From assembly GCF_020171315.1 (NCBI RefSeq), contig NZ_JAIUZP010000006.1, positions 1 to 64,000 on the forward strand: a stretch of 64,000 nucleotides of DNA. Direction: 5' to 3'. The stretch is from Pseudooceanicola nanhaiensis. GTDB lineage: Bacteria; Pseudomonadota; Alphaproteobacteria; Rhodobacterales; Rhodobacteraceae. Below the pieces are notes generated by a model that made no database searches, was not told the origin of the DNA, and saw only the letters and a list, made by a program, of their open reading frames with translations. The position numbers and the translations under genes were made by a program. Shown here one piece after another: positions 1 through 64,000 of this stretch. Numbering within the stretch: position 1 is the first letter of the stretch; every line of letters begins with the position of its first letter.

Positions 1-3000
1 CGTAGGTCCCGTCCTGAGCGTTGTCGTTGAAGAGATCGGCCCCGTTGTTGAGGTAGATCACGTCCCGACCGTTGTCGCCCCAGACGGTGTCATTGCCGCC
101 GCCGCCCTTGATGGTGTCGGCATTGGCGCCGCCATGGAGTTCGTCATCGCCAGTCCCCCCGACGATGGAATCCGCACCGTCGCCGCCGTCGACCGTGTCG
201 TGGCCCTTGCCGGCGTCGATCGTGTCATCGCCAGCGCCGCCGTCGATCGTGTCATGGCCCGACATACCCAGCAGCGTATCCGCGCCGTCTGCGCCGAAGA
301 GCGTGTCGTCCTCGATCGAGGCCTGCAGCAGGTTGTCGGAGGCATTGCCGACCATCGTGACGGATGAGCCGACCCAGGACATGATGTTCTCGATCTCCGA
401 CCAGAGGCTCTGGAAGGCGCCGCCATTGTAGGAATAGCCCTTGTCCACATCGAGAATCCGCAGGGGCCCGCTCGTGACGCTCAGCCCGTTTGTCCAGAGA
501 TCCATGGTGTCGTTGCCTGCGCCGCCGACGATCGTGCTGCTGCCGATGTAACGGACCTGGAGGACGTCATCGCCGTCGCCCCCGTCTAACGAGTCGCCGG
601 AAGCCCCCCCGATCAGCGTGTCGTTGCCCGCGCCGCCGACTAAGGTATCCGCATTGTTCCCGTACCCACCGTCGATCAAGTCGTTGCCCGCGCCGCCGAC
701 GAGGCTATCCGCACCGAACCCGCCGTTGATCGAGTCATCGCCGTCCAGACCCAGCAGGGTATCCGCGCCGTCTTCGCCGAGGAGCGTGTCGTTCCGGCTC
801 GACCCCTGCAGGAGGTTGTCGGACGCGTTGCCGATCAACGTGACCGACGTGTTAGCGAAACTCAGGAGATTTTCGAGCCCCTCCCAATCGCCCTGGTAGG
901 CGCCTCCGTCGAAGGAGTAGCCCAGGTCCAGGTTGATGATCCGGGCCGGGCTGTCGAGTATGCCCGCATACCCGAAGGCGACGAGGTCGACCGTGTCGCT
1001 GCCGTCCCCGCCGCTCAGCGTCGAGCTGCCGGTGCTATCGAGTTGGAACAGGTCATCCCCGCCGCCGCCGCTGTACTCGACGCCATGGCCGGACCCGACC
1101 AGGGTGTCATTGCCGTCCCCCCCGGTCAGAGTATCGCTTCCACCCTTGCTGGTGATCGAGTCGTCGCCCGCGCCGCCCAGCAGGAGTTCAGTGCCCGTGC
1201 CGCCAATCAGCACGTCATCGCCACGCATCCCGCTGATCACGTCGCTGCTTGCGTTCCCGACGATGGTATCGTCGCCGTCACCGCCATAGATCTCGGTGAA
1301 ACCGCTCAGCGTCACCGCCACGCCGTCGATCGTGCCGCTGCCGGTGGACATGTCGATGTCCGATCCCGTGGTCAGCGCCGCGGTGTTCAGCGTGCCAGTG
1401 CTCCCGTAGAGCGGGCTGAGCGCCGTGGAATGCCCGAAATTGCCCGCGTAGTCGGAGAATTCCTCGGTGATGATATTGCGGTCATTCGAGGCATCCGTGT
1501 CGTAGGAGCTGTCATCCCCCCAGACGAAGACCTGAAGGTCAGTGATAACCCAATTGTCGGCAATCGCATCGTCGGTCAGGGTGATCGTCCAGCTTCCACT
1601 GGCCTCTTCGCCCCAGAAGGCATTGGTCGACCAGGTGTAGGTGTCGTTGGTGATATCCGCTGAAGTGCCGTAGTTCTCCTTGATCAGGTCGATCGTGGTG
1701 CCCGTGGGCGAAGTCAGCTCCAGGTTCATGTCGCCGAGCCAGGTGTGCGAGTAACTCAGCTGCACCTCGATCGTTTCCACCAGCATGTCGCCCGGCGTGA
1801 AGGTATAGCTCGTCGAGGTGCCTGCCAGCGACACCGTCGAGTTGATCAGATCGGTCGTGAAGAGCGCGTCATTGGCACTGGTCTGCGCGGTCCCGCCCCA
1901 GGTTTCGGCCAGTCGCACCGCGGCATGGGCGTCAATCAGGCCAAAGCCGTAGTCCTGGGAGAAATGCAACCCGCCACCGTTCCAGCCCTCGGCGCCATTG
2001 AAGAACCAGGGGTTTGCTTCCGCCGCCGCGACACCTCCGCCGACCTCCGTGCCCACGTGGCGGGCGGAATAGGCGAGGATGTCCTGCACGTCGCGCCATC
2101 CGAGATCGGGGTTGGCCTCGAGCATCAGGGCCACGACCCCGCTGACCATCGGGGTTGCCGCCGATGTGCCGTTGAAGTCGAAGACATAGTCGCTGTCGGT
2201 GCTGGAGTTATAACCCTCGGCGCCCCTGCGGTCGGTGGTAACGATCTCGCCCGCGGTTCCGAAGGCCGAAACGAAGAGGTTTGCGCCCTCTGTCGAATAG
2301 CTCGAGACGTAGCCGTCCTGGTTCACCGCCGCGACGGAGATCGAGTATCGCGACGCGTTCCATTCCGACCCGTTGGCGTCAAGGCCATCGGCGCGGCCGT
2401 TACCGGCAGCCTTTACGAAGATCGTCCCAAGCCCATCACGCCCGTTCTCCGCACCGTATTCGAAGGCCGAGACCACCTGATCAGGAAGCGAGGCGGTCGG
2501 GACGAGCAGGCTGTAGAAATTCCCAAAGACCTGCGTACCGTTAGACATGTTGACGATGTCGGCCGTCCGGTCGATCCCAAGCAATAGCACTTCACCGCTC
2601 GCAACCTGCACCGCGTCGAGAAGGTTGGTGAGGAACGCGTCATAGGGCCCCGACGTCGCACCGGATGACTCCACCCGAAAACCGAAAATCGTCGCATCAT
2701 AGGCCACGCCCACCGTACCGACGTCGTTTCGCTCCGCGGCGATGATCCCGGCGACAGCGGTTCCGTGGTTCTCTCCGTCCACGCCGTCCGGAAAGCTGTC
2801 ATCGTCGGCGAAGTCCCAGTCCTTCGTTGTGCTGTAGTTGTCGTTCAGATCCGCGTGGGCCCGATCGACGGCATCATCGATGATCGCCACATCGACACCC
2901 GCGCCGGTGTAGGTCTGCCCCTCGCTGTCCCAGACCTCGGTCACGTTCAGGTCGAACAGGGCGGCATTGGAATTCTGCAGGTACCACTGCTGGGCAAAGA

Positions 3001-3544
3001 GGTGATCGCTCGGCAATGCCATGTTGAACGAGATGGGCCCGTCACCTGCGGTGGGGAGCATCTCGGCGACGCGCCCGATGGGGGCCGCCGCAAGCGAGAA
3101 GTCCACCCCAGCGGGCCGGGCCGGCTGGGAGGTCTGGTCGGAGAGCGGCGCGAAGGCAGGCGCGTCGGGCGAGACCCGGTTCGACAGGCTGTCGCGAAGC
3201 GTCAAGGCCGCGGACTGCGTGGCCTCGCGCAGCGTGAGGGCGTCCCGGTCCGAGGTTGCAAACATCGCCAGCGCCTGTGCGCGGGCGTCGCCGGTCCCGG
3301 CGTCGGACGCGGTGGTCCTGACCGAGACGGCGGGCGCCGCTTCGGGGCCTGCGTCCTCAACGGGGCGCGCGCTGTTCGCGGTGGCCGCGTCCGGCCCCGT
3401 GCCCTTATCCGCCTCAAGATCGGTTTCGAAGGTCAGCGCCGGGGTTTCCTCGACGGGCACCTTATCCACGAAGAGGAATTGCGTTTCCTCGGTGGCGGAT
3501 TGGTCTGCGGTCGAGGGGATGTCTTGCTCAGTCGAATTGCTCAT
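1..3544 (-). CDS. Secreted RTX subtilisin/kexin-type serine protease (partial, C-terminus beyond left edge)
   Basis: The frame is open from ATG at 3544 to the window edge, at least 1181 residues, with an in-frame TGA two codons upstream fixing the start. There is no Sec signal peptide. The S8 catalytic triad is visible: Asp223 in VAIIDDAVD, His260 in NHGTAVAG and Ser461 in NGTSAATP. Residues about 600-690 look like a kexin P-domain (YSHTWLGDMNLEL, then WGEEASGSWTITLTDD). From about residue 735 onward there are many glycine/aspartate RTX nonapeptides of the GGxGxDxL type, which bind calcium outside the cell. The layout fits a type I secreted exoprotease or adhesin-protease; the secretion signal and any transporter genes would lie to the left. 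Substrate unknown. Confidence 0.9.
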   Translation of the reverse strand, partial: MSNSTEQDIPSTADQSATEETQFLFVDKVPVEETPALTFETDLEADKGTGPDAATANSARPVEDAGPEAAPAVSVRTTASDAGTGDARAQALAMFATSDRDALTLREATQSAALTLRDSLSNRVSPDAPAFAPLSDQTSQPARPAGVDFSLAAAPIGRVAEMLPTAGDGPISFNMALPSDHLFAQQWYLQNSNAALFDLNVTEVWDSEGQTYTGAGVDVAIIDDAVDRAHADLNDNYSTTKDWDFADDDSFPDGVDGENHGTAVAGIIAAERNDVGTVGVAYDATIFGFRVESSGATSGPYDAFLTNLLDAVQVASGEVLLLGIDRTADIVNMSNGTQVFGNFYSLLVPTASLPDQVVSAFEYGAENGRDGLGTIFVKAAGNGRADGLDANGSEWNASRYSISVAAVNQDGYVSSYSTEGANLFVSAFGTAGEIVTTDRRGAEGYNSSTDSDYVFDFNGTSAATPMVSGVVALMLEANPDLGWRDVQDILAYSARHVGTEVGGGVAAAEANPWFFNGAEGWNGGGLHFSQDYGFGLIDAHAAVRLAETWGGTAQTSANDALFTTDLINSTVSLAGTSTSYTFTPGDMLVETIEVQLSYSHTWLGDMNLELTSPTGTTIDLIKENYGTSADITNDTYTWSTNAFWGEEASGSWTITLTDDAIADNWVITDLQVFVWGDDSSYDTDASNDRNIITEEFSDYAGNFGHSTALSPLYGSTGTLNTAALTTGSDIDMSTGSGTIDGVAVTLSGFTEIYGGDGDDTIVGNASSDVISGMRGDDVLIGGTGTELLLGGAGDDSITSKGGSDTLTGGDGNDTLVGSGHGVEYSGGGGDDLFQLDSTGSSTLSGGDGSDTVDLVAFGYAGILDSPARIINLDLGYSFDGGAYQGDWEGLENLLSFANTSVTLIGNASDNLLQGSSRNDTLLGEDGADTLLGLDGDDSINGGFGADSLVGGAGNDLIDGGYGNNADTLVGGAGNDTLIGGASGDSLDGGDGDDVLQVRYIGSSTIVGGAGNDTMDLWTNGLSVTSGPLRILDVDKGYSYNGGAFQSLWSEIENIMSWVGSSVTMVGNASDNLLQASIEDDTLFGADGADTLLGMSGHDTIDGGAGDDTIDAGKGHDTVDGGDGADSIVGGTGDDELHGGANADTIKGGGGNDTVWGDNGRDVIYLNNGADLFNDNAQDGTY
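239..947 (-). repeat. Duplicated 161-codon module inside the RTX region
   Basis: Two copies of one module lie 483 bp apart, at about 722-947 and 239-464. Both encode a short non-RTX segment (RIINLDLGYSFDGG versus RILDVDKGYSYNGG), a stretch ending in VGNASDNLLQ or IGNASDNLLQ, and then RTX nonapeptides ending DTLLGxxGxDxI. This is an internal duplication that lengthens the calcium-binding rod. Confidence 0.75.
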
Positions 3545-3971
3545 AAATCAGAAGCCCAAAAAATGCCTGACGTACCCGGAAAAATCCAATCACCCGAAAA
3601 ATAATCCGCCTGAAATGGAGCGGGGGCCTATTGGCAGGAAAACCGTTGCCCGGCGATATAGCCAATCAAAACGATCAATTTAAAGCAACCTAGAGCAATT
3701 TTAGGCAATCATGCAAGCTTCGGTTGAAATTAAACCCTCGTCGCCCAGCTGTCCTTGGGGCATCCGATAGCGACACAAGGCGATTTTCGAAGGTGCCGGT
3801 GGAGCGCGCGAGGGCAGGCGGGGCAGGCGGCCCGTCCCCCCAGCGGCCATCTCTTGCCCAGCCAGGACGCCCGTTTCGCGCGCCTCCGCCTGTGTCGCTG
3901 CCCCTGCGGCAGGGGGCTGGTCAGCGGAGGGCGCGGCTGGCACTCTGCGCGCAGACGAAGGAGGAGCTGCC
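3545..3971. other. Divergent intergenic region between RTX protease and nitronate monooxygenase
   Basis: About 427 bp without a convincing gene. The half next to the protease (3545-3740) is much more AT-rich than the rest of the window and must hold its promoter. Within it the step GCAA recurs every 10 bp at 3685, 3695 and 3705 (TTGC on the protease strand). The half next to the oxygenase is GC-rich and ends in a strong ribosome binding site, GAAGGAGGAG, before ATG 3972. Confidence 0.6.
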
Positions 3972-5045
3972 ATGCCATTCGATCCCTCTGCCCTCGGGCT
4001 GAGCCTGCCGGTGATCCAGGCCCCCATGGCCGGTGTCACGACGCCGGAGCTGGCCGCGGCCGTCAGCAACGCCGGGGCGCTCGGCTCCCTCGGTCTGGGC
4101 GGCGGCGACGTGGAGGCCGCCCGGCGGCAGCTGCGCGCGACCCGGGCCCTGACCGACGGGCCGGTGAACGCGAACTTCTTCTGCCACCAGCCGCCGCGCC
4201 GCGACGTGGCCCGCGACACCGCCTGGATCGCGCGCCTCGCGCCGCTGCTGGCGCGGTTCGGGGCCGCGGCACCGGAACAGATGGCCAGCCCCTACATCCC
4301 GTTTCAGGACCAGCCCGGCATGGTCGAGATGCTGCTGGAAGAACGGCCCGCCGTGGTCTCCTTCCATTTCGGCCTGCCGCCCGCCGATCAGGTCGCGGCG
4401 CTGAAATCCGCCGGGATCACGCTCATCGCCTCCGCGACCTCGGTGCCCGAGGCGCGGATCATGGCCGAAGGCGGCATGGATGGCATTGTCGCGCAGGGCT
4501 GGGAGGCCGGTGGGCATCGCGGCATCCTCGACCCGGATGGGCCCGATCCGCGCAAACCCTGCCTGACCCTCGTGGCCGAGATCGCGCAGGCCCTGCCGCT
4601 GCCGGTGATCGCGGCCGGAGGGCTGATGGATGCCGCGGACATTCGCGCGGCCCTTGACGCAGGGGCCACGGCGGCCCAGCTGGGCACGGCCTTCCTGCTG
4701 TGCCCCGAGAGCGCCAGCGACGCGGCCTACCGCGCCGCACTGGCGCAGGCGCGCCCCGGCAGCACCCGGATGCAGCGGGCGATTTCCGGACGGCCCGCCC
4801 GGTCGCTGGAGACGGCCTTCACCCGCTTTACCGCCGGGGTCGATCCGGCGGACGTGCCGTCCTATCCGCTGGCCTACGACATCTTCAAACAGCTCACCGC
4901 CGCTGCGAAATCCCACGATGCGACGGGCTATGCCGCGCAATGGGCCGGCAGCAACGCGCACCGCGCCACGGCGCGGCCGGCGGCGCAGCTGATCGCGGAG
5001 TGGAGCGCGGCGCTGGAACAGGTGGAGGCCGGGCAGGGGGCCTGA
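3972..5045 (+). CDS. Nitronate monooxygenase family flavoprotein
   Basis: A 357-residue FMN-dependent TIM-barrel enzyme of the 2-nitropropane dioxygenase/nitronate monooxygenase family, which oxidises alkyl nitronates to carbonyl compounds and nitrite. Visible features are the N-terminal VIQAPMAGVTTPELAAAVSN, the VNANFFCH strand, the GWEAGGHRG motif carrying the family's catalytic histidine, and the phosphate-binding PVIAAGGLMDA and GATAAQLGTAFL segments. Length is normal. The start has a strong Shine-Dalgarno sequence at 3956-3965. The AbrB-like gene is convergent with a 20-bp gap. A role in detoxifying propionate-3-nitronate or similar compounds is inference from the family. Confidence 0.88.
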   Translation: MPFDPSALGLSLPVIQAPMAGVTTPELAAAVSNAGALGSLGLGGGDVEAARRQLRATRALTDGPVNANFFCHQPPRRDVARDTAWIARLAPLLARFGAAAPEQMASPYIPFQDQPGMVEMLLEERPAVVSFHFGLPPADQVAALKSAGITLIASATSVPEARIMAEGGMDGIVAQGWEAGGHRGILDPDGPDPRKPCLTLVAEIAQALPLPVIAAGGLMDAADIRAALDAGATAAQLGTAFLLCPESASDAAYRAALAQARPGSTRMQRAISGRPARSLETAFTRFTAGVDPADVPSYPLAYDIFKQLTAAAKSHDATGYAAQWAGSNAHRATARPAAQLIAEWSAALEQVEAGQGA

Positions 5046-5065
5046 CCGGGCCTATCTGAACGGGC

Positions 5066-6142
5066 CTAGCGGCGGGCGGTCAGCCGCACTGCCAGCCGCG
5101 CCATGACCGGCCCCAGCAGGATCACCACGAAAAGCCGCATGACCTGAAGCGTCATCACGAAGGACAGGTCCGCGCCCTCGCTGTAGGTGATCGCCGCCAC
5201 GGCGTCGATCGAGCCGGGCACGGCAGAGAGCACCCCGCTGAGCAGGTCCGTCCCCGCCAGCCGCCCGATCGCAGCCCCGAAGGCGCCCCCCGTCATGACG
5301 AGCGCGAGCGCAGAGAGGATGATCACCGGCAAGGCCCGGCCCGCGCGGCGCATCAACTCCATGTCGAAGCGCAGCCCCACGGAGGAGCCGATGACGAAAT
5401 AGGCCAGGATCAGAACGGGATGCGGGATCTGCGGCGGATAGCCCGCCAGCTTGCAGGCCGCGCCCAGAACCATCGGCACCAGCATCGGCCCGGCAGGGAT
5501 GCGTCCCAGATAGCGGCCCACGTAGGGCGCCATCGCCATCAGCGCAAAGGCCAGTGCGACGAGGAGGAGGTCCATCTCCTCGGGCGCGGTGACTGTCGGC
5601 GCGGCGGTGTCGTGTCGCCCCGTGAATCCAAGGACCCAAGACAGCGCGGCCACGCAGAGGATCACGACCATGATCCGCAGAACCTGGATGATCGCGACGA
5701 GCCGCGCATCGAGCCCGCGCGCATCGCTCATCGCGATGACTGCGCCCGCCATGCCCGGCAGGAAGCCCCAGATCGCGGCCTCTCGATCGATCTTGCCGAT
5801 GCGCCCCGCGACGACACCCGCGACCATGGCAGACACCATCGTCGCGGCCAGCACCACGACCGCCGCAGGCCAGATTGACACGAGGTTGCCGAGGGTCTCT
5901 GGCCGGATGTTGCCCGCGATCAGCACGCCCGTCGCGCCCTGAGCCAGAGCGCGCAGAGGCCCCTTGAAGCTGATCGTGGCGCCGCCAAGCCCCATGACGA
6001 CGGCAAAGACCATCGGCCCCAGCAGCAGCGCCGCGGGCACACCCGCGCGACTCAGAAGCGTCGTGGTGACAGCTGCGGTGCCAATGAGGAGCGCCCATTG
6101 CGCCCATTTGGGCCAGCCGGAGATCCAGCCCGATGCGCTCAT
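5066..6142 (-). CDS. AbrB-family (duplicated AbrB domain) integral membrane protein
   Basis: About 358 residues from ATG 6142, with roughly ten hydrophobic segments and two AbrB-type repeats (the first near ALLLGPMVFAVVMG, the second near AGPMLVPMVLGAA). The family is named after E. coli AbrB, a regulator of aidB expression, and is often annotated as an ammonia monooxygenase-related transporter; its real function is unclear. The frame stays open upstream to 6562, but the extra residues are arginine/cysteine-rich without hydrophobic character, so the start MSASGWISGWPKW just before the first membrane segment is preferred. The substrate cannot be named from sequence. Confidence 0.8.
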   Translation of the reverse strand: MSASGWISGWPKWAQWALLIGTAAVTTTLLSRAGVPAALLLGPMVFAVVMGLGGATISFKGPLRALAQGATGVLIAGNIRPETLGNLVSIWPAAVVVLAATMVSAMVAGVVAGRIGKIDREAAIWGFLPGMAGAVIAMSDARGLDARLVAIIQVLRIMVVILCVAALSWVLGFTGRHDTAAPTVTAPEEMDLLLVALAFALMAMAPYVGRYLGRIPAGPMLVPMVLGAACKLAGYPPQIPHPVLILAYFVIGSSVGLRFDMELMRRAGRALPVIILSALALVMTGGAFGAAIGRLAGTDLLSGVLSAVPGSIDAVAAITYSEGADLSFVMTLQVMRLFVVILLGPVMARLAVRLTARR

Positions 6143-6724
6143 GCGCAACACGCAGGACGCGCGACGTGCACCACGGTACAGGCGGCAGGAAGGATCAGGG
6201 CGGGCAGGGGCATCGGAGGGCCGTCGTCTAGGCGCAGGGACAGTGCAGCCCGCCTGCACCCTTACAGCGCAAAGGTCAATTGACCGGCGGAGAAACCCCA
6301 CGTTTTCAATCCAGTCGCGGCCGGTTGCGCGGCATTTCCCGGCAGTCATCGCGCAAGGAGCGCAGACAAAAGCGGTGCCGATCCGTCGACCGACACCGCC
6401 GCTGAGAGCGACCCACCCCTCGATTTGGGGATGAGAGAAGGTGGATCGAATGTCGGCCGAAGGCGGACCAATACGCCCCCGACCGACGAATTTCCAATCA
6501 AAGGGCCCAGCTATCTCTGGGTTTTGACCGGGATGTCCCATGGCATCAAAGCCACCACTCACGGAACACGGTCAGAATGTCACTCCTGACCCGGATCCGA
6601 AAGTAAGGTAAACCTTACCCACCGGTCAAATATTTCCGCAAAGCGCTGGAAAAGCGGGGTTTCGCTTCCACTTACGCGGGAAATCCTCGACAAAATTGCG
6701 TGGATTGTCCGACGCGCGCCGGTC
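6143..6724. other. Intergenic region with one short palindrome
   Basis: About 580 bp between the 3' end of the LuxR-type gene and the 5' end of the AbrB-like gene, both on the minus strand. No supported gene is seen. At 6603-6618 the arms GTAAGG and CCTTAC flank TAAA, a perfect 6-bp inverted repeat that could be an operator or a weak hairpin. Confidence 0.5.
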
Positions 6725-7483
6725 TCAGGCCTCGAGCACGAACATCTGGTTCAGGAAGGCCGCCTTGAGCACCGCCTGGGCCGTGGTTTCCACGTTCAGC
6801 GTCTCCCGCGCGAGGCGCAGGTGCTTCTCGACCGTGGCGGAGGTCAGACCCATGAGCAGCGCGATATCCTGCGTGGTCTTGCCGTCGCCAACCCATTGCA
6901 GCGCCTCCCGCTGGCGCTTGGTCAGCTCGCGCGCGGTGCCGGTATAGGGCAGGGTCAGGATCTTGAGATGCGCCACGTTGTTCATGATGACAATGTCGCG
7001 GCCATGCTCGGTCCAGACCGCGTCGGCCTCATCCTGCGTCATGTCCTCGCGTGCGGTCAGCGCGATGGCGCCCTTGGTCCGCGGCGAGATCGACTTGAAG
7101 CTGATCGAGTAGCCCGCCTTGACGCCCATGGAGCGGTTGAATTCGATGACCTTCTTCTCGCTGTCGGTCAGCGTGCCGGACATCATCATCTCTGCCAGGA
7201 TACGCCAGGAGCACGCACCTTCGTTCTCAAGCGCCCAGCGAACCATCGGTGCGTGGAAGTAGAGACCCTGGCCAAGGAACCCATCGGTGTAAGCCGCCTT
7301 GTGGTTCGTCAGGATGACGAAATCCTCGGGATCGCCGAGCGAGGTCGTGGTGCGGTAGCGGGTGAAGCCATAGAGCAACCGGTCGAAACCGTAGCCCGTC
7401 ATCTTCTCGGTGTGCAGCGTCCAGAGCTCTTCGATCGACCGCGCGTTCGTCAGCCGCTCGAGATAATCTCTCCGATCCTTCAT
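6725..7483 (-). CDS. LuxR-family transcriptional regulator with autoinducer-binding domain
   Basis: 252 residues from ATG 7483, preceded by GGAGG about ten bases upstream. Residues about 10-160 form an autoinducer-binding domain, with the conserved tryptophan in CSWRIL and the glycine in MGVKAGYSISF. Residues about 185-245 form a LuxR/GerE helix-turn-helix (LTKRQREALQWV, then TSATVEKHLRLARETL). The usual Asp-Pro pair that holds the acyl-homoserine-lactone amide is replaced by Ala-Pro in FHAPMVRWA, and aromatic positions before it also differ. No luxI homologue lies in the window, so it looks like a solo receptor. The longer frame up to 7813 adds low-quality sequence and is not used. Confidence 0.85.
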   Translation of the reverse strand: MKDRRDYLERLTNARSIEELWTLHTEKMTGYGFDRLLYGFTRYRTTTSLGDPEDFVILTNHKAAYTDGFLGQGLYFHAPMVRWALENEGACSWRILAEMMMSGTLTDSEKKVIEFNRSMGVKAGYSISFKSISPRTKGAIALTAREDMTQDEADAVWTEHGRDIVIMNNVAHLKILTLPYTGTARELTKRQREALQWVGDGKTTQDIALLMGLTSATVEKHLRLARETLNVETTAQAVLKAAFLNQMFVLEA

Positions 7484-7833
7484 CTGCCTGCCTCCGCAAC
7501 ATGGGCGAGACGTTCTGATGCCGCTGACGGATGTAACAAGCACTGCATCGAAAATTCCTCGCGAGAAATCTTCTATCGCGGGCGGATCGGCCTTGTCGAG
7601 ACGCGAGGTCACATTCCCGATACAGGTTTCCCAAGGGGGCCGGTTCGCTGCAGCGGCGCAGTCATATCGCGTCGTGATCCCAGTAGAGCGTACCGCAGAG
7701 GCACCCGGACCACATCCGATATTTACATAATACCGATTATACGTACTTCGTTTGAACCACTGCGGGGCGTGGTCCTGCCGCCGCTCGTTCGCATTCTGGC
7801 CCGGCGTGACCATCGTCCGCCGGGCCGGTCCGA
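7484..7833. other. Intergenic region upstream of the LuxR-type gene
   Basis: 350 bp with no supported gene. It separates the LuxR-type gene from the 3' end of the Mur-ligase gene on the same strand and must hold the regulator's promoter. An AT-rich patch lies at 7720-7745. No lux-box-like palindrome was recognised. Confidence 0.45.
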
Positions 7834-9429
7834 TCAGAGAATGCGTTTCTCCTCAAGCACATCTGGCAGGTCGTTTTCATAGAGAACCACGTCCTGCGCC
7901 CCCAGAGAGAGCCCCCGAACATAGGCCTGCGCCTCGTTCAGCGTCGCCTTGGTGACGATCTCTGCGCGCTGACCTTCTGCCGCACGCTGGAAAGTTGGAA
8001 TGCGATATGGGTTCACGATGACAACGAGATCGCAGGCTTCGCCGCTCAGTTTGCCCAACCGTTCGTGCACAACCGAGTGTTGATCGCCCAGTTCCGCGAC
8101 GCCGGGCGTCACCAGAATGGCCTTGCCACCCTGTTCATCGGCGACATTCCGCAGAACCGAGACCGCGTTGCCGAAGCCGGTTTCGTTGGAATTGTAGGCA
8201 TCGTCAAGAATCAGCGGCCCCGCAAGCGCAGCCTTCTTCTGCAGCCGATGCGGGATCTGCGAGACCTCCGGCGTGGCAAGCGGCAGACGCGCGACGGCCT
8301 CGGGATCGACCAGCGCCACCATGGCCACGGCAAGCGCCGCGTTCATGATGTTGTGCGCCCCCAGAAGCGGCAGATCGAAGGTCAGCTCGGGCTGCCCGTC
8401 CTGAGCGTTGAAGCGCAGCGTGATCCGCCAGAGCGCGCCCACGAGGACGGCCTCGACGATCTGGACGTCCGAGGTCTCGCTTTCCCCCACGACGGTGAAC
8501 TTGCCCGGATGCGCCTCGCGCAGCTTGGCGAAGGGCTCCAGCGCCGCCACCGCCTCGGTCACCACCACGCCCTTGCCATGGGCACAGACATGGGCCGCCA
8601 GCTCGGACTTGGCCTTGGCGGTGTTCTCGAGGCTGCCGAAGCGCTCTGCATGGGCGTGGCCGACGGCGGTGATGATGCCATACTCGGGATGCGCGAAATC
8701 ACACAGCCGCTTGATCGAGCCGATGCCATAGGCACCCATCTCGGCGATGAAGTAGCGATGGCTGAACTGAAGCCGCTGGCGGATGTGCCGGGTCAGCCCC
8801 AGCACCGTGTTGATCGAGCCGCGGCTGTAGAAGACCGGGCCCGAAACCTCCAGCAATTCCGCGAGGATATGCTTCACCGTCGTCTTCCCGAAGGAGCCGG
8901 TGATCCCGATGGTCACCGGCTGCATCCGCGCCAGCTTGGCCGTCGCCTCGTCGATGAAGCCCTGGTTGATCTTCTGCTGCATCGGCGCCAGCACGAGGTT
9001 CGCCAGCACCAGCGCCAGCGGCAGCATCTGGATCACCACGAGCGCCCACCACGGCGAGCACAGGACCGAGAGCGCGGCCACCCCGGCAAGACCCCGGGCC
9101 AGCCAAAGGATGCGGCGTGCGCGTTCGGTCATCGCCAGCGGTTTCTTGAAACGGTACGTCCCCTCGCGCCAGGCGATCAGCGCGATGAGCGCCGCGGCCA
9201 GCAGGATGCCCGCGATGGGCGCCCATGTGCCGATCAGCAGCAGGCTGGCCACGATCGCGAGCGAGGCGCGGATGTCATAGAGGCGGACGCTCAGGATCGC
9301 GTCGGGGAAACGGGTGGCGTCGTATTCCTCCTGCTGGAAATAGGCCAGCAGCGTACGGCTGCGTGTCCAGAGCAGGTAGAGGAACCCGGCAAGGAAGACG
9401 ATCTTGGAGAGGAGGATGAGGACGCTCAT
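7834..9429 (-). CDS. Membrane-anchored MurF-like Mur ligase
   Basis: 531 residues. Residues 1-150 contain about five hydrophobic segments (roughly 4-22, 52-70, 70-87, 108-125, 127-147). A Mur ligase central domain follows from about 165, with ATP-binding GITGSFGKTTVK at 175-186 and conserved GAYGIG and KAKSEL segments, then a C-terminal Mur domain with the MurF-type DDAYNSN at 409-415. The N-terminal domain that binds the UDP-MurNAc substrate in MurF is absent and replaced by membrane helices, a layout reminiscent of PgsB/CapB. Expected chemistry is ATP-dependent amide bond formation on a carboxylate, at the inner membrane. The start codon overlaps the hydrolase stop as ATGA. Normal murF would be in the division cluster elsewhere; function here is unproven. 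Confidence 0.8.
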   Translation of the reverse strand: MSVLILLSKIVFLAGFLYLLWTRSRTLLAYFQQEEYDATRFPDAILSVRLYDIRASLAIVASLLLIGTWAPIAGILLAAALIALIAWREGTYRFKKPLAMTERARRILWLARGLAGVAALSVLCSPWWALVVIQMLPLALVLANLVLAPMQQKINQGFIDEATAKLARMQPVTIGITGSFGKTTVKHILAELLEVSGPVFYSRGSINTVLGLTRHIRQRLQFSHRYFIAEMGAYGIGSIKRLCDFAHPEYGIITAVGHAHAERFGSLENTAKAKSELAAHVCAHGKGVVVTEAVAALEPFAKLREAHPGKFTVVGESETSDVQIVEAVLVGALWRITLRFNAQDGQPELTFDLPLLGAHNIMNAALAVAMVALVDPEAVARLPLATPEVSQIPHRLQKKAALAGPLILDDAYNSNETGFGNAVSVLRNVADEQGGKAILVTPGVAELGDQHSVVHERLGKLSGEACDLVVIVNPYRIPTFQRAAEGQRAEIVTKATLNEAQAYVRGLSLGAQDVVLYENDLPDVLEEKRIL

Positions 9430-10211
9430 TGTGCCGCTCCCTGCCCGCCTTGCGGCGCCATTTGACCGGTCTCCCGCAGCATGTCCTTCACGATGGCCGC
9501 CATCTGGTGGCGCCCGCGGAACAGGACCGAGATATGATCGAGCCCCGGCACGACGGTCAGGCTGGCGCCCGGGATCAGCCGCTGCATCCGCGCGCCAAGC
9601 TCCGGCGGCGTCTCGCTGTCTTCGGCCCCGAAGACCATTGCCGTGGGCGTGGTGATCCGGCCGATGTCGAGGCTCTGATCCTCGTTCACCGTGTTCAGGA
9701 AGATGTCGCGCAGGCCGGTTTCACGGCTGTGCACATAGTCGATGCTGCCGTATTTCTTTTCCAGTTCAATCACTTCCGCTTCGTCCTTTGCGCGCTTCCT
9801 GAGGAAGCGGAACTTCGCCCCGCGCAGGTCGCCGCGCAGCTTCTGCCATTCGCTGCGCCGCCGCGGCACGCCCGCCGGGGCGACCAGAACGAGGCCGGTC
9901 AGCGCCCGCCCGTGGTGCACGCCAAGGCGCAGGCCGATCCGTCCGCCAAGGCTGTGACCGACCCAGAGGAACGGCCGCCCGAGACGCTGCTGCATCTCCT
10001 CGGCGACGAAATCGGCATAATCGGCGGTGCCCCAGCTGGCCTCGGGGCGCGGGCTGGCGCCGAAGCCCGGCAGGTCCAGCAGGTGACAGCGTGCCACGGG
10101 GGCAAGGCTCTCGGCGGCGAGGATGAAATCCGCATGGGTCCGGTCCCAGCCATGGGCCATGACCACGTCCGGCAACCCGGCGTCTCCGATCGTCGTAGAA
10201 TGCATCTGCAT
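9426..10211 (-). CDS. Alpha/beta hydrolase coupled to the Mur-like ligase
   Basis: 261 residues of the alpha/beta-hydrolase fold: oxyanion region MAHGWD, LDLPGFGAS, nucleophile elbow GHSLGG with Ser87, an acidic residue in GAEDSETPPE and a histidine in GLDHISVL complete a plausible triad. A basic, helical cap segment (RRRSEWQKLRGDLRGAKFRFLRKR) lies between. There is no signal peptide, so it is cytoplasmic. ATG 10211 or the third codon may start it. Its TGA overlaps the next ATG by 4 bp, implying translational coupling and a shared task, perhaps ester or amide cleavage of a carrier-bound peptide; that task is inference. Confidence 0.8.
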   Translation of the reverse strand: MQMHSTTIGDAGLPDVVMAHGWDRTHADFILAAESLAPVARCHLLDLPGFGASPRPEASWGTADYADFVAEEMQQRLGRPFLWVGHSLGGRIGLRLGVHHGRALTGLVLVAPAGVPRRRSEWQKLRGDLRGAKFRFLRKRAKDEAEVIELEKKYGSIDYVHSRETGLRDIFLNTVNEDQSLDIGRITTPTAMVFGAEDSETPPELGARMQRLIPGASLTVVPGLDHISVLFRGRHQMAAIVKDMLRETGQMAPQGGQGAAQ

Positions 10212-10466
10212 GGCTTCGCCTGTGCCCTCTTTCTCGCCCGTGTGGCAGCCTGGCCCCGCACGCGGAAACCCGCGCGGGCCACAGCGCCTTGGGGCCCGTG
10301 CCTGTCACCCCGCCATATCATGTATGGTCCGGCAGCCTCAATTGCGCTAGAAGCAAAAAAGGCCGGACAGGCCGCCGCTTGCCCATCGCCGCGCCCCGCG
10401 CGGTCCGGGCCCGTGGCGCCACGGGACCGGCAGGAACGACCCAGAAGAAGCCAGAGCAGGCGCAGC
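10212..10466. promoter_or_regulatory. Divergent promoter region of the ligase/hydrolase and Ddl-like genes
   Basis: 255 bp between two divergent genes of one apparent pathway. Promoters for both directions must lie here. No operator could be picked out with confidence. Confidence 0.4.
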
Positions 10467-11612
10467 ATGGACCAGAAATTCCGCATCGCCGTGATCTTCG
10501 GCGGCCCCAGCCCCGAACACGACGTCAGCGTGATCAGCGCGCAGCAGCTGATGGATGCCGTGGACACCCGGAAATACGAGGTGATCCCCGTGCACCTGGG
10601 CTTTGACACCGTGTTCCGCACCGGGGCCTCCCTGCGCGATGTGCGCCGCTACCGGCCGCTGCCGCCGGGCCTGCGCGAGGTGACCTTCGCCTGGGGCGAC
10701 GCCGGGCCCGAGATGCGCGGCACCGGCGGTCAGCCGCCGATCCGCTTCGACTGCGCCCTGCCCGTCTTCCACGGCTTTGGCGAGGATGGCCGCATCCAGG
10801 GTCACTTCGAACTGCTGGGCATTCCGGTCACCGGCTTCTCGGCTACCCATTCCGGGGTCGCCATGCGCAAGGACCTGACCAAGACCGTCGTGGCCGCCGC
10901 CGGGGTGAACGTGGTGGATCAGGTCGTGGTGCGGCGCGGGGCCGAGGGGGCCAGCGACTGGCACGCCGAGGTGCTCGCCTCCTTCGGTCTGCCCGCGATC
11001 GTGAAGCCCGCCTCGCTCGGCTCCTCCATCGGCGTGGGCCTTGCCAAGACGCCCGAGGAGCTGACCCATCTGACGGCCTCCGTCCTGCGGCAGGACACGG
11101 TCGCGGTGATCGAACCGCAGGTGCAGAACCTGCAGGAATACAACGTTGCCGTGGCCAAGGTCGGCGGCGAGCTCATCTGCTCCGCCATCGAGCGGCCCAA
11201 GAGCGGTGAGGAACTGCTCGACTACAAGACGAAGTACCTCTCCTCCAACGGCGGCGCCAAGGGCGCGCTGCCCTCGGAAGGGATGCTCTCGCTCACCCGC
11301 GACATCAACCCCGAGATGCCGCCCGAGATGGAGGCCAAGGTCCTCGATCAGGCCAAGGCGGTCTTCACCGCGCTCGGCGCGCGCGGCGCGCCCCGTCTCG
11401 ATTTCATGTGCGACAGCAAGACCGGCGAGATCTGGTTCAACGAGATCAACCCGATCCCCGGCTCCTACGGCTTCTTCCTCTGGGAGGCCTCGCGCCGCAA
11501 CCACCTGCTGTTCCCGGAACTGGTCGACCACCTCGTGCAGGAGGCGCTCGGCGCCGCGCCCAAACCCTTCGACGATCCCGTCCCGCAAGACGCCTACCTG
11601 CTCCCGCGCTGA
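10467..11612 (+). CDS. D-alanine--D-alanine ligase-like ATP-grasp enzyme
   Basis: 381 residues from ATG 10467 (the frame is open far upstream, but MDQKFRIAVIFGG matches the family N-terminus). Ddl features in order: GGPSPEHDVSVISA, LPVFHGFGEDGRIQG with HFELLGIPVTG, the ATP-binding KPASLGSSIGVG, an acidic/lysine loop, and FNEINPIPGSYGF near the C-terminus. In canonical Ddl the last motif reads close to EVNTLPGFT, and the residues after Pro-Gly position the second amino acid; here they are Ser-Tyr, so the second substrate may not be D-alanine. It also carries an unusual insertion around RRYRPLPPG. Divergent from the Mur-like ligase, it would supply a dipeptide or related product to it. Confidence 0.8.
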   Translation: MDQKFRIAVIFGGPSPEHDVSVISAQQLMDAVDTRKYEVIPVHLGFDTVFRTGASLRDVRRYRPLPPGLREVTFAWGDAGPEMRGTGGQPPIRFDCALPVFHGFGEDGRIQGHFELLGIPVTGFSATHSGVAMRKDLTKTVVAAAGVNVVDQVVVRRGAEGASDWHAEVLASFGLPAIVKPASLGSSIGVGLAKTPEELTHLTASVLRQDTVAVIEPQVQNLQEYNVAVAKVGGELICSAIERPKSGEELLDYKTKYLSSNGGAKGALPSEGMLSLTRDINPEMPPEMEAKVLDQAKAVFTALGARGAPRLDFMCDSKTGEIWFNEINPIPGSYGFFLWEASRRNHLLFPELVDHLVQEALGAAPKPFDDPVPQDAYLLPR

Positions 11613-11731
11613 GCTTTCATCTTTACCGAAATACTCACCTGCCCCCGGCGCCGCACACGCCCCGGGGGTTGGTTGCCACGACCTTGCACAGCGCCCTCGG
11701 CCCCGAAGGCGACCTGTCGGGCAGCGCCCCC

Positions 11732-11878
11732 AAAATCCTTCGAAGAATTTTGCCAAGAATTTTCGAAAATTCTTGGGCGCGCCGCTCACTGGCAGCGCGC
11801 CCTCCGAACGGTCAACCGACCCAACCGCCCTGCCCGGAAAATTCGAATTTTCCGGACCGTTTTCTGAAAAGAAAACGG
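11732..11878. repeat. Intergenic mosaic of four palindromes (copy 1)
   Basis: The 316-bp gap after the Ddl-like gene holds four successive inverted repeats: A at 11732-11751 (imperfect, centred on TTCGAA), B at 11753-11776 (24 bp, centred on TTCGAA), C at 11834-11855 (22 bp, ends CCGG) and D at 11857-11878 (arms CCGTTTTCT and AGAAAACGG). The same four occur at 57227-57374, where D and C are in inverted order. A further motif at 11616-11640, reading GAGTATTTCGGTAAAGA on the minus strand, resembles a sequence common between Rhodobacterales genes. Confidence 0.75.
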
Positions 11879-11898
11879 GCAGAGCCGCGCCCTGCCCG
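11866..11898 (-). terminator. Rho-independent terminator of the pst-phoU-phoB operon
   Basis: On the minus strand a stem CGGGCAG/CTGCCCG (11876-11898, GC-rich interior) is followed by a T-rich run, TTTTCTTTTC. It lies 30 bp after the phoB stop. Confidence 0.75.
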
Positions 11899-11928
11899 TT
11901 CCCCTGATCTGTACCGAAACCCTTGAGG

Positions 11929-12615
11929 TCAGCCGAGCGCGTAGCCCGCGCCGCGCACCGTGCGCAGCGGATCGGCGCCTCCGAACTGGCACAGCGCCTT
12001 GCGCAGGCGGCCGATGTGCACGTCCACGGTGCGGGTGTCGACATAGATGTCGCGGCCCCAGACCCGGTCCAGCAGCTGCTCACGCGACCAGACCCGGCCC
12101 GGCTTCTCCATGAAGGTGGAGAGCAGGCGGAACTCGGTCGGGCCCAGCTTCAGCTGGTTGTCCGCGCGGGTCACCCGGTGGGTGTCGGCGTCGAGCACGA
12201 TATCCTCGAACTCCAGCCGTTCACCGACCGAGGCAGGCCGCGTCCGGCGCAGCTGCGCACGCACCCGCGCCATCAGCTCGATCACCGAATAGGGTTTCAC
12301 CACGTAGTCGTCGGCACCCGTTTCGAGGCCGCGCACGCGGTCCACCTCTTCCGACCGGGCCGAGAGCATGATGATCGGCACGCCGCGGGTGTCGGACCGC
12401 ATCTTGAGTTGGCGGCAGACCTCGATCCCCGAAACATTGGGCAGCATCCAGTCGAGGACGATCACGTCGGGCGCGCCTTCCTCCACCAGCAGCAGGGCCT
12501 CTTCGCCGTTCTCGGCGCGCTGCACCCGGAAGCCCTCGGCCTCCAGGTTGTAGGACAGGACCTCGCGCTGCGCGGCCTCGTCCTCGACCACCAGAACTGT
12601 CGGCTGGTCACTCAT
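11929..12615 (-). CDS. phoB: Phosphate regulon response regulator PhoB
   Basis: 228 residues. N-terminal receiver with acidic pair ED at 11-12, phosphorylation site Asp55 in VIVLDWMLPNVSG and the lysine in DDYVVKPYS; C-terminal winged-helix DNA-binding domain (GPTEFRLLSTFMEKPG, RTVDVHIGRLRKAL). Phosphorylated by PhoR, it binds Pho boxes such as the one before pstS. It is last in the pst operon, two bases after phoU, and thus feeds back on its own expression. Length and motifs are normal. Confidence 0.95.
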   Translation of the reverse strand: MSDQPTVLVVEDEAAQREVLSYNLEAEGFRVQRAENGEEALLLVEEGAPDVIVLDWMLPNVSGIEVCRQLKMRSDTRGVPIIMLSARSEEVDRVRGLETGADDYVVKPYSVIELMARVRAQLRRTRPASVGERLEFEDIVLDADTHRVTRADNQLKLGPTEFRLLSTFMEKPGRVWSREQLLDRVWGRDIYVDTRTVDVHIGRLRKALCQFGGADPLRTVRGAGYALG

Positions 12616-12617
12616 CG

Positions 12618-13370
12618 TCAGGCGTCCTTGCTTTTTTCCACGTAGGAGCCTTCGGGCGCCACGCCGAGGTCCGTGGAGGTCTTGTCTTGTTTCGGCCGCT
12701 TCTCATCGGGCGTCTCGCCGGTGACGAGGTAGACCACCTGCTCCGCGATCGAGGTCGCGTGGTCGCCCATGCGCTCGTTGTTCTTGGCGATGAAATGCAG
12801 GTGCATGCAGGCCGTGATGTTGCGCGGGTCTTCCATCATGAAGGTCAGGAATTCGCGGAACAGCGCGTTGTACATCTGGTCGATTTCCAGATCGCGCTGG
12901 ATCACGTCCTCGGCGAGCGCCACGTCGCGGCGGATGTAGGCATCCAGCGCATCCTGCAGCTGACGCTCCACTTCGCGGGCCATGCGGCGCAGCGAGGAAT
13001 GCGAGCCCGGGATCGGCGACATCTGCACCAGCACGCCGGTCCGCTTGGCCATGTTCTTGGCGTAGTCGCCGATGCGTTCGAGGTTCGCGGAGATCTTCAT
13101 CACCGAGAGCACGACGCGCAGGTCGCTGGCGGTCGGCGCGCGCAGCGCGATCAGCCGGGCGGCGTCCTCGTTGATCATCTCTTCCAGCTCGTCGATCGCC
13201 GCGTCGCCCTTGCGGACCTTGTCGGCCAGTTCCTCGTCGCGCGCGTCCAGCGATTGCGAGGCGTCGAGGATGGCGGCCTCCACGAGGCCGCCCATCTTCA
13301 TGATCTTCGCCTGGATCGCTTCGAGGTCGCGGTCGAAGGCGCTGGCGATATGTTGCTTTTGCTCAGTCAT
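12618..13370 (-). CDS. phoU: Phosphate transport/signalling regulator PhoU
   Basis: 250 residues, all-helical, with two repeats each bearing a PhoU metal-binding motif (an early RIGDYAKNMAKR and a later ERMGDHATSIAEQ). PhoU links the Pst transporter to PhoR and keeps the regulon off when phosphate is plentiful. It lies between pstB (21-bp gap) and phoB. The C-terminal tail after residue 215 is charged and of low complexity. Confidence 0.95.
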   Translation of the reverse strand: MTEQKQHIASAFDRDLEAIQAKIMKMGGLVEAAILDASQSLDARDEELADKVRKGDAAIDELEEMINEDAARLIALRAPTASDLRVVLSVMKISANLERIGDYAKNMAKRTGVLVQMSPIPGSHSSLRRMAREVERQLQDALDAYIRRDVALAEDVIQRDLEIDQMYNALFREFLTFMMEDPRNITACMHLHFIAKNNERMGDHATSIAEQVVYLVTGETPDEKRPKQDKTSTDLGVAPEGSYVEKSKDA

Positions 13371-13391
13371 GTTGGTCTCCCAGAACCCGGA

Positions 13392-14192
<801 letters not shown>

Positions 14193-14201
14193 GTCCCTAT
14201 C

Positions 14202-15563
14202 TTACCACCGGCGTTCGAAGCGGCGGCGCAGGAGGATGGCGATAATGTTCATCGTCATCAGGAAGACCAGCAGGATGATGATCCCGCCCCAGGCGCGTTC
14301 ATAATAGGCAGGGTCGGCACGCTTGGCCCATTCGTAGATCTGGGCGGGCATGGCCGAGTTCGGCGAGAGGAAGCCGGCGGCCACGCCGTCGGGCATGTTG
14401 GAGGCGATGAAGCCCACCATGCCGATCAGCAGCAGCGGCGCGGTTTCGCCAAGCGCCTGCGCGAGGCCGAGGATGGTCCCGGTCAGGATGCCCGGCATGG
14501 CCAGCGGCAGCACGTGGTGGAACACCGACTGCATCTTGGAGGCGCCGACGCCGAGGGCCGCATCGCGGATCGAGGGCGGCACCGCCTTCAGCGAGGCGCG
14601 GGTCGAGATGATGATCGTCGGCAGCGTCATCAGCGTCAGCACGAGGCCCCCCACCAGCGGCGCCGACATCGGAAGATGGGCGAACTGGATGAAGACCGCG
14701 AGGCCGAGGATACCGAAGACGATGGAAGGCACGGCCGCGAGGTTCGAGATGTTCACCTCGATCAGGTCGGTCCAGCGGTTCTTGGGCGCGAATTCCTCAA
14801 GGTAGATCGAGGCGGCCACGCCGATCGGCAGCGACAGGACGAGGACCACGATCATCATGAAGAGAGAGCCCACCATCGAGACACCCAGGCCGGCCTGTTC
14901 CGGACGGCTTTCCGAGGCGTCCGAGCCGAAGATGAAGGCCCAGTTGAAGCTCCGCTCCAGCGCCCCCAGATCGTGGAGTTGATCCACGATATCAAGGTGT
15001 TCCGCATCGAGGTTCTTGTCGCGGGCGAGGCTTTCGCGGGTCACGCGGCCCTTCATGTAACCGTCGACGCGGCTCGAGGCGAGCAGCTTGAAGTCGACGG
15101 TCTGGCCGATCAGGTCCGGGTTCGCCAGCACGGTGTCGCGCACCTGTGCCGCCGCCGAGGAGGAGACCATGTCGCGCAGCTTGGCGGGCTTGGCGAAGGG
15201 CATCTCGATTCCGTTCTCTTCAAGCGTCTTGACCAGCGCGTCATCCAGCAGCGGCGCATAGCCGAAGGTGGTGACCTTGCGCATCACGTCAGGGTCACGG
15301 ACGCCGGATTTGTCGAGCTTGTCCTCGGGTAGGTAGATCGGCACCGTGACGAAGGTCTGGGTGAAGGCCGGGACCCCGTTGCGCACGATGGAGACCAGCA
15401 GCAGGATCAGGAAGATCACGCCTATCCCGACGGCGGCCATGCCGTAGAACTTGAAGCGGGCCTCGGCGGCGTTGCGGCGCTTGGTGCGGGCGTCCTGCTC
15501 CAGCAGGGACCCACTCTTGGCGGGACGGCCCTCGGCACCGGGTTGCACGGTTGCGTCGGTCAT
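14202..15563 (-). CDS. pstA: Phosphate ABC transporter permease PstA (long form with DUF3333-type N-terminus)
   Basis: 453 residues, longer than enterobacterial PstA (about 300). One membrane segment near residues 43-65 is followed by a large extracytoplasmic domain (about 70-215) of the DUF3333 type known from alphaproteobacteria; the permease domain with the EAA-type loop (RDAALGVGASKMQSVFHHVLP) occupies the C-terminal half. Its ATG overlaps the pstC stop as ATGA. Confidence 0.95.
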   Translation of the reverse strand: MTDATVQPGAEGRPAKSGSLLEQDARTKRRNAAEARFKFYGMAAVGIGVIFLILLLVSIVRNGVPAFTQTFVTVPIYLPEDKLDKSGVRDPDVMRKVTTFGYAPLLDDALVKTLEENGIEMPFAKPAKLRDMVSSSAAAQVRDTVLANPDLIGQTVDFKLLASSRVDGYMKGRVTRESLARDKNLDAEHLDIVDQLHDLGALERSFNWAFIFGSDASESRPEQAGLGVSMVGSLFMMIVVLVLSLPIGVAASIYLEEFAPKNRWTDLIEVNISNLAAVPSIVFGILGLAVFIQFAHLPMSAPLVGGLVLTLMTLPTIIISTRASLKAVPPSIRDAALGVGASKMQSVFHHVLPLAMPGILTGTILGLAQALGETAPLLLIGMVGFIASNMPDGVAAGFLSPNSAMPAQIYEWAKRADPAYYERAWGGIIILLVFLMTMNIIAILLRRRFERRW

Positions 15564-17032
15564 TCGTATTGCTCCCGGTACTTGCGCACGATGTAGAGCG
15601 CGAAGATGTTCAGACCCAGCGTGATGACGAAGAGCGTCATGCCGAGGGCGAAGGCCACCAGTGCCTCGGGCGAGGCGAAGTCCGCGTCGCCGGTCAGCTG
15701 GCTGACGATCTTGGCGGTGACGGTGGTCATGGCTTCGAAGGGGTTGAGCGAGAGCCGGGCCGCGGCCCCTGCCCCCATGACGACGATCATCGTCTCGCCG
15801 ATGGCCCGCGAGGCCGCCAGCAGCACGGCGCCCACGATCCCCGGCAGCGCCGCCGGCAGGACCACCTGCTTGACGGTTTCCGACTTGGTCGCGCCAAGGC
15901 CCAGCGAACCGTCGCGCATGGCCTGCGGCACGGCGTTGATGATGTCATCGGACAGCGAGGACACGAAGGGGATCAGCATGATGCCCATGACGAGGCCCGC
16001 GGTCATGACGGCGGTGCCGCCGCTCATCCAGCCGAGGCCGAGCGCGCCTTCGTTGCCGAAGACATTCACCAGCATCGGGCCCACGGTGACGAGCGCGAAG
16101 AGACCGTAGACGATGGTCGGGATGCCCGCGAGGACCTCCAGCATCGGCTTGGCCACGGCGCGAATCTTGGGGCCTGCGTACTCCGACAGGTAGACCGCCG
16201 CGAAGAGCCCGATCGGCACCGCCACGGCAAGTGCGATGATCGAGATGTAGAAGGTGCCCCAGAAGAGCGGCAGGATGCCCAGTTCCGAGCCGCCGCCGAA
16301 AGAGGGCGCCCAGGTGGTGCCGAAGAAGAACTCCGACGCAGGGTAGAGCTTGAAGAACTCGATCGTGTTGAAGATCAGCGAGAGCACGATGCCAAGCGTG
16401 GTCAGGATCGCGATCGAGGCCGCCGCGATCAGCAGGCCCAGCGTCGCCTTCTCCACGCTGTTGCGGGCGCGGAAATCCGGTGCGGTGCGGCTCAGCGCCC
16501 AGCCGAGGCCGCCAAGGGCCAGCAGCAGGACGATGACGGTGCGCACCATGTTGCCCGTCGCGGTCGAAGCGCGGTAGGCCTGCGCGGCCTCAAGGACAGC
16601 GGGCTGCACGTCCGAACCGATGGCCACGCCGACACCGCCCAGCAGGGCGCGCACGTCGGTGGCCCCCGCGTCGAGCGACATGGCTTCATCCGCCGTCAGC
16701 GCGCCGCGCTCCACCGCGAGGTCGAGGCCATCGGCCACCCGGCGGACATCGGACATCACCAGGCTCAGCTCACCGGCGGTGGTGTAGCTGGTGTCGGGGA
16801 TCATCGACTTGACCGAGGTGTCGATCAGCATCGGCTGCACGATCAGCCAGACCGCCAGAACCAGCAGCGCGGGCATGAGCGCCCAGATCCCGACGTGGAA
16901 CCCGTAATAATTGGGGAGGGAATGCAGGTGCCGGCTGTCGCCGTCCACCATGGCCAGGGCGCGTTGACGGCCGAGGACGAACCCCAGCACGGCCAGCACC
17001 AGCACGGCGATGAAAATCCAGAGGGCGGGCAT
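15560..17032 (-). CDS. pstC: Phosphate ABC transporter permease PstC (long form)
   Basis: About 490 residues from ATG 17032 (MPALWIFIAVLVLAV, at the first membrane segment); the frame continues to 17101, but the extra stretch crosses the upstream attenuator hairpin, so the shorter start is chosen, though its ribosome binding site is weak. The first 200 residues include three membrane segments and an extracytoplasmic region absent from short PstC forms. The permease core has the EAA loop (RDGSLGLGATKSETVKQVVLP). Works with PstA, PstB and PstS in high-affinity phosphate import. Confidence 0.93.
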   Translation of the reverse strand: MPALWIFIAVLVLAVLGFVLGRQRALAMVDGDSRHLHSLPNYYGFHVGIWALMPALLVLAVWLIVQPMLIDTSVKSMIPDTSYTTAGELSLVMSDVRRVADGLDLAVERGALTADEAMSLDAGATDVRALLGGVGVAIGSDVQPAVLEAAQAYRASTATGNMVRTVIVLLLALGGLGWALSRTAPDFRARNSVEKATLGLLIAAASIAILTTLGIVLSLIFNTIEFFKLYPASEFFFGTTWAPSFGGGSELGILPLFWGTFYISIIALAVAVPIGLFAAVYLSEYAGPKIRAVAKPMLEVLAGIPTIVYGLFALVTVGPMLVNVFGNEGALGLGWMSGGTAVMTAGLVMGIMLIPFVSSLSDDIINAVPQAMRDGSLGLGATKSETVKQVVLPAALPGIVGAVLLAASRAIGETMIVVMGAGAAARLSLNPFEAMTTVTAKIVSQLTGDADFASPEALVAFALGMTLFVITLGLNIFALYIVRKYREQYE

Positions 17033-17095
17033 AATGAACTCACTGACGTCTAAGGAAGTTCGAAAGGCTGGGGCCACTGGCGGCGGCTGGGTCCC

Positions 17096-17136
17096 AAGCA
17101 AAAAGGCGGTGCCCCCGGTTTCCCGGAGGCACCGCC
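17096..17136 (-). terminator. Attenuator-type hairpin between pstS and pstC
   Basis: On the minus strand a 9-bp stem (GGCGGTGCC with GGCACCGCC, at 17105-17136) is followed by TTTTTGCT. It lies about 15 bp after the pstS stop and before pstC. Such a terminator lets PstS be made in excess over the permease. Confidence 0.8.
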
Positions 17137-17150
17137 CTCATAGGCGTCGA

Positions 17151-18194
17151 TTACGACGAGGAACCCATGGTCTTTTCTTCTTCGACCATCGACTGGGTGT
17201 CTGCCAGCTCGGGGTCGGAGACGAGGCCGTAGGCCGAGAGCGGGCCATCGGGGCCTGCCATGTCGTCGGAGACGAAGAACTCAGCATACTCTTTCAGGCC
17301 GGGGATCACGCCGATGTGGGCCTTCTTGATGTAGAAGTACAGCGGACGCGACACCGGGTAGTCGCCCGAGGCGATGGTCTCGGTGGAGGGCTCAACACCC
17401 GACATGGTCGCCACTTTCAGCTTGTCGGTGTTGTTCTCGTAGAAGGCCAGGCCGAAGACGCCGATCGCGTTCGCGTTCGAGTCGATGCGGGCCAGGGTCT
17501 CGGTGTAGTCGCCGTCGATGTCGACCGACTTGCCGTCGGTGCGGACTTCCATGCAGGACTTCTCGGCTGCTTTCTTGTCGCCGCCGTTTGCGCCCATGAA
17601 GGCTTCGAAGGCGCCGGTGGCTTCACAGCCGGCCACGAGGACCTTCTCTTCGAAGACTTCGCGGGTGCCGTGCTTGGTGCCGGGGATGAAGCCGAGGATG
17701 TCGGCGTCGGGCAGATCGGCGTTGAACTCGGTCCACTTGGTGTAGGCGTTGTCGACCAGCTCACCGTCCTTGACCACTTTGGCGGCCAGGGCGTTGTAGA
17801 TGTCTGCGGGCTCGAAGGCGGTGTATTCCGGGCCGTTCAGCTGCGAAGCGAAGACGATCCCGTCGTAGCCGATGCGGACCTGGATGATGTCGGTCACGCC
17901 GTTGGCGGCACAGGTTTCGATTTCCGACGACTTGATGGCGCGCGAAGCGTTCGCCACGTCGATGGTGTTTTCGCCGACGCCTTCGCAGAAGCGCTTGAGA
18001 CCCGAGGACGAGCCACCCGATTCAACGACCGGGGTCGGGAAGTCGAAGTTCTCGCCGAAGGCTTCTGCCACGATCGAGGCGTAGGGCAGAACGGTCGAGG
18101 AACCGGCGACCTGCACCTGATCACGGGCGGCTGCAGCGGTTGCGGAGACTGCGGCGATCGCCAGCGTCGAGGCGGTCAGTTTGATGAAGGACAT
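17151..18194 (-). CDS. pstS: Phosphate ABC transporter periplasmic binding protein PstS
   Basis: 347 residues. Signal peptide of about 23 residues (MSFIKLTASTLAIAAVSATAAA). The phosphate-binding motifs VAGSSTVLPY and ESGGSSSGLKRFCEG, and DVANASRAI, are evident. It hands phosphate to PstC/PstA. AGGAG lies ahead of ATG 18194. It is preceded by a Pho box and followed by a hairpin, consistent with strong, phosphate-controlled expression. Confidence 0.95.
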   Translation of the reverse strand: MSFIKLTASTLAIAAVSATAAAARDQVQVAGSSTVLPYASIVAEAFGENFDFPTPVVESGGSSSGLKRFCEGVGENTIDVANASRAIKSSEIETCAANGVTDIIQVRIGYDGIVFASQLNGPEYTAFEPADIYNALAAKVVKDGELVDNAYTKWTEFNADLPDADILGFIPGTKHGTREVFEEKVLVAGCEATGAFEAFMGANGGDKKAAEKSCMEVRTDGKSVDIDGDYTETLARIDSNANAIGVFGLAFYENNTDKLKVATMSGVEPSTETIASGDYPVSRPLYFYIKKAHIGVIPGLKEYAEFFVSDDMAGPDGPLSAYGLVSDPELADTQSMVEEEKTMGSSS

Positions 18195-18275
18195 GCGGAT
18201 TGCTCCTGATGTAAGTTTTGGCGGTCACCACCCCCTGGTGACCCTGACCCGCCTGCTAAAGACGGCGCGCTATGC

Positions 18276-18308
18276 TTTTGTGACACTTGTGTAACGCTTT
18301 TATGACAT
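18276..18308 (-). promoter_or_regulatory. Triple Pho box upstream of pstS
   Basis: Three consecutive 11-bp units read on the minus strand at 18298-18308 (ATGTCATAAAA), 18287-18297 (weaker, GCGTTACACAA) and 18276-18286 (GTGTCACAAAA). They match the PhoB half-site CTGTCAT-N4 repeated at 11 bp. The last unit ends about 80 bp before the pstS ATG. Confidence 0.85.
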
Positions 18309-18370
18309 AGCACAGGTTGCCTGATTTCCGTAGCGGAAGCCCGCCACTTGGTTGCCGCAACCCTGACGCG

Positions 18371-18402
18371 AAAACACAGACGCCGCCCGGTGGGGCGGCG
18401 TC
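18371..18402 (-). terminator. Possible terminator after phoR
   Basis: Minus-strand stem GACGCCGCCC with GGGCGGCGTC (18379-18402) followed by TGTGTTTTC. It lies 35-65 bp past the phoR stop and before the pstS promoter. The T-run is short. Confidence 0.55.
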
Positions 18403-18436
18403 CTTCATTCAGAACTTTCGTATTTATCTCAGCGAC

Positions 18437-19495
18437 TTAGCTAGACGGCAGGATGACAGAAAAGCTTGACCCCTGCCCCGGTTCGCTCTCGATCCTGAGG
18501 CGCCCGCGGTGGCGGTTGATGATGTGCTTCACGATGGCGAGGCCCAGTCCGGTGCCGCCCATTTCCCGCGATCTGTGACTGTCGACTCGGTAGAAGCGCT
18601 CGGTCAGGCGGGGAATGTGAACCAGCTCGATCCCCGGTCCCTTGTCAGCCACGGTCACCGTCACGCCGGGGCCGCGCAGCGCCGCGAGATGGGGCTTTGC
18701 CTCCATCGTCACCTTCACCTCGCCACCCGAGCCGCCGTATTTCACCGCGTTCTCGATCAGGTTGGTGAAGACCTGCCGCAGCTGATCTGCATCCGCCGCG
18801 ATGATGACGGGCTCCTCCGGGAAGACCTCGATCAGCTCCACGCCCCGCGCCTCGGCCAGCGGGCCCAGTGTCCGGCAGACACCGTCAAGCAGGCCGCGCA
18901 GATCCACCCGTTCCGTGGGGCGCATCCGCTCCTCGCTCTCCACGCGCGACAGCGACAGCAGGTCCTTGACCAGCCGCTCCATCCGCGTCGCTTCCGAGTG
19001 CATGATGTCGAGGAACCGGTCCCGGGCCGCCTCGTCGTTGCGGGCCGGGCCGCGCAGCGTCTCGATGAAGCCCAGAAGCGCAGTCAGCGGCGTGCGCAGC
19101 TCATGGCTCACGTTGGCCACGAAGTCGCGCCGCATCTGGCTGGCCTGCTCCACCGGGGTCACGTCCTCGAAGGAGACCAGCACGGCCGTGCCCCGCGCCG
19201 TGGTCACGAGGCCGCAGGTCACCCGGTAGGTCACGTCCTGCTTGCCCGCCGTGGCGAGGTAGCGCGTCTCCTGCAGCTTGCCGGTGGCGAAACAGGCCTC
19301 CACCGCGTCCAGCACCGTGGGCTGGCGGATCGCGGTGATGAAATGCCGCCCCGTGATGCCGGCGCCGAGGATCGCGGCGCCCCGCGCGTTGATGCCCAGC
19401 ACCCGCTCGTCCCGGCCCACCAGCAGCGCGGGCAGCGGGATCGCCTCAAGCAGGCCTTCGATCTGCTCCGCCGAGGCGGTCATTTCCGTCGCCAT
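18437..19495 (-). CDS. phoR: Phosphate regulon sensor histidine kinase PhoR (soluble form)
   Basis: 352 residues. A PAS domain (about 10-110) leads into a HisKA domain with phospho-acceptor His131 in VANVSHELRTPL and an HATPase domain with an N-box (FTNLIENAVKYGG), DKGPGIE and GGTGLGLAIVKHI. Unlike E. coli PhoR (about 430 residues) no hydrophobic membrane segment is visible at the N-terminus, so the kinase appears cytoplasmic. It lies upstream of pstS on the same strand but before the Pho box, so it is probably transcribed mainly from the yicC side. Confidence 0.93.
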   Translation of the reverse strand: MATEMTASAEQIEGLLEAIPLPALLVGRDERVLGINARGAAILGAGITGRHFITAIRQPTVLDAVEACFATGKLQETRYLATAGKQDVTYRVTCGLVTTARGTAVLVSFEDVTPVEQASQMRRDFVANVSHELRTPLTALLGFIETLRGPARNDEAARDRFLDIMHSEATRMERLVKDLLSLSRVESEERMRPTERVDLRGLLDGVCRTLGPLAEARGVELIEVFPEEPVIIAADADQLRQVFTNLIENAVKYGGSGGEVKVTMEAKPHLAALRGPGVTVTVADKGPGIELVHIPRLTERFYRVDSHRSREMGGTGLGLAIVKHIINRHRGRLRIESEPGQGSSFSVILPSS

Positions 19496-19499
19496 CCGG

Positions 19500-20030
19500 T
19501 CAGTCCAGCGCCACCAGCTGATCGCGGAAGCGGCGCATGTTGGCCTGATAGCCCGCCGCCGATTTCGCCAGCCGCTCGGCCCATTCCGGGCCCAGTTCCT
19601 TGACCACCTTGCCGGGGCTTCCCAGCACCATGGAATTGTCGGGGATCACCTTGCCCTCGGTCACCAGCGCCCCGGCCCCGATCAGGCAGTTGTTGCCGAT
19701 GACCGCGTTGTTCAGGATCGTCGCGCCCATGCCCACCAGCGAGTTGTCCCCGATGGTGCAGCCATGCAGCATGGCCTTGTGGCCGATGGTGCAGTTCCGG
19801 CCGATGGTCAGCGGGCAGCCCATGTCGGTGTGCATCACGGTGTTTTCCTGCACGTTGGAGCCTTCACCGATCACGATGGGCTCGTTATCGCCCCGCAGGG
19901 TGGAGCCGAACCAGACCGAGGCGCCGGATCGCAGGATCACCTGCCCGATCACATTGGCATCGGGCGCGATCCAGAAATCCCCGTCTTCGGGCAGCTGGGG
20001 CCGGAAATTGCCAAGGGCGTAGAGCGTCAT
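19500..20030 (-). CDS. Gamma-carbonic anhydrase family protein
   Basis: 176 residues forming a left-handed beta-helix of hexapeptide repeats ([30 protein letters not shown]) and a C-terminal helix. Potential zinc histidines occur at HTD and in GHKAMLH, as in the gamma-class. Its ATG overlaps the gmk stop (ATGA). It is four bases before phoR. Whether it is catalytically active or a metal-binding scaffold is not decided by sequence. Confidence 0.88.
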
Positions 20031-20698
20031 GACCTCTCCTCGAATTCGTCGATCAGAGCGCGGGTGAAATCCACCACGCCGGGCTGCTGCGACAGGCGCA
20101 GCCTCTCGGCGGACACGATGGTGCGCAGCCGGTCGAAAGTCACGTCCAGATCGTCGTTGATCAGCACGTAGTCGTATTCCGGCCAGTGCGAGATCTCGTC
20201 GGCGCTCTTCTCCATCCGCTTGGCAATGACCTCCTCGCTGTCCTGCCCGCGGCTGATCAGGCGGCGTTCCAGCTCCGCGATGGAGGGCGGCAGGATGAAG
20301 ATCGACAGCGCGTTCTTGCCAAGGGCCGAGTTGCGGATCTGCTGGCCGCCCTGCCAGTCCACGTCGAAGAGCACGTCATGCCCCGCGGTGATGGCGCTTT
20401 CCACCGGTGCGCGCGGCGTGCCGTAGAGGTTGCCGAAGACATGGGCGTGTTCCAGCATGTTGCCCGCCGCCACCATGGCCTGAAACTCCTCCTTGGTGTG
20501 GAAGAAGTACTCCCGCCCGTGGGCCTCGCCGCTGCGCGGGTCGCGGGTCGTGGCCGAGACGGAGAAGCTCAGCGTCGGGTCCCATTCCCGCAGGCGCTTG
20601 GTCAGGGTCGACTTGCCCGCGCCCGAGGGCGAGGACAGGATGATCAGCAGGCCGCGGCGGTTCAGCTCGCGGGGCGCGGTCGGGGTCTTGTGGCTCAT
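20027..20698 (-). CDS. gmk: Guanylate kinase
   Basis: 223 residues from ATG 20698 (the frame runs to 20818, but the extra 40 residues lack family similarity). P-loop [15 protein letters not shown], the GMP-binding [13 protein letters not shown] and HGREYFF, and the [11 protein letters not shown] segment are all present. It phosphorylates GMP to GDP with ATP, linking guaB on this chromosome to nucleotide pools. It lies between yicC and the carbonic-anhydrase homologue, an order often seen in alphaproteobacteria for yicC-gmk. Confidence 0.95.
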
Positions 20699-20849
20699 GG
20701 CGGCGCGGCTCCTGCCCGTCTCGGGGTCTTCTGCGGTCTCGATGGCTCGCGCAGGGTTTGCCCCAAGCCGCGCGGGGGCGCAAGGCTGGGCACGGCCCTC
20801 CGCAGGGGCCATATCCATGAAGCTTTTGTAAAACCGGGGCCTGAGCGGC

Positions 20850-21740
20850 CTACTGGACGTTCTGGACCTGCTCGCGCATCTGGTCGATCACCGCCTTCAG
20901 CTCCAGCCCGATCCGGGTCAGACCGGCGTTCTGCGACTTGGAGCAGAGCGTGTTGGCCTCGCGGTTGAACTCCTGTGTCAGGAAGTCGAGCTTGCGGCCG
21001 ATCATCTCGCCCTGCCCGATCAGGTCACGCGCCGCGCCCACATGGGCCCGCAGGCGGTCCAGTTCCTCGGTCACATCGGCCTTCACCGCCAGCAGCGCCA
21101 GTTCCTGCGCCACCCGGTCGGGATCGGCGCCGGTCGCGCCCTCCATCACCCGCGCAAGCGCCGCGTGGAAGGCGGCGATGCTCTCGCTGCGGCGGGTCTC
21201 CACCTCGGCGGCGGCTTCCTCGGTCAGGGCCGCGATACGGTCGATCTGGCCCAGCAGGATCTGCTCCAGCGCGGTGCCCTCTGCGGTGCGCATCTCGATG
21301 AAGGCGGCCAGCAGCGGGGTGAAATCCGACAGCAGCGCCTTGGCGAGCGCCTCGTTGTCATCCTCCTGCCCCGAACTGTCGAGGACACCGCGCTGCATCA
21401 GCAGATCGGCCGCGCGCGAGGGCGCAAGGCTGATGCCCTTGTCGATCGCCGCCTGCTCCACCTGCTCCAGCGCGTCCAGCAGCGCCTCCAGCCGGACCGT
21501 GTCGAGGCGCATCGCGCCCTCGCCGTCCTCGCGGGTGATGCGCAGCGACAGCGTGACATTGCCCCGGCCAAGCGCCTTGGTCAGCTGCGCGCGCAGCGCC
21601 GTCTCCAGCCCCGGGATCCAGTCCGGCACCCGCAGCCGCAGGTCCAGCCCGCGCCCGTTGACCGAGCGCAGTTCCCAGCTCCAGCTGTGGGGACCAAAGG
21701 TGCCCTGTCGGGCCGCGAAACCGGTCATCGAATGCAGCAT
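20850..21740 (-). CDS. YicC family endoribonuclease
   Basis: 296 residues, family-typical length. N-terminal [13 protein letters not shown] and [15 protein letters not shown], and C-terminal [21 protein letters not shown] are hallmark YicC segments, the last including the acidic residues implicated in catalysis. YicC of E. coli cleaves small RNAs such as RyhB. First gene of a likely yicC-gmk-gamma-CA-phoR transcription unit. Confidence 0.93.
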
Positions 21741-21996
21741 GGCTGTCCCTCCGCAATGGGTGTCAGTTCGGGTTGGGCGTGGCTAATGCCTTGAAAGGGC
21801 CCGGGTCAAGCCCGCCAACGGCGCCCCGTGGCGCCGCCTACGGTTAACCATTTGATACGATTTTCGCCAAAAGCCAGCCGTTTCATGGCATCTTAACGGA
21901 GAAGTAACACCTCCGGACATACGGTTAACAATCAGGTGGGGCGCTGCCCTGCCCGCGACCGTTCTGCCCGGGGACGCAGGGCTGAGAGAGGCGAGC

Positions 21997-22803
21997 ATGG
22001 AACGGGACGGGCATCCGGCAGCGGGACAGAAGGTGGTGGAGATGGCGAGATTCGCGGATCAGGCCCGCTTCGGCGCGATTGCCGAGGTCGAGGCCTACTG
22101 GCAGGCGCTGCGCGCGGGCCGATTGGTACCCCGCCGCTCCGACATCGACCCGCGCGGGATCGAACGGGCGCTGGAATATGCCTTCGTGCTGGAACGGATC
22201 GCCGCTGGTCTGGCCCGGCTGCGGATCGCGGGCACGCATCTGAGCGACCTGATGGGGATGGAGGTGCGCGGGATGCCGCTCTCCACCTTCTTCACGCCCG
22301 AAAGCCGGGCCCAGGTCGGCGAGGTGCTGGAACAGGTCTTTGACAGCCCCGCCATCGCCACGCTGACGCTCACCGCCGAACGCGGCATCGGCAAGCCCGC
22401 GCTGGAGGGCAAGGTGATCCTGCTGCCCCTGATGAGCGACCTTGGCGACGTGACCCGCGTGCTGGGGTGCCTCGCCACCCAGGGCGCCGTGGGCCGCGCG
22501 CCGCGTCGGTTCGAGATCACGGGCGTGGAGACACGGCCCCTGCTGGGCGATGCCGCCCTTGGCCTTGCGCCGGAGGAAGCCGTTGAGGCCCCGGCCCCCG
22601 ATCCCCGCGACCTGCCTGCGGGCAGCTATGGCGAGGCGGCGCGTGGGGAGTTCACCGCAGAGGCGGAGCAGCGCAACGGCGCGGATCGGCGCGGGCTGGC
22701 GGAACAGGCGATCACCTACCGCGGGCCGGAACGCCGCCAGGGCGACCGCCGGGTCGCCCACCTGCGCCTTGTGCGCAGCGACGGGGATGACGTGGAGGAG
22801 TGA
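21997..22803 (+). CDS. PAS domain-containing protein (PAS_5 family)
   Basis: 268 residues. Residues about 30-170 match the PAS_5 type (WQALRAGRLVPRRSDIDPRGIERALEYAFVLER, then RIAGTHLSDLMGMEVRGMPLSTFF), seen almost only in alphaproteobacteria. The C-terminal 90 residues are rich in Ala/Pro/Glu and then Arg/Asp (YRGPERRQGDRRVAHLRLV). No output domain is evident, so it may act by protein contact. GAGAGG precedes ATG 21997. Divergent from yicC across 256 bp. Confidence 0.8.
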   Translation: MERDGHPAAGQKVVEMARFADQARFGAIAEVEAYWQALRAGRLVPRRSDIDPRGIERALEYAFVLERIAAGLARLRIAGTHLSDLMGMEVRGMPLSTFFTPESRAQVGEVLEQVFDSPAIATLTLTAERGIGKPALEGKVILLPLMSDLGDVTRVLGCLATQGAVGRAPRRFEITGVETRPLLGDAALGLAPEEAVEAPAPDPRDLPAGSYGEAARGEFTAEAEQRNGADRRGLAEQAITYRGPERRQGDRRVAHLRLVRSDGDDVEE

Positions 22804-22844
22804 GGCATCGCCTCACATATCCCGCACAAAGCCCTGACATGAAA

Positions 22845-22872
22845 CAAAAAACGCGCCCTTTCGGGGCGCGTT
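22845..22872 (-). terminator. Terminator between the convergent PAS and DAHP synthase genes
   Basis: Stem AACGCGCCC with GGGCGCGTT (22850-22872). On the minus strand it is followed by TTTTTTG, a strong terminator for the DAHP synthase gene; on the plus strand a shorter TTTCTC run follows. Confidence 0.85.
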
Positions 22873-22896
22873 TCTCATTCGTCATCCGGGCGATCC

Positions 22897-24264
22897 TCAG
22901 ACCGCTTCGGCCACCCGCTCGGCGCGCAGCTTGGTCAGCTCCTCGGCCACGAGGAAGGCCAACTCCAGCGACTGCGAAGCGTTGAGCCGCGGGTCGCAGG
23001 CGGTGTGATACCGGTCCGAGAGGTTCTCGTCCGTCACGGCCACGACGCCGCCGGTGCATTCAGTCACGTCGAGACCGGTCATCTCGAAGTGCACGCCGCC
23101 CGGTACGGTGCCCTCGGCGCTGTGGACGGCGAAGAATTCCTTCACCTCGCGCAGCACGTTGTCGAAGGGCCGGGTCTTGTAGCCCGAGGCCGACTTGACC
23201 GTGTTCCCGTGCATCGCGTCACAGGTCCAGAGCACGTTGGCGCCCTCTTCCTTCACGGCCTTGATGAGCTTGGGCAGATGCTCGCCCACCTTGCCGGCGC
23301 CGAAACGCGCGATCAGGGTCAGGCGGCCCGGTTCGTTCTCGGGGTTCAGCGTGGCCAGCAGGCGCTTGAGGTCGTCCACCTCCATCGAGGGGCCGCACTT
23401 GAGGCCAATCGGGTTCAGGACACCGCGGCAGAATTCCACGTGCGCGCCGTCGGGCTGACGGGTGCGGTCGCCGATCCAGACCATGTGGCCCGAGCCCGCG
23501 AGCCACTTGCCGGAGGTCGAGTCGACGCGGGTCAGCGCCTCTTCGTATTCCAGCAGCAGCGCCTCGTGCGAAGTGTAGAAATCCACCATCCGCAGCGTGT
23601 GCTCACGATCCGAGTTCACGCCCGCGGCCTTGATGAAGTCCAGCGTGTCCGAGATCCGGTTCGCCATGTCGCGGAACCGCGAGGCCTCGTCCGCCTCGGT
23701 GAAGCCGAGGGTCCAGCGGTGCACCTCGTGGACGTCGGCGTAACCACCGGTCGAGAAGGCGCGCAGCAGGTTCAGCGTGGCCGCGGCCTGCGTGTAGGCC
23801 TGCAGCATCCGCTGGGGATCGGGGATCCGCGAGGCGGCGGTGAAGCCGAGATCGTTGATGATGTCGCCGCGGTAGCTGGGCAGTTCCACGCCGTCCACCA
23901 CCTCGGTCGGGGCCGAGCGCGGCTTGGCGAACTGGCCCGCCATGCGGCCCACTTTCACCACCGGCACCTTGGCGCCGAAGGTCAGCACCATGGCCATCTG
24001 CAGCATCACCTTGAAGGTGTCGCGGATCGCATCGGCGCTGAATTGGTCAAAGCTCTCTGCGCAGTCTCCCCCCTGCAGCAGGAACGCCTCACCACGGGAC
24101 GCGGCACCGAGGGCTTTCTTGAGCCGGCGCGCCTCGCCCGCAAAGACGAGCGGCGGATACTTCGACAGCTTCGATTCCACCTCGGTCAGTGCCGCGGCAT
24201 CCTCGTAGACGGGCATCTGAACCCGCGGTTTGTCTCTCCAGCTCGACTTCGTCCAGGTCTTCAT
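22897..24264 (-). CDS. Class II 3-deoxy-7-phosphoheptulonate (DAHP) synthase
   Basis: 455 residues from ATG 24264, with GGAGG upstream; the longer frame to 24387 lacks family match. Plant-like class II motifs include [78 protein letters not shown] and GGVHFEMTG. The enzyme joins phosphoenolpyruvate and erythrose-4-phosphate as the first step of aromatic biosynthesis. Single gene, closed by a strong terminator. Confidence 0.95.
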
Positions 24265-24463
24265 CTTTCGTCCTCCGGGACCCTTCCTAAATAGGAGGCC
24301 AGCATATAGCGAAGCACCACCGAAAACGCCACAAGCGATTTGCGACGCCTTGACGACGCTTTCGCTCTCTGCGCTGCTACGGATCACCGGATTTTAAGGT
24401 GAGTCTGCGAGACCCTCTCCCGCACACCGAGGAACCGGCCGGAACCCAGTCTCAGAGGCCCAA

Positions 24464-25555
24464 ATGTCGCCTGCCCGGCCCGATACCACCCAGATCGAAG
24501 CCCCCGTCATCCCGACGGACACCCGCACCCGCCGCTTCGTCTTCGTCCTGCTGAACAACTTCTCTCTCCTCGCCTTTGCCTCCGCCCTCGATTGCCTGCG
24601 CATCGCGAACCGGATGACCGGCATGAAGCTCTACGACTGGCGCTATGCCAGCGTCGACGGGGCACCGGTGACATGCTCGGCCGGGGCGCAATTCAACGTG
24701 GACGGTCCCCTCGGCGAGGTCAGCCGCGATGACACCGTGCTGATCTGCGGCGGCCTCAACGTGCAGGACGAGACCTCCAAGCCGCTGCTGAACTGGCTGC
24801 GCCGCGAGGCCCGCAAGGGCCCGGCGATCGGCGGGCTCTGCACCGCGGCCTATGTGCTCGGCAAGGCCGGGCTGCTGGACGGCAAGCGCGCCACGATCCA
24901 CTGGGAGAACCAGGACAGCTTCTCGGAGGAATTCGAGGAAGTGGCCCTGACCAAGTCGGTCTTCGTGGTGGATGGGCGGCGCATGACCTCCGCGGGGGGC
25001 ACCTCCTCCATCGACCTGATGCTGAAGCTGATCGCCGACCAGAACGGCGAGGACCTGGCCAACGCCGTGGCCGACCAGCTGATCTACTCGTCGATTCGGA
25101 CGGACCAGGACACGCAGCGCCTCTCCGTGCCGACCCGGATCGGCGTGCGGCACCCCAAGCTGAGCCAGGTCATCCACATGATGGAGCGCAACATCGAGGA
25201 GCCGATCAGCCCCTCGCTGCTGGCCAAGGACGTGGGCATGTCCACCCGGCAGCTGGAACGGCTGTTCCGGCGCTACCTCAACCGCTCGCCCAAGCGGTAC
25301 TACATGGAGCTCCGGCTCCAGAAGGCGCGCAACCTGCTCATGCAGACCGACATGAGCGTGATCAACGTGGCGCTCGCCTGCGGGTTTGCCTCGCCCTCGC
25401 ATTTCTCGAAATGCTACCGGGCCCATTACGAGACCACGCCCTACCGCGAACGCGGCAGCCACGCGGGCAAGCCCGGCGAGGCTGGCGAGGAGGTCTTCAT
25501 CGACGAGGCCGACGGGACCTTCCTGGATGACGACCTGCTTGACGGGGAGGAATAA
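24464..25555 (+). CDS. GlxA-family AraC-type transcriptional regulator
   Basis: 363 residues. N-terminal class I glutamine-amidotransferase-like domain (about 20-200) with [25 protein letters not shown]; the nucleophile-elbow Cys is in GGLCTAA. C-terminal AraC domain with two helix-turn-helix motifs ([17 protein letters not shown], then [22 protein letters not shown]). Family members such as GbdR, ArgR and CdhR sense betaines, arginine or carnitine. The Rieske betaine-type oxygenase at 48 kb is a possible but unproven target. It is divergent from the DAHP synthase gene. Confidence 0.88.
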
Positions 25556-25581
25556 CGGGTGCGCCTGCGGCGGGCGGGGTT

Positions 25582-25640
25582 GGGGGCTGTCTGCCCCCCT
25601 TGGCCCTGACGGGCCAATTCCCCCCGAGGATATTTGGAAA
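25582..25640. repeat. Two adjacent hairpins and a Rhodobacterales-type intergenic motif
   Basis: After the GlxA-family gene, a GGGGGC/GCCCCC hairpin (25582-25598) is followed by TTGGCCC-TGAC-GGGCCAA (25600-25617) and then CGAGGATATTTGGAAAACGG. The last is similar to the motif after the Ddl-like gene at 11616-11640. The hairpins may end the regulator transcript. Confidence 0.5.
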
Positions 25641-25803
25641 ACGGAAATTGCGGGGGACCGGGCAAGATATGGTGGGGCCCGGGGCGGCGTGAGAACGCGC
25701 GTTTCGGGAACAATGCGGCACTGCAGCGTGCAGGACCCCCTTTCCCTCTGGTATTTTCGGCAGAAGCCGTATAGGCGGACCGCGAACCGCTATTGGAGGC
25801 CCC

Positions 25804-27621
25804 ATGGACCTGCGTAACATCGCCATTATCGCCCACGTTGACCACGGCAAGACGACCCTCGTTGACGAGCTCCTGAAGCAGTCGGGCGCCTTCCGTGAGA
25901 ACCAGGCCGTGGCCGAACGCGCGATGGACAGCAACGACCTCGAGCGCGAGCGCGGGATCACCATCCTCGCCAAGGCGACCTCGGTCGAGTGGAAAGGGCA
26001 CCGGATCAACATCGTCGACACGCCCGGCCACGCCGACTTCGGCGGCGAGGTGGAGCGGATCCTGAGCATGGTCGACGGCGTCGTCCTGCTGGTGGACGCG
26101 GCCGAAGGCCCGATGCCCCAGACGAAATTCGTGACCTCCAAGGCACTTGCCCTGGGCCTGCGCCCGATCGTGGTGCTGAACAAGGTCGACAAGCCGGACG
26201 CAGAGCCCGACCGCGCGCTCGACGAATGCTTCGACCTCTTCGCCAGCCTCGGTGCCGACGAAGACCAGCTCGACTTCCCGCATCTCTATGCCTCGGGCCG
26301 CTCCGGCTGGGCCGACAACGAGCTCGACGGGCCGCGCAAGAACCTCGACGCGCTGTTCCAGCTGGTCGTGAACCACGTGCCGAAGCCCAAGCAGATCGCC
26401 AAGCAGGACGACGATTTCCGCATGCTGGCCACCACCCTCGGCTCGGACCCCTTCGTGGGCCGCATCCTGACGGGCCGCGTGGAATCGGGCAAGCTGAAGG
26501 TCGGCGCCACGGTGCAGGCCCTCTCGCGCATCGGCCAGAAGATCGAACAGTTCCGCGTCACCAAGATCCGCGCCTTCCGTGGCCTCGCCCAGCAGGACAT
26601 CGAAGAAGCCGTGGCCGGCGATATCGTCTCGCTCGCCGGGATGACCAAGGCGACCGTGTCGGACACGATCTGCGCCCTCGCCGTGGAAGAACCGCTCGAC
26701 GCGCAGCCGATCGACCCGCCGACCATCACCGTGACCTTCGGCATCAACGACAGCCCGCTGGCTGGCCGTGACGGCAAGAAGGTGCAATCCCGCGTGATCC
26801 GCGAGCGCCTGCTGAAGGAAGCGGAATCGAACGTTGCGATCAAGGTCACCGACACCCCCGGCGGCGAGGCCTTCGAGGTCTCGGGCCGTGGCGAACTCCA
26901 GATGGGCGTTCTGATCGAGAACATGCGCCGCGAAGGCTTCGAGCTGTCGATCTCCCGTCCGCAGGTGATCATGCGCGAAGAGAACGGCCAGCGTATGGAG
27001 CCGATCGAGGAAGTCACCATCGACGTGGATGACGAATACTCCGGCGCGGTGATCGAGAAGATCACCGGTGCACGCAAGGGCGACATGACCGAGATGAAGG
27101 CCGCAGGCGCCGGCAAGACCCGGATCGTCGCCCACGTGCCCTCGCGCGGCCTGATCGGCTATCACGGTGAATTCCTGACCGACACCCGCGGCACCGGCGT
27201 GCTGAACCGCGTGTTCCACTCCTGGGCGCCCTACAAGGGCCCGATCCCGGGCCGTCGCGCAGGGGTGCTGATCTCGATGGAGAACGGCCAGACCGTCGCC
27301 TATGCGCTGTGGAACCTCGAAGAGCGCGGCAAGATGTTCCTGGGTGCCCAGGCCGACGTCTACACCGGCATGATCATCGGCGAGCATTCGCGCGACAACG
27401 ACCTCGAAGTGAACCCGCTGAAGGGCAAGAAGCTGACCAACGTCCGGGCCTCGGGCACCGATGACGCGGTCCGCCTCACCACCCCGGTGACGCTCTCGCT
27501 GGAAGAGGCCATCGCCTACATCAACGACGACGAACTGGTCGAAGTGACGCCGAACGCGATCCGTCTGCGCAAGCGCTACCTTGACCCGCACGAGCGTAAG
27601 CGGATGTCGAAATCCTCGTAA
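25804..27621 (+). CDS. typA: Translational GTPase TypA/BipA
   Basis: 605 residues with G1 [10 protein letters not shown], effector RERGITI, G3 [12 protein letters not shown] and G4 NKVDKPDA; elongation-factor-like domains follow, ending in the family's C-terminal (MSLE-type positions, KRMSKSS tail). A ribosome-binding GTPase involved in stress adaptation and 50S assembly. GGAGG before ATG 25804 fits. Confidence 0.97.
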
Positions 27622-27641
27622 TCCGAGGGACGTGATATTGG

Positions 27642-27670
27642 AAAGGCCGGGCTGAGCGCCCGGCCTTTTT
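27642..27670 (+). terminator. typA terminator
   Basis: Stem AAAGGCCGGGC with GCCCGGCCTTT (27642-27668) ending in TTTTT, 20 bp after the typA stop. Confidence 0.9.
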
Positions 27671-27684
27671 CGTTGCAGGGCGCC

Positions 27685-28275
27685 TCAACCCTGCGGCTTG
27701 ATCCGGTCGAGCAGCTCGACCTTACCGCCCTTGGTGACACGAAAGACGACGATTTCGCCTGAGGCCGGAAAGACATCGGTCAGCGCGGTGATATTCACCT
27801 GGTGGGTCACCATGAGCGACCGTGTGCCCTCGGGCCAGCTGCCGATCTCTTCGATCAGGGCCTGGGTCCGTGGGCCACTCTCTGCGCGCTCGTTCCAGAA
27901 GCTGTCGACCAGCGGAAGGTTGGACACCGGGCCGAGGTTCATCAGCTCGGCGGTTTCCGTGGCCCGGCACCATGCGCTTGCATAGACGTGGTCGAAGCGG
28001 ATGCCCGCGGCCTCGAGCGCCGCGCCCGTGGCCCGGGCCTGGGCCCGTCCGGTGCCATCGAGGTTGCGCTGCGTGCTGCAGTCTTCAAGCGCGAAGCCAG
28101 CCGGGTCGCCGGTGCCGGGCGCCCTGGCATGACGCATGATCGCCTGCGCACCGGGCTGCTCGAGCGCGTCATAGGGGCCGGCTGCGGCCACGGAGGGCGC
28201 TGTGGCGGCGGCCAGAAGGAACATGGCGGCAAGGGCGGGCAGAGTGCGGTGGACAGGGGATCGGGTAAGGGCCAT
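27685..28275 (-). CDS. Exported histidine phosphatase family protein
   Basis: 196 residues from ATG 28275, with AAGGAG upstream; the frame extends further but without signal-peptide logic. Residues 1-32 form a signal peptide (LPALAAMFLLAAATAPSVAAA). The phosphoglycerate-mutase-like core has an IMRHARAPG motif (RH present; the usual RHG glycine is Ala), CSTQRNLDGTGRAQA, YASAWCRATETA and the second catalytic histidine in VTHQVNI. Expected to hydrolyse a phosphoester in the periplasm; substrate unknown. Confidence 0.85.
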   Translation of the reverse strand: MALTRSPVHRTLPALAAMFLLAAATAPSVAAAGPYDALEQPGAQAIMRHARAPGTGDPAGFALEDCSTQRNLDGTGRAQARATGAALEAAGIRFDHVYASAWCRATETAELMNLGPVSNLPLVDSFWNERAESGPRTQALIEEIGSWPEGTRSLMVTHQVNITALTDVFPASGEIVVFRVTKGGKVELLDRIKPQG

Positions 28276-28464
28276 GGTCAGTCTCCTTCTGGAACAGCAT
28301 CGGGGTCTGACGGGGTACGCAGCCAGCGGGACATTGGATGAGTTGAGAGGGAGGCTGCCCCGGGAGGGCTGCTTGTGGGGGGTGTCCGAGGGCTGACGGA
28401 TGCGCAAGGCCGGCACGCCCCAAGGCATCGCTATCGCACGTGGCCCGCCCCTGCCCTTCGGTCA

Positions 28465-28500
28465 GAAAAAAGCGGCACTGCAAGGACTTGCAGCGCCGCT
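28465..28500 (-). terminator. Terminator after the double-DUF1330 gene
   Basis: Minus-strand stem AGCGGCGCTGCAAG with CTTGCAGTGCCGCT (28471-28500, one mismatch) followed by TTTTTT. It probably closes the alaS-DUF1330 unit. Confidence 0.85.
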
Positions 28501-28530
28501 CTCATGTATCTGACGAGGTCCGGGCCCAGA

Positions 28531-29118
28531 TCAGCTGTTGATCTCGACCACCAGAAGATCGCGTTCCGACGCGCCGCGGGCATGTTCCAGCCCGGCCTGG
28601 TAGGCCTCGGAGTGATAGCATTCCACCGCGCGGTCGCGCGTCGGGAACAGCGCCACCACGTTGCGCGGCCGGTCGTTGCCTTCCATCTGGACGTAGCCAC
28701 CGGCGCGGGCGAGGAACTGCCCGTCATGGGCCGCGATCGCGGGGCCGGCCTTCACGGCGTATTTGCCGTAGGCCTCCTCGTCGGTGACCTTCACGTGGCC
28801 GATCCAGAGCGCCGCCGGCTGGTCCAGCGGATGATCTTCGCTCTCCACGATGCAGAGGTCCCGTTCCGACGCGCCCTCGGCGAAGGCCACGGCCTCCTGG
28901 TATTCGGGCGAGCGGTAGCAGGCCACCGCGGCGTCCAGCGAGGGGAAGACCACGATCGTGTGGGACGGACGTTCCAACCCTTCGAGTTGGGTGAAGGGCG
29001 CGCGCCGGGCGATGAACCGCCCGCCCTGCGCCTCGATCGCCGGGACCGCGCGCTTGCCGTATTCGGCATAGCGGTCCGCGTCGGTGATGGTGACCTGCGA
29101 AATCCAGAGCGCTGCCAT
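28531..29118 (-). CDS. Tandem DUF1330 domain protein
   Basis: 195 residues made of two DUF1330 units of about 97 residues: each has (A)ALWIxxVxxTDxxxYxxY, a VPAI/GPAI step, GGRFIARR or DGQFLARA, a VVFPS/VALFPT strand, and CYxSxxYQ(E/A)xxxxAxGASERDLxIVE. DUF1330 proteins have a dimeric alpha/beta barrel fold; here both halves lie in one chain, so it could form the barrel alone. It starts one base after the alaS stop. Function unknown. Confidence 0.85.
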   Translation of the reverse strand: MAALWISQVTITDADRYAEYGKRAVPAIEAQGGRFIARRAPFTQLEGLERPSHTIVVFPSLDAAVACYRSPEYQEAVAFAEGASERDLCIVESEDHPLDQPAALWIGHVKVTDEEAYGKYAVKAGPAIAAHDGQFLARAGGYVQMEGNDRPRNVVALFPTRDRAVECYHSEAYQAGLEHARGASERDLLVVEINS

Positions 29119-29119
29119 A

Positions 29120-31780
29120 TCAGCCCCCGATCACGGCTTCCGCCGCCTTGATCGCCGCCTCGGCCTTGGAGGCATCCTGACCGCCGCCCTGCGCCATGTC
29201 GGGACGGCCACCGCCGCCCTTGCCGCCAAGCTCGGCCACGGCCGCGCGGACGAGGTCCACCGCCGAGACCTTGTCGGTCATGTCCGCCGTCACGCCCGCC
29301 GCCACGGCGACCTTGCCGCCGGTGTCCGCGATCAGCAGCACCGCGCCGCTCTCCAGCCGCGACTTGTGCTCGTCGATCAGCGGCGGGAGGTCCTTGCCGG
29401 AGACGCCGGTCAGCACCTGCGCGAGGAACTTCACGCCGCCGATCTCCTTGGCCTCGGCACCGCCGCCCTGCCCGGCCCCGCCCGACATGGCGAGATCCCG
29501 GCGCAGCTGCGCCACCTCGTTGGAGAGCGCCTTGCGTTCGTCGAGCAGCGCCTTGACCCGGGCCACGACGTCGTCGCGGCTGGTCTTCAGCAGGCCTTCG
29601 ATCTCGCTCAGCGACTGGTCGCGACCGCGCAGCTCGGCCATGGCGGCAGCACCGGTCAGCGCCTCGATCCGGCGGACGCCGGCGGAGGACGCGGTCTCAC
29701 CCGTCAGGGCGAAGGCACCGATGTCGCCGGTGCGGGTCACATGGGTGCCGCCGCAAAGCTCGATCGAATAAGTCTTGCCGTCCGGGCCCTTGCCGGTGTC
29801 GGCGCGGCCCATGGAGACCACGCGGACCTCGTCGCCGTATTTCTCGCCGAAGAGCGCCTGAGCCCCAATAGCGCGCGCGTCATCGGGCGTCATGATGCGG
29901 GTCTCGACCGGCGTGTTCTGCCGGATATAGGCGTTCACGTCCCGCTCGACCTGCGCGATCTCCTCAGCCGACAGCGCGGCGCTGTGGGAGAAGTCGAAGC
30001 GCAGACGGTCGGGCGCGTTGAGCGAACCGCGCTGTGCCACGTGGTCGCCAAGCGCCTCGCGCAGGGCCTCGTGCAGCAGGTGGGTGGCCGAGTGGTTGGC
30101 GCGGATCATGCCGCGACGGCTGTGGTCGACCTCGAGGATCGCCGCCTGGCCGGGTTTCACCGTGCCCTCGGTCACGTCGCCGAAGTGGATGAAGACGCCG
30201 TTCACCTTCTTGGTGTCGGTGATCGTCACCTTGGCCTCGTCGGTGACCAGCGTGCCGCTGTCGCCGACCTGACCACCGGATTCCCCGTAGAAGGGCGTCT
30301 GGTTCAGCACGATCTGCACGCTGTCGCCCACGGTCGCGGCCTCGGCGGCGGCGCCGTCCTTGACCACGGCCAGCACCACGCCCTCCGCCTTCTCGGTGTC
30401 ATAGCCGAGGAAGTCGGTCGCGCCGTGCTTGTCGGCGATGTCGAACCAGATCGTCGCATCCGCCGCCTCGCCCGAGCCGGACCAAGCCGCGCGGGCCTTG
30501 GCCTTCTGCTCGGCCATGGCGGCGTCGAAGCCGTCGGTGTCCACGGTCCGGCCCTGTTCGCGCAGCGCGTCCTGCGTGAGGTCGAGGGGGAAGCCGTAGG
30601 TGTCGTAGAGCTTGAAGGCCGCCGCACCGGGCAGTGCCGCGCCCTCCTCCAGCCCGGTCAGCTCCTCGTCCAGCAGCTTGAGGCCCCGGTCGAGGGTCTG
30701 GCGGAAGCGAGTTTCCTCCAGCTTCAGCGTTTCCTCGATCAGCGGCTGAGCCTGTCGCAGCTCGGGATAGGCGTCGCCCATCCGCTTCACCAGTTCCGGC
30801 ACCAAGCGGTACATCAGCGGATCCTTGGCACCCAGCAGGTGCGCGTGGCGCATGGCGCGGCGCATGATCCGGCGCAGCACATAGCCACGCCCGTCGTTCG
30901 AGGGCATCACGCCATCGGCCAGCAGGAAGGAGGTCGAGCGCAGGTGGTCCGCGATCACACGGTGGTGGGTCTTGCCCGGCCCGTCCGGATCGGTCGAGGT
31001 GGCATTGGCCGAGGCCTCGATCAGCGAGCGGATCAGATCGGTGGCGTAGTTGTCATTGGTGCCCTGCAGCAGCGCCGCGACCCGCTCGATCCCCATGCCG
31101 GTGTCGATGGACTGAGCTTCCAGCTCGCGCCGGGTGCCATCCTCGAACTGCTCGTACTGCATGAAAACGAGGTTCCAGATCTCGACGAAGCGGTCACCGT
31201 CCTCTTCCGGGGTTCCCGGAGGGCCGCCCCAGTACTTTTCGCCGTGGTCGTAGAAGATCTCGGAGCACGGGCCGCAGGGGCCGGTCGGGCCCATCATCCA
31301 GAAGTTGTCGTTGGTGGCGATGCGGATGATCCGCTCGTCCGGCAGGCCGGCCACCTTCTTCCACAGGTCCGCCGCCTCGTCGTCGGTGTGGTAGACCGTG
31401 ACCAGCAGCTTGTCCTTGTTGATGCCAAGCTCCTTGGTCACCATCTCCCAGGCGAAGGGGATCGCCTGTTCCTTGAAATAGTCGCCGAAGGAGAAATTCC
31501 CCATCATTTCAAAGAAGGTATGGTGCCGCGCAGTATAGCCGACATTGTCGAGGTCATTGTGCTTGCCGCCCGCGCGCACGCATTTCTGCGCCGTCGTCGC
31601 ACGCTGGTAATCGCGGTGCTCGACACCCGTGAAGAGGTTCTTGAACTGGACCATGCCCGAGTTGGCGAACATCAGGGTCGGGTCGTTGCGGGGAACCAGC
31701 GGGCTCGAGGGCACGACTTCGTGGCCCTGTCGCTTGAAATAGCTGAGGAAGCTGGAGCGGATATCGTTCAGCGTCTGCAT
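29120..31780 (-). CDS. alaS: Alanyl-tRNA synthetase
   Basis: 886 residues, full length. Class II catalytic core ([12 protein letters not shown], [18 protein letters not shown], [11 protein letters not shown]), editing-domain zinc motifs [11 protein letters not shown] and CGGTHV, and the C-terminal oligomerisation domain with a Gly-rich [12 protein letters not shown] linker. Charges tRNA-Ala and edits misacylated Ser/Gly. Followed after one base by the DUF1330 gene. Confidence 0.97.
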
Positions 31781-31910
31781 GTTCGGGCGGCACCTTCCGG
31801 GTCTCTAACGTCCCGCTGATGTAACGACCAGCGCGGGTGAAGTCTACCGCCTCCATGCGTGTATCATCCCGCGCAGCAAGGCCCTCCGCGCGCGGGATGC
31901 GGTGGCGGCC

Positions 31911-32405
31911 TTACGGAATCAGGACGTCGTAGGATTTGACCTCGATCTCGCGCCCGCCATAGCCGATGCTGCAGCCGCTGAAGCCTGCGCGGATCTTGCC
32001 GGGATGCCAGCCGCCCTTGTACTCGCCCCGGCAGACATAGAGCGTGCGCCCGTCCGCCTCATAGCCGATCGGCACGGCAGCGCCGGGGATCGAGCCGGGG
32101 GTGTTGCTCATATTGAGCCAATTGTAGGTGCCCGTCAGCACCCGGTAGTGCGAAGCGGTCAGCTCGCGGCCACCGTAGCCGAAGTTGCAGCCGCTGAAGC
32201 CGGGACGGATCTTGCCCGGGTGCCAGCCGCCGTTGTGTTCGGTCACGCAGGAATAAAGCCAGGCGCCGTTGGCCTCCCAGCCCGCCTCGAAGGCACCGCG
32301 GGGGATCGAACCGCCCTGGCCCGGTCCATTGGAAAAGGGATCTGCCTGCGCGGTGCCTGCGGACAGCAGGCAGGCCAACGCGGCCAGTGTCTTTGTGAAA
32401 TGCAT
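31911..32405 (-). CDS. Secreted double-DM9 repeat protein (DUF3421)
   Basis: 164 residues. Signal peptide 1-21 (LACLLSAGTAQA then DPF). The rest is two DM9 repeats: the first IPRGAFEAGWEANGAWLYSC then NGGWHPGKIRPGFSGC and YGGRELTASHYRVL; the second IPGAAVPIGYEADGRTLYVC then KGGWHPGKIRAGFSGC and YGGREIEVKSYDVL. DM9 proteins are best known from insects and oysters, where some bind mannose; bacterial members are scattered. Four cysteines could pair in the periplasm. Lies alone between alaS and recA. A lectin-like role is only inference. Confidence 0.85.
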   Translation of the reverse strand: MHFTKTLAALACLLSAGTAQADPFSNGPGQGGSIPRGAFEAGWEANGAWLYSCVTEHNGGWHPGKIRPGFSGCNFGYGGRELTASHYRVLTGTYNWLNMSNTPGSIPGAAVPIGYEADGRTLYVCRGEYKGGWHPGKIRAGFSGCSIGYGGREIEVKSYDVLIP

Positions 32406-32806
32406 TCTCTACCTCGGTCTTGGGACCTCGCCGCAGTGGCGAGCGCCGCCGCCGATCATGCCGAGGCCGCGTCGGTTCCAAAGCGATGTTTCGTATCCCC
32501 CTGAAAGCACAGAAGACCCTGTGGCACGGAGGCTGCGTTTTTCAACCAGTCCTTGCAGAAGCCGGGGCTGCTGCCCCTCGAAATCTGGCCTCGCGATCTG
32601 GCCTAATGATCGGGCCAACGAACGGGCCGGCGTGTCGCCGCTGCTTGAAGGGCAGGTTCGAGAGGCCTCTTCGTTGCATCCAACTACAGGGCCCACATCG
32701 GCAGACCCCAGCCCCGTGACCACCCCAGAGGCCGCAATCACGAAAAAGGCCGGGCATCCGGCCCGGCCTTAGCATGTCACAGGATCGCGCGGGGTCTCCG
32801 CCGCGT
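32406..32806. other. Intergenic region between recA and the DM9 gene
   Basis: 400 bp with no supported gene. It holds the recA terminator at its right end and must contain the DM9 promoter at its left. The middle has no recognised pattern. Confidence 0.5.
32743..32770 (-). terminator. recA terminator
   Basis: Minus-strand stem AAGGCCGGGC with GCCCGGCCTT (32746-32770) followed by TTTTTCG, about 36 bp after the recA stop. Confidence 0.9.
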
Positions 32807-33877
32807 TCAATCGTCGAGGATATCCCCGTCGTCCTCGTCCGACGCGCCGAAGTCCAGCCCATGGGCCGCACGGATCTTGTCCTCGATCTCGATGGCGATG
32901 GCGCTGTTCTCGCGCAGGAAGGTCTTGGCGTTCTCACGCCCCTGCCCGATCCGCTGATCTCCGTAGCTGAACCACGAGCCCGATTTCTCGACCACGCCCG
33001 CCTTCACGCCGAGGTCCAGCAACTCGCCCATCTTGGAGATGCCCTCGCCGTACATGATGTCGAACTCGACCTGCTTGAACGGCGGGGCCACCTTGTTCTT
33101 CACCACTTTCACGCGGGTCGCGTTGCCGACGACCTCGTCCCGATCCTTGATCGAACCGATGCGGCGGATGTCGAGACGCACGGAGGAGTAGAACTTCAGC
33201 GCGTTGCCGCCGGTGGTCGTCTCGGGGCTGCCGAACATGACGCCGATCTTCATCCGGATCTGGTTGATGAAGATCACCATGCAGTTGGATTTCGCGATCG
33301 AACCGGTGAGCTTGCGCATCGCCTGACTCATCAGGCGGGCATGCACGCCGACCGAACTGTCGCCCATGTCGCCCTCAAGCTCCGACTTCGGCGTCAGCGC
33401 CGCGACGGAGTCGACGATGACCATGGAGACCGCACCGGACCGCACCAGCGTATCGGTGATCTCCAGCGCCTGTTCGCCCGTGTCGGGCTGAGAGATCAGC
33501 AGTTCATCAAGGTCCACGCCAAGCTTGCGGGCATAGCCCGGATCAAGCGCATGTTCCGCATCGACGAAGGCGCAGACGCCGCCCTTCTTCTGTTCCTCGG
33601 CCACGCAATGCAGCGTGAGCGTGGTCTTGCCCGAGCTTTCGGGCCCGTAAATCTCGATGATCCGGCCCTTGGGCAGGCCGCCGATGCCGAGGGCAATGTC
33701 GAGGCCCAGCGATCCGGTCGAGGTGGCCTCGATCTCCTGGATCGCGTCCTTGCCGCCGAGCTTCATGATCGAGCCCTTGCCGAACTGCCGTTCGATCTGG
33801 GCCAGAGCGCTGTCCAGCGCCTTTTGCTTGTTGGGGTCGCGCTTGCTGTCCATGCTCAAAAGATCTGCCGTTGCCAT
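32807..33877 (-). CDS. recA: Recombinase RecA
   Basis: 356 residues from ATG 33877, preceded by AAGGGGG. Walker [10 protein letters not shown], catalytic-glutamate strand [13 protein letters not shown], Walker [12 protein letters not shown], the L2-loop region [18 protein letters not shown], and an acidic C-terminal tail. Forms nucleoprotein filaments for homologous recombination and triggers LexA autocleavage. A SOS box lies 51 bp upstream. Confidence 0.98.
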
Positions 33878-33927
33878 TCTTGGCCCCCTTATTTCACACC
33901 CCGTGCGGGGCGGCAATCACTGCCGAT

Positions 33928-33942
33928 GTTCGCCTCTTGTTC
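33928..33942. promoter_or_regulatory. SOS (LexA) box of recA
   Basis: GTTC at 33928-33931 and GTTC at 33939-33942 are separated by exactly 7 bp, the direct-repeat LexA site of alphaproteobacteria. It is 51 bp before the recA start codon, in promoter position. Confidence 0.85.
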
Positions 33943-34068
33943 TTCGCAACATGAGACCAAACAGAGAACATTTCAACTAAATTCCTCTCATTCCCCACTT
34001 TTTCGCAGAAGAGTTAAGGAGTAGTTTACGCCGGACATGCGCGCGGCGTCCGGGGGGAGTTCAGGAAT

Positions 34069-34662
34069 ATGCTCGTCTTTTCAAAGGCTAAACTTGTGAT
34101 CCTCTCGGTCCCCAAGACGGGCACCACGGCCATGGAAAGCTTTCTTGGGCCCCATGCAGATATCCTTGTGAAGGAGCCGCCGGAGCTGAAACATGCGCCG
34201 GTCTACCGCTACAACCGCTTCTTCCGCCCCATGCTGGAGAAATTCGTCGATCCGGGAATCGAAACCATGGCCGTCATGCGGGAGCCGATCTCTTGGCTTG
34301 GCTCCTGGTATCGCTACCGCCAGCGGCCCTTCATGGAGGGCAAGGCGAATGCCACCCATGGGATCAGCTTCGACGACTTCGTTCTCGCCTACTGCCAGGG
34401 CAAGCAGCCGCCCTTCGCCAACGTGGGCAGCCAGGCCAAGTTTCTCGAACCCCAACCCAACGGGACGCGGGTGACCCACCTCTTCCGCTACGAGGACCAG
34501 CCGGCCATCCATCGCTTCCTCGAAGCGCGGCTTGGCCTGACGCTGGAACTGGACCAAGAAAATGTCTCGCCCCGGATGGAGCTGGCACTCTCTGCAGAGG
34601 TCGAGGACAAGCTGCGCCGGAAATGTGCCGAGGAATTTGCGCTCTGGGACAGCATCGGCTGA
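34069..34662 (+). CDS. Small sulfotransferase-family protein
   Basis: 197 residues. The N-terminus has the phosphosulfate-binding loop LSVPKTGTTAMESFL (family PKTGTT-type), and VMREPISWLGSWYRYRQR resembles the 3'-phosphate loop (RxPxxxxxSxY). Shorter than typical sulfotransferases (250-300) but complete, ending EEFALWDSIG. GGGGGGAG lies ahead of ATG 34069. Divergent from recA. Acceptor unknown; such roseobacter proteins are often guessed to modify surface glycans. Confidence 0.78.
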   Translation: MLVFSKAKLVILSVPKTGTTAMESFLGPHADILVKEPPELKHAPVYRYNRFFRPMLEKFVDPGIETMAVMREPISWLGSWYRYRQRPFMEGKANATHGISFDDFVLAYCQGKQPPFANVGSQAKFLEPQPNGTRVTHLFRYEDQPAIHRFLEARLGLTLELDQENVSPRMELALSAEVEDKLRRKCAEEFALWDSIG

Positions 34663-34743
34663 CGTGCCCGTCGCACGCCGCACCGGTTAAACCTCACGCT
34701 TTGCGCCGGACGTCGCGGACAATTCCCCGGCCTGTAGGCGACC

Positions 34744-34855
34744 GGAGCGCTCGCCGTTTGCCTGCGGGCGTTTGGAACGCTGGACGTTTGCGGTCCCTTC
34801 GGGCCCTTCGGAACGCTCGACATTTGCAGTCGCTTCGGGCCGTTGGGATGGCTCG
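34744..34855. repeat. Degenerate 36-bp tandem repeat
   Basis: Units beginning GGAGCG, GGAACGCT, GGAACGCT and GGATGGCT start at 34744, 34774, 34810 and 34846, so spacing is 30, 36 and 36 bp. The two central units agree closely (GGAACGCT, GAC, TTTGC, CTTCGGGCC in phase). They fill much of the 301-bp gap between the sulfotransferase-like gene and cckA. Confidence 0.7.
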
Positions 34856-34963
34856 GCGCCGTGGGATGATGTCGTCCCGTCCCGCCGTTCGTCGCCTGCG
34901 GCAGGAATTGGATCTCATGTACCGACGACCGCGCTGCCCTACGCCCACGATCCCCCTCAAGGG

Positions 34964-37468
34964 TCAGTGCAACTGACGCTGGACTGTTTCGGTAAGTTCC
35001 GCGAGCGAGAAGGGTTTCGGCAGGAAGACCGAGTTCGGGATCTTCCCGTCACCGGCCGAGAAATTCTCCTCGGCGTAGCCGGACACGAAGACCACCCGGA
35101 CGTCGGGACGGTTCTTGCGGGCCTCACGCACCCAGCTCGGCCCATCCATCCCGGGCATCACCACATCGGTGACAAAGAGATCGACCTGCAACTGATGGTC
35201 CTCCAGCGTGCGCAGGGCATCCTCCGCGCTTTCGGCCTCAAGCACGGTATAGCCTCGCAATCGAAGTGCCCTCGATGCGAAGGCGCGCACCGGCGCCTCA
35301 TCCTCGACCAGAAGGACGACGCCATAGGCCCGTGGGCCCGGGCCGGCAGTATCGCCTTCCTTCTCGGAGGCGGCGGGCATCGCGGGGGCGGTGTAGACCG
35401 GGAACAGCAGGGTGAAGCAGCTCCCCTCGCCGGGGGTGCTCTCGGCAAAGATGAACCCGCCGGTCTGCTTCACGATGCCATAGGCCGTCGAGAGGCCGAG
35501 CCCAGTGCCCTCGCCGACCCGCTTGGTGGTGTAGAAGGGTTCGAAAACCTTGCCCACCTTGTCCGCGGGAATCCCCTGGCCCGTGTCGATCACCTTCACG
35601 CTCACATATTCGCCCGGCGTCACGGTGGCGCGGTCGCGGATCAGCGGCTCCCGCAGGCGGAGGGTTTCGGTGACGATCTGGATCTCTCCCCCGTCTGGCA
35701 TCGCGTCGCGCGCATTCACCACCAGGTTCATCAGGACCTGTTCCAGCTGGCGCTTGTCGGCCCGGATCGGCCGGAGGACGGGGTCGTGGCTGAGGCTCAG
35801 CGTGATCCTCTCGCCCACGAGGCGGTTGAGGAGATGCGTCAGCTCGGAGAGCGTATCGCGCAGGTCCAGTTCCTCAGGTCGCAGGGTCTGCTTGCGCGAG
35901 AAGGCCAGCAACTGCCCGACCAGCGCCGCGGCGCGATTGGCGTTCTGGTTGATCTGCACGAGGTCACCATAGTCAGGATCGCCCGGATCATGGCGCAGGA
36001 GGAGCAGGTCGCAGTGACCGGAAATCGCGGTGAGCAGGTTGTTGAAATCATGGGCCACGCCGCCCGCCAGCTGGCCGATCGCCTGCATCTTCTGGCTCTG
36101 GACGAACTGCGCCTCCAGCGTCTTGAGCTCCGTGGCATCGCTCAGCACCGCGATCAGCGCGGGCGCGCCCTCCTCCACCACGCGCTTCAGCGTGACCTGG
36201 ACATAGGCCTCCCGGTCCGGCGCTTTCAGGCGCAGGAACTCGGAATGCGGCGGCGGCCTGCCCGCTGCCGCCTCGGAGAGCCAGTCGGAGATCGAGCGCC
36301 CGAGGCCTTCGACCACATCGGAGAGCGCCGCATCCACGCGGCAGTCTGGCCCCAGCAAGGCCTGCGCGAAGCGGTTGGCCATCTGGATGCGCCCGTCGGC
36401 CCCGAGCCGCAGCAGCGGCACCGGCAATTCGTCGAAATAATCCCAGCCCGGCACGGGCCGGTCCTCCGTGTCGCCGGGGGGCGGCAGCAGCAACAGCTCC
36501 CGGCGCCCGAGGCTATCGCCGGTTTCCACCACCAACCGCTGCAGGGCGCCGCTGGCCGCGCTGACCTCCTGCGTGGCGCCCGGCACGACGGGCAACACCG
36601 GGAAGATCGCATCCAGCGCCTTGGGCCGGTGCCCGATCAACGCCCGCGCGGCGTCATTCATGTGCAGAATGGCATTGGACCGCCCGATGGTCAGCAGTGG
36701 CAGCTCCTGCGCGCCGGCGCCGGGCGCGAGCGTGCCGAATTCCTCGATCCGCCAGAGAAACCGCCCCCGCGGCAGGCGGTGGGCGCTCAACCGGGCCTGT
36801 CCGCGGCGGGTCACGATATCTTCGCGCGCGGTGCCGCTGCGCGCGGCGCGGGCCTGCAGGCGGAAAAGTACGGCAGAGGGGTTCGAAAAACTCTCGGCCA
36901 TGAGGCCGGCCACCGTCAGCGCCTTCTCCGGGCTGGCGAGACCATCGCAGGCGCTGTTCCGGGCGAGGATCACCCCCTCGCTGTCCGCGATGGCCGCAGG
37001 CGCAATGTCATCGCGCACGAAGCCCATGATCGCCTCGTCCGCGCCCTCGGTCTCGCGGCGGTGGAACTGACAGACCAGCGTGACGAGGAGGGCGAAAAAG
37101 GTCAGGGTCAGCCCGGCGCCCATCAGAGCGATCGCCAGCAATTGCTGGCGCATCACGAGGCCGGTGACAAGCATCGCGATCCCGAGGATTACGATCAGGC
37201 GACGCCGTGGCATGAGCGCGGCAGAGAGTCGCGCGACCGCGCCGCCGCTCATCTCCGACATACTGAAGTCTGCAGCCTTCGACGGGCTCGCACCTGTGGT
37301 GGCCGGTGTGGACCCGTCCGCCCGGCCAGGCCGTTTCCCACCTGATGAGGCCTCCGTCTCAGAGCGCGCAACTTTCGGCACAACCGTACCTTCGGTAAGG
37401 GCGCATGCCTGTGCGCCCGTGTCGCCGGGCCCCTCCGCACTGTCCGTTTCTGCCACGCCCTGCGTCAT
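34964..37468 (-). CDS. cckA: Hybrid histidine kinase CckA
   Basis: About 834 residues from ATG 37468, with GGAGG eight bases upstream. A disordered N-terminus is followed by two membrane segments (about 85-130), PAS-like regions, HisKA with the phospho-acceptor in [14 protein letters not shown], HATPase ([34 protein letters not shown]) and a C-terminal receiver with the Asp in [14 protein letters not shown]. CckA phosphorylates ChpT, which passes phosphate to CtrA; in Rhodobacterales this controls motility, gene transfer agents and quorum-linked traits. Confidence 0.92.
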
Positions 37469-37617
37469 CGCCCCTCCGCGGCCCCCTCTCTCACGGATCG
37501 TCCGACCCGTCCGTGACAGCCCGGCGGGCCGCCTGCCCCCACTCTGCCGCACGGTGAGTTAATTCCACCTTAAGGCCGGCAAGACGGGACAGGTCAGGAT
37601 CGGTACGCGGGAAAAGG

Positions 37618-38793
37618 CTAGGCGGCGGGGCTCTTCCGGGTCAAGTGCGCGGCGTAGAAGCCGTCTCCGCCCTCGGAGAGCAGGAACTGGCGTTCGTAGG
37701 TCAGATGCCACTCCGGATGCCGCGCGAGGAAGGCCGCGACACGGTCGTGATTCTCTTCCCTGAGCAGCGAACAGGTGGCATAGGCCAGCACCCCATCCGG
37801 GGCCACGAGCCCGGCGGCCGCGTCGAGAATCTCGTCCTGTGTCCGGTTCAACGCCATGAGCGCCTCGGGCGTCAGCGCCCATTTCCCCTCGGGCGAGCGC
37901 CGCCAGGCGCCGGAGCCGGAACAGGGCACATCGGTCAGGACCAGATCGAAGGGCGCCTGCCGTTTCAGCGCCGTGGTGGCGGCGATCTCCACCGCGACAC
38001 CGGCGCGGCGGGCGCGTTCCGGCAGGTCTTTCAAACGCTGCGGATGGGCATCGTGGGCGATGTAGCGGGCCTTGTGCCGCGCGGCCATGGCAAGCGTCTT
38101 GCCACCGCCCCCGGCGCAGTAGTCGAGCACCGTCCCGACCCCGTCCAGCGGCAGGGCAGCCGTAACGGCCTGGCTTGCGACGTCCTGAAGCTCCACCCGG
38201 CCATCGCGATAGGCGTCGCTCTGGTTGATGCGCCGCGCCCCCTCGATCACCTCGAGCGCCGTGGCACAGAGCGGATGCGGCCGGGCTTCGATACCGCCTG
38301 AAGAAAGCTCCGCAACCACTTGATCCATAGACGATTTGGCGAGATTTACCCGCAGGAACACGGCGGCCCGGTGGCGCAGCATCTCCACTTCGGCTTCGGC
38401 CTGTCCGCCGAGCGCCTCCTGAAGCGGCGCCAGCAGCCAGTCCGGCAGGTCGAGCGCCTCGGCCGCGGTCATCTCTGCGGGCGGCGCCATCTCCGCCTCG
38501 GTCAGCGCCGCCGGGGCGTGACCTTCGCCCGTGAAGACTTCCGACGGGTCGCGCCCTTCACTGCGCAGCAAGCCGATCATCCGCGCCCGCCCGGACGTCC
38601 CGCCGCCGAGCACAGCGCAGGAGCGCCACCGCCGCAGCACGTCGAAGACATGGTCCCGGATCGCGGCCCGGTCACCGGACCCGGCGAACCGGCTGCGCCG
38701 CGCCCAGCCGGTCAGCGCCTTCTCGGCAGCGGTGCCGCCTGCGATCTCGTCCAGCAGCGCTGCGGCCGCCGCGATACGTGCCCCGGGGGTCAT
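37618..38793 (-). CDS. RsmB/NOP-family RNA cytosine-5 methyltransferase
   Basis: 391 residues. SAM-binding VLDYCAGGGGKTLAMA, the catalytic motif DVPCSGSGAWRRSPEGKW and the second cysteine in YATCSLLREEN mark an m5C methyltransferase of the RsmB type. The N-terminal NusB-like part is reduced. Probably methylates 16S rRNA or another RNA. The region 37562-37617 before cckA's 5' side shows no terminator. Confidence 0.9.
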   Translation of the reverse strand: MTPGARIAAAAALLDEIAGGTAAEKALTGWARRSRFAGSGDRAAIRDHVFDVLRRWRSCAVLGGGTSGRARMIGLLRSEGRDPSEVFTGEGHAPAALTEAEMAPPAEMTAAEALDLPDWLLAPLQEALGGQAEAEVEMLRHRAAVFLRVNLAKSSMDQVVAELSSGGIEARPHPLCATALEVIEGARRINQSDAYRDGRVELQDVASQAVTAALPLDGVGTVLDYCAGGGGKTLAMAARHKARYIAHDAHPQRLKDLPERARRAGVAVEIAATTALKRQAPFDLVLTDVPCSGSGAWRRSPEGKWALTPEALMALNRTQDEILDAAAGLVAPDGVLAYATCSLLREENHDRVAAFLARHPEWHLTYERQFLLSEGGDGFYAAHLTRKSPAA

Positions 38794-39001
38794 GGTCCTG
38801 TCTCTCCTGTTGCGGCCCGCCTAGTGCCACAGAGCGCCGCGCGTTTCCAGCCTGCCCCCGCCCGCCGGCGCAAAAGTCATCCGGCCCGGGGCGATCTTTA
38901 CCAAGTATCAAGACAGAGACCCGACACTCGCCACCGTCGCGGCCGGTCATTCTTCCAAAACGGGCGCGGCGCTGAATGTCCCGAACGCAGGTTTGCCCGC
39001 C

Positions 39002-39394
39002 ATGCCGCGATTGTCCACATGCCTCATCATCGACGATTCGTCGCTCGATCAGGAGATGATGCGCCGCGCGATGGACGCGACCGGCCTGCCGGTGGAGGTC
39101 CTCTTTGCCGGTGCGCTGTCTGAGGCGCGGGCGGTGCTCAAGGCGGTGGAGGTCTCGCTGGTCTTTCTCGACAATTCGATGCCCGATGGCTGGGGCGCCG
39201 ATTTCGTCGGGGAGATGGCGCGCGACGAGCGGTTCAAGCGCGTGCCCGTGGTGATCGTGAGCGACTGGCCCTCACCCTTTCTCTACGCAAAGGCCCGCGC
39301 GTCCAACGTCTGCGAGGTCTGGTCGAAGCGGGATTTCACGCCCGAGGCCGTCCGGCGCGTCGTGCAGGCCCATGGTCTGGGGGAGGTGCGATGA
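39002..39394 (+). CDS. Stand-alone response-regulator receiver
   Basis: 130 residues from ATG 39002 (a TTG at 38993 would add three). Receiver fold with acidic pair in CLIIDDSSLDQ, phospho-acceptor Asp in LVFLDNSMPDGWG, the Thr/Ser switch in VIVSDWPSP and the lysine in EVWSKRDF. There is no output domain, so it acts by protein contact, like CheY or DivK. Divergent from the RsmB-like gene; no cognate kinase adjacent, though cckA is 1.5 kb away. Confidence 0.85.
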   Translation: MPRLSTCLIIDDSSLDQEMMRRAMDATGLPVEVLFAGALSEARAVLKAVEVSLVFLDNSMPDGWGADFVGEMARDERFKRVPVVIVSDWPSPFLYAKARASNVCEVWSKRDFTPEAVRRVVQAHGLGEVR

Positions 39395-39618
39395 GCTGAA
39401 ACAGAGGACTTGATGGCGCAGGGCCAGGTTGCATGTCGAGCGCCTGCCCGGCGGGAGAGGTGCCGGATACGGGGAACCGCCGATGATCCGGGCTGCTTTC
39501 GCCCCCGCGGCTCCCGCTACTTTTGCCCCGGCCCCGTACGCGGCTTTGTCCCTGCCTTTGCCCCTCGTCATTCCCGGCCCCATGCGCTATCACCCCCGTT
39601 CGAAGACGGGAGCGCAAG

Positions 39619-39870
39619 ATGACCGACAAGAATACCCTGACGCTGCTCAACCAATGCGTCGACATGCTCGCCGAGGAACTGGGCTCCGCGCCGCTGCAGA
39701 TTGATCGCCCCGGGCGCGGCGATTTCGTGCTGGTCTCGGCCGCCACCTACGACAGCCTCGTGGAGCGCATCCATGAGCTGGAAGGCGGCATGATGATGGA
39801 CGACGACCGGGACGACGACGACGCGGAACTGCTCGAGATCCTCGAGACCTCGACGCGGATTCGGCACTGA
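39619..39870 (+). CDS. Small acidic hypothetical protein
   Basis: 83 residues from ATG 39619, preceded by GGGAG. N-terminal TDKNTLTLLNQCVDMLAEEL and a strand FVLVSAATYDSLVERIHELE, then a run MMMDDDRDDDDAELLEI. The middle part faintly recalls Phd/YefM-type antitoxins, but their N-terminal signature is missing and no toxin gene is adjacent. Coding evidence is the ribosome binding site and codon pattern; function unknown. Confidence 0.6.
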   Translation: MTDKNTLTLLNQCVDMLAEELGSAPLQIDRPGRGDFVLVSAATYDSLVERIHELEGGMMMDDDRDDDDAELLEILETSTRIRH

Positions 39871-40344
39871 TATCAGGTCGCCGCCCCGCGGGGCGGCCCG
39901 CTGGCTGCGCAACGCAGCACAGACCAAATCCCTTTGCGGCAACGTAGTTGTTTTCTGCACCGCACTTGCTGCGTGCACCGCTATTGCGCCCGGCTGGCGC
40001 CTGTAGGAGGGTCCTCTGGCGCGCCCGCATGTGCGTGGGGCGCCGCCTGAGACAGGTGCCCTCGGCGACATTGAAGGAACCGCACTGGACGACCGTCTCG
40101 GCCAGCGCTGACAGATGCACTGGCTCCCTCGCCGTCAGGAGCCATTTGCACCGGACCCGACGACGCCTGACACGACCGGCGATGAACAACCCGAACGTCG
40201 AAGGCCAACCCGGCCAAAGTCCGACACCTGATGCCGCCTAGGCGCCCCGCCTGATCCCCGAACGGTTCCCACCGCCCCCCGAAACGCGAACGGCCCCGCA
40301 CAGGGCGGGGCCGTCAGGCGATCAACAGATCTCGTCAGGGCGGC
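39871..40344. other. Intergenic region before guaB 3' end
   Basis: About 470 bp with no convincing gene. Small open frames are present but have no ribosome binding sites worth trusting. The guaB terminator lies at its right end. Confidence 0.45.
40281..40314 (-). terminator. guaB terminator
   Basis: Minus-strand stem ACGGCCCCGC with GCGGGGCCGT (40290-40314) followed by TCGCGTTTC, about 30 bp past the guaB stop. Strong stem, weak T-run. Confidence 0.65.
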
Positions 40345-41796
<1,452 letters not shown>

Positions 41797-41922
41797 TCAA
41801 CTCCATGGGATGTTCGTATTGGCGCTTCCCTATTACATGGATGCCGACAAGTGGAAAGCCCCAAAGAACCGCAAAGACGCGGCAGCGGACATGCGCCCTG
41901 CACATGCGGCAGGCAGGCGCGG

Positions 41923-43089
41923 TCATCGCGTCTGCGGACAGGAGAAGAGCTTCTCGAGGATCAGCGCCGCGATCGAGCCGGTGCCGAGCAGCATGATCAG
42001 GACATTCGCGATCCAGCCCAGGACGGGGATGAAATTCACCAGCGATGTCACGACGATGCCCGCCGCCAGCACCAGCAGCTTCTGCCCCAGCGTCGGGTCT
42101 TCGGGCGTGGCACCGGGGCGACCGAAGTTCACGAAGAGCCGCATGGCGATCGTGTAGACGCCCAGCATGTAGCCGCAGGTCCATGTCAGTACGATCAGGA
42201 CGATGATAAAAGGCAGCAGCGGAATGCCCACGATGGTCAGCGCCGCCACCGGCACCAGCCCGACCAGCGCCGAGAGCCCCAGCACGCCCGCCAGCAAGAC
42301 CTGCCCGGTCCGCGTCATGGCTCGCAGCCGCAGCCGCTCGGTCAGTTCGGGGGCCACGCTGAGCAGGGCCGCGCCGAAGATCAGGAAGAAGCCGAGGCCG
42401 ACGACGGCCCCCAGCAGCGCGGTCCATGGGCCCGGGCGCGTCCAGTCCCCGGTGACATGGTCCAGCGCCTGCCGGGCGTGGCTGTCGAGCTGTTCATGAA
42501 CGACTCGCTCCGCCGGAACGACGGAGGACGGGATCTCGGGCCGGTCCGAGGTGGCAAGATGCAGAACGCCGCCGATGCGGGCCTCGGGGCCGAAGCCCAC
42601 CTGCCCCGCCGCGATCCACACATCCCCCGCCACCGGCGCGTTCAGCGTCACCGTGCCGCCGCTCGCCAGCAGCGCGCCGTTCATCGCGCCCTCCAGCACC
42701 AGCGTCCCGGCACTCAACCGGGCGTTGCCGGTGACGGCGGCCGACCGGGTCGTCGCGATGGACGCCGCCACGAGGCTGGCATCCCCCGCCACCGGAGCAT
42801 CGAGCGTGAGCGAGCCGCCCGCGGCATAGAGGTCTCCGCCGATCGCGCCGCTCAGGTCCACCCGGAAGCCCGCCACATGGGCGTCCTTGGCCACCGGCGC
42901 CCCCTGGGCCACGGAAAACCCAATGGCGAAAAGACTGCGCTGCGTGGCCGGCGTGGCCCCGCTTTCCGGGTCCGAGACATAGAGATCCCCCCCGACCTCG
43001 ATCCGTTCGGCCCTCAGGGGCGCAGAGATCAGCGGCAGGAGAAGCAGGACAACCGGCAACCACCGGCGGAGGGCTACGGGAGGGAGCAT
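41923..43089 (-). CDS. Exported bactofilin-like membrane protein
   Basis: 388 residues from ATG 43089 (a GTG one codon earlier is possible, but GAGG spacing favours ATG). A signal peptide (LPVVLLLLPLISAPLRA) is followed by a beta-helical, bactofilin-like domain with repeats of the GDLYAAGGSLTLDAPVAGDASL kind (about 30-180). The last 170 residues carry about four hydrophobic segments. The layout suggests a periplasmic polymer-forming domain anchored in the inner membrane. Role in envelope structure is inference. Confidence 0.75.
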   Translation of the reverse strand: MLPPVALRRWLPVVLLLLPLISAPLRAERIEVGGDLYVSDPESGATPATQRSLFAIGFSVAQGAPVAKDAHVAGFRVDLSGAIGGDLYAAGGSLTLDAPVAGDASLVAASIATTRSAAVTGNARLSAGTLVLEGAMNGALLASGGTVTLNAPVAGDVWIAAGQVGFGPEARIGGVLHLATSDRPEIPSSVVPAERVVHEQLDSHARQALDHVTGDWTRPGPWTALLGAVVGLGFFLIFGAALLSVAPELTERLRLRAMTRTGQVLLAGVLGLSALVGLVPVAALTIVGIPLLPFIIVLIVLTWTCGYMLGVYTIAMRLFVNFGRPGATPEDPTLGQKLLVLAAGIVVTSLVNFIPVLGWIANVLIMLLGTGSIAALILEKLFSCPQTR

Positions 43090-43214
43090 CACGGGCCTCG
43101 CAACGGAATAAACGCAAGCGAAATTCTTCGCTTATTCCGAACCATACACGCAAAAGATGTATGACGCGAGGTCGCGACACGTGGTCGCGACGATCCGTTC
43201 AGCCCTGTTGCACC

Positions 43215-44438
43215 TCAGGCATAGGCCGGCACCGGGCGCGGTGTCAGCACCATGACGCAGGCGGCCACGATGGCCACCGCCAGCGGCAGCATCGCCATGG
43301 CGAGGAAGCCGCCCTGCTGCCCGAAGGCATGGGCCAGAGGGGCCGAGATCAGCGGCGAGAGGAACTGCCCGCCGAAGAAGCCCATGGTCATCAGGCCCGC
43401 CGCCCGGCCCCGGTACATGGGCGGTACAAATTCCATGAAATAGGCCATGAAGTTCGGCATCGCCGGCCCCATCGAGGCCCCCATGATCAGCACGCCCGCC
43501 ACCGCCATCCAGGGCGAGGTCGCCTGGCTGATCACCACCAGCGACAGCGCCATGCCCGAGAAGGACACCACGATGATCACCCGGGGCGAGATGATCCGGC
43601 GGATCTTGCCGAACATCACGGCCCCCGGCAGCGAGGCCACCGTCATCATCGAGAGCGCGAGGCCAAGGTGGGTGGAGTTGGTCACCCCTAGTTCGGCCAG
43701 CACGAAGGGCAGCCGCGTGGGCAGGATGTACATCGTCGCCATGGCCAGCAGCGCCAGCGACCCCAGCACGGCATAGGCCTTCCACGGGAAGGCCGGCTGC
43801 GGCCCCTTCGGCGCATCGGCGGGGCCCGGGCGCGGTGCGCTCCGGGTCAGCCCGCGCAGGGTCACGAAGGCCAGCAGCGCCAGCGGCAGCGCCACGAGAT
43901 AGACACCGAAGGCCGTCCGCCAGCCGAAGGAGGCCATGACGCCCCCGCCGATCATGAAGACGATCCCGCCGATGTTCATGGCGGCCATCTGCAACCCCAT
44001 GAAACGCTCGCGGTCCCGCCCGATCCAGAGGCTGGAGACATAGGCCGAGACCAGCGTCATCGTCCCCGCCACCCCAAGCCCGAGCACCGCGCGCCCGATC
44101 AGCAGCTGCCAGATCTCCTGTGCCACAAGGCCTGAAGCCCCGCCAAGCGCATAGAGCAGCATCGCCCCCACCATCAGCGGACGGCGGTCCATCCGGTCGG
44201 CCATGACGCCGATCGCGGCGGCGGTCAGCACCACGAAGAGCGAGGGCAGCGTCACCACGAGGCCGCTGAGCGTTTCGATGCCCGGCGTGTCGGCAAAGGC
44301 CGCGCGCAGCTGCGGCAGCGCGGGCGAGATGGTCGCATTGGCCATCACGGTCAGCGAGGAGGCGGCGAGGATCGTCACCATGGCCAGCACGGGGACAGAG
44401 GGCGCCCGGGGGGACGTCGGTGTGAGCGTATCGGTCAT
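43215..44438 (-). CDS. Major facilitator superfamily transporter
   Basis: 407 residues with about twelve membrane segments. MFS motif A appears as GVMADRMDRRPLM between segments 2 and 3, and a motif C-like stretch LIGRAVLGLGVAGTMTLVSAY follows. Typical of a drug/metabolite exporter; substrate cannot be assigned. Monocistronic. Confidence 0.88.
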   Translation of the reverse strand: MTDTLTPTSPRAPSVPVLAMVTILAASSLTVMANATISPALPQLRAAFADTPGIETLSGLVVTLPSLFVVLTAAAIGVMADRMDRRPLMVGAMLLYALGGASGLVAQEIWQLLIGRAVLGLGVAGTMTLVSAYVSSLWIGRDRERFMGLQMAAMNIGGIVFMIGGGVMASFGWRTAFGVYLVALPLALLAFVTLRGLTRSAPRPGPADAPKGPQPAFPWKAYAVLGSLALLAMATMYILPTRLPFVLAELGVTNSTHLGLALSMMTVASLPGAVMFGKIRRIISPRVIIVVSFSGMALSLVVISQATSPWMAVAGVLIMGASMGPAMPNFMAYFMEFVPPMYRGRAAGLMTMGFFGGQFLSPLISAPLAHAFGQQGGFLAMAMLPLAVAIVAACVMVLTPRPVPAYA

Positions 44439-44660
44439 CTGGAACTTCGGGGGTCAGGAGGGGCGCGGGAGGTGCCGCGAAAATCCGGACAACCTTGCCC
44501 GCTGCACCGCAGAATGTCCATCCGCCCTTTCGAGCGGGGCCGCGCAGCCCACTGTGCCCTGCCGCGCAATGCCGCCCACGCGCCCTGATCTGCCGCTCCC
44601 GGTTGCGACGGGGCCCCTCCCGTCCCTATGCTCGCCTCACGCCCTCACAAAGTGCCGACC

Positions 44661-46718
44661 ATGAGCCAAGACCCCGCCACGACCGATCCCCTCGTCATCT
44701 TCACCCCCTCGGGCAAACGCGGCCGCGTCGCGGCGGGCACGCCCGTGCTTCAGGCTGCGCGGCAACTGGGGGTCGACCTCGATTCCGTCTGCGGCGGGCG
44801 CGGGATCTGCTCCAAGTGCCAAATCACGCCGGGCTATGGCACCTTCTCCAAGCATGGCGTGACCGTGCGCGAGGATGCGCTCTCCGACTGGAACGCGGTG
44901 GAGGAGCGCTATGACCGCGTCCGCGGACTGCCCGAAGGCCGCCGCCTCGGCTGTCAGGCGCAGATCCTGCATGACGTCGTGATCGACGTGCCGCCGGAAA
45001 GCCAGGTTCACAAGCAGGTGGTGCGCAAGGCCGCCACCGCCCGCGCGATCACCATGGACCCGGCGACGCGCCTCTATCTCATCGACGTGGCCGAACCCGA
45101 CATGCACGTCCCCACCGGGGATCTCGAACGCGTGGCGACAGCGCTGGAGGCCCAATGGGGCCTTGCCGGGGCCACGGCGGACCTGTCGCTTCTGGCCAAG
45201 CTGCAGCCCGTGCTGCGAAAGGGCCAATGGCAGGTTTCCGTCGCGGTCTTTCAGGATCACACCGGGGCCGCGCCGCGCATCCTCGACATCTGGCCGGACC
45301 TGCATGAAGGCGGGCTCTACGGGCTGGCGATCGACCTCGGCTCCACCACCATCGCCGGGCACCTGTGTGACCTCGTCACCGGCGAGGTGCTGGCCTCCGC
45401 CGGGCTGATGAACCCGCAGATCCGCTTCGGCGAGGACCTGATGAGCCGGGTCTCCTACGTGATGATGAACCCCGGCGGCGATGCCGAGATGACGCGCGCG
45501 GTGCGCGAGGCCATGGCGCGGCTGGCGGTGGACCTTGCAGGCGATGCGGGCATTGATCCGGGTTTGATCTTTGAGGCAACTCTGGTCTGTAACCCTGTGA
45601 TGCACCACCTCTTTCTGGGCCTCGACCCGACCGAGCTGGGACAGGCGCCCTTCGCGCTTGTCTCCTCTTCGGCGCAGGCGCTTGGCGCCCGTGAGGTCGG
45701 CCTTTCTACCATCAATCCCCGCGCCCGTCTCTACACGCTGCCGCTGATCGCGGGCCACGTGGGGGCTGATGCGGCGGCAGTCTCGCTCTCCGAGGCACCC
45801 GAGGCCTCGGAGGATCTCGTGCTGATCGTCGACGTGGGCACCAATGCCGAGATCCTGCTGGGCGACAGGACCCGCGTGCTGGCCTGTTCCTCGCCCACCG
45901 GCCCCGCCTTCGAAGGGGCGCAGATCTCCTCGGGGCAGCGGGCCGCGCCCGGGGCCATCGAAAAGCTGGAGATCGACCCGGTGACCCGCGAGCCACGCTT
46001 CCGCGTCATCGGCTGCGATCTCTGGTCCGACGAGGCGGGCTTTGCCGAGGCGACGGCCCAGACCGGGATCACGGGCATCTGCGGCTCCGGCATCATCGAG
46101 GCGGTGGCCGAGATGCGCATGGCGGGCGTGCTGGATGCCTCCGGCCTGGTCGGCAGCGCAGAACAGACCGGCACGCCGCGCTGCGAGCCTGACGGGCGTA
46201 CCCACAGTTACCTGATCTGGGACGGCAGCGCCGAGGGCGGCCCGCGGATCACCGTCACACAGGGTGACATCCGGGCGATCCAGCTGGCGAAGGCCGCGCT
46301 CTACGCGGGCGCGCGCCTCCTGATGGATGAACGAGGGGTCAACACCGTGGACCGCGTGGTGCTGGCCGGGGCCTTCGGGGCCCATATCTCGCCCAAACAT
46401 GCGATGGTACTGGGGATGATCCCCGATGTGCCGCTCGACAAGGTGACGAGTGCCGGCAATGCTGCGGGCACCGGCGCGCGGATCGCGCTGTGCAACCGGG
46501 CGGCCCGGGCGCAGATCGAACGCGACGTGGGCGCAATCACCAAGGTCGAAACCGCCATCGCGCCGAAGTTCCAGGAGCATTTCGTGGCCGCGAATGCCCT
46601 GCCCCATGCCAGCGATCCCTTCCCCCATCTGGGCGCGATCGTGACCCTGCCGGAGGTCTCGTTCAACACCAGTGGTGACGGGTCTGGCGGAGGGCGCAGG
46701 CGACGCCGCCGTGGCTGA
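44661..46718 (+). CDS. Corrinoid-enzyme reductive activator (ferredoxin plus ASKHA domain, RACE/RamA-like)
   Basis: 685 residues from ATG 44661. N-terminal [2Fe-2S] ferredoxin domain with Cys44, Cys50, Cys53 and Cys98 (CGGRGICSKC, RLGCQ), then a linker and a DUF4445/ASKHA domain (LAIDLGSTTIAGHL, IVDVGTNAEILLG, CSSPTGPAFEGAQIS, GICGSGIIEA, VVLAGAFGAHI). Such proteins reduce inactive Co(II) corrinoids in an ATP-dependent way. In Phaeobacter a homologue is reported to be needed for the split methionine synthase; none of the split MetH genes lie here. The tail ends in a run of arginines. Confidence 0.88.
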   Translation: MSQDPATTDPLVIFTPSGKRGRVAAGTPVLQAARQLGVDLDSVCGGRGICSKCQITPGYGTFSKHGVTVREDALSDWNAVEERYDRVRGLPEGRRLGCQAQILHDVVIDVPPESQVHKQVVRKAATARAITMDPATRLYLIDVAEPDMHVPTGDLERVATALEAQWGLAGATADLSLLAKLQPVLRKGQWQVSVAVFQDHTGAAPRILDIWPDLHEGGLYGLAIDLGSTTIAGHLCDLVTGEVLASAGLMNPQIRFGEDLMSRVSYVMMNPGGDAEMTRAVREAMARLAVDLAGDAGIDPGLIFEATLVCNPVMHHLFLGLDPTELGQAPFALVSSSAQALGAREVGLSTINPRARLYTLPLIAGHVGADAAAVSLSEAPEASEDLVLIVDVGTNAEILLGDRTRVLACSSPTGPAFEGAQISSGQRAAPGAIEKLEIDPVTREPRFRVIGCDLWSDEAGFAEATAQTGITGICGSGIIEAVAEMRMAGVLDASGLVGSAEQTGTPRCEPDGRTHSYLIWDGSAEGGPRITVTQGDIRAIQLAKAALYAGARLLMDERGVNTVDRVVLAGAFGAHISPKHAMVLGMIPDVPLDKVTSAGNAAGTGARIALCNRAARAQIERDVGAITKVETAIAPKFQEHFVAANALPHASDPFPHLGAIVTLPEVSFNTSGDGSGGGRRRRRRG

Positions 46719-47192
46719 GGAACTCCTGTGGCTGGGGCGGCGTGGGTGAGGCCGGACCCCGCAACAGATCCGACCTCACGCCTGCGGTATCACCGGCCCC
46801 CGCCGGCGCAACCGCCAGGTTCGCAGGACAGGCTCCTCCCGTCCAATCCCCATTGACCGTGAAACCTGTCCTGCGAAATCTCCTCCCCGGCATATCCCGT
46901 CCGTCTGCCTGCCTGTCGAAGCCGACCCGTCAGCCTTGGCTGCCGGTCTCCCGTCGTCGATCAACACGCCTCGCGATGCGAATGGCGCTTGGACTGAACA
47001 CCTCCCATAGTGGAAGAAGATGTATATTGATTTGCCAATCGGCGGCGATCCGCGCATACCCCAAATGGGTGAAAAGGAAGAAATCTTCTCCTAACACGAA
47101 GGTTTTCTGTGATTTTTTCTCAAAGATGACCGTACGTTACATATAACGACCCGCGGCGCCCCGGCGCCGGGGCCACAGCAGGGAAGTCACCG
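46719..47192. other. Intergenic region with a long inverted repeat and the merR promoter
   Basis: 474 bp. A perfect 13-bp inverted repeat (TTCGCAGGACAGG at 46820-46832, complement at 46865-46877) spans a 32-nt loop. The right half (46980-47150) is AT-rich. At 47135-47148 CGTTA-CATA-TAACG lies 45 bp before the MerR gene and may be its operator or -10 region. Confidence 0.5.
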
Positions 47193-47633
47193 ATGTATGC
47201 AATCGGCGCGCTCGCGCGGCGGACCGGGACCAGCGTTCAGACCATCCGCTACTACGAACAGATCGGCCTCCTGCCCGAGCCGGAGCGCAGCGCGGGCGGC
47301 CAGCGGCGCTACGATGCAGGCACGCTCGACCGGCTGACCTTCATCCGCCACGCCCGGCAGCTTGGCTTCGGGCTAGAGGCGATCCGCGACCTGCTCGACC
47401 TCTCCGATCATCCCGAACAGCCCTGCGAGGATGCCGACCGCATCGCGGCGCAGCAACTCCGCGCGGTGGAACAGCGCATTGCCCGGCTGGAAAAGCTGCG
47501 CGAAGAGCTGGCCCGCATGGTGCACGATTGCGACGGCGGACAGGCCGGGGCCTGCCGGGTCATCGAGGTCCTGCGCGACCATTCCGAATGCCTGACCGAT
47601 CACCCCGCCCCGGAAACCGACGTGCCCCGCTAG
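47193..47633 (+). CDS. MerR-family metal-responsive-type regulator
   Basis: 146 residues. Winged-helix start YAIGALARRTGTSVQTIRYYEQIGLLPEPERS, long coiled-coil helix, and cysteines at 78, 113, 121 and 133. The Cys78/Cys113/Cys121 spacing is close to Pb/Cd/Zn sensors of the PbrR/CadR type. No metal exporter or resistance gene is adjacent, so the target is unclear; the downstream Rieske operon is a candidate only by position. Confidence 0.85.
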   Translation: MYAIGALARRTGTSVQTIRYYEQIGLLPEPERSAGGQRRYDAGTLDRLTFIRHARQLGFGLEAIRDLLDLSDHPEQPCEDADRIAAQQLRAVEQRIARLEKLREELARMVHDCDGGQAGACRVIEVLRDHSECLTDHPAPETDVPR

Positions 47634-50313
<2,680 letters not shown>

Positions 50314-50332
50314 GGGACGCGACTTCGAAACT

Positions 50333-50363
50333 GGGCGGTGCCGGTGGGGGCGCCGCCCTTTTT
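50333..50363 (+). terminator. gbcAB terminator
   Basis: Stem GGGCGGTGCC with GGCGCCGCCC (one T-G pair, 50333-50358) followed by TTTTTG, 20 bp after the gbcB stop. Confidence 0.85.
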
Positions 50364-50683
50364 GTTTGTGGGGTGCGGTGGCGAGTGAATTGCCTGGCCT
50401 CAGGCAATGAGGTCCGGTCCATCGCGCTCAGCATGTCCAGTTGCCGGGTTTGATCTGTCGTAGAAGACGCTGAACCACTCCCGCAGGTGGGTTCCGCTGA
50501 ACTCCCGACAGGTCACTTAGGGCAGCGCCGTCCCGCGGGGTGGCGCACAAGCGCCGCCCCATGGGGGCGGGTCGGCGCTGCCCGGCCTGTCGGCCGGGCG
50601 GGACGTCTCAGAGGCGATGGTATGCTGTCGACGGCATCAAGAGTCGCGCGTACTGGCCGCGCGTCGAAACACCATCCCCCCAC

Positions 50684-50716
50684 AAACGAAAAAGGGCGGC
50701 CCGAAGACCGCCCTTT
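50684..50716 (-). terminator. nrdHIEF operon terminator
   Basis: Minus-strand stem AAAGGGCGG with CCGCCCTTT (50691-50716) followed by TTTCGTTTG, 20 bp after the nrdF stop. Confidence 0.85.
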
Positions 50717-50733
50717 CCACATCCATCGCGGGA

Positions 50734-51789
<1,056 letters not shown>

Positions 51790-51812
51790 CTACACGACCC
51801 GGGAGGAGAACG

Positions 51813-53993
51813 TCAAAGCGAACAGGACACGCAGCCCTGCACCTCGGTGCCTTCAAGGGCCATCTGGCGCAGGCGGATGTAGTAGATCGTCTTGATCCCC
51901 TTCTTCCACGCGTAGATCTGCGCCTTGTTGATGTCGCGCGTCGTGGCCGTGTCCTTGAAGAACAGCGTCAGCGACAGGCCCTGATCCACGTGCTGGGTGG
52001 CCGCGGCATAGGTGTCGATGATCGCCTCGGCGCCGATCTCGTAGGCGTCCTTGTAGTATTCGAGGTTGTCGTTCGACATGAACGCGGCCGGGTAATAGAC
52101 GCGGCCGATCTTGCCCTCTTTGCGGATCTCGACCTTGGCCGTGATCGGGTGGATCGAGGAGGTCGAGTTGTTGATGTAGCTGATCGAGCCGGTGGGCGGC
52201 ACGGCCTGAAGGTTGCGGTTGAAGAGACCGTCCTTGACCACCGCATCGCGCAGCGCGGCCCAGTCCTCACGGGTGGGCACGGCGACGCCGAACTTCTCGA
52301 AGAGCGCCTTCACCGTCTCGGTTTCGGGCAGCCAGTCGCGATCAACGTATTTGTCGAAGAAGGTGCCGTCGGCGTATTTCGACTGTTCGAAGCCCTTGAA
52401 GACGGCGCCCCGCTCCTTCGCCAGGTTGTTCGAGGCGCGCAGCGCATGGAACAGCACGGTGCAGAAGTAGATGTTGGTGAAATCAACGCCTTCGGTGCTG
52501 CCGTAGTGGATGCGTTCCCGCGCGAGGAAGCCATGCAGGTTCATCTGGCCGAGGCCGATGGCGTGGCTTTCATCGTTGCCGCGACGCACGGAGGGGACCG
52601 AGTCGATGGCCGACATTTCCGACACCGCGTTCAGCGCGCGGATCGAGCTTTCGACCGTACCCGCCAGGTCGCCGCCGTCCATCGCCTTGGCGATGTTCAT
52701 CGAGCCGAGGTTGCAGGAGATGTCGGTGCCCAGGTGCTTGTAGCCGAGGTCCTCGTTGAACTCCGACGCCTCGTTCACCTGCAGGATTTCCGAGCAGAGG
52801 TTCGACATGGTGATGCGGCCCGCGATCGGGTTCGCCTTGTTCACCGTGTCCTCGAACATGATGTAGGGATAGCCGCTCTCGAACTGGATCTCGGCGATCG
52901 TCTGGAAGAACTGGCGCGCGTTGATCTTCTTCTTCTTGATCCGCGGGTTGTCCACCATCTCGTGGTATTTCTCGGTCACCGAGATTTCCGAGAACGGGCG
53001 GCCATAGACCTTTTGCACGTCATGCGGCGAGAAGAGGTACATGTCCTCGTTCTTCTTCGCGAGCTCGAAAGTGATGTCCGGCACCACGACACCCAGCGAC
53101 AGCGTCTTGATGCGGATCTTCTCGTCCGCATTCTCGCGCTTGGTGTCGAGGAAACGCAGGATGTCGGGGTGGTGGGCGTTCAGATAGACCGCGCCTGCGC
53201 CCTGACGCGCGCCCAGCTGGTTCGCGTAGGAGAAGCTGTCTTCCAGCAGTTTCATTACCGGAATGACGCCCGAGGACTGGTTCTCGATCCCCTTGATGGG
53301 GGCACCATGCTCACGGATGTTGGTCAGCATCAGGGCGACGCCGCCACCGCGTTTGGACAGTTGCAGGGCCGAGTTGATGCCGCGGCCGATGCTTTCCATG
53401 TTGTCTTCCAGACGCAGCAGGAAGCAGGAGATCAGCTCGCCCCGCTGGGCCTTGCCGGCGTTCAGGAAGGTCGGCGTGGCGGGCTGGAAGCGGCCACCGA
53501 TGATCTCTTCCATCAGCTTCATGGCGTCGGCCTCGGACCCGCGCGCAAGCGCGAGCGAGACCATGACCACGCGGTCCTCGAAGCGTTCGAGGTAGCGCTT
53601 GCCGTCGAAGGTCTTCAACGTGTAGCTGGTGTAGTATTTGAACGCGCCGAGGAAGGTCGGGAAGCGGAACTTCTTGGCATAGGCCGCGTCCCAGATCTTG
53701 CGCAGGAAGGCGCGGTCGTACTGCTTCAGCACGCTGTCCTCGTAGAAGCCTTCTTCCACGAGGTAATCCAGCTTCTCGTCCAGCGAGTGGAAGAAGACGG
53801 TGTTCTGGTTGACGTGCTGCAGGAAATACTGGCGCGCGGCCATGCGGTCCGCATCGAAGCGGATCTTGCCGTTCTCGTCATAGAGATTCAGCATCGCGTT
53901 GAGCGCATGGTAATCCAGCCCCTGCCACTCGGCCGGGACGCCTTTTGCGGGGGCGCTGTCAGTCAGCTCGCGGTCGAGAATTGCGTCTTCCAA
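51813..53993 (-). CDS. nrdE: Class Ib ribonucleotide reductase alpha subunit
   Basis: About 726 residues. The best start is TTG at 53993 ([10 protein letters not shown]), overlapping nrdI by 31 bp with AAGGA upstream; the frame extends but the added part belongs to nrdI in another frame. Active-site cysteine region [25 protein letters not shown] strand, [12 protein letters not shown] and the C-terminal redox pair in GCVSCSL. No ATP-cone is present, as is usual for NrdE. Reduces ribonucleoside diphosphates. Confidence 0.93.
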
Positions 53994-54379
53994 AACTTGT
54001 CCAATCCTTCTGAGACGCGGGTGACATCTCCGTCGGTTCCCGCCAGTTCGAAACGGTAGAGCACGGGCACCTTGCACTTGGCGGCGATGACGTCGCCGGC
54101 CATGGCAAAGGTGGTGCCGAAATTGCGGTTGCCCGAGGCGATGACCCCGCGCAGCAGCCCGCGGTTGCGGGCATCGTTGAGGAAGCGGATCACCTGCTTG
54201 TGCACCGCGCCCCGGCCCTGCCCGTCCGCGTAGGTCGGGCAGATCAGGACGAAGGGTGCGTCAGGCGCAGGCAGCGCCGCCTCCGGGTCGATCGGGATTC
54301 TCTGGGCAGGCAGGCCCAGCCGGGTCACGAAACGCGCCGTGTTCTCCGACCGGGAGGAATAGTAGACAAGCCCGCCCAT
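53963..54379 (-). CDS. nrdI: NrdI flavodoxin
   Basis: 138 residues from ATG 54379 (one codon longer from 54382). Flavodoxin-like [22 protein letters not shown] and [13 protein letters not shown] loops typify NrdI, which supplies oxidant to build the Mn(III)2-tyrosyl radical of NrdF. Begins 4-7 bp after nrdH and overlaps nrdE. Confidence 0.92.
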
Positions 54380-54386
54380 CATCCGA

Positions 54387-54608
54387 TCAGGCCAGGGCAG
54401 CGATCTTGTCGGGACGGAAGCCGGCCCAGTGGTCGTCACCGGCCATGACGACGGGCGCCTGGCGGTAGCCGAGCTCGGTCACGCGGGCCATGGCGTCGGC
54501 GTCCTGGGTCAGGTCGACCAGTTCGAAATCCAGCCCCTTGGCGTCCAGCGCGCGGGTGGTGGCGGTGCATTGCACGCAGGCGGGTTTGGAATAGACGGTG
54601 ATGGTCAT
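54387..54608 (-). CDS. nrdH: Glutaredoxin-like NrdH
   Basis: 73 residues with thioredoxin-like CVQC motif ([15 protein letters not shown]), conserved APVV and the [12 protein letters not shown]-terminus. Electron donor for NrdE. Its ribosome site AAGGGA (54616-54621) sits seven bases before ATG and can be sequestered by the riboswitch expression platform. Confidence 0.95.
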
Positions 54609-54735
54609 CGGGCAGTCCCTTGCTCTGACATCCTCTGGTGGCGTGAGGGACGGAGAGGCCGACGCGCGCCGCCCGGAGAGGCGCCGCGGTCCACATCCCC
54701 GGACCCTCCGTCCGGTGTGGTTCTTCTGCTGTCCT
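54609..54735 (-). promoter_or_regulatory. Translational expression platform of the nrdH riboswitch
   Basis: Minus-strand leader with mutually exclusive pairings: CGGAC/GTCCG (54700-54714) closes a local hairpin; GGACGGAG (54706-54713) could instead pair with CTCCGTCC (54648-54655); and GTCCCT (54646-54651) can pair with AGGGAC of the nrdH ribosome site (54615-54620). No T-run is present, which fits translational control. Confidence 0.65.
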
Positions 54736-54894
54736 GGCAGGTCTTCTGACTCGCGGCTCCAATCGCACCGGCCCCCCTTCCCGGCATGACACCAGTGGAT
54801 ACGGGACCTTGGCTCACCGCTCACAGCTACGGGGGTAGTACCGGAATTCCACCGGCTTCCCTCTTGCCTCGGGGCGTCACACCCCCAGAGCACC
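54736..54894 (-). ncRNA. Cobalamin (B12) riboswitch
   Basis: Read on the minus strand, the segment shows the cobalamin aptamer core in order: GGTG, GGGAAGCCGGTGGAATTCCG, CTACCCCCGTAGCTGTGA, GAGCC, CCACTG, GGGAAGG and the B12-box end GCGAGTCAGAAGACCTGCC. All main conserved blocks match the Rfam cobalamin pattern as remembered. It lies in the leader of nrdHIEF and should shut it off when B12 is available. Confidence 0.92.
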
Positions 54895-54898
54895 AAGA

Positions 54899-54944
54899 CC
54901 CCTGCATATTGTGCCGATTTTGCAAAAGTGTCAACATATGGTGT
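54899..54944 (-). promoter_or_regulatory. nrdH promoter with two NrdR-like boxes
   Basis: Minus-strand -35 TTGACA (54929-54934) and -10 CAATAT (54906-54911) with a 17-bp spacer. ACACCATATGTTGACA (54929-54944) and a weaker GCACAATATGCAGGGG (54899-54914) resemble NrdR boxes and lie 30 bp apart, covering both promoter elements. Confidence 0.7.
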
Positions 54945-55201
54945 GCCATGGGTGGCTTTTGCTGAACACCGCGCAAGACATTGTTTTCATGGGAAGAGCG
55001 GGGTTTCGGGCCGCCCTGCTGGCGATCACGTTTCCCGCGCCCTGCCCAATATCTTGTCGTGCCCCCGAAGCCAAGAGCAGAGCCGCCCCTGCAAAGCGCA
55101 TTTCCACACGTCAGCGCGGGCAAATCTCGGGGTGCCGGAGAATCGCTCACGCCCTGTGCAACGGCACGTCGGGCCGTCGGAGACACGGGGGCCCGGACAC
55201 G

Positions 55202-55230
55202 AAAACGGCGCCGGAAGACCGGCGCCGTTT
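55202..55230 (-). terminator. rpsB-tsf terminator
   Basis: Minus-strand stem AAACGGCGCCGG with CCGGCGCCGTTT (55203-55230) followed by TTCG, 40 bp after the tsf stop. Confidence 0.8.
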
Positions 55231-55269
55231 CCAAGAGATACGAGCTGCAGCGCGGGGCTGCGGCAGGGC

Positions 55270-56145
55270 TCAGCCCTGGACGACTTTCGCCACTTCTGCT
55301 GCGAAGTCTTCTTCGACTTTCTCGATGCCTTCGCCCACTTCCATCCGGATGAAGCCGGTGATGGTGGCGCCCACTTCCTTCGCGGCGGCCTCGACGGTGA
55401 GGTCGGGGTTCACGACGAAGGCCTGGCCGACGAGGGTGACCTCGGCGAGGAACTTCTTCATGCGGCCTTCGATCATTTTCTCGATCACGGCTTCGGGCTT
55501 GCCCGATTCACGCGCGATGTCGATCTGGATCTGACGCTCTTTCTCGATGACGGCCGGGTCGAGGTCGTCCGAGTTCAGCGCGGCCGGGTTGGCAGCTGCG
55601 ACGTGCATGGCGACCTGACGGCCGAAGGCTTCGTCACCGCCGGTCATGGCGACGAGAACGCCAATCTTGCCCATGCCGTCAGCGGCCGCGTTGTGGATGT
55701 AGGACACAACGGTTTCGCCTTCGATGGTTTCCATCCGGCGCAGGGTCATGTTCTCGCCGATGGTGGCGATCTTGTCGGTCAGGATCGCTTCGACGGTCTT
55801 GCCACCGATTTCGGCGGTTTTCAGCGCGTCGACGTCAGCCACGTTCAGGGCGGCATCTGCGAAGCCCTTCACCATAGCCTGGAACTCGGCGTTCTTGCCG
55901 ACGAAGTCGGTTTCCGAGTTCACTTCGATCGCGACGCCCTTGCCGCCGGAAACGGCGACGGCGACGAGACCTTCAGCCGCGGTGCGGCCCGATTTCTTGG
56001 CGGCTTTCGCCAGGCCCTTGGTGCGCAGCCAGTCAACCGCGGCGTCCATGTCGCCATCGGTCTCGGTCAGCGCCTTCTTGGCATCCATCATGCCTGCGCC
56101 GGTCATTTCGCGCAGTTCTTTCACCTGTGCAGCAGTGATCGCCAT
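55270..56145 (-). CDS. tsf: Elongation factor Ts
   Basis: 291 residues from ATG 56145, with AGGAG upstream. N-terminal UBA-like [22 protein letters not shown], core [10 protein letters not shown] motif contacting EF-Tu, and the C-terminal dimerisation subdomain. Nucleotide exchange factor for EF-Tu. Cotranscribed with rpsB (78-bp gap). Confidence 0.98.
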
Positions 56146-56223
56146 GGTGGCTCTCCTCAAAGTCTGAATACATCCGGCTGCGGTGATGCCCGCAGCCGTT
56201 GAAACTTTCGTGACAGGGGCCGA

Positions 56224-56991
56224 TCAGGCCTCTGCTTCTTCCTCGGCGAGGATTTCCTCTTCGGGCGCTTCCAGCTCACCCACGTCGACGCCTGCCGCGC
56301 CCAGCTGGGCGGTCATGCCGTCGAGAGCCGCACGGGCCGCGAGGTCGCAGTAGAGCGAGATGGCGCGGGCCGCGTCATCGTTGCCGGGGATGATGTAGTC
56401 CACGCCTTCGGGCGAGCAGTTGGTGTCGACGATGGCGACGACCGGGATGCCCAGCTTCTTGGCTTCGAGGATGGCGAGGGCTTCTTTCTTCACGTCGATG
56501 ACGAAGAGAAGGTCAGGCACGCCGCCCATTTCGCGGATGCCGCCCAGCGAGGCCTGCAGTTTGGCCTGCTCGCGTTCCATGCCGAGACGCTCTTTCTTGG
56601 TCAGGCCTTCGGCGCCGCCCTCGAGACGTTCGTCGATTTCCTTCAGGCGGTTGATCGACTGCGAAACGGTTTTCCAGTTGGTGAGCGTGCCGCCCAGCCA
56701 ACGGTGGTTCATGTAGTACTGAGCGCATTTCTCTGCGGCTTCGGCGATCGGCGCTGCGGCCTGACGCTTGGTGCCGACGAAGAGAACGCGGCCGCCCTTG
56801 GCGACGGTTTCACGAACGACGTTCAGGGCCGCGTCCAGCATGGGAACGGTCTGCGTCAGGTCCATGATGTGGATGCCGTTGCGCGCGCCATAGATGAACT
56901 CGCCCATGCGGGGGTTCCAACGCTGCGTCTGGTGGCCGAAGTGCACGCCTGCTTCAAGCAGCTGGCGCATGGTGAACTCGGGAAGAGCCAT
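56224..56991 (-). CDS. rpsB: 30S ribosomal protein S2
   Basis: 255 residues, typical motifs [42 protein letters not shown] and an acidic C-terminal extension. AAAGGA lies before the ATG. First gene of rpsB-tsf. Confidence 0.98.
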
Positions 56992-57438
56992 GTCCTATAT
57001 CCTTTCCGGTTTACGCCTTGGCGGGGGTGTGAACCTTATGGTCAACCGGTGGACGCATGGGGATGTCTCCCCCATGGGCCCGACCCCACCTGCGGGATTG
57101 AGTGCGCGCCCTTTAGCCGATCCCTCACCGGGCCACAACCCCCAACCGGCTTTTATGGGCCCCAACCGGCTTTTCCGGGCGTTTCACGCGCTCCGAGGGC
57201 CTATCCCCCCCGTCCGATCCCCGCGCGGAAAATTCTTTCGAAGAATTTTCCCAAGATTTTTCGAAAAATCTTGGTCGAGGCCCGATGGCGGTCAGTTCCC
57301 CTCCACCGGCGCCCGTTTCGCAACCTTGCCCGTTTTCTTCGAAGAAAACGGTCCGGACTTTTCAAAAAGTCCGGTCAGTGCCGCCGATGCCGGTGCGTCG
57401 CTTCTTGCCGTGTCGCCATGTGCGAGGCAAGAAGCAGT
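56992..57438. other. Divergent region between rpsB and psuK
   Basis: 447 bp. The rpsB promoter must lie near 57000-57060. A 20-bp direct repeat beginning CCCAACCGGCTTTT is at 57141-57160 and 57161-57180. The second copy of the palindrome mosaic fills 57227-57374. No gene is supported. Confidence 0.6.
57227..57374. repeat. Intergenic mosaic of four palindromes (copy 2)
   Basis: Four inverted repeats: A 57227-57251 (centred on TTTCGAA), B 57251-57274 (24 bp), D 57330-57351 (arms CCGTTTTCT and AGAAAACGG), C 57353-57374 (arms CCGGACTTTT and AAAAGTCCGG). D and C are one base apart, as in copy 1 at 11834-11878, but in the opposite order, so the D-C unit is inverted between copies while A-B is not. 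Confidence 0.75.
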
Positions 57439-58332
57439 ATGACACGAGACCTTCTTTGTATCGGCGCTGTCCTGTGGGACATCATCGGCCGCACGGGCAG
57501 CCGCATGCGCGTGGGCTCCGACGTGCCCGGCCGGATCAGCCGCCTGCCCGGCGGCGTGGCCATGAACATCGCCATGGCGGCGCAGCCCTTTGGCCTGCGC
57601 CCCGTGCTGCTGACCGCCGTGGGCCGGGACCCGGAAGGCGACGAACTGGTCACCGCCTGCGAGGCGCTCGGCATGGAGGTGGGCCACGTCCACCGCTCCG
57701 AGAGCCATCCGACCGATCGCTACATGGCCATCGAGGGCGAGAACGGGTTGATCGCCGCCATCGCCGACGCCCATTCGCTGGAGGCCGCAGGCGCGCGCAT
57801 CCTGACACCGCTGGTGGACGGCACGCTGGGATCGCCCGAGGCGCCCTATACCGGCCCTGTCGCCCTCGACGGCAACCTGACGCTGGCGCTGCTGGAAGAG
57901 ATCGCAGCCCATCCGGCCTTTGCTGAGGCCGACCTGCGGGTGGCCCCCGCCTCGCCCGGCAAGGCCGAACGGCTGCGGCCCTTCCTGCACCACCACCGCG
58001 CGGTGCTCTACGTGAACCTCGAGGAGGCGGGCCTGCTCTGCGGGCGCCTCTTCACCTCCGCCCCCGAGGCCGCCGCGGCACTGATCGCGGGCGGCGCGCG
58101 CCGGGTGCTCGTCACCGACGGGTCCGCCGCCGCCGCCGATGGCTGCGCGCGCCGTGAGGGCATCCTCAGCGCCGCCCCGCCGCCCGTTACCGTCGCCCGC
58201 ATCACCGGCGCAGGCGACACCTTCATGGCCGCCCATGTGGCCGCAGAACTCGATGGCGCCGATCGCGCCACCGCGCTGGAGGCCGCCCTCAGGGCCGCCG
58301 CGCGCTACGTTTCCGGAGAAAGCCCCGTATGA
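57439..58332 (+). CDS. psuK: PfkB-family carbohydrate kinase, probable pseudouridine kinase
   Basis: 297 residues from ATG 57439. Ribokinase fold: LCIGAVLWDIIGR, PGGVAMNIAMA glycine-rich motif, and C-terminal RITGAGDTFMAAHVA with the catalytic base Asp. Directly coupled to psuG (ATGA overlap), so it likely phosphorylates pseudouridine to its 5'-phosphate. Confidence 0.88.
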   Translation: MTRDLLCIGAVLWDIIGRTGSRMRVGSDVPGRISRLPGGVAMNIAMAAQPFGLRPVLLTAVGRDPEGDELVTACEALGMEVGHVHRSESHPTDRYMAIEGENGLIAAIADAHSLEAAGARILTPLVDGTLGSPEAPYTGPVALDGNLTLALLEEIAAHPAFAEADLRVAPASPGKAERLRPFLHHHRAVLYVNLEEAGLLCGRLFTSAPEAAAALIAGGARRVLVTDGSAAAADGCARREGILSAAPPPVTVARITGAGDTFMAAHVAAELDGADRATALEAALRAAARYVSGESPV

Positions 58333-59249
58333 TCCCCCTGCCCCTCGTCCTCTCGCCCGAAGTCACCGCCGCCAAGGCCGCCGGCCAGCCCATCGTGGCG
58401 CTGGAAAGTACGATCATCACCCACGGGATGCCCTATCCCCAGAACCTCGAAACCGCCAAGCTGGTGGAAGAGACGATCCGCGCCGCCGGTGCCGTCCCCG
58501 CCACGATTGCCGTGATCGAGGGCACGCTCCACGCCGGCCTGACCGAGGCGCAGCTGAGCGCGCTTGCGCAGGCCAAGGACGTGGCCAAGCTGTCGCGTGC
58601 CGACATGGCCGCCTGCATCGCCGCAGGCGGCACCGGCGCCACCACCGTGGCAGCGACGATGATCGCCGCCAACCTTGCAGGCATCGAGGTCTTTGCCACC
58701 GGCGGCATCGGCGGCGTGCACCGTGGTGCGGAGGAGACCTTCGACATCTCTGCCGACCTGCGTGAGCTGTCCGAGACCCCGGTCACCGTCATCGCGGCGG
58801 GGGCCAAGGCGATCCTCGACCTGCCCAAGACGCTGGAAGTGCTGGAAACCTACGGTGTGCCGGTGATCGCCGTGGGACAGGACGAACTGCCCGCCTTCTG
58901 GTCGCGCGCCTCGGGCCTGAAGGCGCCCCTGCGCATGGACACCGCCGGCGAGATCGCCCGCGCCCTGCGGATGCGCGCGGCCCTCAGCCTGCCCGGCGGC
59001 CAGCTGGTGGCCAACCCGATCCCCGAGGGCGACGAGATCCCCGCCTCCGAGATCACGCCGATCATCACCACGGCCCTGGCCGACGCCGAAGCCGCGGGCA
59101 TCAAGGGCAAGGACGTGACGCCCTTCCTGCTGCAGCGGATCTTCGAGCTGACGGCGGGCCGGTCGCTGGATGCGAATATCGCCCTGGTGCTGAACAACGC
59201 CCGCCTGGGCGCGGCCATCGCGACAGAGCTTGCCGCGCTGCCGCGCTGA
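58329..59249 (+). CDS. psuG: Pseudouridine-5'-phosphate glycosidase
   Basis: 306 residues. Signature segments ALESTIITHGMPYPQN, PATIAVIEG, LHAGLT, GGTGATTVAATM, TGGIGGVHRG and the C-terminal NPIPEGDEIP. It splits pseudouridine 5'-phosphate into uracil and ribose 5-phosphate, completing pseudouridine salvage with PsuK. No permease is adjacent. Confidence 0.95.
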   Translation: MIPLPLVLSPEVTAAKAAGQPIVALESTIITHGMPYPQNLETAKLVEETIRAAGAVPATIAVIEGTLHAGLTEAQLSALAQAKDVAKLSRADMAACIAAGGTGATTVAATMIAANLAGIEVFATGGIGGVHRGAEETFDISADLRELSETPVTVIAAGAKAILDLPKTLEVLETYGVPVIAVGQDELPAFWSRASGLKAPLRMDTAGEIARALRMRAALSLPGGQLVANPIPEGDEIPASEITPIITTALADAEAAGIKGKDVTPFLLQRIFELTAGRSLDANIALVLNNARLGAAIATELAALPR

Positions 59250-59341
59250 GGTCAGAAGCCGCGAATTCACCACGATGTGGCATTGCCGGGGACCTGCGAA
59301 GCACATAGATTGTGCCGCGTGATCAGGAGTTTCCCCGGCAG

Positions 59342-60028
59342 ATGACCGACCCCTTGCATTTGGAACACCGCCGGCCCGGGCTGCTGGCGCGTCTCCGCTC
59401 GAATTTCCTGACCGGGATCGTCGTGATTGCCCCCGTCGGCATGACGATCTGGCTGCTCTGGACGCTGGCCGGCTGGGTCGACGGATTCGTCCTTCCGCTG
59501 ATCCCCGACCGCTTCAATCCCGAGCAATACATCGGGATCAACCTGCGCGGCGCAGGCGTGATCATCTTCCTCGTCTTCACGATCCTCGTGGGCTGGATCG
59601 CCAAGGGCCTTATCGGGCGCTCGCTGATCCGCTTTGCCGAAAGCCTCGTGGACCGGATGCCGGTGGTGCGCTCGATCTATTCCGGCGTGAAGCAGATCGC
59701 CGAGACGGTCTTTGCCCAGTCCGACCGCAGCTTCGAGAAGGCCTGCATGGTGCAATATCCCCGCAAGGGGATCTGGGCGCTCGGCTTCATCTCGACCGAG
59801 GCCAAGGGCGAGGTGCTGATGCGCGCCGAGACCGGCAGCAAGCTGCTCAGCGTCTTTGTCCCCACGACGCCGAACCCGACCTCGGGTTTCCTGCTCTACT
59901 TCCCCGAGGAAGACGTGATCGAGCTGGACATGACCGTCGAGGATGCGGCGAAACTGGTGATCTCGGCGGGGCTGGTCTACCCGGAAACCAAGGCCGAGAA
60001 GGAAGCCCGGATCGCCAAGCGGGCGTGA
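59342..60028 (+). CDS. DUF502 family membrane protein
   Basis: 228 residues from ATG 59342, with CAGGAG upstream (a GTG at 59312 is less likely). Two membrane segments (about 25-48 and 65-88) followed by a conserved soluble domain: RMPVVRSIYSGVKQIAETVF, FVPTTPNPTSGFLLYFPEEDVIELDMTVEDAAKLVISAG. Family function is unknown; related to plant COV1-like proteins. Confidence 0.9.
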   Translation: MTDPLHLEHRRPGLLARLRSNFLTGIVVIAPVGMTIWLLWTLAGWVDGFVLPLIPDRFNPEQYIGINLRGAGVIIFLVFTILVGWIAKGLIGRSLIRFAESLVDRMPVVRSIYSGVKQIAETVFAQSDRSFEKACMVQYPRKGIWALGFISTEAKGEVLMRAETGSKLLSVFVPTTPNPTSGFLLYFPEEDVIELDMTVEDAAKLVISAGLVYPETKAEKEARIAKRA

Positions 60029-60502
60029 TCCGGGGGGATTGGTCGGCGGAGGCGTCAGTAAGCTGTGCTCTCAGCGGCCTGTTTGCATGCTGCGCAATCC
60101 CCTAAAACCGTTTTAATTCAATCCGTTCCCCTAAAACGCGAAGCCGCGCATCGACGGTGCGCGCGGAGGCGATCCGAACCCGTCTGGCCCCCACTTTATC
60201 GCAGCCAAGCTCGCCGCTCCCTCTCAAGGCACCATCCAGCCTCACCAAATCGCCGCCGCGTGGGGGCGCGCCGGCGATGCGCGGCGGCCTGCGGCCTTGT
60301 CCCGCGCCGGGTGGCACCAGCAGTGGTGTCAGAGAGAGGCTTAGCTACGGGCAGCGCCTAACCGCGCGTCTACCTTATGGGGACGGCACGGGCTTGTCGA
60401 AAAGGCACCAACTTGTCGGGACTGCACTGAGCCCGAGCCCCCCCCCATCAGACCCTCGTCAAACCCGACACAGGCACCCTAAACCACCCAAACGGCCCAC
60501 CC
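60029..60502. other. Intergenic region between DUF502 and patatin genes
   Basis: 474 bp. The DUF502 gene and the patatin gene converge here. CCCCTAAAAC-like strings recur at 60101 and 60129. No gene or clear terminator was recognised. Confidence 0.4.
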
Positions 60503-61540
60503 TCAGCCGAACATCTCCACAAGGTCGACGCTGCTCTGCTGTCCCAGCTTCTCGCCATGCGCCGCGAGGAAGGCATCCGCCGAGGCCCGCCCGGCCTCCT
60601 TCAGCCGCCCCAGCAGGAAGGGGTTCGGCACCAGCTTCGTCGCCACCGACAGCTCGGACATCAGCGCGTCGTCCGAAATCAGGTGGACGTTCACATCCTT
60701 CATCATCCCGCGCTCCAGCGTCTCGCTCGCCAGCAGGCGCTGCACGAAGGAAATCGCCCGCAACTCGCGCAGCAGCGAGGAGTTGAAGCTGATCTCGTTG
60801 ACGCGGTTCTGGATTTGCTGCGGCGAGACCGGCACGTGATCCCGAACCATCGGGTTCAGCGAGACGATGACGATGTCATCGGGCAGATGCCGGCCGAAGA
60901 GCGGAAACAGCGCCGGGTTGCCGGTATAGCCGCCATCCCAGAAGGCCTCGACCTTGCCGGTCTTGAGATCCTCGAATTCCACCGCCTGGAAGAGGTTCGG
61001 CAGGCAGGCAGAGGCGAGGATCTGATCGGTCCCGATCTCGGCCCCGGTGAAGACGCGGATCTTGCCGGTGCGGACGTTGGTGGCGCAGATGTGCAGCTCG
61101 GGCCCGGCTTCGCCGCAGACCTTCTCATAGTCGAGGCCCGCCACCACGGCGCGCAGCGGGTTCCGGTAGAAGGGACCGTAGATATAGGGCGAGGTCGCGT
61201 GGCTGAGGGCATCGGCGACCGTCCAGGCCAGCGAATATTCCACGGCCTCCGCGATGTGCCCCGGGCTGGCCATGGGCATGACCCCCGCCATCCACGCAGG
61301 CAGCCGCAGGTCGGTGAGCGCCCCCATGCGGGACCAGAGCCTGTCGAGCGCCTCGCGCGCACCTTCGCGCCCGCCCGCCGCATAGCCTGCCTTCAACGCG
61401 GCGCCGTTCAGCGCGCCCGCAGAGGCACCCGAGATCCCGGCGATCTCGATCTCCTCCTCCTCCAGCAGCCGGTCCAGAACGCCCCAGGTATAGGCCCCGT
61501 GGGCGCCACCGCCCTGCAGGGCGAGATTGATGCGGATCAT
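60503..61540 (-). CDS. Patatin-like phospholipase/esterase
   Basis: 345 residues. Oxyanion motif LQGGGAHGAYTWGVLD, nucleophile Ser40 in GASAG, and the catalytic Asp in DGGYTGN. No signal peptide. Follows bdhA on the same strand with an 82-bp gap, so it may take part in polyhydroxybutyrate or lipid turnover; this link is by position only. Confidence 0.88.
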   Translation of the reverse strand: MIRINLALQGGGAHGAYTWGVLDRLLEEEEIEIAGISGASAGALNGAALKAGYAAGGREGAREALDRLWSRMGALTDLRLPAWMAGVMPMASPGHIAEAVEYSLAWTVADALSHATSPYIYGPFYRNPLRAVVAGLDYEKVCGEAGPELHICATNVRTGKIRVFTGAEIGTDQILASACLPNLFQAVEFEDLKTGKVEAFWDGGYTGNPALFPLFGRHLPDDIVIVSLNPMVRDHVPVSPQQIQNRVNEISFNSSLLRELRAISFVQRLLASETLERGMMKDVNVHLISDDALMSELSVATKLVPNPFLLGRLKEAGRASADAFLAAHGEKLGQQSSVDLVEMFG

Positions 61541-61622
61541 GGCCGGTCTCCCGTTGCGGATGGAGAGGATCCGGCGGGCCGGGAGATCGGCCCGCCGACG
61601 GCCCCCTAAAGGGCGCCGTGGC

Positions 61623-62396
61623 TCAGAGCGCGGTCCAGCCGCCGTCCACGCTGATCGTGGTGCCGGTGATCTGTTCTGCCGCGGAGGAGCAGAGGAAGAC
61701 CGCCGTCCCGCCCAGCTGTTCGACGGTCGCGAACTGCTTGGAGGGCTGCCGGTCGAGGATCACCTCGCGGATCACCGTCTCACGGTCCATGTCGTATTTC
61801 TTCATGGTGTCGGGGATCTGCGCCTCCACCAGCGGGGTGTGCACGTAGCCCGGGCAGATCGCGTTGGCGGTGATCGGATCCTCGGCCGTTTCCAGCGCGG
61901 TCACCTTGGTGAAGCCGACGATGCCATGCTTGGCCGCCACATAGGCGGATTTGTAGGGCGAGGCGGTCAGACCGTGTGCGGAGGCGATGTTCACCACCCG
62001 GCCCCAGCCCGCCTTGCGCATCATCGGCAGCGCGGCCGCCGTGGTGTGGAAGGCGGAGGACAGGTTGATCGCGATGATCGCGTCCCACTTCTCGATCGGG
62101 AAATCCTCGATCGCCGAGACATGCTGGATGCCGGCGTTGTTCACGAGGATGTCACAGGCCCCGGCCTGCTCCACAAGCGCGCGGCACTCCGTGGCCTTGG
62201 ACATGTCGGCCTTGATATAACGGGCGGTCACGCCGAATTCAGCGCCAAGGTCGGCGGCCAGCTTGTGATCCTCATCGGAATCGGTGAAGGAGTTCAAAAC
62301 CACGTCCGCGCCTGCCTTCGCCAGCTCGCGCGCAACGCCGAGCCCGATACCCGAGTTGGACCCGGTGATGATCGCGGTCTTACCTTTAAGAGACAT
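61623..62396 (-). CDS. bdhA: 3-hydroxybutyrate dehydrogenase
   Basis: 257-residue short-chain dehydrogenase: NAD motif TGSNSGIGLG, NNAG, catalytic Ser139, Tyr152 and Lys156, and the family's QITGTTISVDGGWTAL end. The GIQHVSAIEDFP and CPGYVHTPLVEAQI segments match 3-hydroxybutyrate dehydrogenases. Oxidises 3-hydroxybutyrate to acetoacetate. Confidence 0.92.
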   Translation of the reverse strand: MSLKGKTAIITGSNSGIGLGVARELAKAGADVVLNSFTDSDEDHKLAADLGAEFGVTARYIKADMSKATECRALVEQAGACDILVNNAGIQHVSAIEDFPIEKWDAIIAINLSSAFHTTAAALPMMRKAGWGRVVNIASAHGLTASPYKSAYVAAKHGIVGFTKVTALETAEDPITANAICPGYVHTPLVEAQIPDTMKKYDMDRETVIREVILDRQPSKQFATVEQLGGTAVFLCSSAAEQITGTTISVDGGWTAL

Positions 62397-62526
62397 CTTG
62401 CGTCCTCCTGCATGTGTCCCGGCAGATCATAGTGCTGCACATGCGAAAAGCGAGACGATACGGACACGTCTGCGAGAGGGATTCGCGAGCGCAGGGCAGC
62501 AGTTGCAGGAAGAGCTTCGACCCAAG

Positions 62527-62602
62527 AAAAAAACGCCGGCACGAGGCCGGCGTTAAGTTATTGAGGCAGGTTTCATACAGGCAAGAAACCTATCGAGCAG
62601 TG
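62527..62602 (-). ncRNA. Candidate small RNA with own promoter and terminator
   Basis: Minus-strand promoter TTGGAT (62631-62636), 17-bp spacer, TATAAG (62608-62613). The predicted transcript of about 75 nt has a hairpin AGGTTTC/GAAACCT (62568-62591) and a terminator stem AACGCCGGC/GCCGGCGTT (62532-62554) followed by seven T. The terminator points away from the plus-strand gene and lies upstream of bdhA, so no annotated gene explains it. Confidence 0.6.
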
Positions 62603-62700
62603 ACTTTCTTATAAGCAATCAATCGCCTGCATCCAAGAGTAAAGTTTGTGTTGGCTGCATTCCGCCTCTAGTTTGGCCGCCAACAAAACAAGGGGCAGGC

Positions 62701-64000
62701 ATGATTGTTTCAGGATTCCGGTCATTTTTCTTCATTGTTTCCGGGGTACTGGCAGTCGCTCTTGGTCCAACAGGACAAGGAGATTCGGCCAATGCGGAGC
62801 CCTCGCACGCCATAGCTATGTATGGGGAGCCTGCTCTGCCCCCGGATTTTGTGTCCTTGCCATATGTGAACCCCGATGCACCCAAGGGCGGGCGCCTGGT
62901 GACGGGCAATACGGGCGGTTTCGACAGCCTCAATCCGTTCATCGTGAAGGGCACGCCCCCCTGGCAGCTGCGATTCCTGACCCACGAATCGTTGATGTAC
63001 CGCTCTCAGGACGAACCTTTCACGCTCTACGGCCTTCTGGCCGAATCGGTGGAGACCTCGCCGGACCGGCGGTGGGTCGAATTCACCCTGCGTCCGGAGG
63101 CCCGTTTTTCCGACGGCAGCCCCGTCACCGTGGACGACGTGATCTGGTCTTACGAGACGCTGGGGACGGAAGGCAACGCGCGCTACCTCGGCCTGTGGCA
63201 GGCCATCGCGCGCATCGAACAGACCGGCGAGCGACGCGTGCGGCTGACCTTCAACCGTGCCGACCGGGAGCTGGCCCTGCTGGCGGGCCTGCGTCCGATC
63301 CTCAAGAAGGACCAGTGGAAGGACAAGGATTTCACCCAGTCCGGCCTGACCGAGATCCCCATCGGCTCTGCCCCCTACGTGATCGACAGCTTCGAGGCCG
63401 GGCGCTACGTCTCGCTCAAGCGGAACCCGGACTACTGGGCCAAGGACCTGCCCATTCGCCGAGGCACCGCCAACTTCGATGAAATCCGGATCGAGCATTT
63501 CGGCGACCAGTCGGTGCTCTTCGAGGCCTTCAAGGCCGGTGAGATCTCCTTCATCCGCGAATTCAACGCCGAGAAATGGGCCCGCGACTACGATTTCCCC
63601 GCCGTCCAGTCCGGTGACATCGTGAAGACCGAAATCCCCGACGAGAAGCCCACCGGCATGACCGGTTTCGTCATGAACATCCGCCACGCGCCCTTCGATG
63701 ACATCCGGGTGCGTGACGCGCTGCTCCATGCCTTCAACTTCGAATTCATCAACGACACGCTGACCGGCGGGCGCCAGCCCCGGATCACCTCCTATTTCTC
63801 GCGCTCCGAACTGGGGATGCAGGAAGGCCCGGCGCAGGGCCGCGTGCTGGAACTGCTGTCGCGGTTCGAAAGCGAGATCCCGCGCGAGGCGATCACCGGT
63901 TACGCGCTGCCGCAGGGCGACGGCACGGCCCGCAACCGCAAGAACCTTGCCGCGGCCATGGTGCTGTTGCAGGAGGCCGGATGGACGGTGCAGGACGGCG
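62701..64000 (+). CDS. Extracellular solute-binding protein, YejA-like (partial, cut by right edge)
   Basis: 433 residues visible, start ATG 62701 with GGGGCAGG upstream. Signal peptide about 1-32 (FFFIVSGVLAVALG, then SANA-E). SBP_bac_5 family: HAIAMYGEPALPPDFVSLPYVNPDAPKGG, VEFTLRPEARFSDGSPVTVDDVIWSY, IGSAPYVI, RNPDYWAKDLP. The start HAIAMYGEP and the APKGG context are typical of YejA peptide/microcin-C-type binding proteins. The ABC permease genes would lie to the right. Confidence 0.92.
   Translation, partial: MIVSGFRSFFFIVSGVLAVALGPTGQGDSANAEPSHAIAMYGEPALPPDFVSLPYVNPDAPKGGRLVTGNTGGFDSLNPFIVKGTPPWQLRFLTHESLMYRSQDEPFTLYGLLAESVETSPDRRWVEFTLRPEARFSDGSPVTVDDVIWSYETLGTEGNARYLGLWQAIARIEQTGERRVRLTFNRADRELALLAGLRPILKKDQWKDKDFTQSGLTEIPIGSAPYVIDSFEAGRYVSLKRNPDYWAKDLPIRRGTANFDEIRIEHFGDQSVLFEAFKAGEISFIREFNAEKWARDYDFPAVQSGDIVKTEIPDEKPTGMTGFVMNIRHAPFDDIRVRDALLHAFNFEFINDTLTGGRQPRITSYFSRSELGMQEGPAQGRVLELLSRFESEIPREAITGYALPQGDGTARNRKNLAAAMVLLQEAGWTVQDG

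Follow-up and report, generated by a model that had tools for sequence, protein, structure and literature searches.

The RNA that precedes the class Ib ribonucleotide reductase operon nrdHIEF in the window, the whole 64,000-nucleotide stretch of DNA analysed here, is very probably a B12 sensor that shuts the operon off when B12 is plentiful. We put the probability that a cobalamin riboswitch turns off nrdHIEF translation with B12 present, taken as a whole explanation, at about 0.85. It is read from the letters of the DNA: an aptamer match, the gene order, a set of competing pairings with family-wide support, and the presence of class II reductases. If true, an apparently B12-auxotrophic bacterium picks its DNA-precursor enzyme by means of a B12-reading RNA, with class Ib as the only deoxyribonucleotide route once B12 runs out. 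The reach of B12 control over reductases would then include class Ib and two large orders of Alphaproteobacteria, and it would become possible to test directly how NrdR and a riboswitch act together on a single short leader. The switch type is known; its use on class Ib is little documented, and we do not claim that it is unpublished.

An Rfam search places a full-length cobalamin riboswitch aptamer (RF00174, model positions 1-189) at 54912-54719 of the minus strand, the strand of all features below unless stated, with 119.4 bits (E 2.3e-29) against a gathering score of 31.5; it is the sole Rfam gathering match within the 64-kb window. An earlier note on this DNA had proposed a cobalamin riboswitch on a class Ib reductase operon and named the Rfam model as a check, and the match directly before nrdHIEF bears it out. 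The span given in that note, 54609-54894, runs from inside P1 to the base preceding the nrdH ATG (54608-54606), and the Rfam match begins 18 nt upstream of it. The 5' strand of P1 (GUCUUGG, 54893-54899) pairs with CCAGGAC at 54737-54731. Loop L5 (ACCCCCGU, 54829-54836) is complementary to ACGGAGGGU of L13 through 8 pairs and one bulged A, which is consistent with a kissing loop. The window aptamer presumably binds a corrinoid. In the window genome (4.8 Mb, 30 contigs, 99.91% complete), a whole-genome search found two cobalamin riboswitches and recovered the window aptamer as one of them. The other precedes a TonB-dependent receptor gene, of which 403 residues were scanned; the top match was a B12 receptor model, below cut-off as a fragment.

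Directly downstream of the aptamer and on its strand lie nrdH (54387-54608; glutaredoxin-like redoxin, TIGR02194, 102.2 bits, cut-off 85.75), nrdI (53963-54382; class Ib assembly flavoprotein, TIGR00333, 153.3 bits, cut-off 74.65), nrdE (open frame 51813-54077; class Ib large subunit, TIGR04170, 1226.7 bits over residues 55-754, cut-off 750) and nrdF (50734-51762; class Ib small subunit, TIGR04171, 480.6 bits, cut-off 355). For nrdE the true start probably lies further downstream than 54077: the match to its family sets in at 53915. Upstream on the same strand, tsf ends 0.36 kb before the aptamer. It is followed at 55200-55232 by a strong, GC-rich inverted repeat (GAAAACGGCGCCGG..CCGGCGCCGTTTCC), probably the tsf terminator, which, if real, would separate tsf from the nrd promoter.

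Between the aptamer and nrdH, the earlier note had described a local hairpin, an anti-sequestering pair and a ribosome-site pair in competition, and a letter-by-letter check located all three. The local hairpin (54715-54710/54704-54699), which follows the B12 box, is the P13/L13 arm of the riboswitch, an identity that the note missed; it reads CCGGAC-GGAGG-GUCCGG (54699-54715) and has an outer stem of CCACA (54720-54716) with UGUGG (54695-54691). The anti-sequestering pair joins 54713-54704 (GGACGGAGGG) to 54657-54648 (CUCUCCGUCC), thereby spanning 54648-54713; its formation disrupts P13 and occupies some of the covering strand of the ribosome site. In the sequestering pair, GUCCCU at 54651-54646 joins AGGGAC at 54620-54615; this pair covers the nrdH ribosome-binding site AAGGGA (54616-54621) and competes with the anti-sequestering pair for 54651-54648 (GUCC). 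The strength of the anti-sequestering pair was reached in 2/200 shuffles and two overlapping helices of the window's strength in 4/2000; the ribosome-site pair alone is unremarkable (48/200 shuffles as strong). On the transcribed strand there is no T run longer than 1 between the aptamer and the nrdH ATG and thus no intrinsic terminator, and the sole terminator-like site of the scan lies on the plus strand. Mutually exclusive helices, one of them over the ribosome site, with no intrinsic terminator, point to an OFF state set at translation.

Folding of the platform as a whole (54722-54590) is just slightly better than that of shuffles (-60.4 kcal/mol, z -1.43; 18/200 shuffles as good). Left free, the platform has a minimum-energy fold that lacks an intact P13, whose 5' strand pairs with 54649-54640 in a shifted register, so that the strand 54656-54646, covering strand included, is nearly all engaged; the GGG of the ribosome site pairs with the CCC right before the ATG, and the site is therefore not fully open. 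With P13 imposed and L13 blocked the energy is -53.6 kcal/mol, and the ribosome site pairs with 54654-54650 in a neighbouring register. Forcing the exact 10-pair anti-sequestering helix gives -52.3 kcal/mol. On these simple energies, which ignore the aptamer, the difference between -60.4 and -53.6 means that B12 would have to pay about 7 kcal/mol. The three-state logic holds, but the exact pairs are provisional: the program joins the strands named above in registers that are shifted, which slightly lowers our confidence in the explanation as a whole.

Support for the platform extends to the Rhodobacterales-type leaders. L13 reads NGGNGGG in 42/47 and L5 reads CCCCCG in 43/47, and the arms of P13 covary: counted from the loop, pairs 2, 3 and 4 are standard in 39/42, 42/42 and 36/42 leaders, each above the maximum of 1000 shuffles (36, 33 and 34, respectively). 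Pair 1 is invariant, and pairs 5 and 6 (34/42 and 23/42) lie within the shuffle range. These conserved loop patterns and the covarying P13 match the L5-L13 kissing loop known in cobalamin riboswitches (PMC9600662). Within the 47 leaders there is no covariation between the L5 and L13 loops, L5 being nearly constant. The idea that the middle L13 base covaries with L5 was considered and rejected, since that base is A, T or C against a nearly constant L5, and the base is hence taken as bulged. The flanks of L5 and L13 in the window (A..U) differ jointly from the common form; other leaders break the pattern and we make no claim from it.

The effect of these pairings on the ribosome site was modelled by folding 39 leaders free and with L13 blocked and P13 imposed, mimicking B12. 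On average, the probability that the ribosome site is unpaired dropped from 0.39 to 0.27 (shuffled-platform controls: 0.46 to 0.43), and L13-blocked accessibility was below the control median in 34/39 leaders, which are related and do not amount to 39 independent tests. In the window it fell from 0.60 to 0.35, a change as large as this occurring in 1/60 controls. By leader, accessibility fell by >0.1 in 15/39, was unchanged in 11/39 and rose in 3/39, and the change was matched by <=5% of a leader's own controls in 10/39. Individually, the anti-sequestering helix is significant in 5/42 leaders and the ribosome-site helix in 8/42; relatives differ in how clearly the switch can be read. Six duplicates, leaders without the L13 pattern and leaders with fewer than 3 P13 pairs were dropped, leaving 42 leaders scored for helix strength and 39 for folding; a leader titled Lautropia (L034) was kept outside the group tests, and L037, with no nrdH, was omitted.

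Just upstream are two NrdR-box-like sites and an overlapping TTGACA, all missed by the earlier note. The -35-like TTGACA (54934-54929) falls inside site 1 (ACACCATATGTTGACA, 54929-54944). Site 2 (GCACAATATGCAGGGG, 54899-54914) lies 30 bp away and contains CAATAT (54911-54906), a weak -10-like sequence at 17 nt from the TTGACA. The pair of sites scores 22/28 against an NrdR consensus; it is the best in the stretch at distances 28-34, and 22 was reached in 0/200 shuffles that kept letter content only. As they read, box 2 and the -10 are imperfect, and the -35/-10 pair failed a simple promoter scan, which found no promoter in the region. Two palindromes about 31 bp apart (30 in the window) and an nrdR gene over cut-off in the same genome suggest membership of the NrdR regulon. 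NrdR, sensing the nucleotide pool, would probably bind these two sites over the promoter and control transcription of the operon, and the promoter-like position predicts a transcript that starts next to P1, with its 5' end at 54903-54898. In the window together with the best 80 of at least 586 confirmed NrdE stretches, a set of 81 loci that is not a census, 67/81 leaders have a box pair whose score is reached by <=10/200 shuffles, and the commonest spacing was 31 (35/81). The same spacing is given for the E. coli nrdHIEF promoter region, with two 16-bp NrdR boxes 15 bp apart (PMC12176259); in the window the linker is 14 bp and box 2 abuts the aptamer. The word riboswitch is absent from the main text of that paper on NrdR control in E. 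coli.

Two class II reductase loci in the window genome exceed the TIGR02504 cut-off, their open frames being 806 and 1235 aa long; one locus has a 761-aa protein with a score of 579.8 bits. The earlier note had assumed a class II partner, had named nrdJ as the gene to look for and had allowed that a genome with no class II enzyme would speak against it; nrdJ was found, at two loci. Class I large subunits come up in this search as well (NrdE of the window genome did, and there is a response in E. coli); it shows only three loci, with no class Ia seen in the genome. NrdD, of the class III enzyme NrdDG, was not found there either, so class Ib appears to be the genome's only B12-free reductase. 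CobN and CobJ were likewise not found in this genome; the cell thus appears unable to make B12 and, in its absence, appears reliant on nrdHIEF. Where B12 represses a B12-free isozyme, one expects the genome to carry a B12-dependent isozyme too. Auxotrophy as the driver of keeping nrdHIEF was rejected as a wider rule: CobJ is missing in 10/29 genomes with NrdE and 67/219 without (Fisher p 0.67), and keeping nrdHIEF is therefore not linked to lost B12 synthesis, in a comparison that assumes both draws to be the same 248 family genomes and takes NrdE genomes absent from the listed matches as lacking CobJ (20 of the 77 no-match genomes were named). Near 338855-338903 of a contig of the window genome (G000:C4, L154), beside the large nrdJ, lies a box-like pair with a score of 22/28 at distance 31; the other nrdJ has no box pair as good (best score 17). 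NrdR may control both reductase classes.

Put together, the proposed mechanism would run as follows. The transcript would start adjacent to P1. With B12 bound, L5 would hold L13 and the P13 hairpin would stay folded, so that the strand around GUCCCU could close over the nrdH ribosome site by pairing with AGGGAC (OFF). With no B12, the 5' strand and loop of P13 would pair with the covering strand and the ribosome site would open (ON). Class Ib would thus be made only when the two B12-dependent class II enzymes cannot work, and the operon beyond nrdH would presumably be affected as well. Such a scheme had been anticipated by the earlier note, in which B12 represses nrdHIEF as class II takes over; the aptamer, the operon, the three-way switch and the class II enzymes stand, and it is the sign of the response that we infer.

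Riboswitch and class II enzyme also go together among relatives. An nhmmer model built from 29 of 30 listed matches (one incomplete locus was omitted) found an aptamer within 600 nt before nrdH in 64/81 loci (the window and the best 80 of at least 586), in Rhodobacterales and Rhizobiales. NrdE occurs in 29/248 family genomes of an even draw and in 5/289 genomes of a class-wide draw, which was of little use; 24 of 33 loci from those 29 family and four class-level genomes have the aptamer, 6/33 repeating species already sampled. The NrdJ table comprises 82 genome rows less 4 duplicates, or 78, of which G164 (352 bits, under cut-off) and G475 (contig end) were unscored. Among the remaining 76, 55 have the riboswitch and NrdJ over cut-off, 0 the riboswitch without NrdJ, 13 NrdJ without the riboswitch and 8 neither (Fisher p 1e-5; p 0.002 leaving out four loci with actinobacterial titles), p values that shared ancestry inflates, since related species do not give independent counts. 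Most of the 55 positives were called by nhmmer only; for the negatives Rfam served as a check, apart from the four actinobacterial loci, which were searched with nhmmer only. One positive, G506 (L122), was not confirmed by Rfam, and moving it to the negatives gives p 1.7e-5. G443 and G274 were counted as negative though no nrdH was found, and leaving G443 out gives the same result. Two Rhodobacter-family genomes lacking NrdJ, L084 (placed by title) and G507, are both without the riboswitch. Eight of the 13 exceptions with NrdE and NrdJ are Paracoccus by title (L024, L028, L030, L039, L040, L046, L049, L053); the others are L016 (Haematobacter), G433, G484, G443 and G274. Rfam found no aptamer before the operon in any searched stretch of the 13, and class II therefore does not require the riboswitch. 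Weak or degenerate aptamers stand before nrdH in L018 (43.6 bits), L019 (37.1 bits, L5 altered) and L035 (39.1 bits), and that of L122 falls below the Rfam threshold; in these four, decay may be in progress.

We regard it as rather unlikely that the aptamer works but sets its OFF state at transcription, by Rho-dependent or other termination or by RNA decay, with occlusion of the ribosome site a by-product or just the first step. Translational occlusion in bacteria often exposes RNA to Rho, which lends this reading some general plausibility. The Streptomyces nrdABS operon is also described as under transcription control (PMC4991794), yet in the window the transcribed strand has no T run for an intrinsic terminator, and covering of the ribosome site exceeds chance on average over the 39 folded leaders. 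Translational shut-off by B12 remains our preferred explanation, and it has two further competitors. It is improbable that the RNA responds to a different corrinoid, or serves chiefly to report cobalt or metal status, in place of choosing between reductase classes. Cobalamin riboswitches do respond to several corrinoids (PMC9600662), and class Ib uses manganese or iron (PMC6754363), so that other metal signals may matter; against this, presence of the riboswitch tracks the B12-dependent reductase, in related species whose counts are not independent. Most improbable of all would be a decayed, inert relic of an ancestral switch with NrdR alone controlling the operon. The weak aptamers of L018, L019 and L035 and the eight Paracoccus loci that lack an aptamer in genomes carrying NrdJ fit such an outcome elsewhere, but the window aptamer scores 119.4 bits and has L5, P13 and the platform in place.

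Published cases of B12 control over B12-free reductases already exist for class Ia and class III. The Streptomyces coelicolor nrdABS operon has a B12 riboswitch (Borovok et al. 2006, cited in PMC4991794), in agreement with the earlier note's remark that such control of class Ia is known from Streptomyces. Like the window, S. coelicolor combines a cobalamin riboswitch before a B12-free reductase with a class II NrdJ in the genome; it differs in being an actinobacterium with a class Ia enzyme described as controlled at transcription, whereas in the window the enzyme is class Ib and the predicted switch acts on translation. B12 elements precede nrdDG in Desulfovibrio vulgaris and Desulfuromonas (PMC545781), and the same source states the logic that where NrdJ is present B12 represses the B12-free isozyme. 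That logic is the one proposed for the window, although these are delta-proteobacteria and NrdDG is not class Ib. In the alphaproteobacterium Caulobacter crescentus, B12-dependent translational shut-off was measured for the metE and btuB riboswitches, according to PMC6538847 the only B12-riboswitch genes of its strain. These resemble the switch predicted for the window in shutting off translation of a B12-free isozyme or an importer; their targets are a methionine synthase and an importer, not a reductase. The earlier note held that control of nrdHIEF is much less documented in this lineage, and this fits the open-licence literature searched, whose titles and abstract openings do not name a B12 riboswitch on nrdHIEF in alphaproteobacteria. 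PMC3766115, which includes Rhodobacterales and Rhizobiales, counts 'isozymes of B12-dependent enzymes' among cobalamin regulons; 'nrd' is absent from its main text, and the nrdHIEF case may be in its tables.

The leaders of Rhizobiales type have another form. In 34 of them (L043-L087), from the window and best 80 of at least 586 stretches, the B12 box stands 264-424 nt from nrdH. A pattern search found in 31/34 a hairpin CUUCGGGGUGAAG, or a near form, with a ribosome site and an AUG within 2-4 nt; the frame that follows has 11-28 codons and ends 98-224 nt before nrdH in 31/34. By eye, L050, L052 and L055 have a variant of this arrangement. Chance alone would put a short frame behind any AUG; the case for a leader frame lies in the conservation of the ribosome site and the AUG. 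Six of seven second riboswitches of Rhizobiales loci (L055, L059, L067, L068, L069, L072) have, by eye, GGGGTAAGG or GGGGTATG right before the apparent start of a gene that we take to be metE, recognised by eye. The metE ribosome site (GGGG-type) looks like the one in the nrdH leader frames; the hairpins at metE and at nrdH share only some features, which counts slightly against the leader-frame reading. Between clades the leader-frame peptides vary widely, so what matters may be the act of translation and not its product. Mycobacterium tuberculosis offers a demonstrated case of a B12 riboswitch that works together with a translated leader frame (PMC11260477). In the Rhizobiales form, the ribosome site under B12 control would be that of the short leader frame, and B12 would act on nrdHIEF through its translation. 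Tentatively, and with somewhat less than even confidence, we suggest one conserved alphaproteobacterial module, with NrdR at the promoter and B12 in the RNA, that has evolved two output stages: direct occlusion of the nrdH ribosome site in Rhodobacterales and translation of a leader frame in Rhizobiales.

Other arrangements were seen among the sampled loci. L008, L010, L120, L136, L143 and L144 have a second cobalamin aptamer match upstream on the opposite strand, and so form divergent riboswitch pairs. L013, titled Nocardioides marinus, has the same NrdJ coordinates as a genome of the window's family (G593), and its species label looks wrong. L034 is titled Lautropia dentalis, which we take to be a betaproteobacterium; it carries nrdHIEF with a cobalamin riboswitch and a NrdE 83% identical to the window's over the best segment, possibly through transfer from alphaproteobacteria or on a mislabelled contig.
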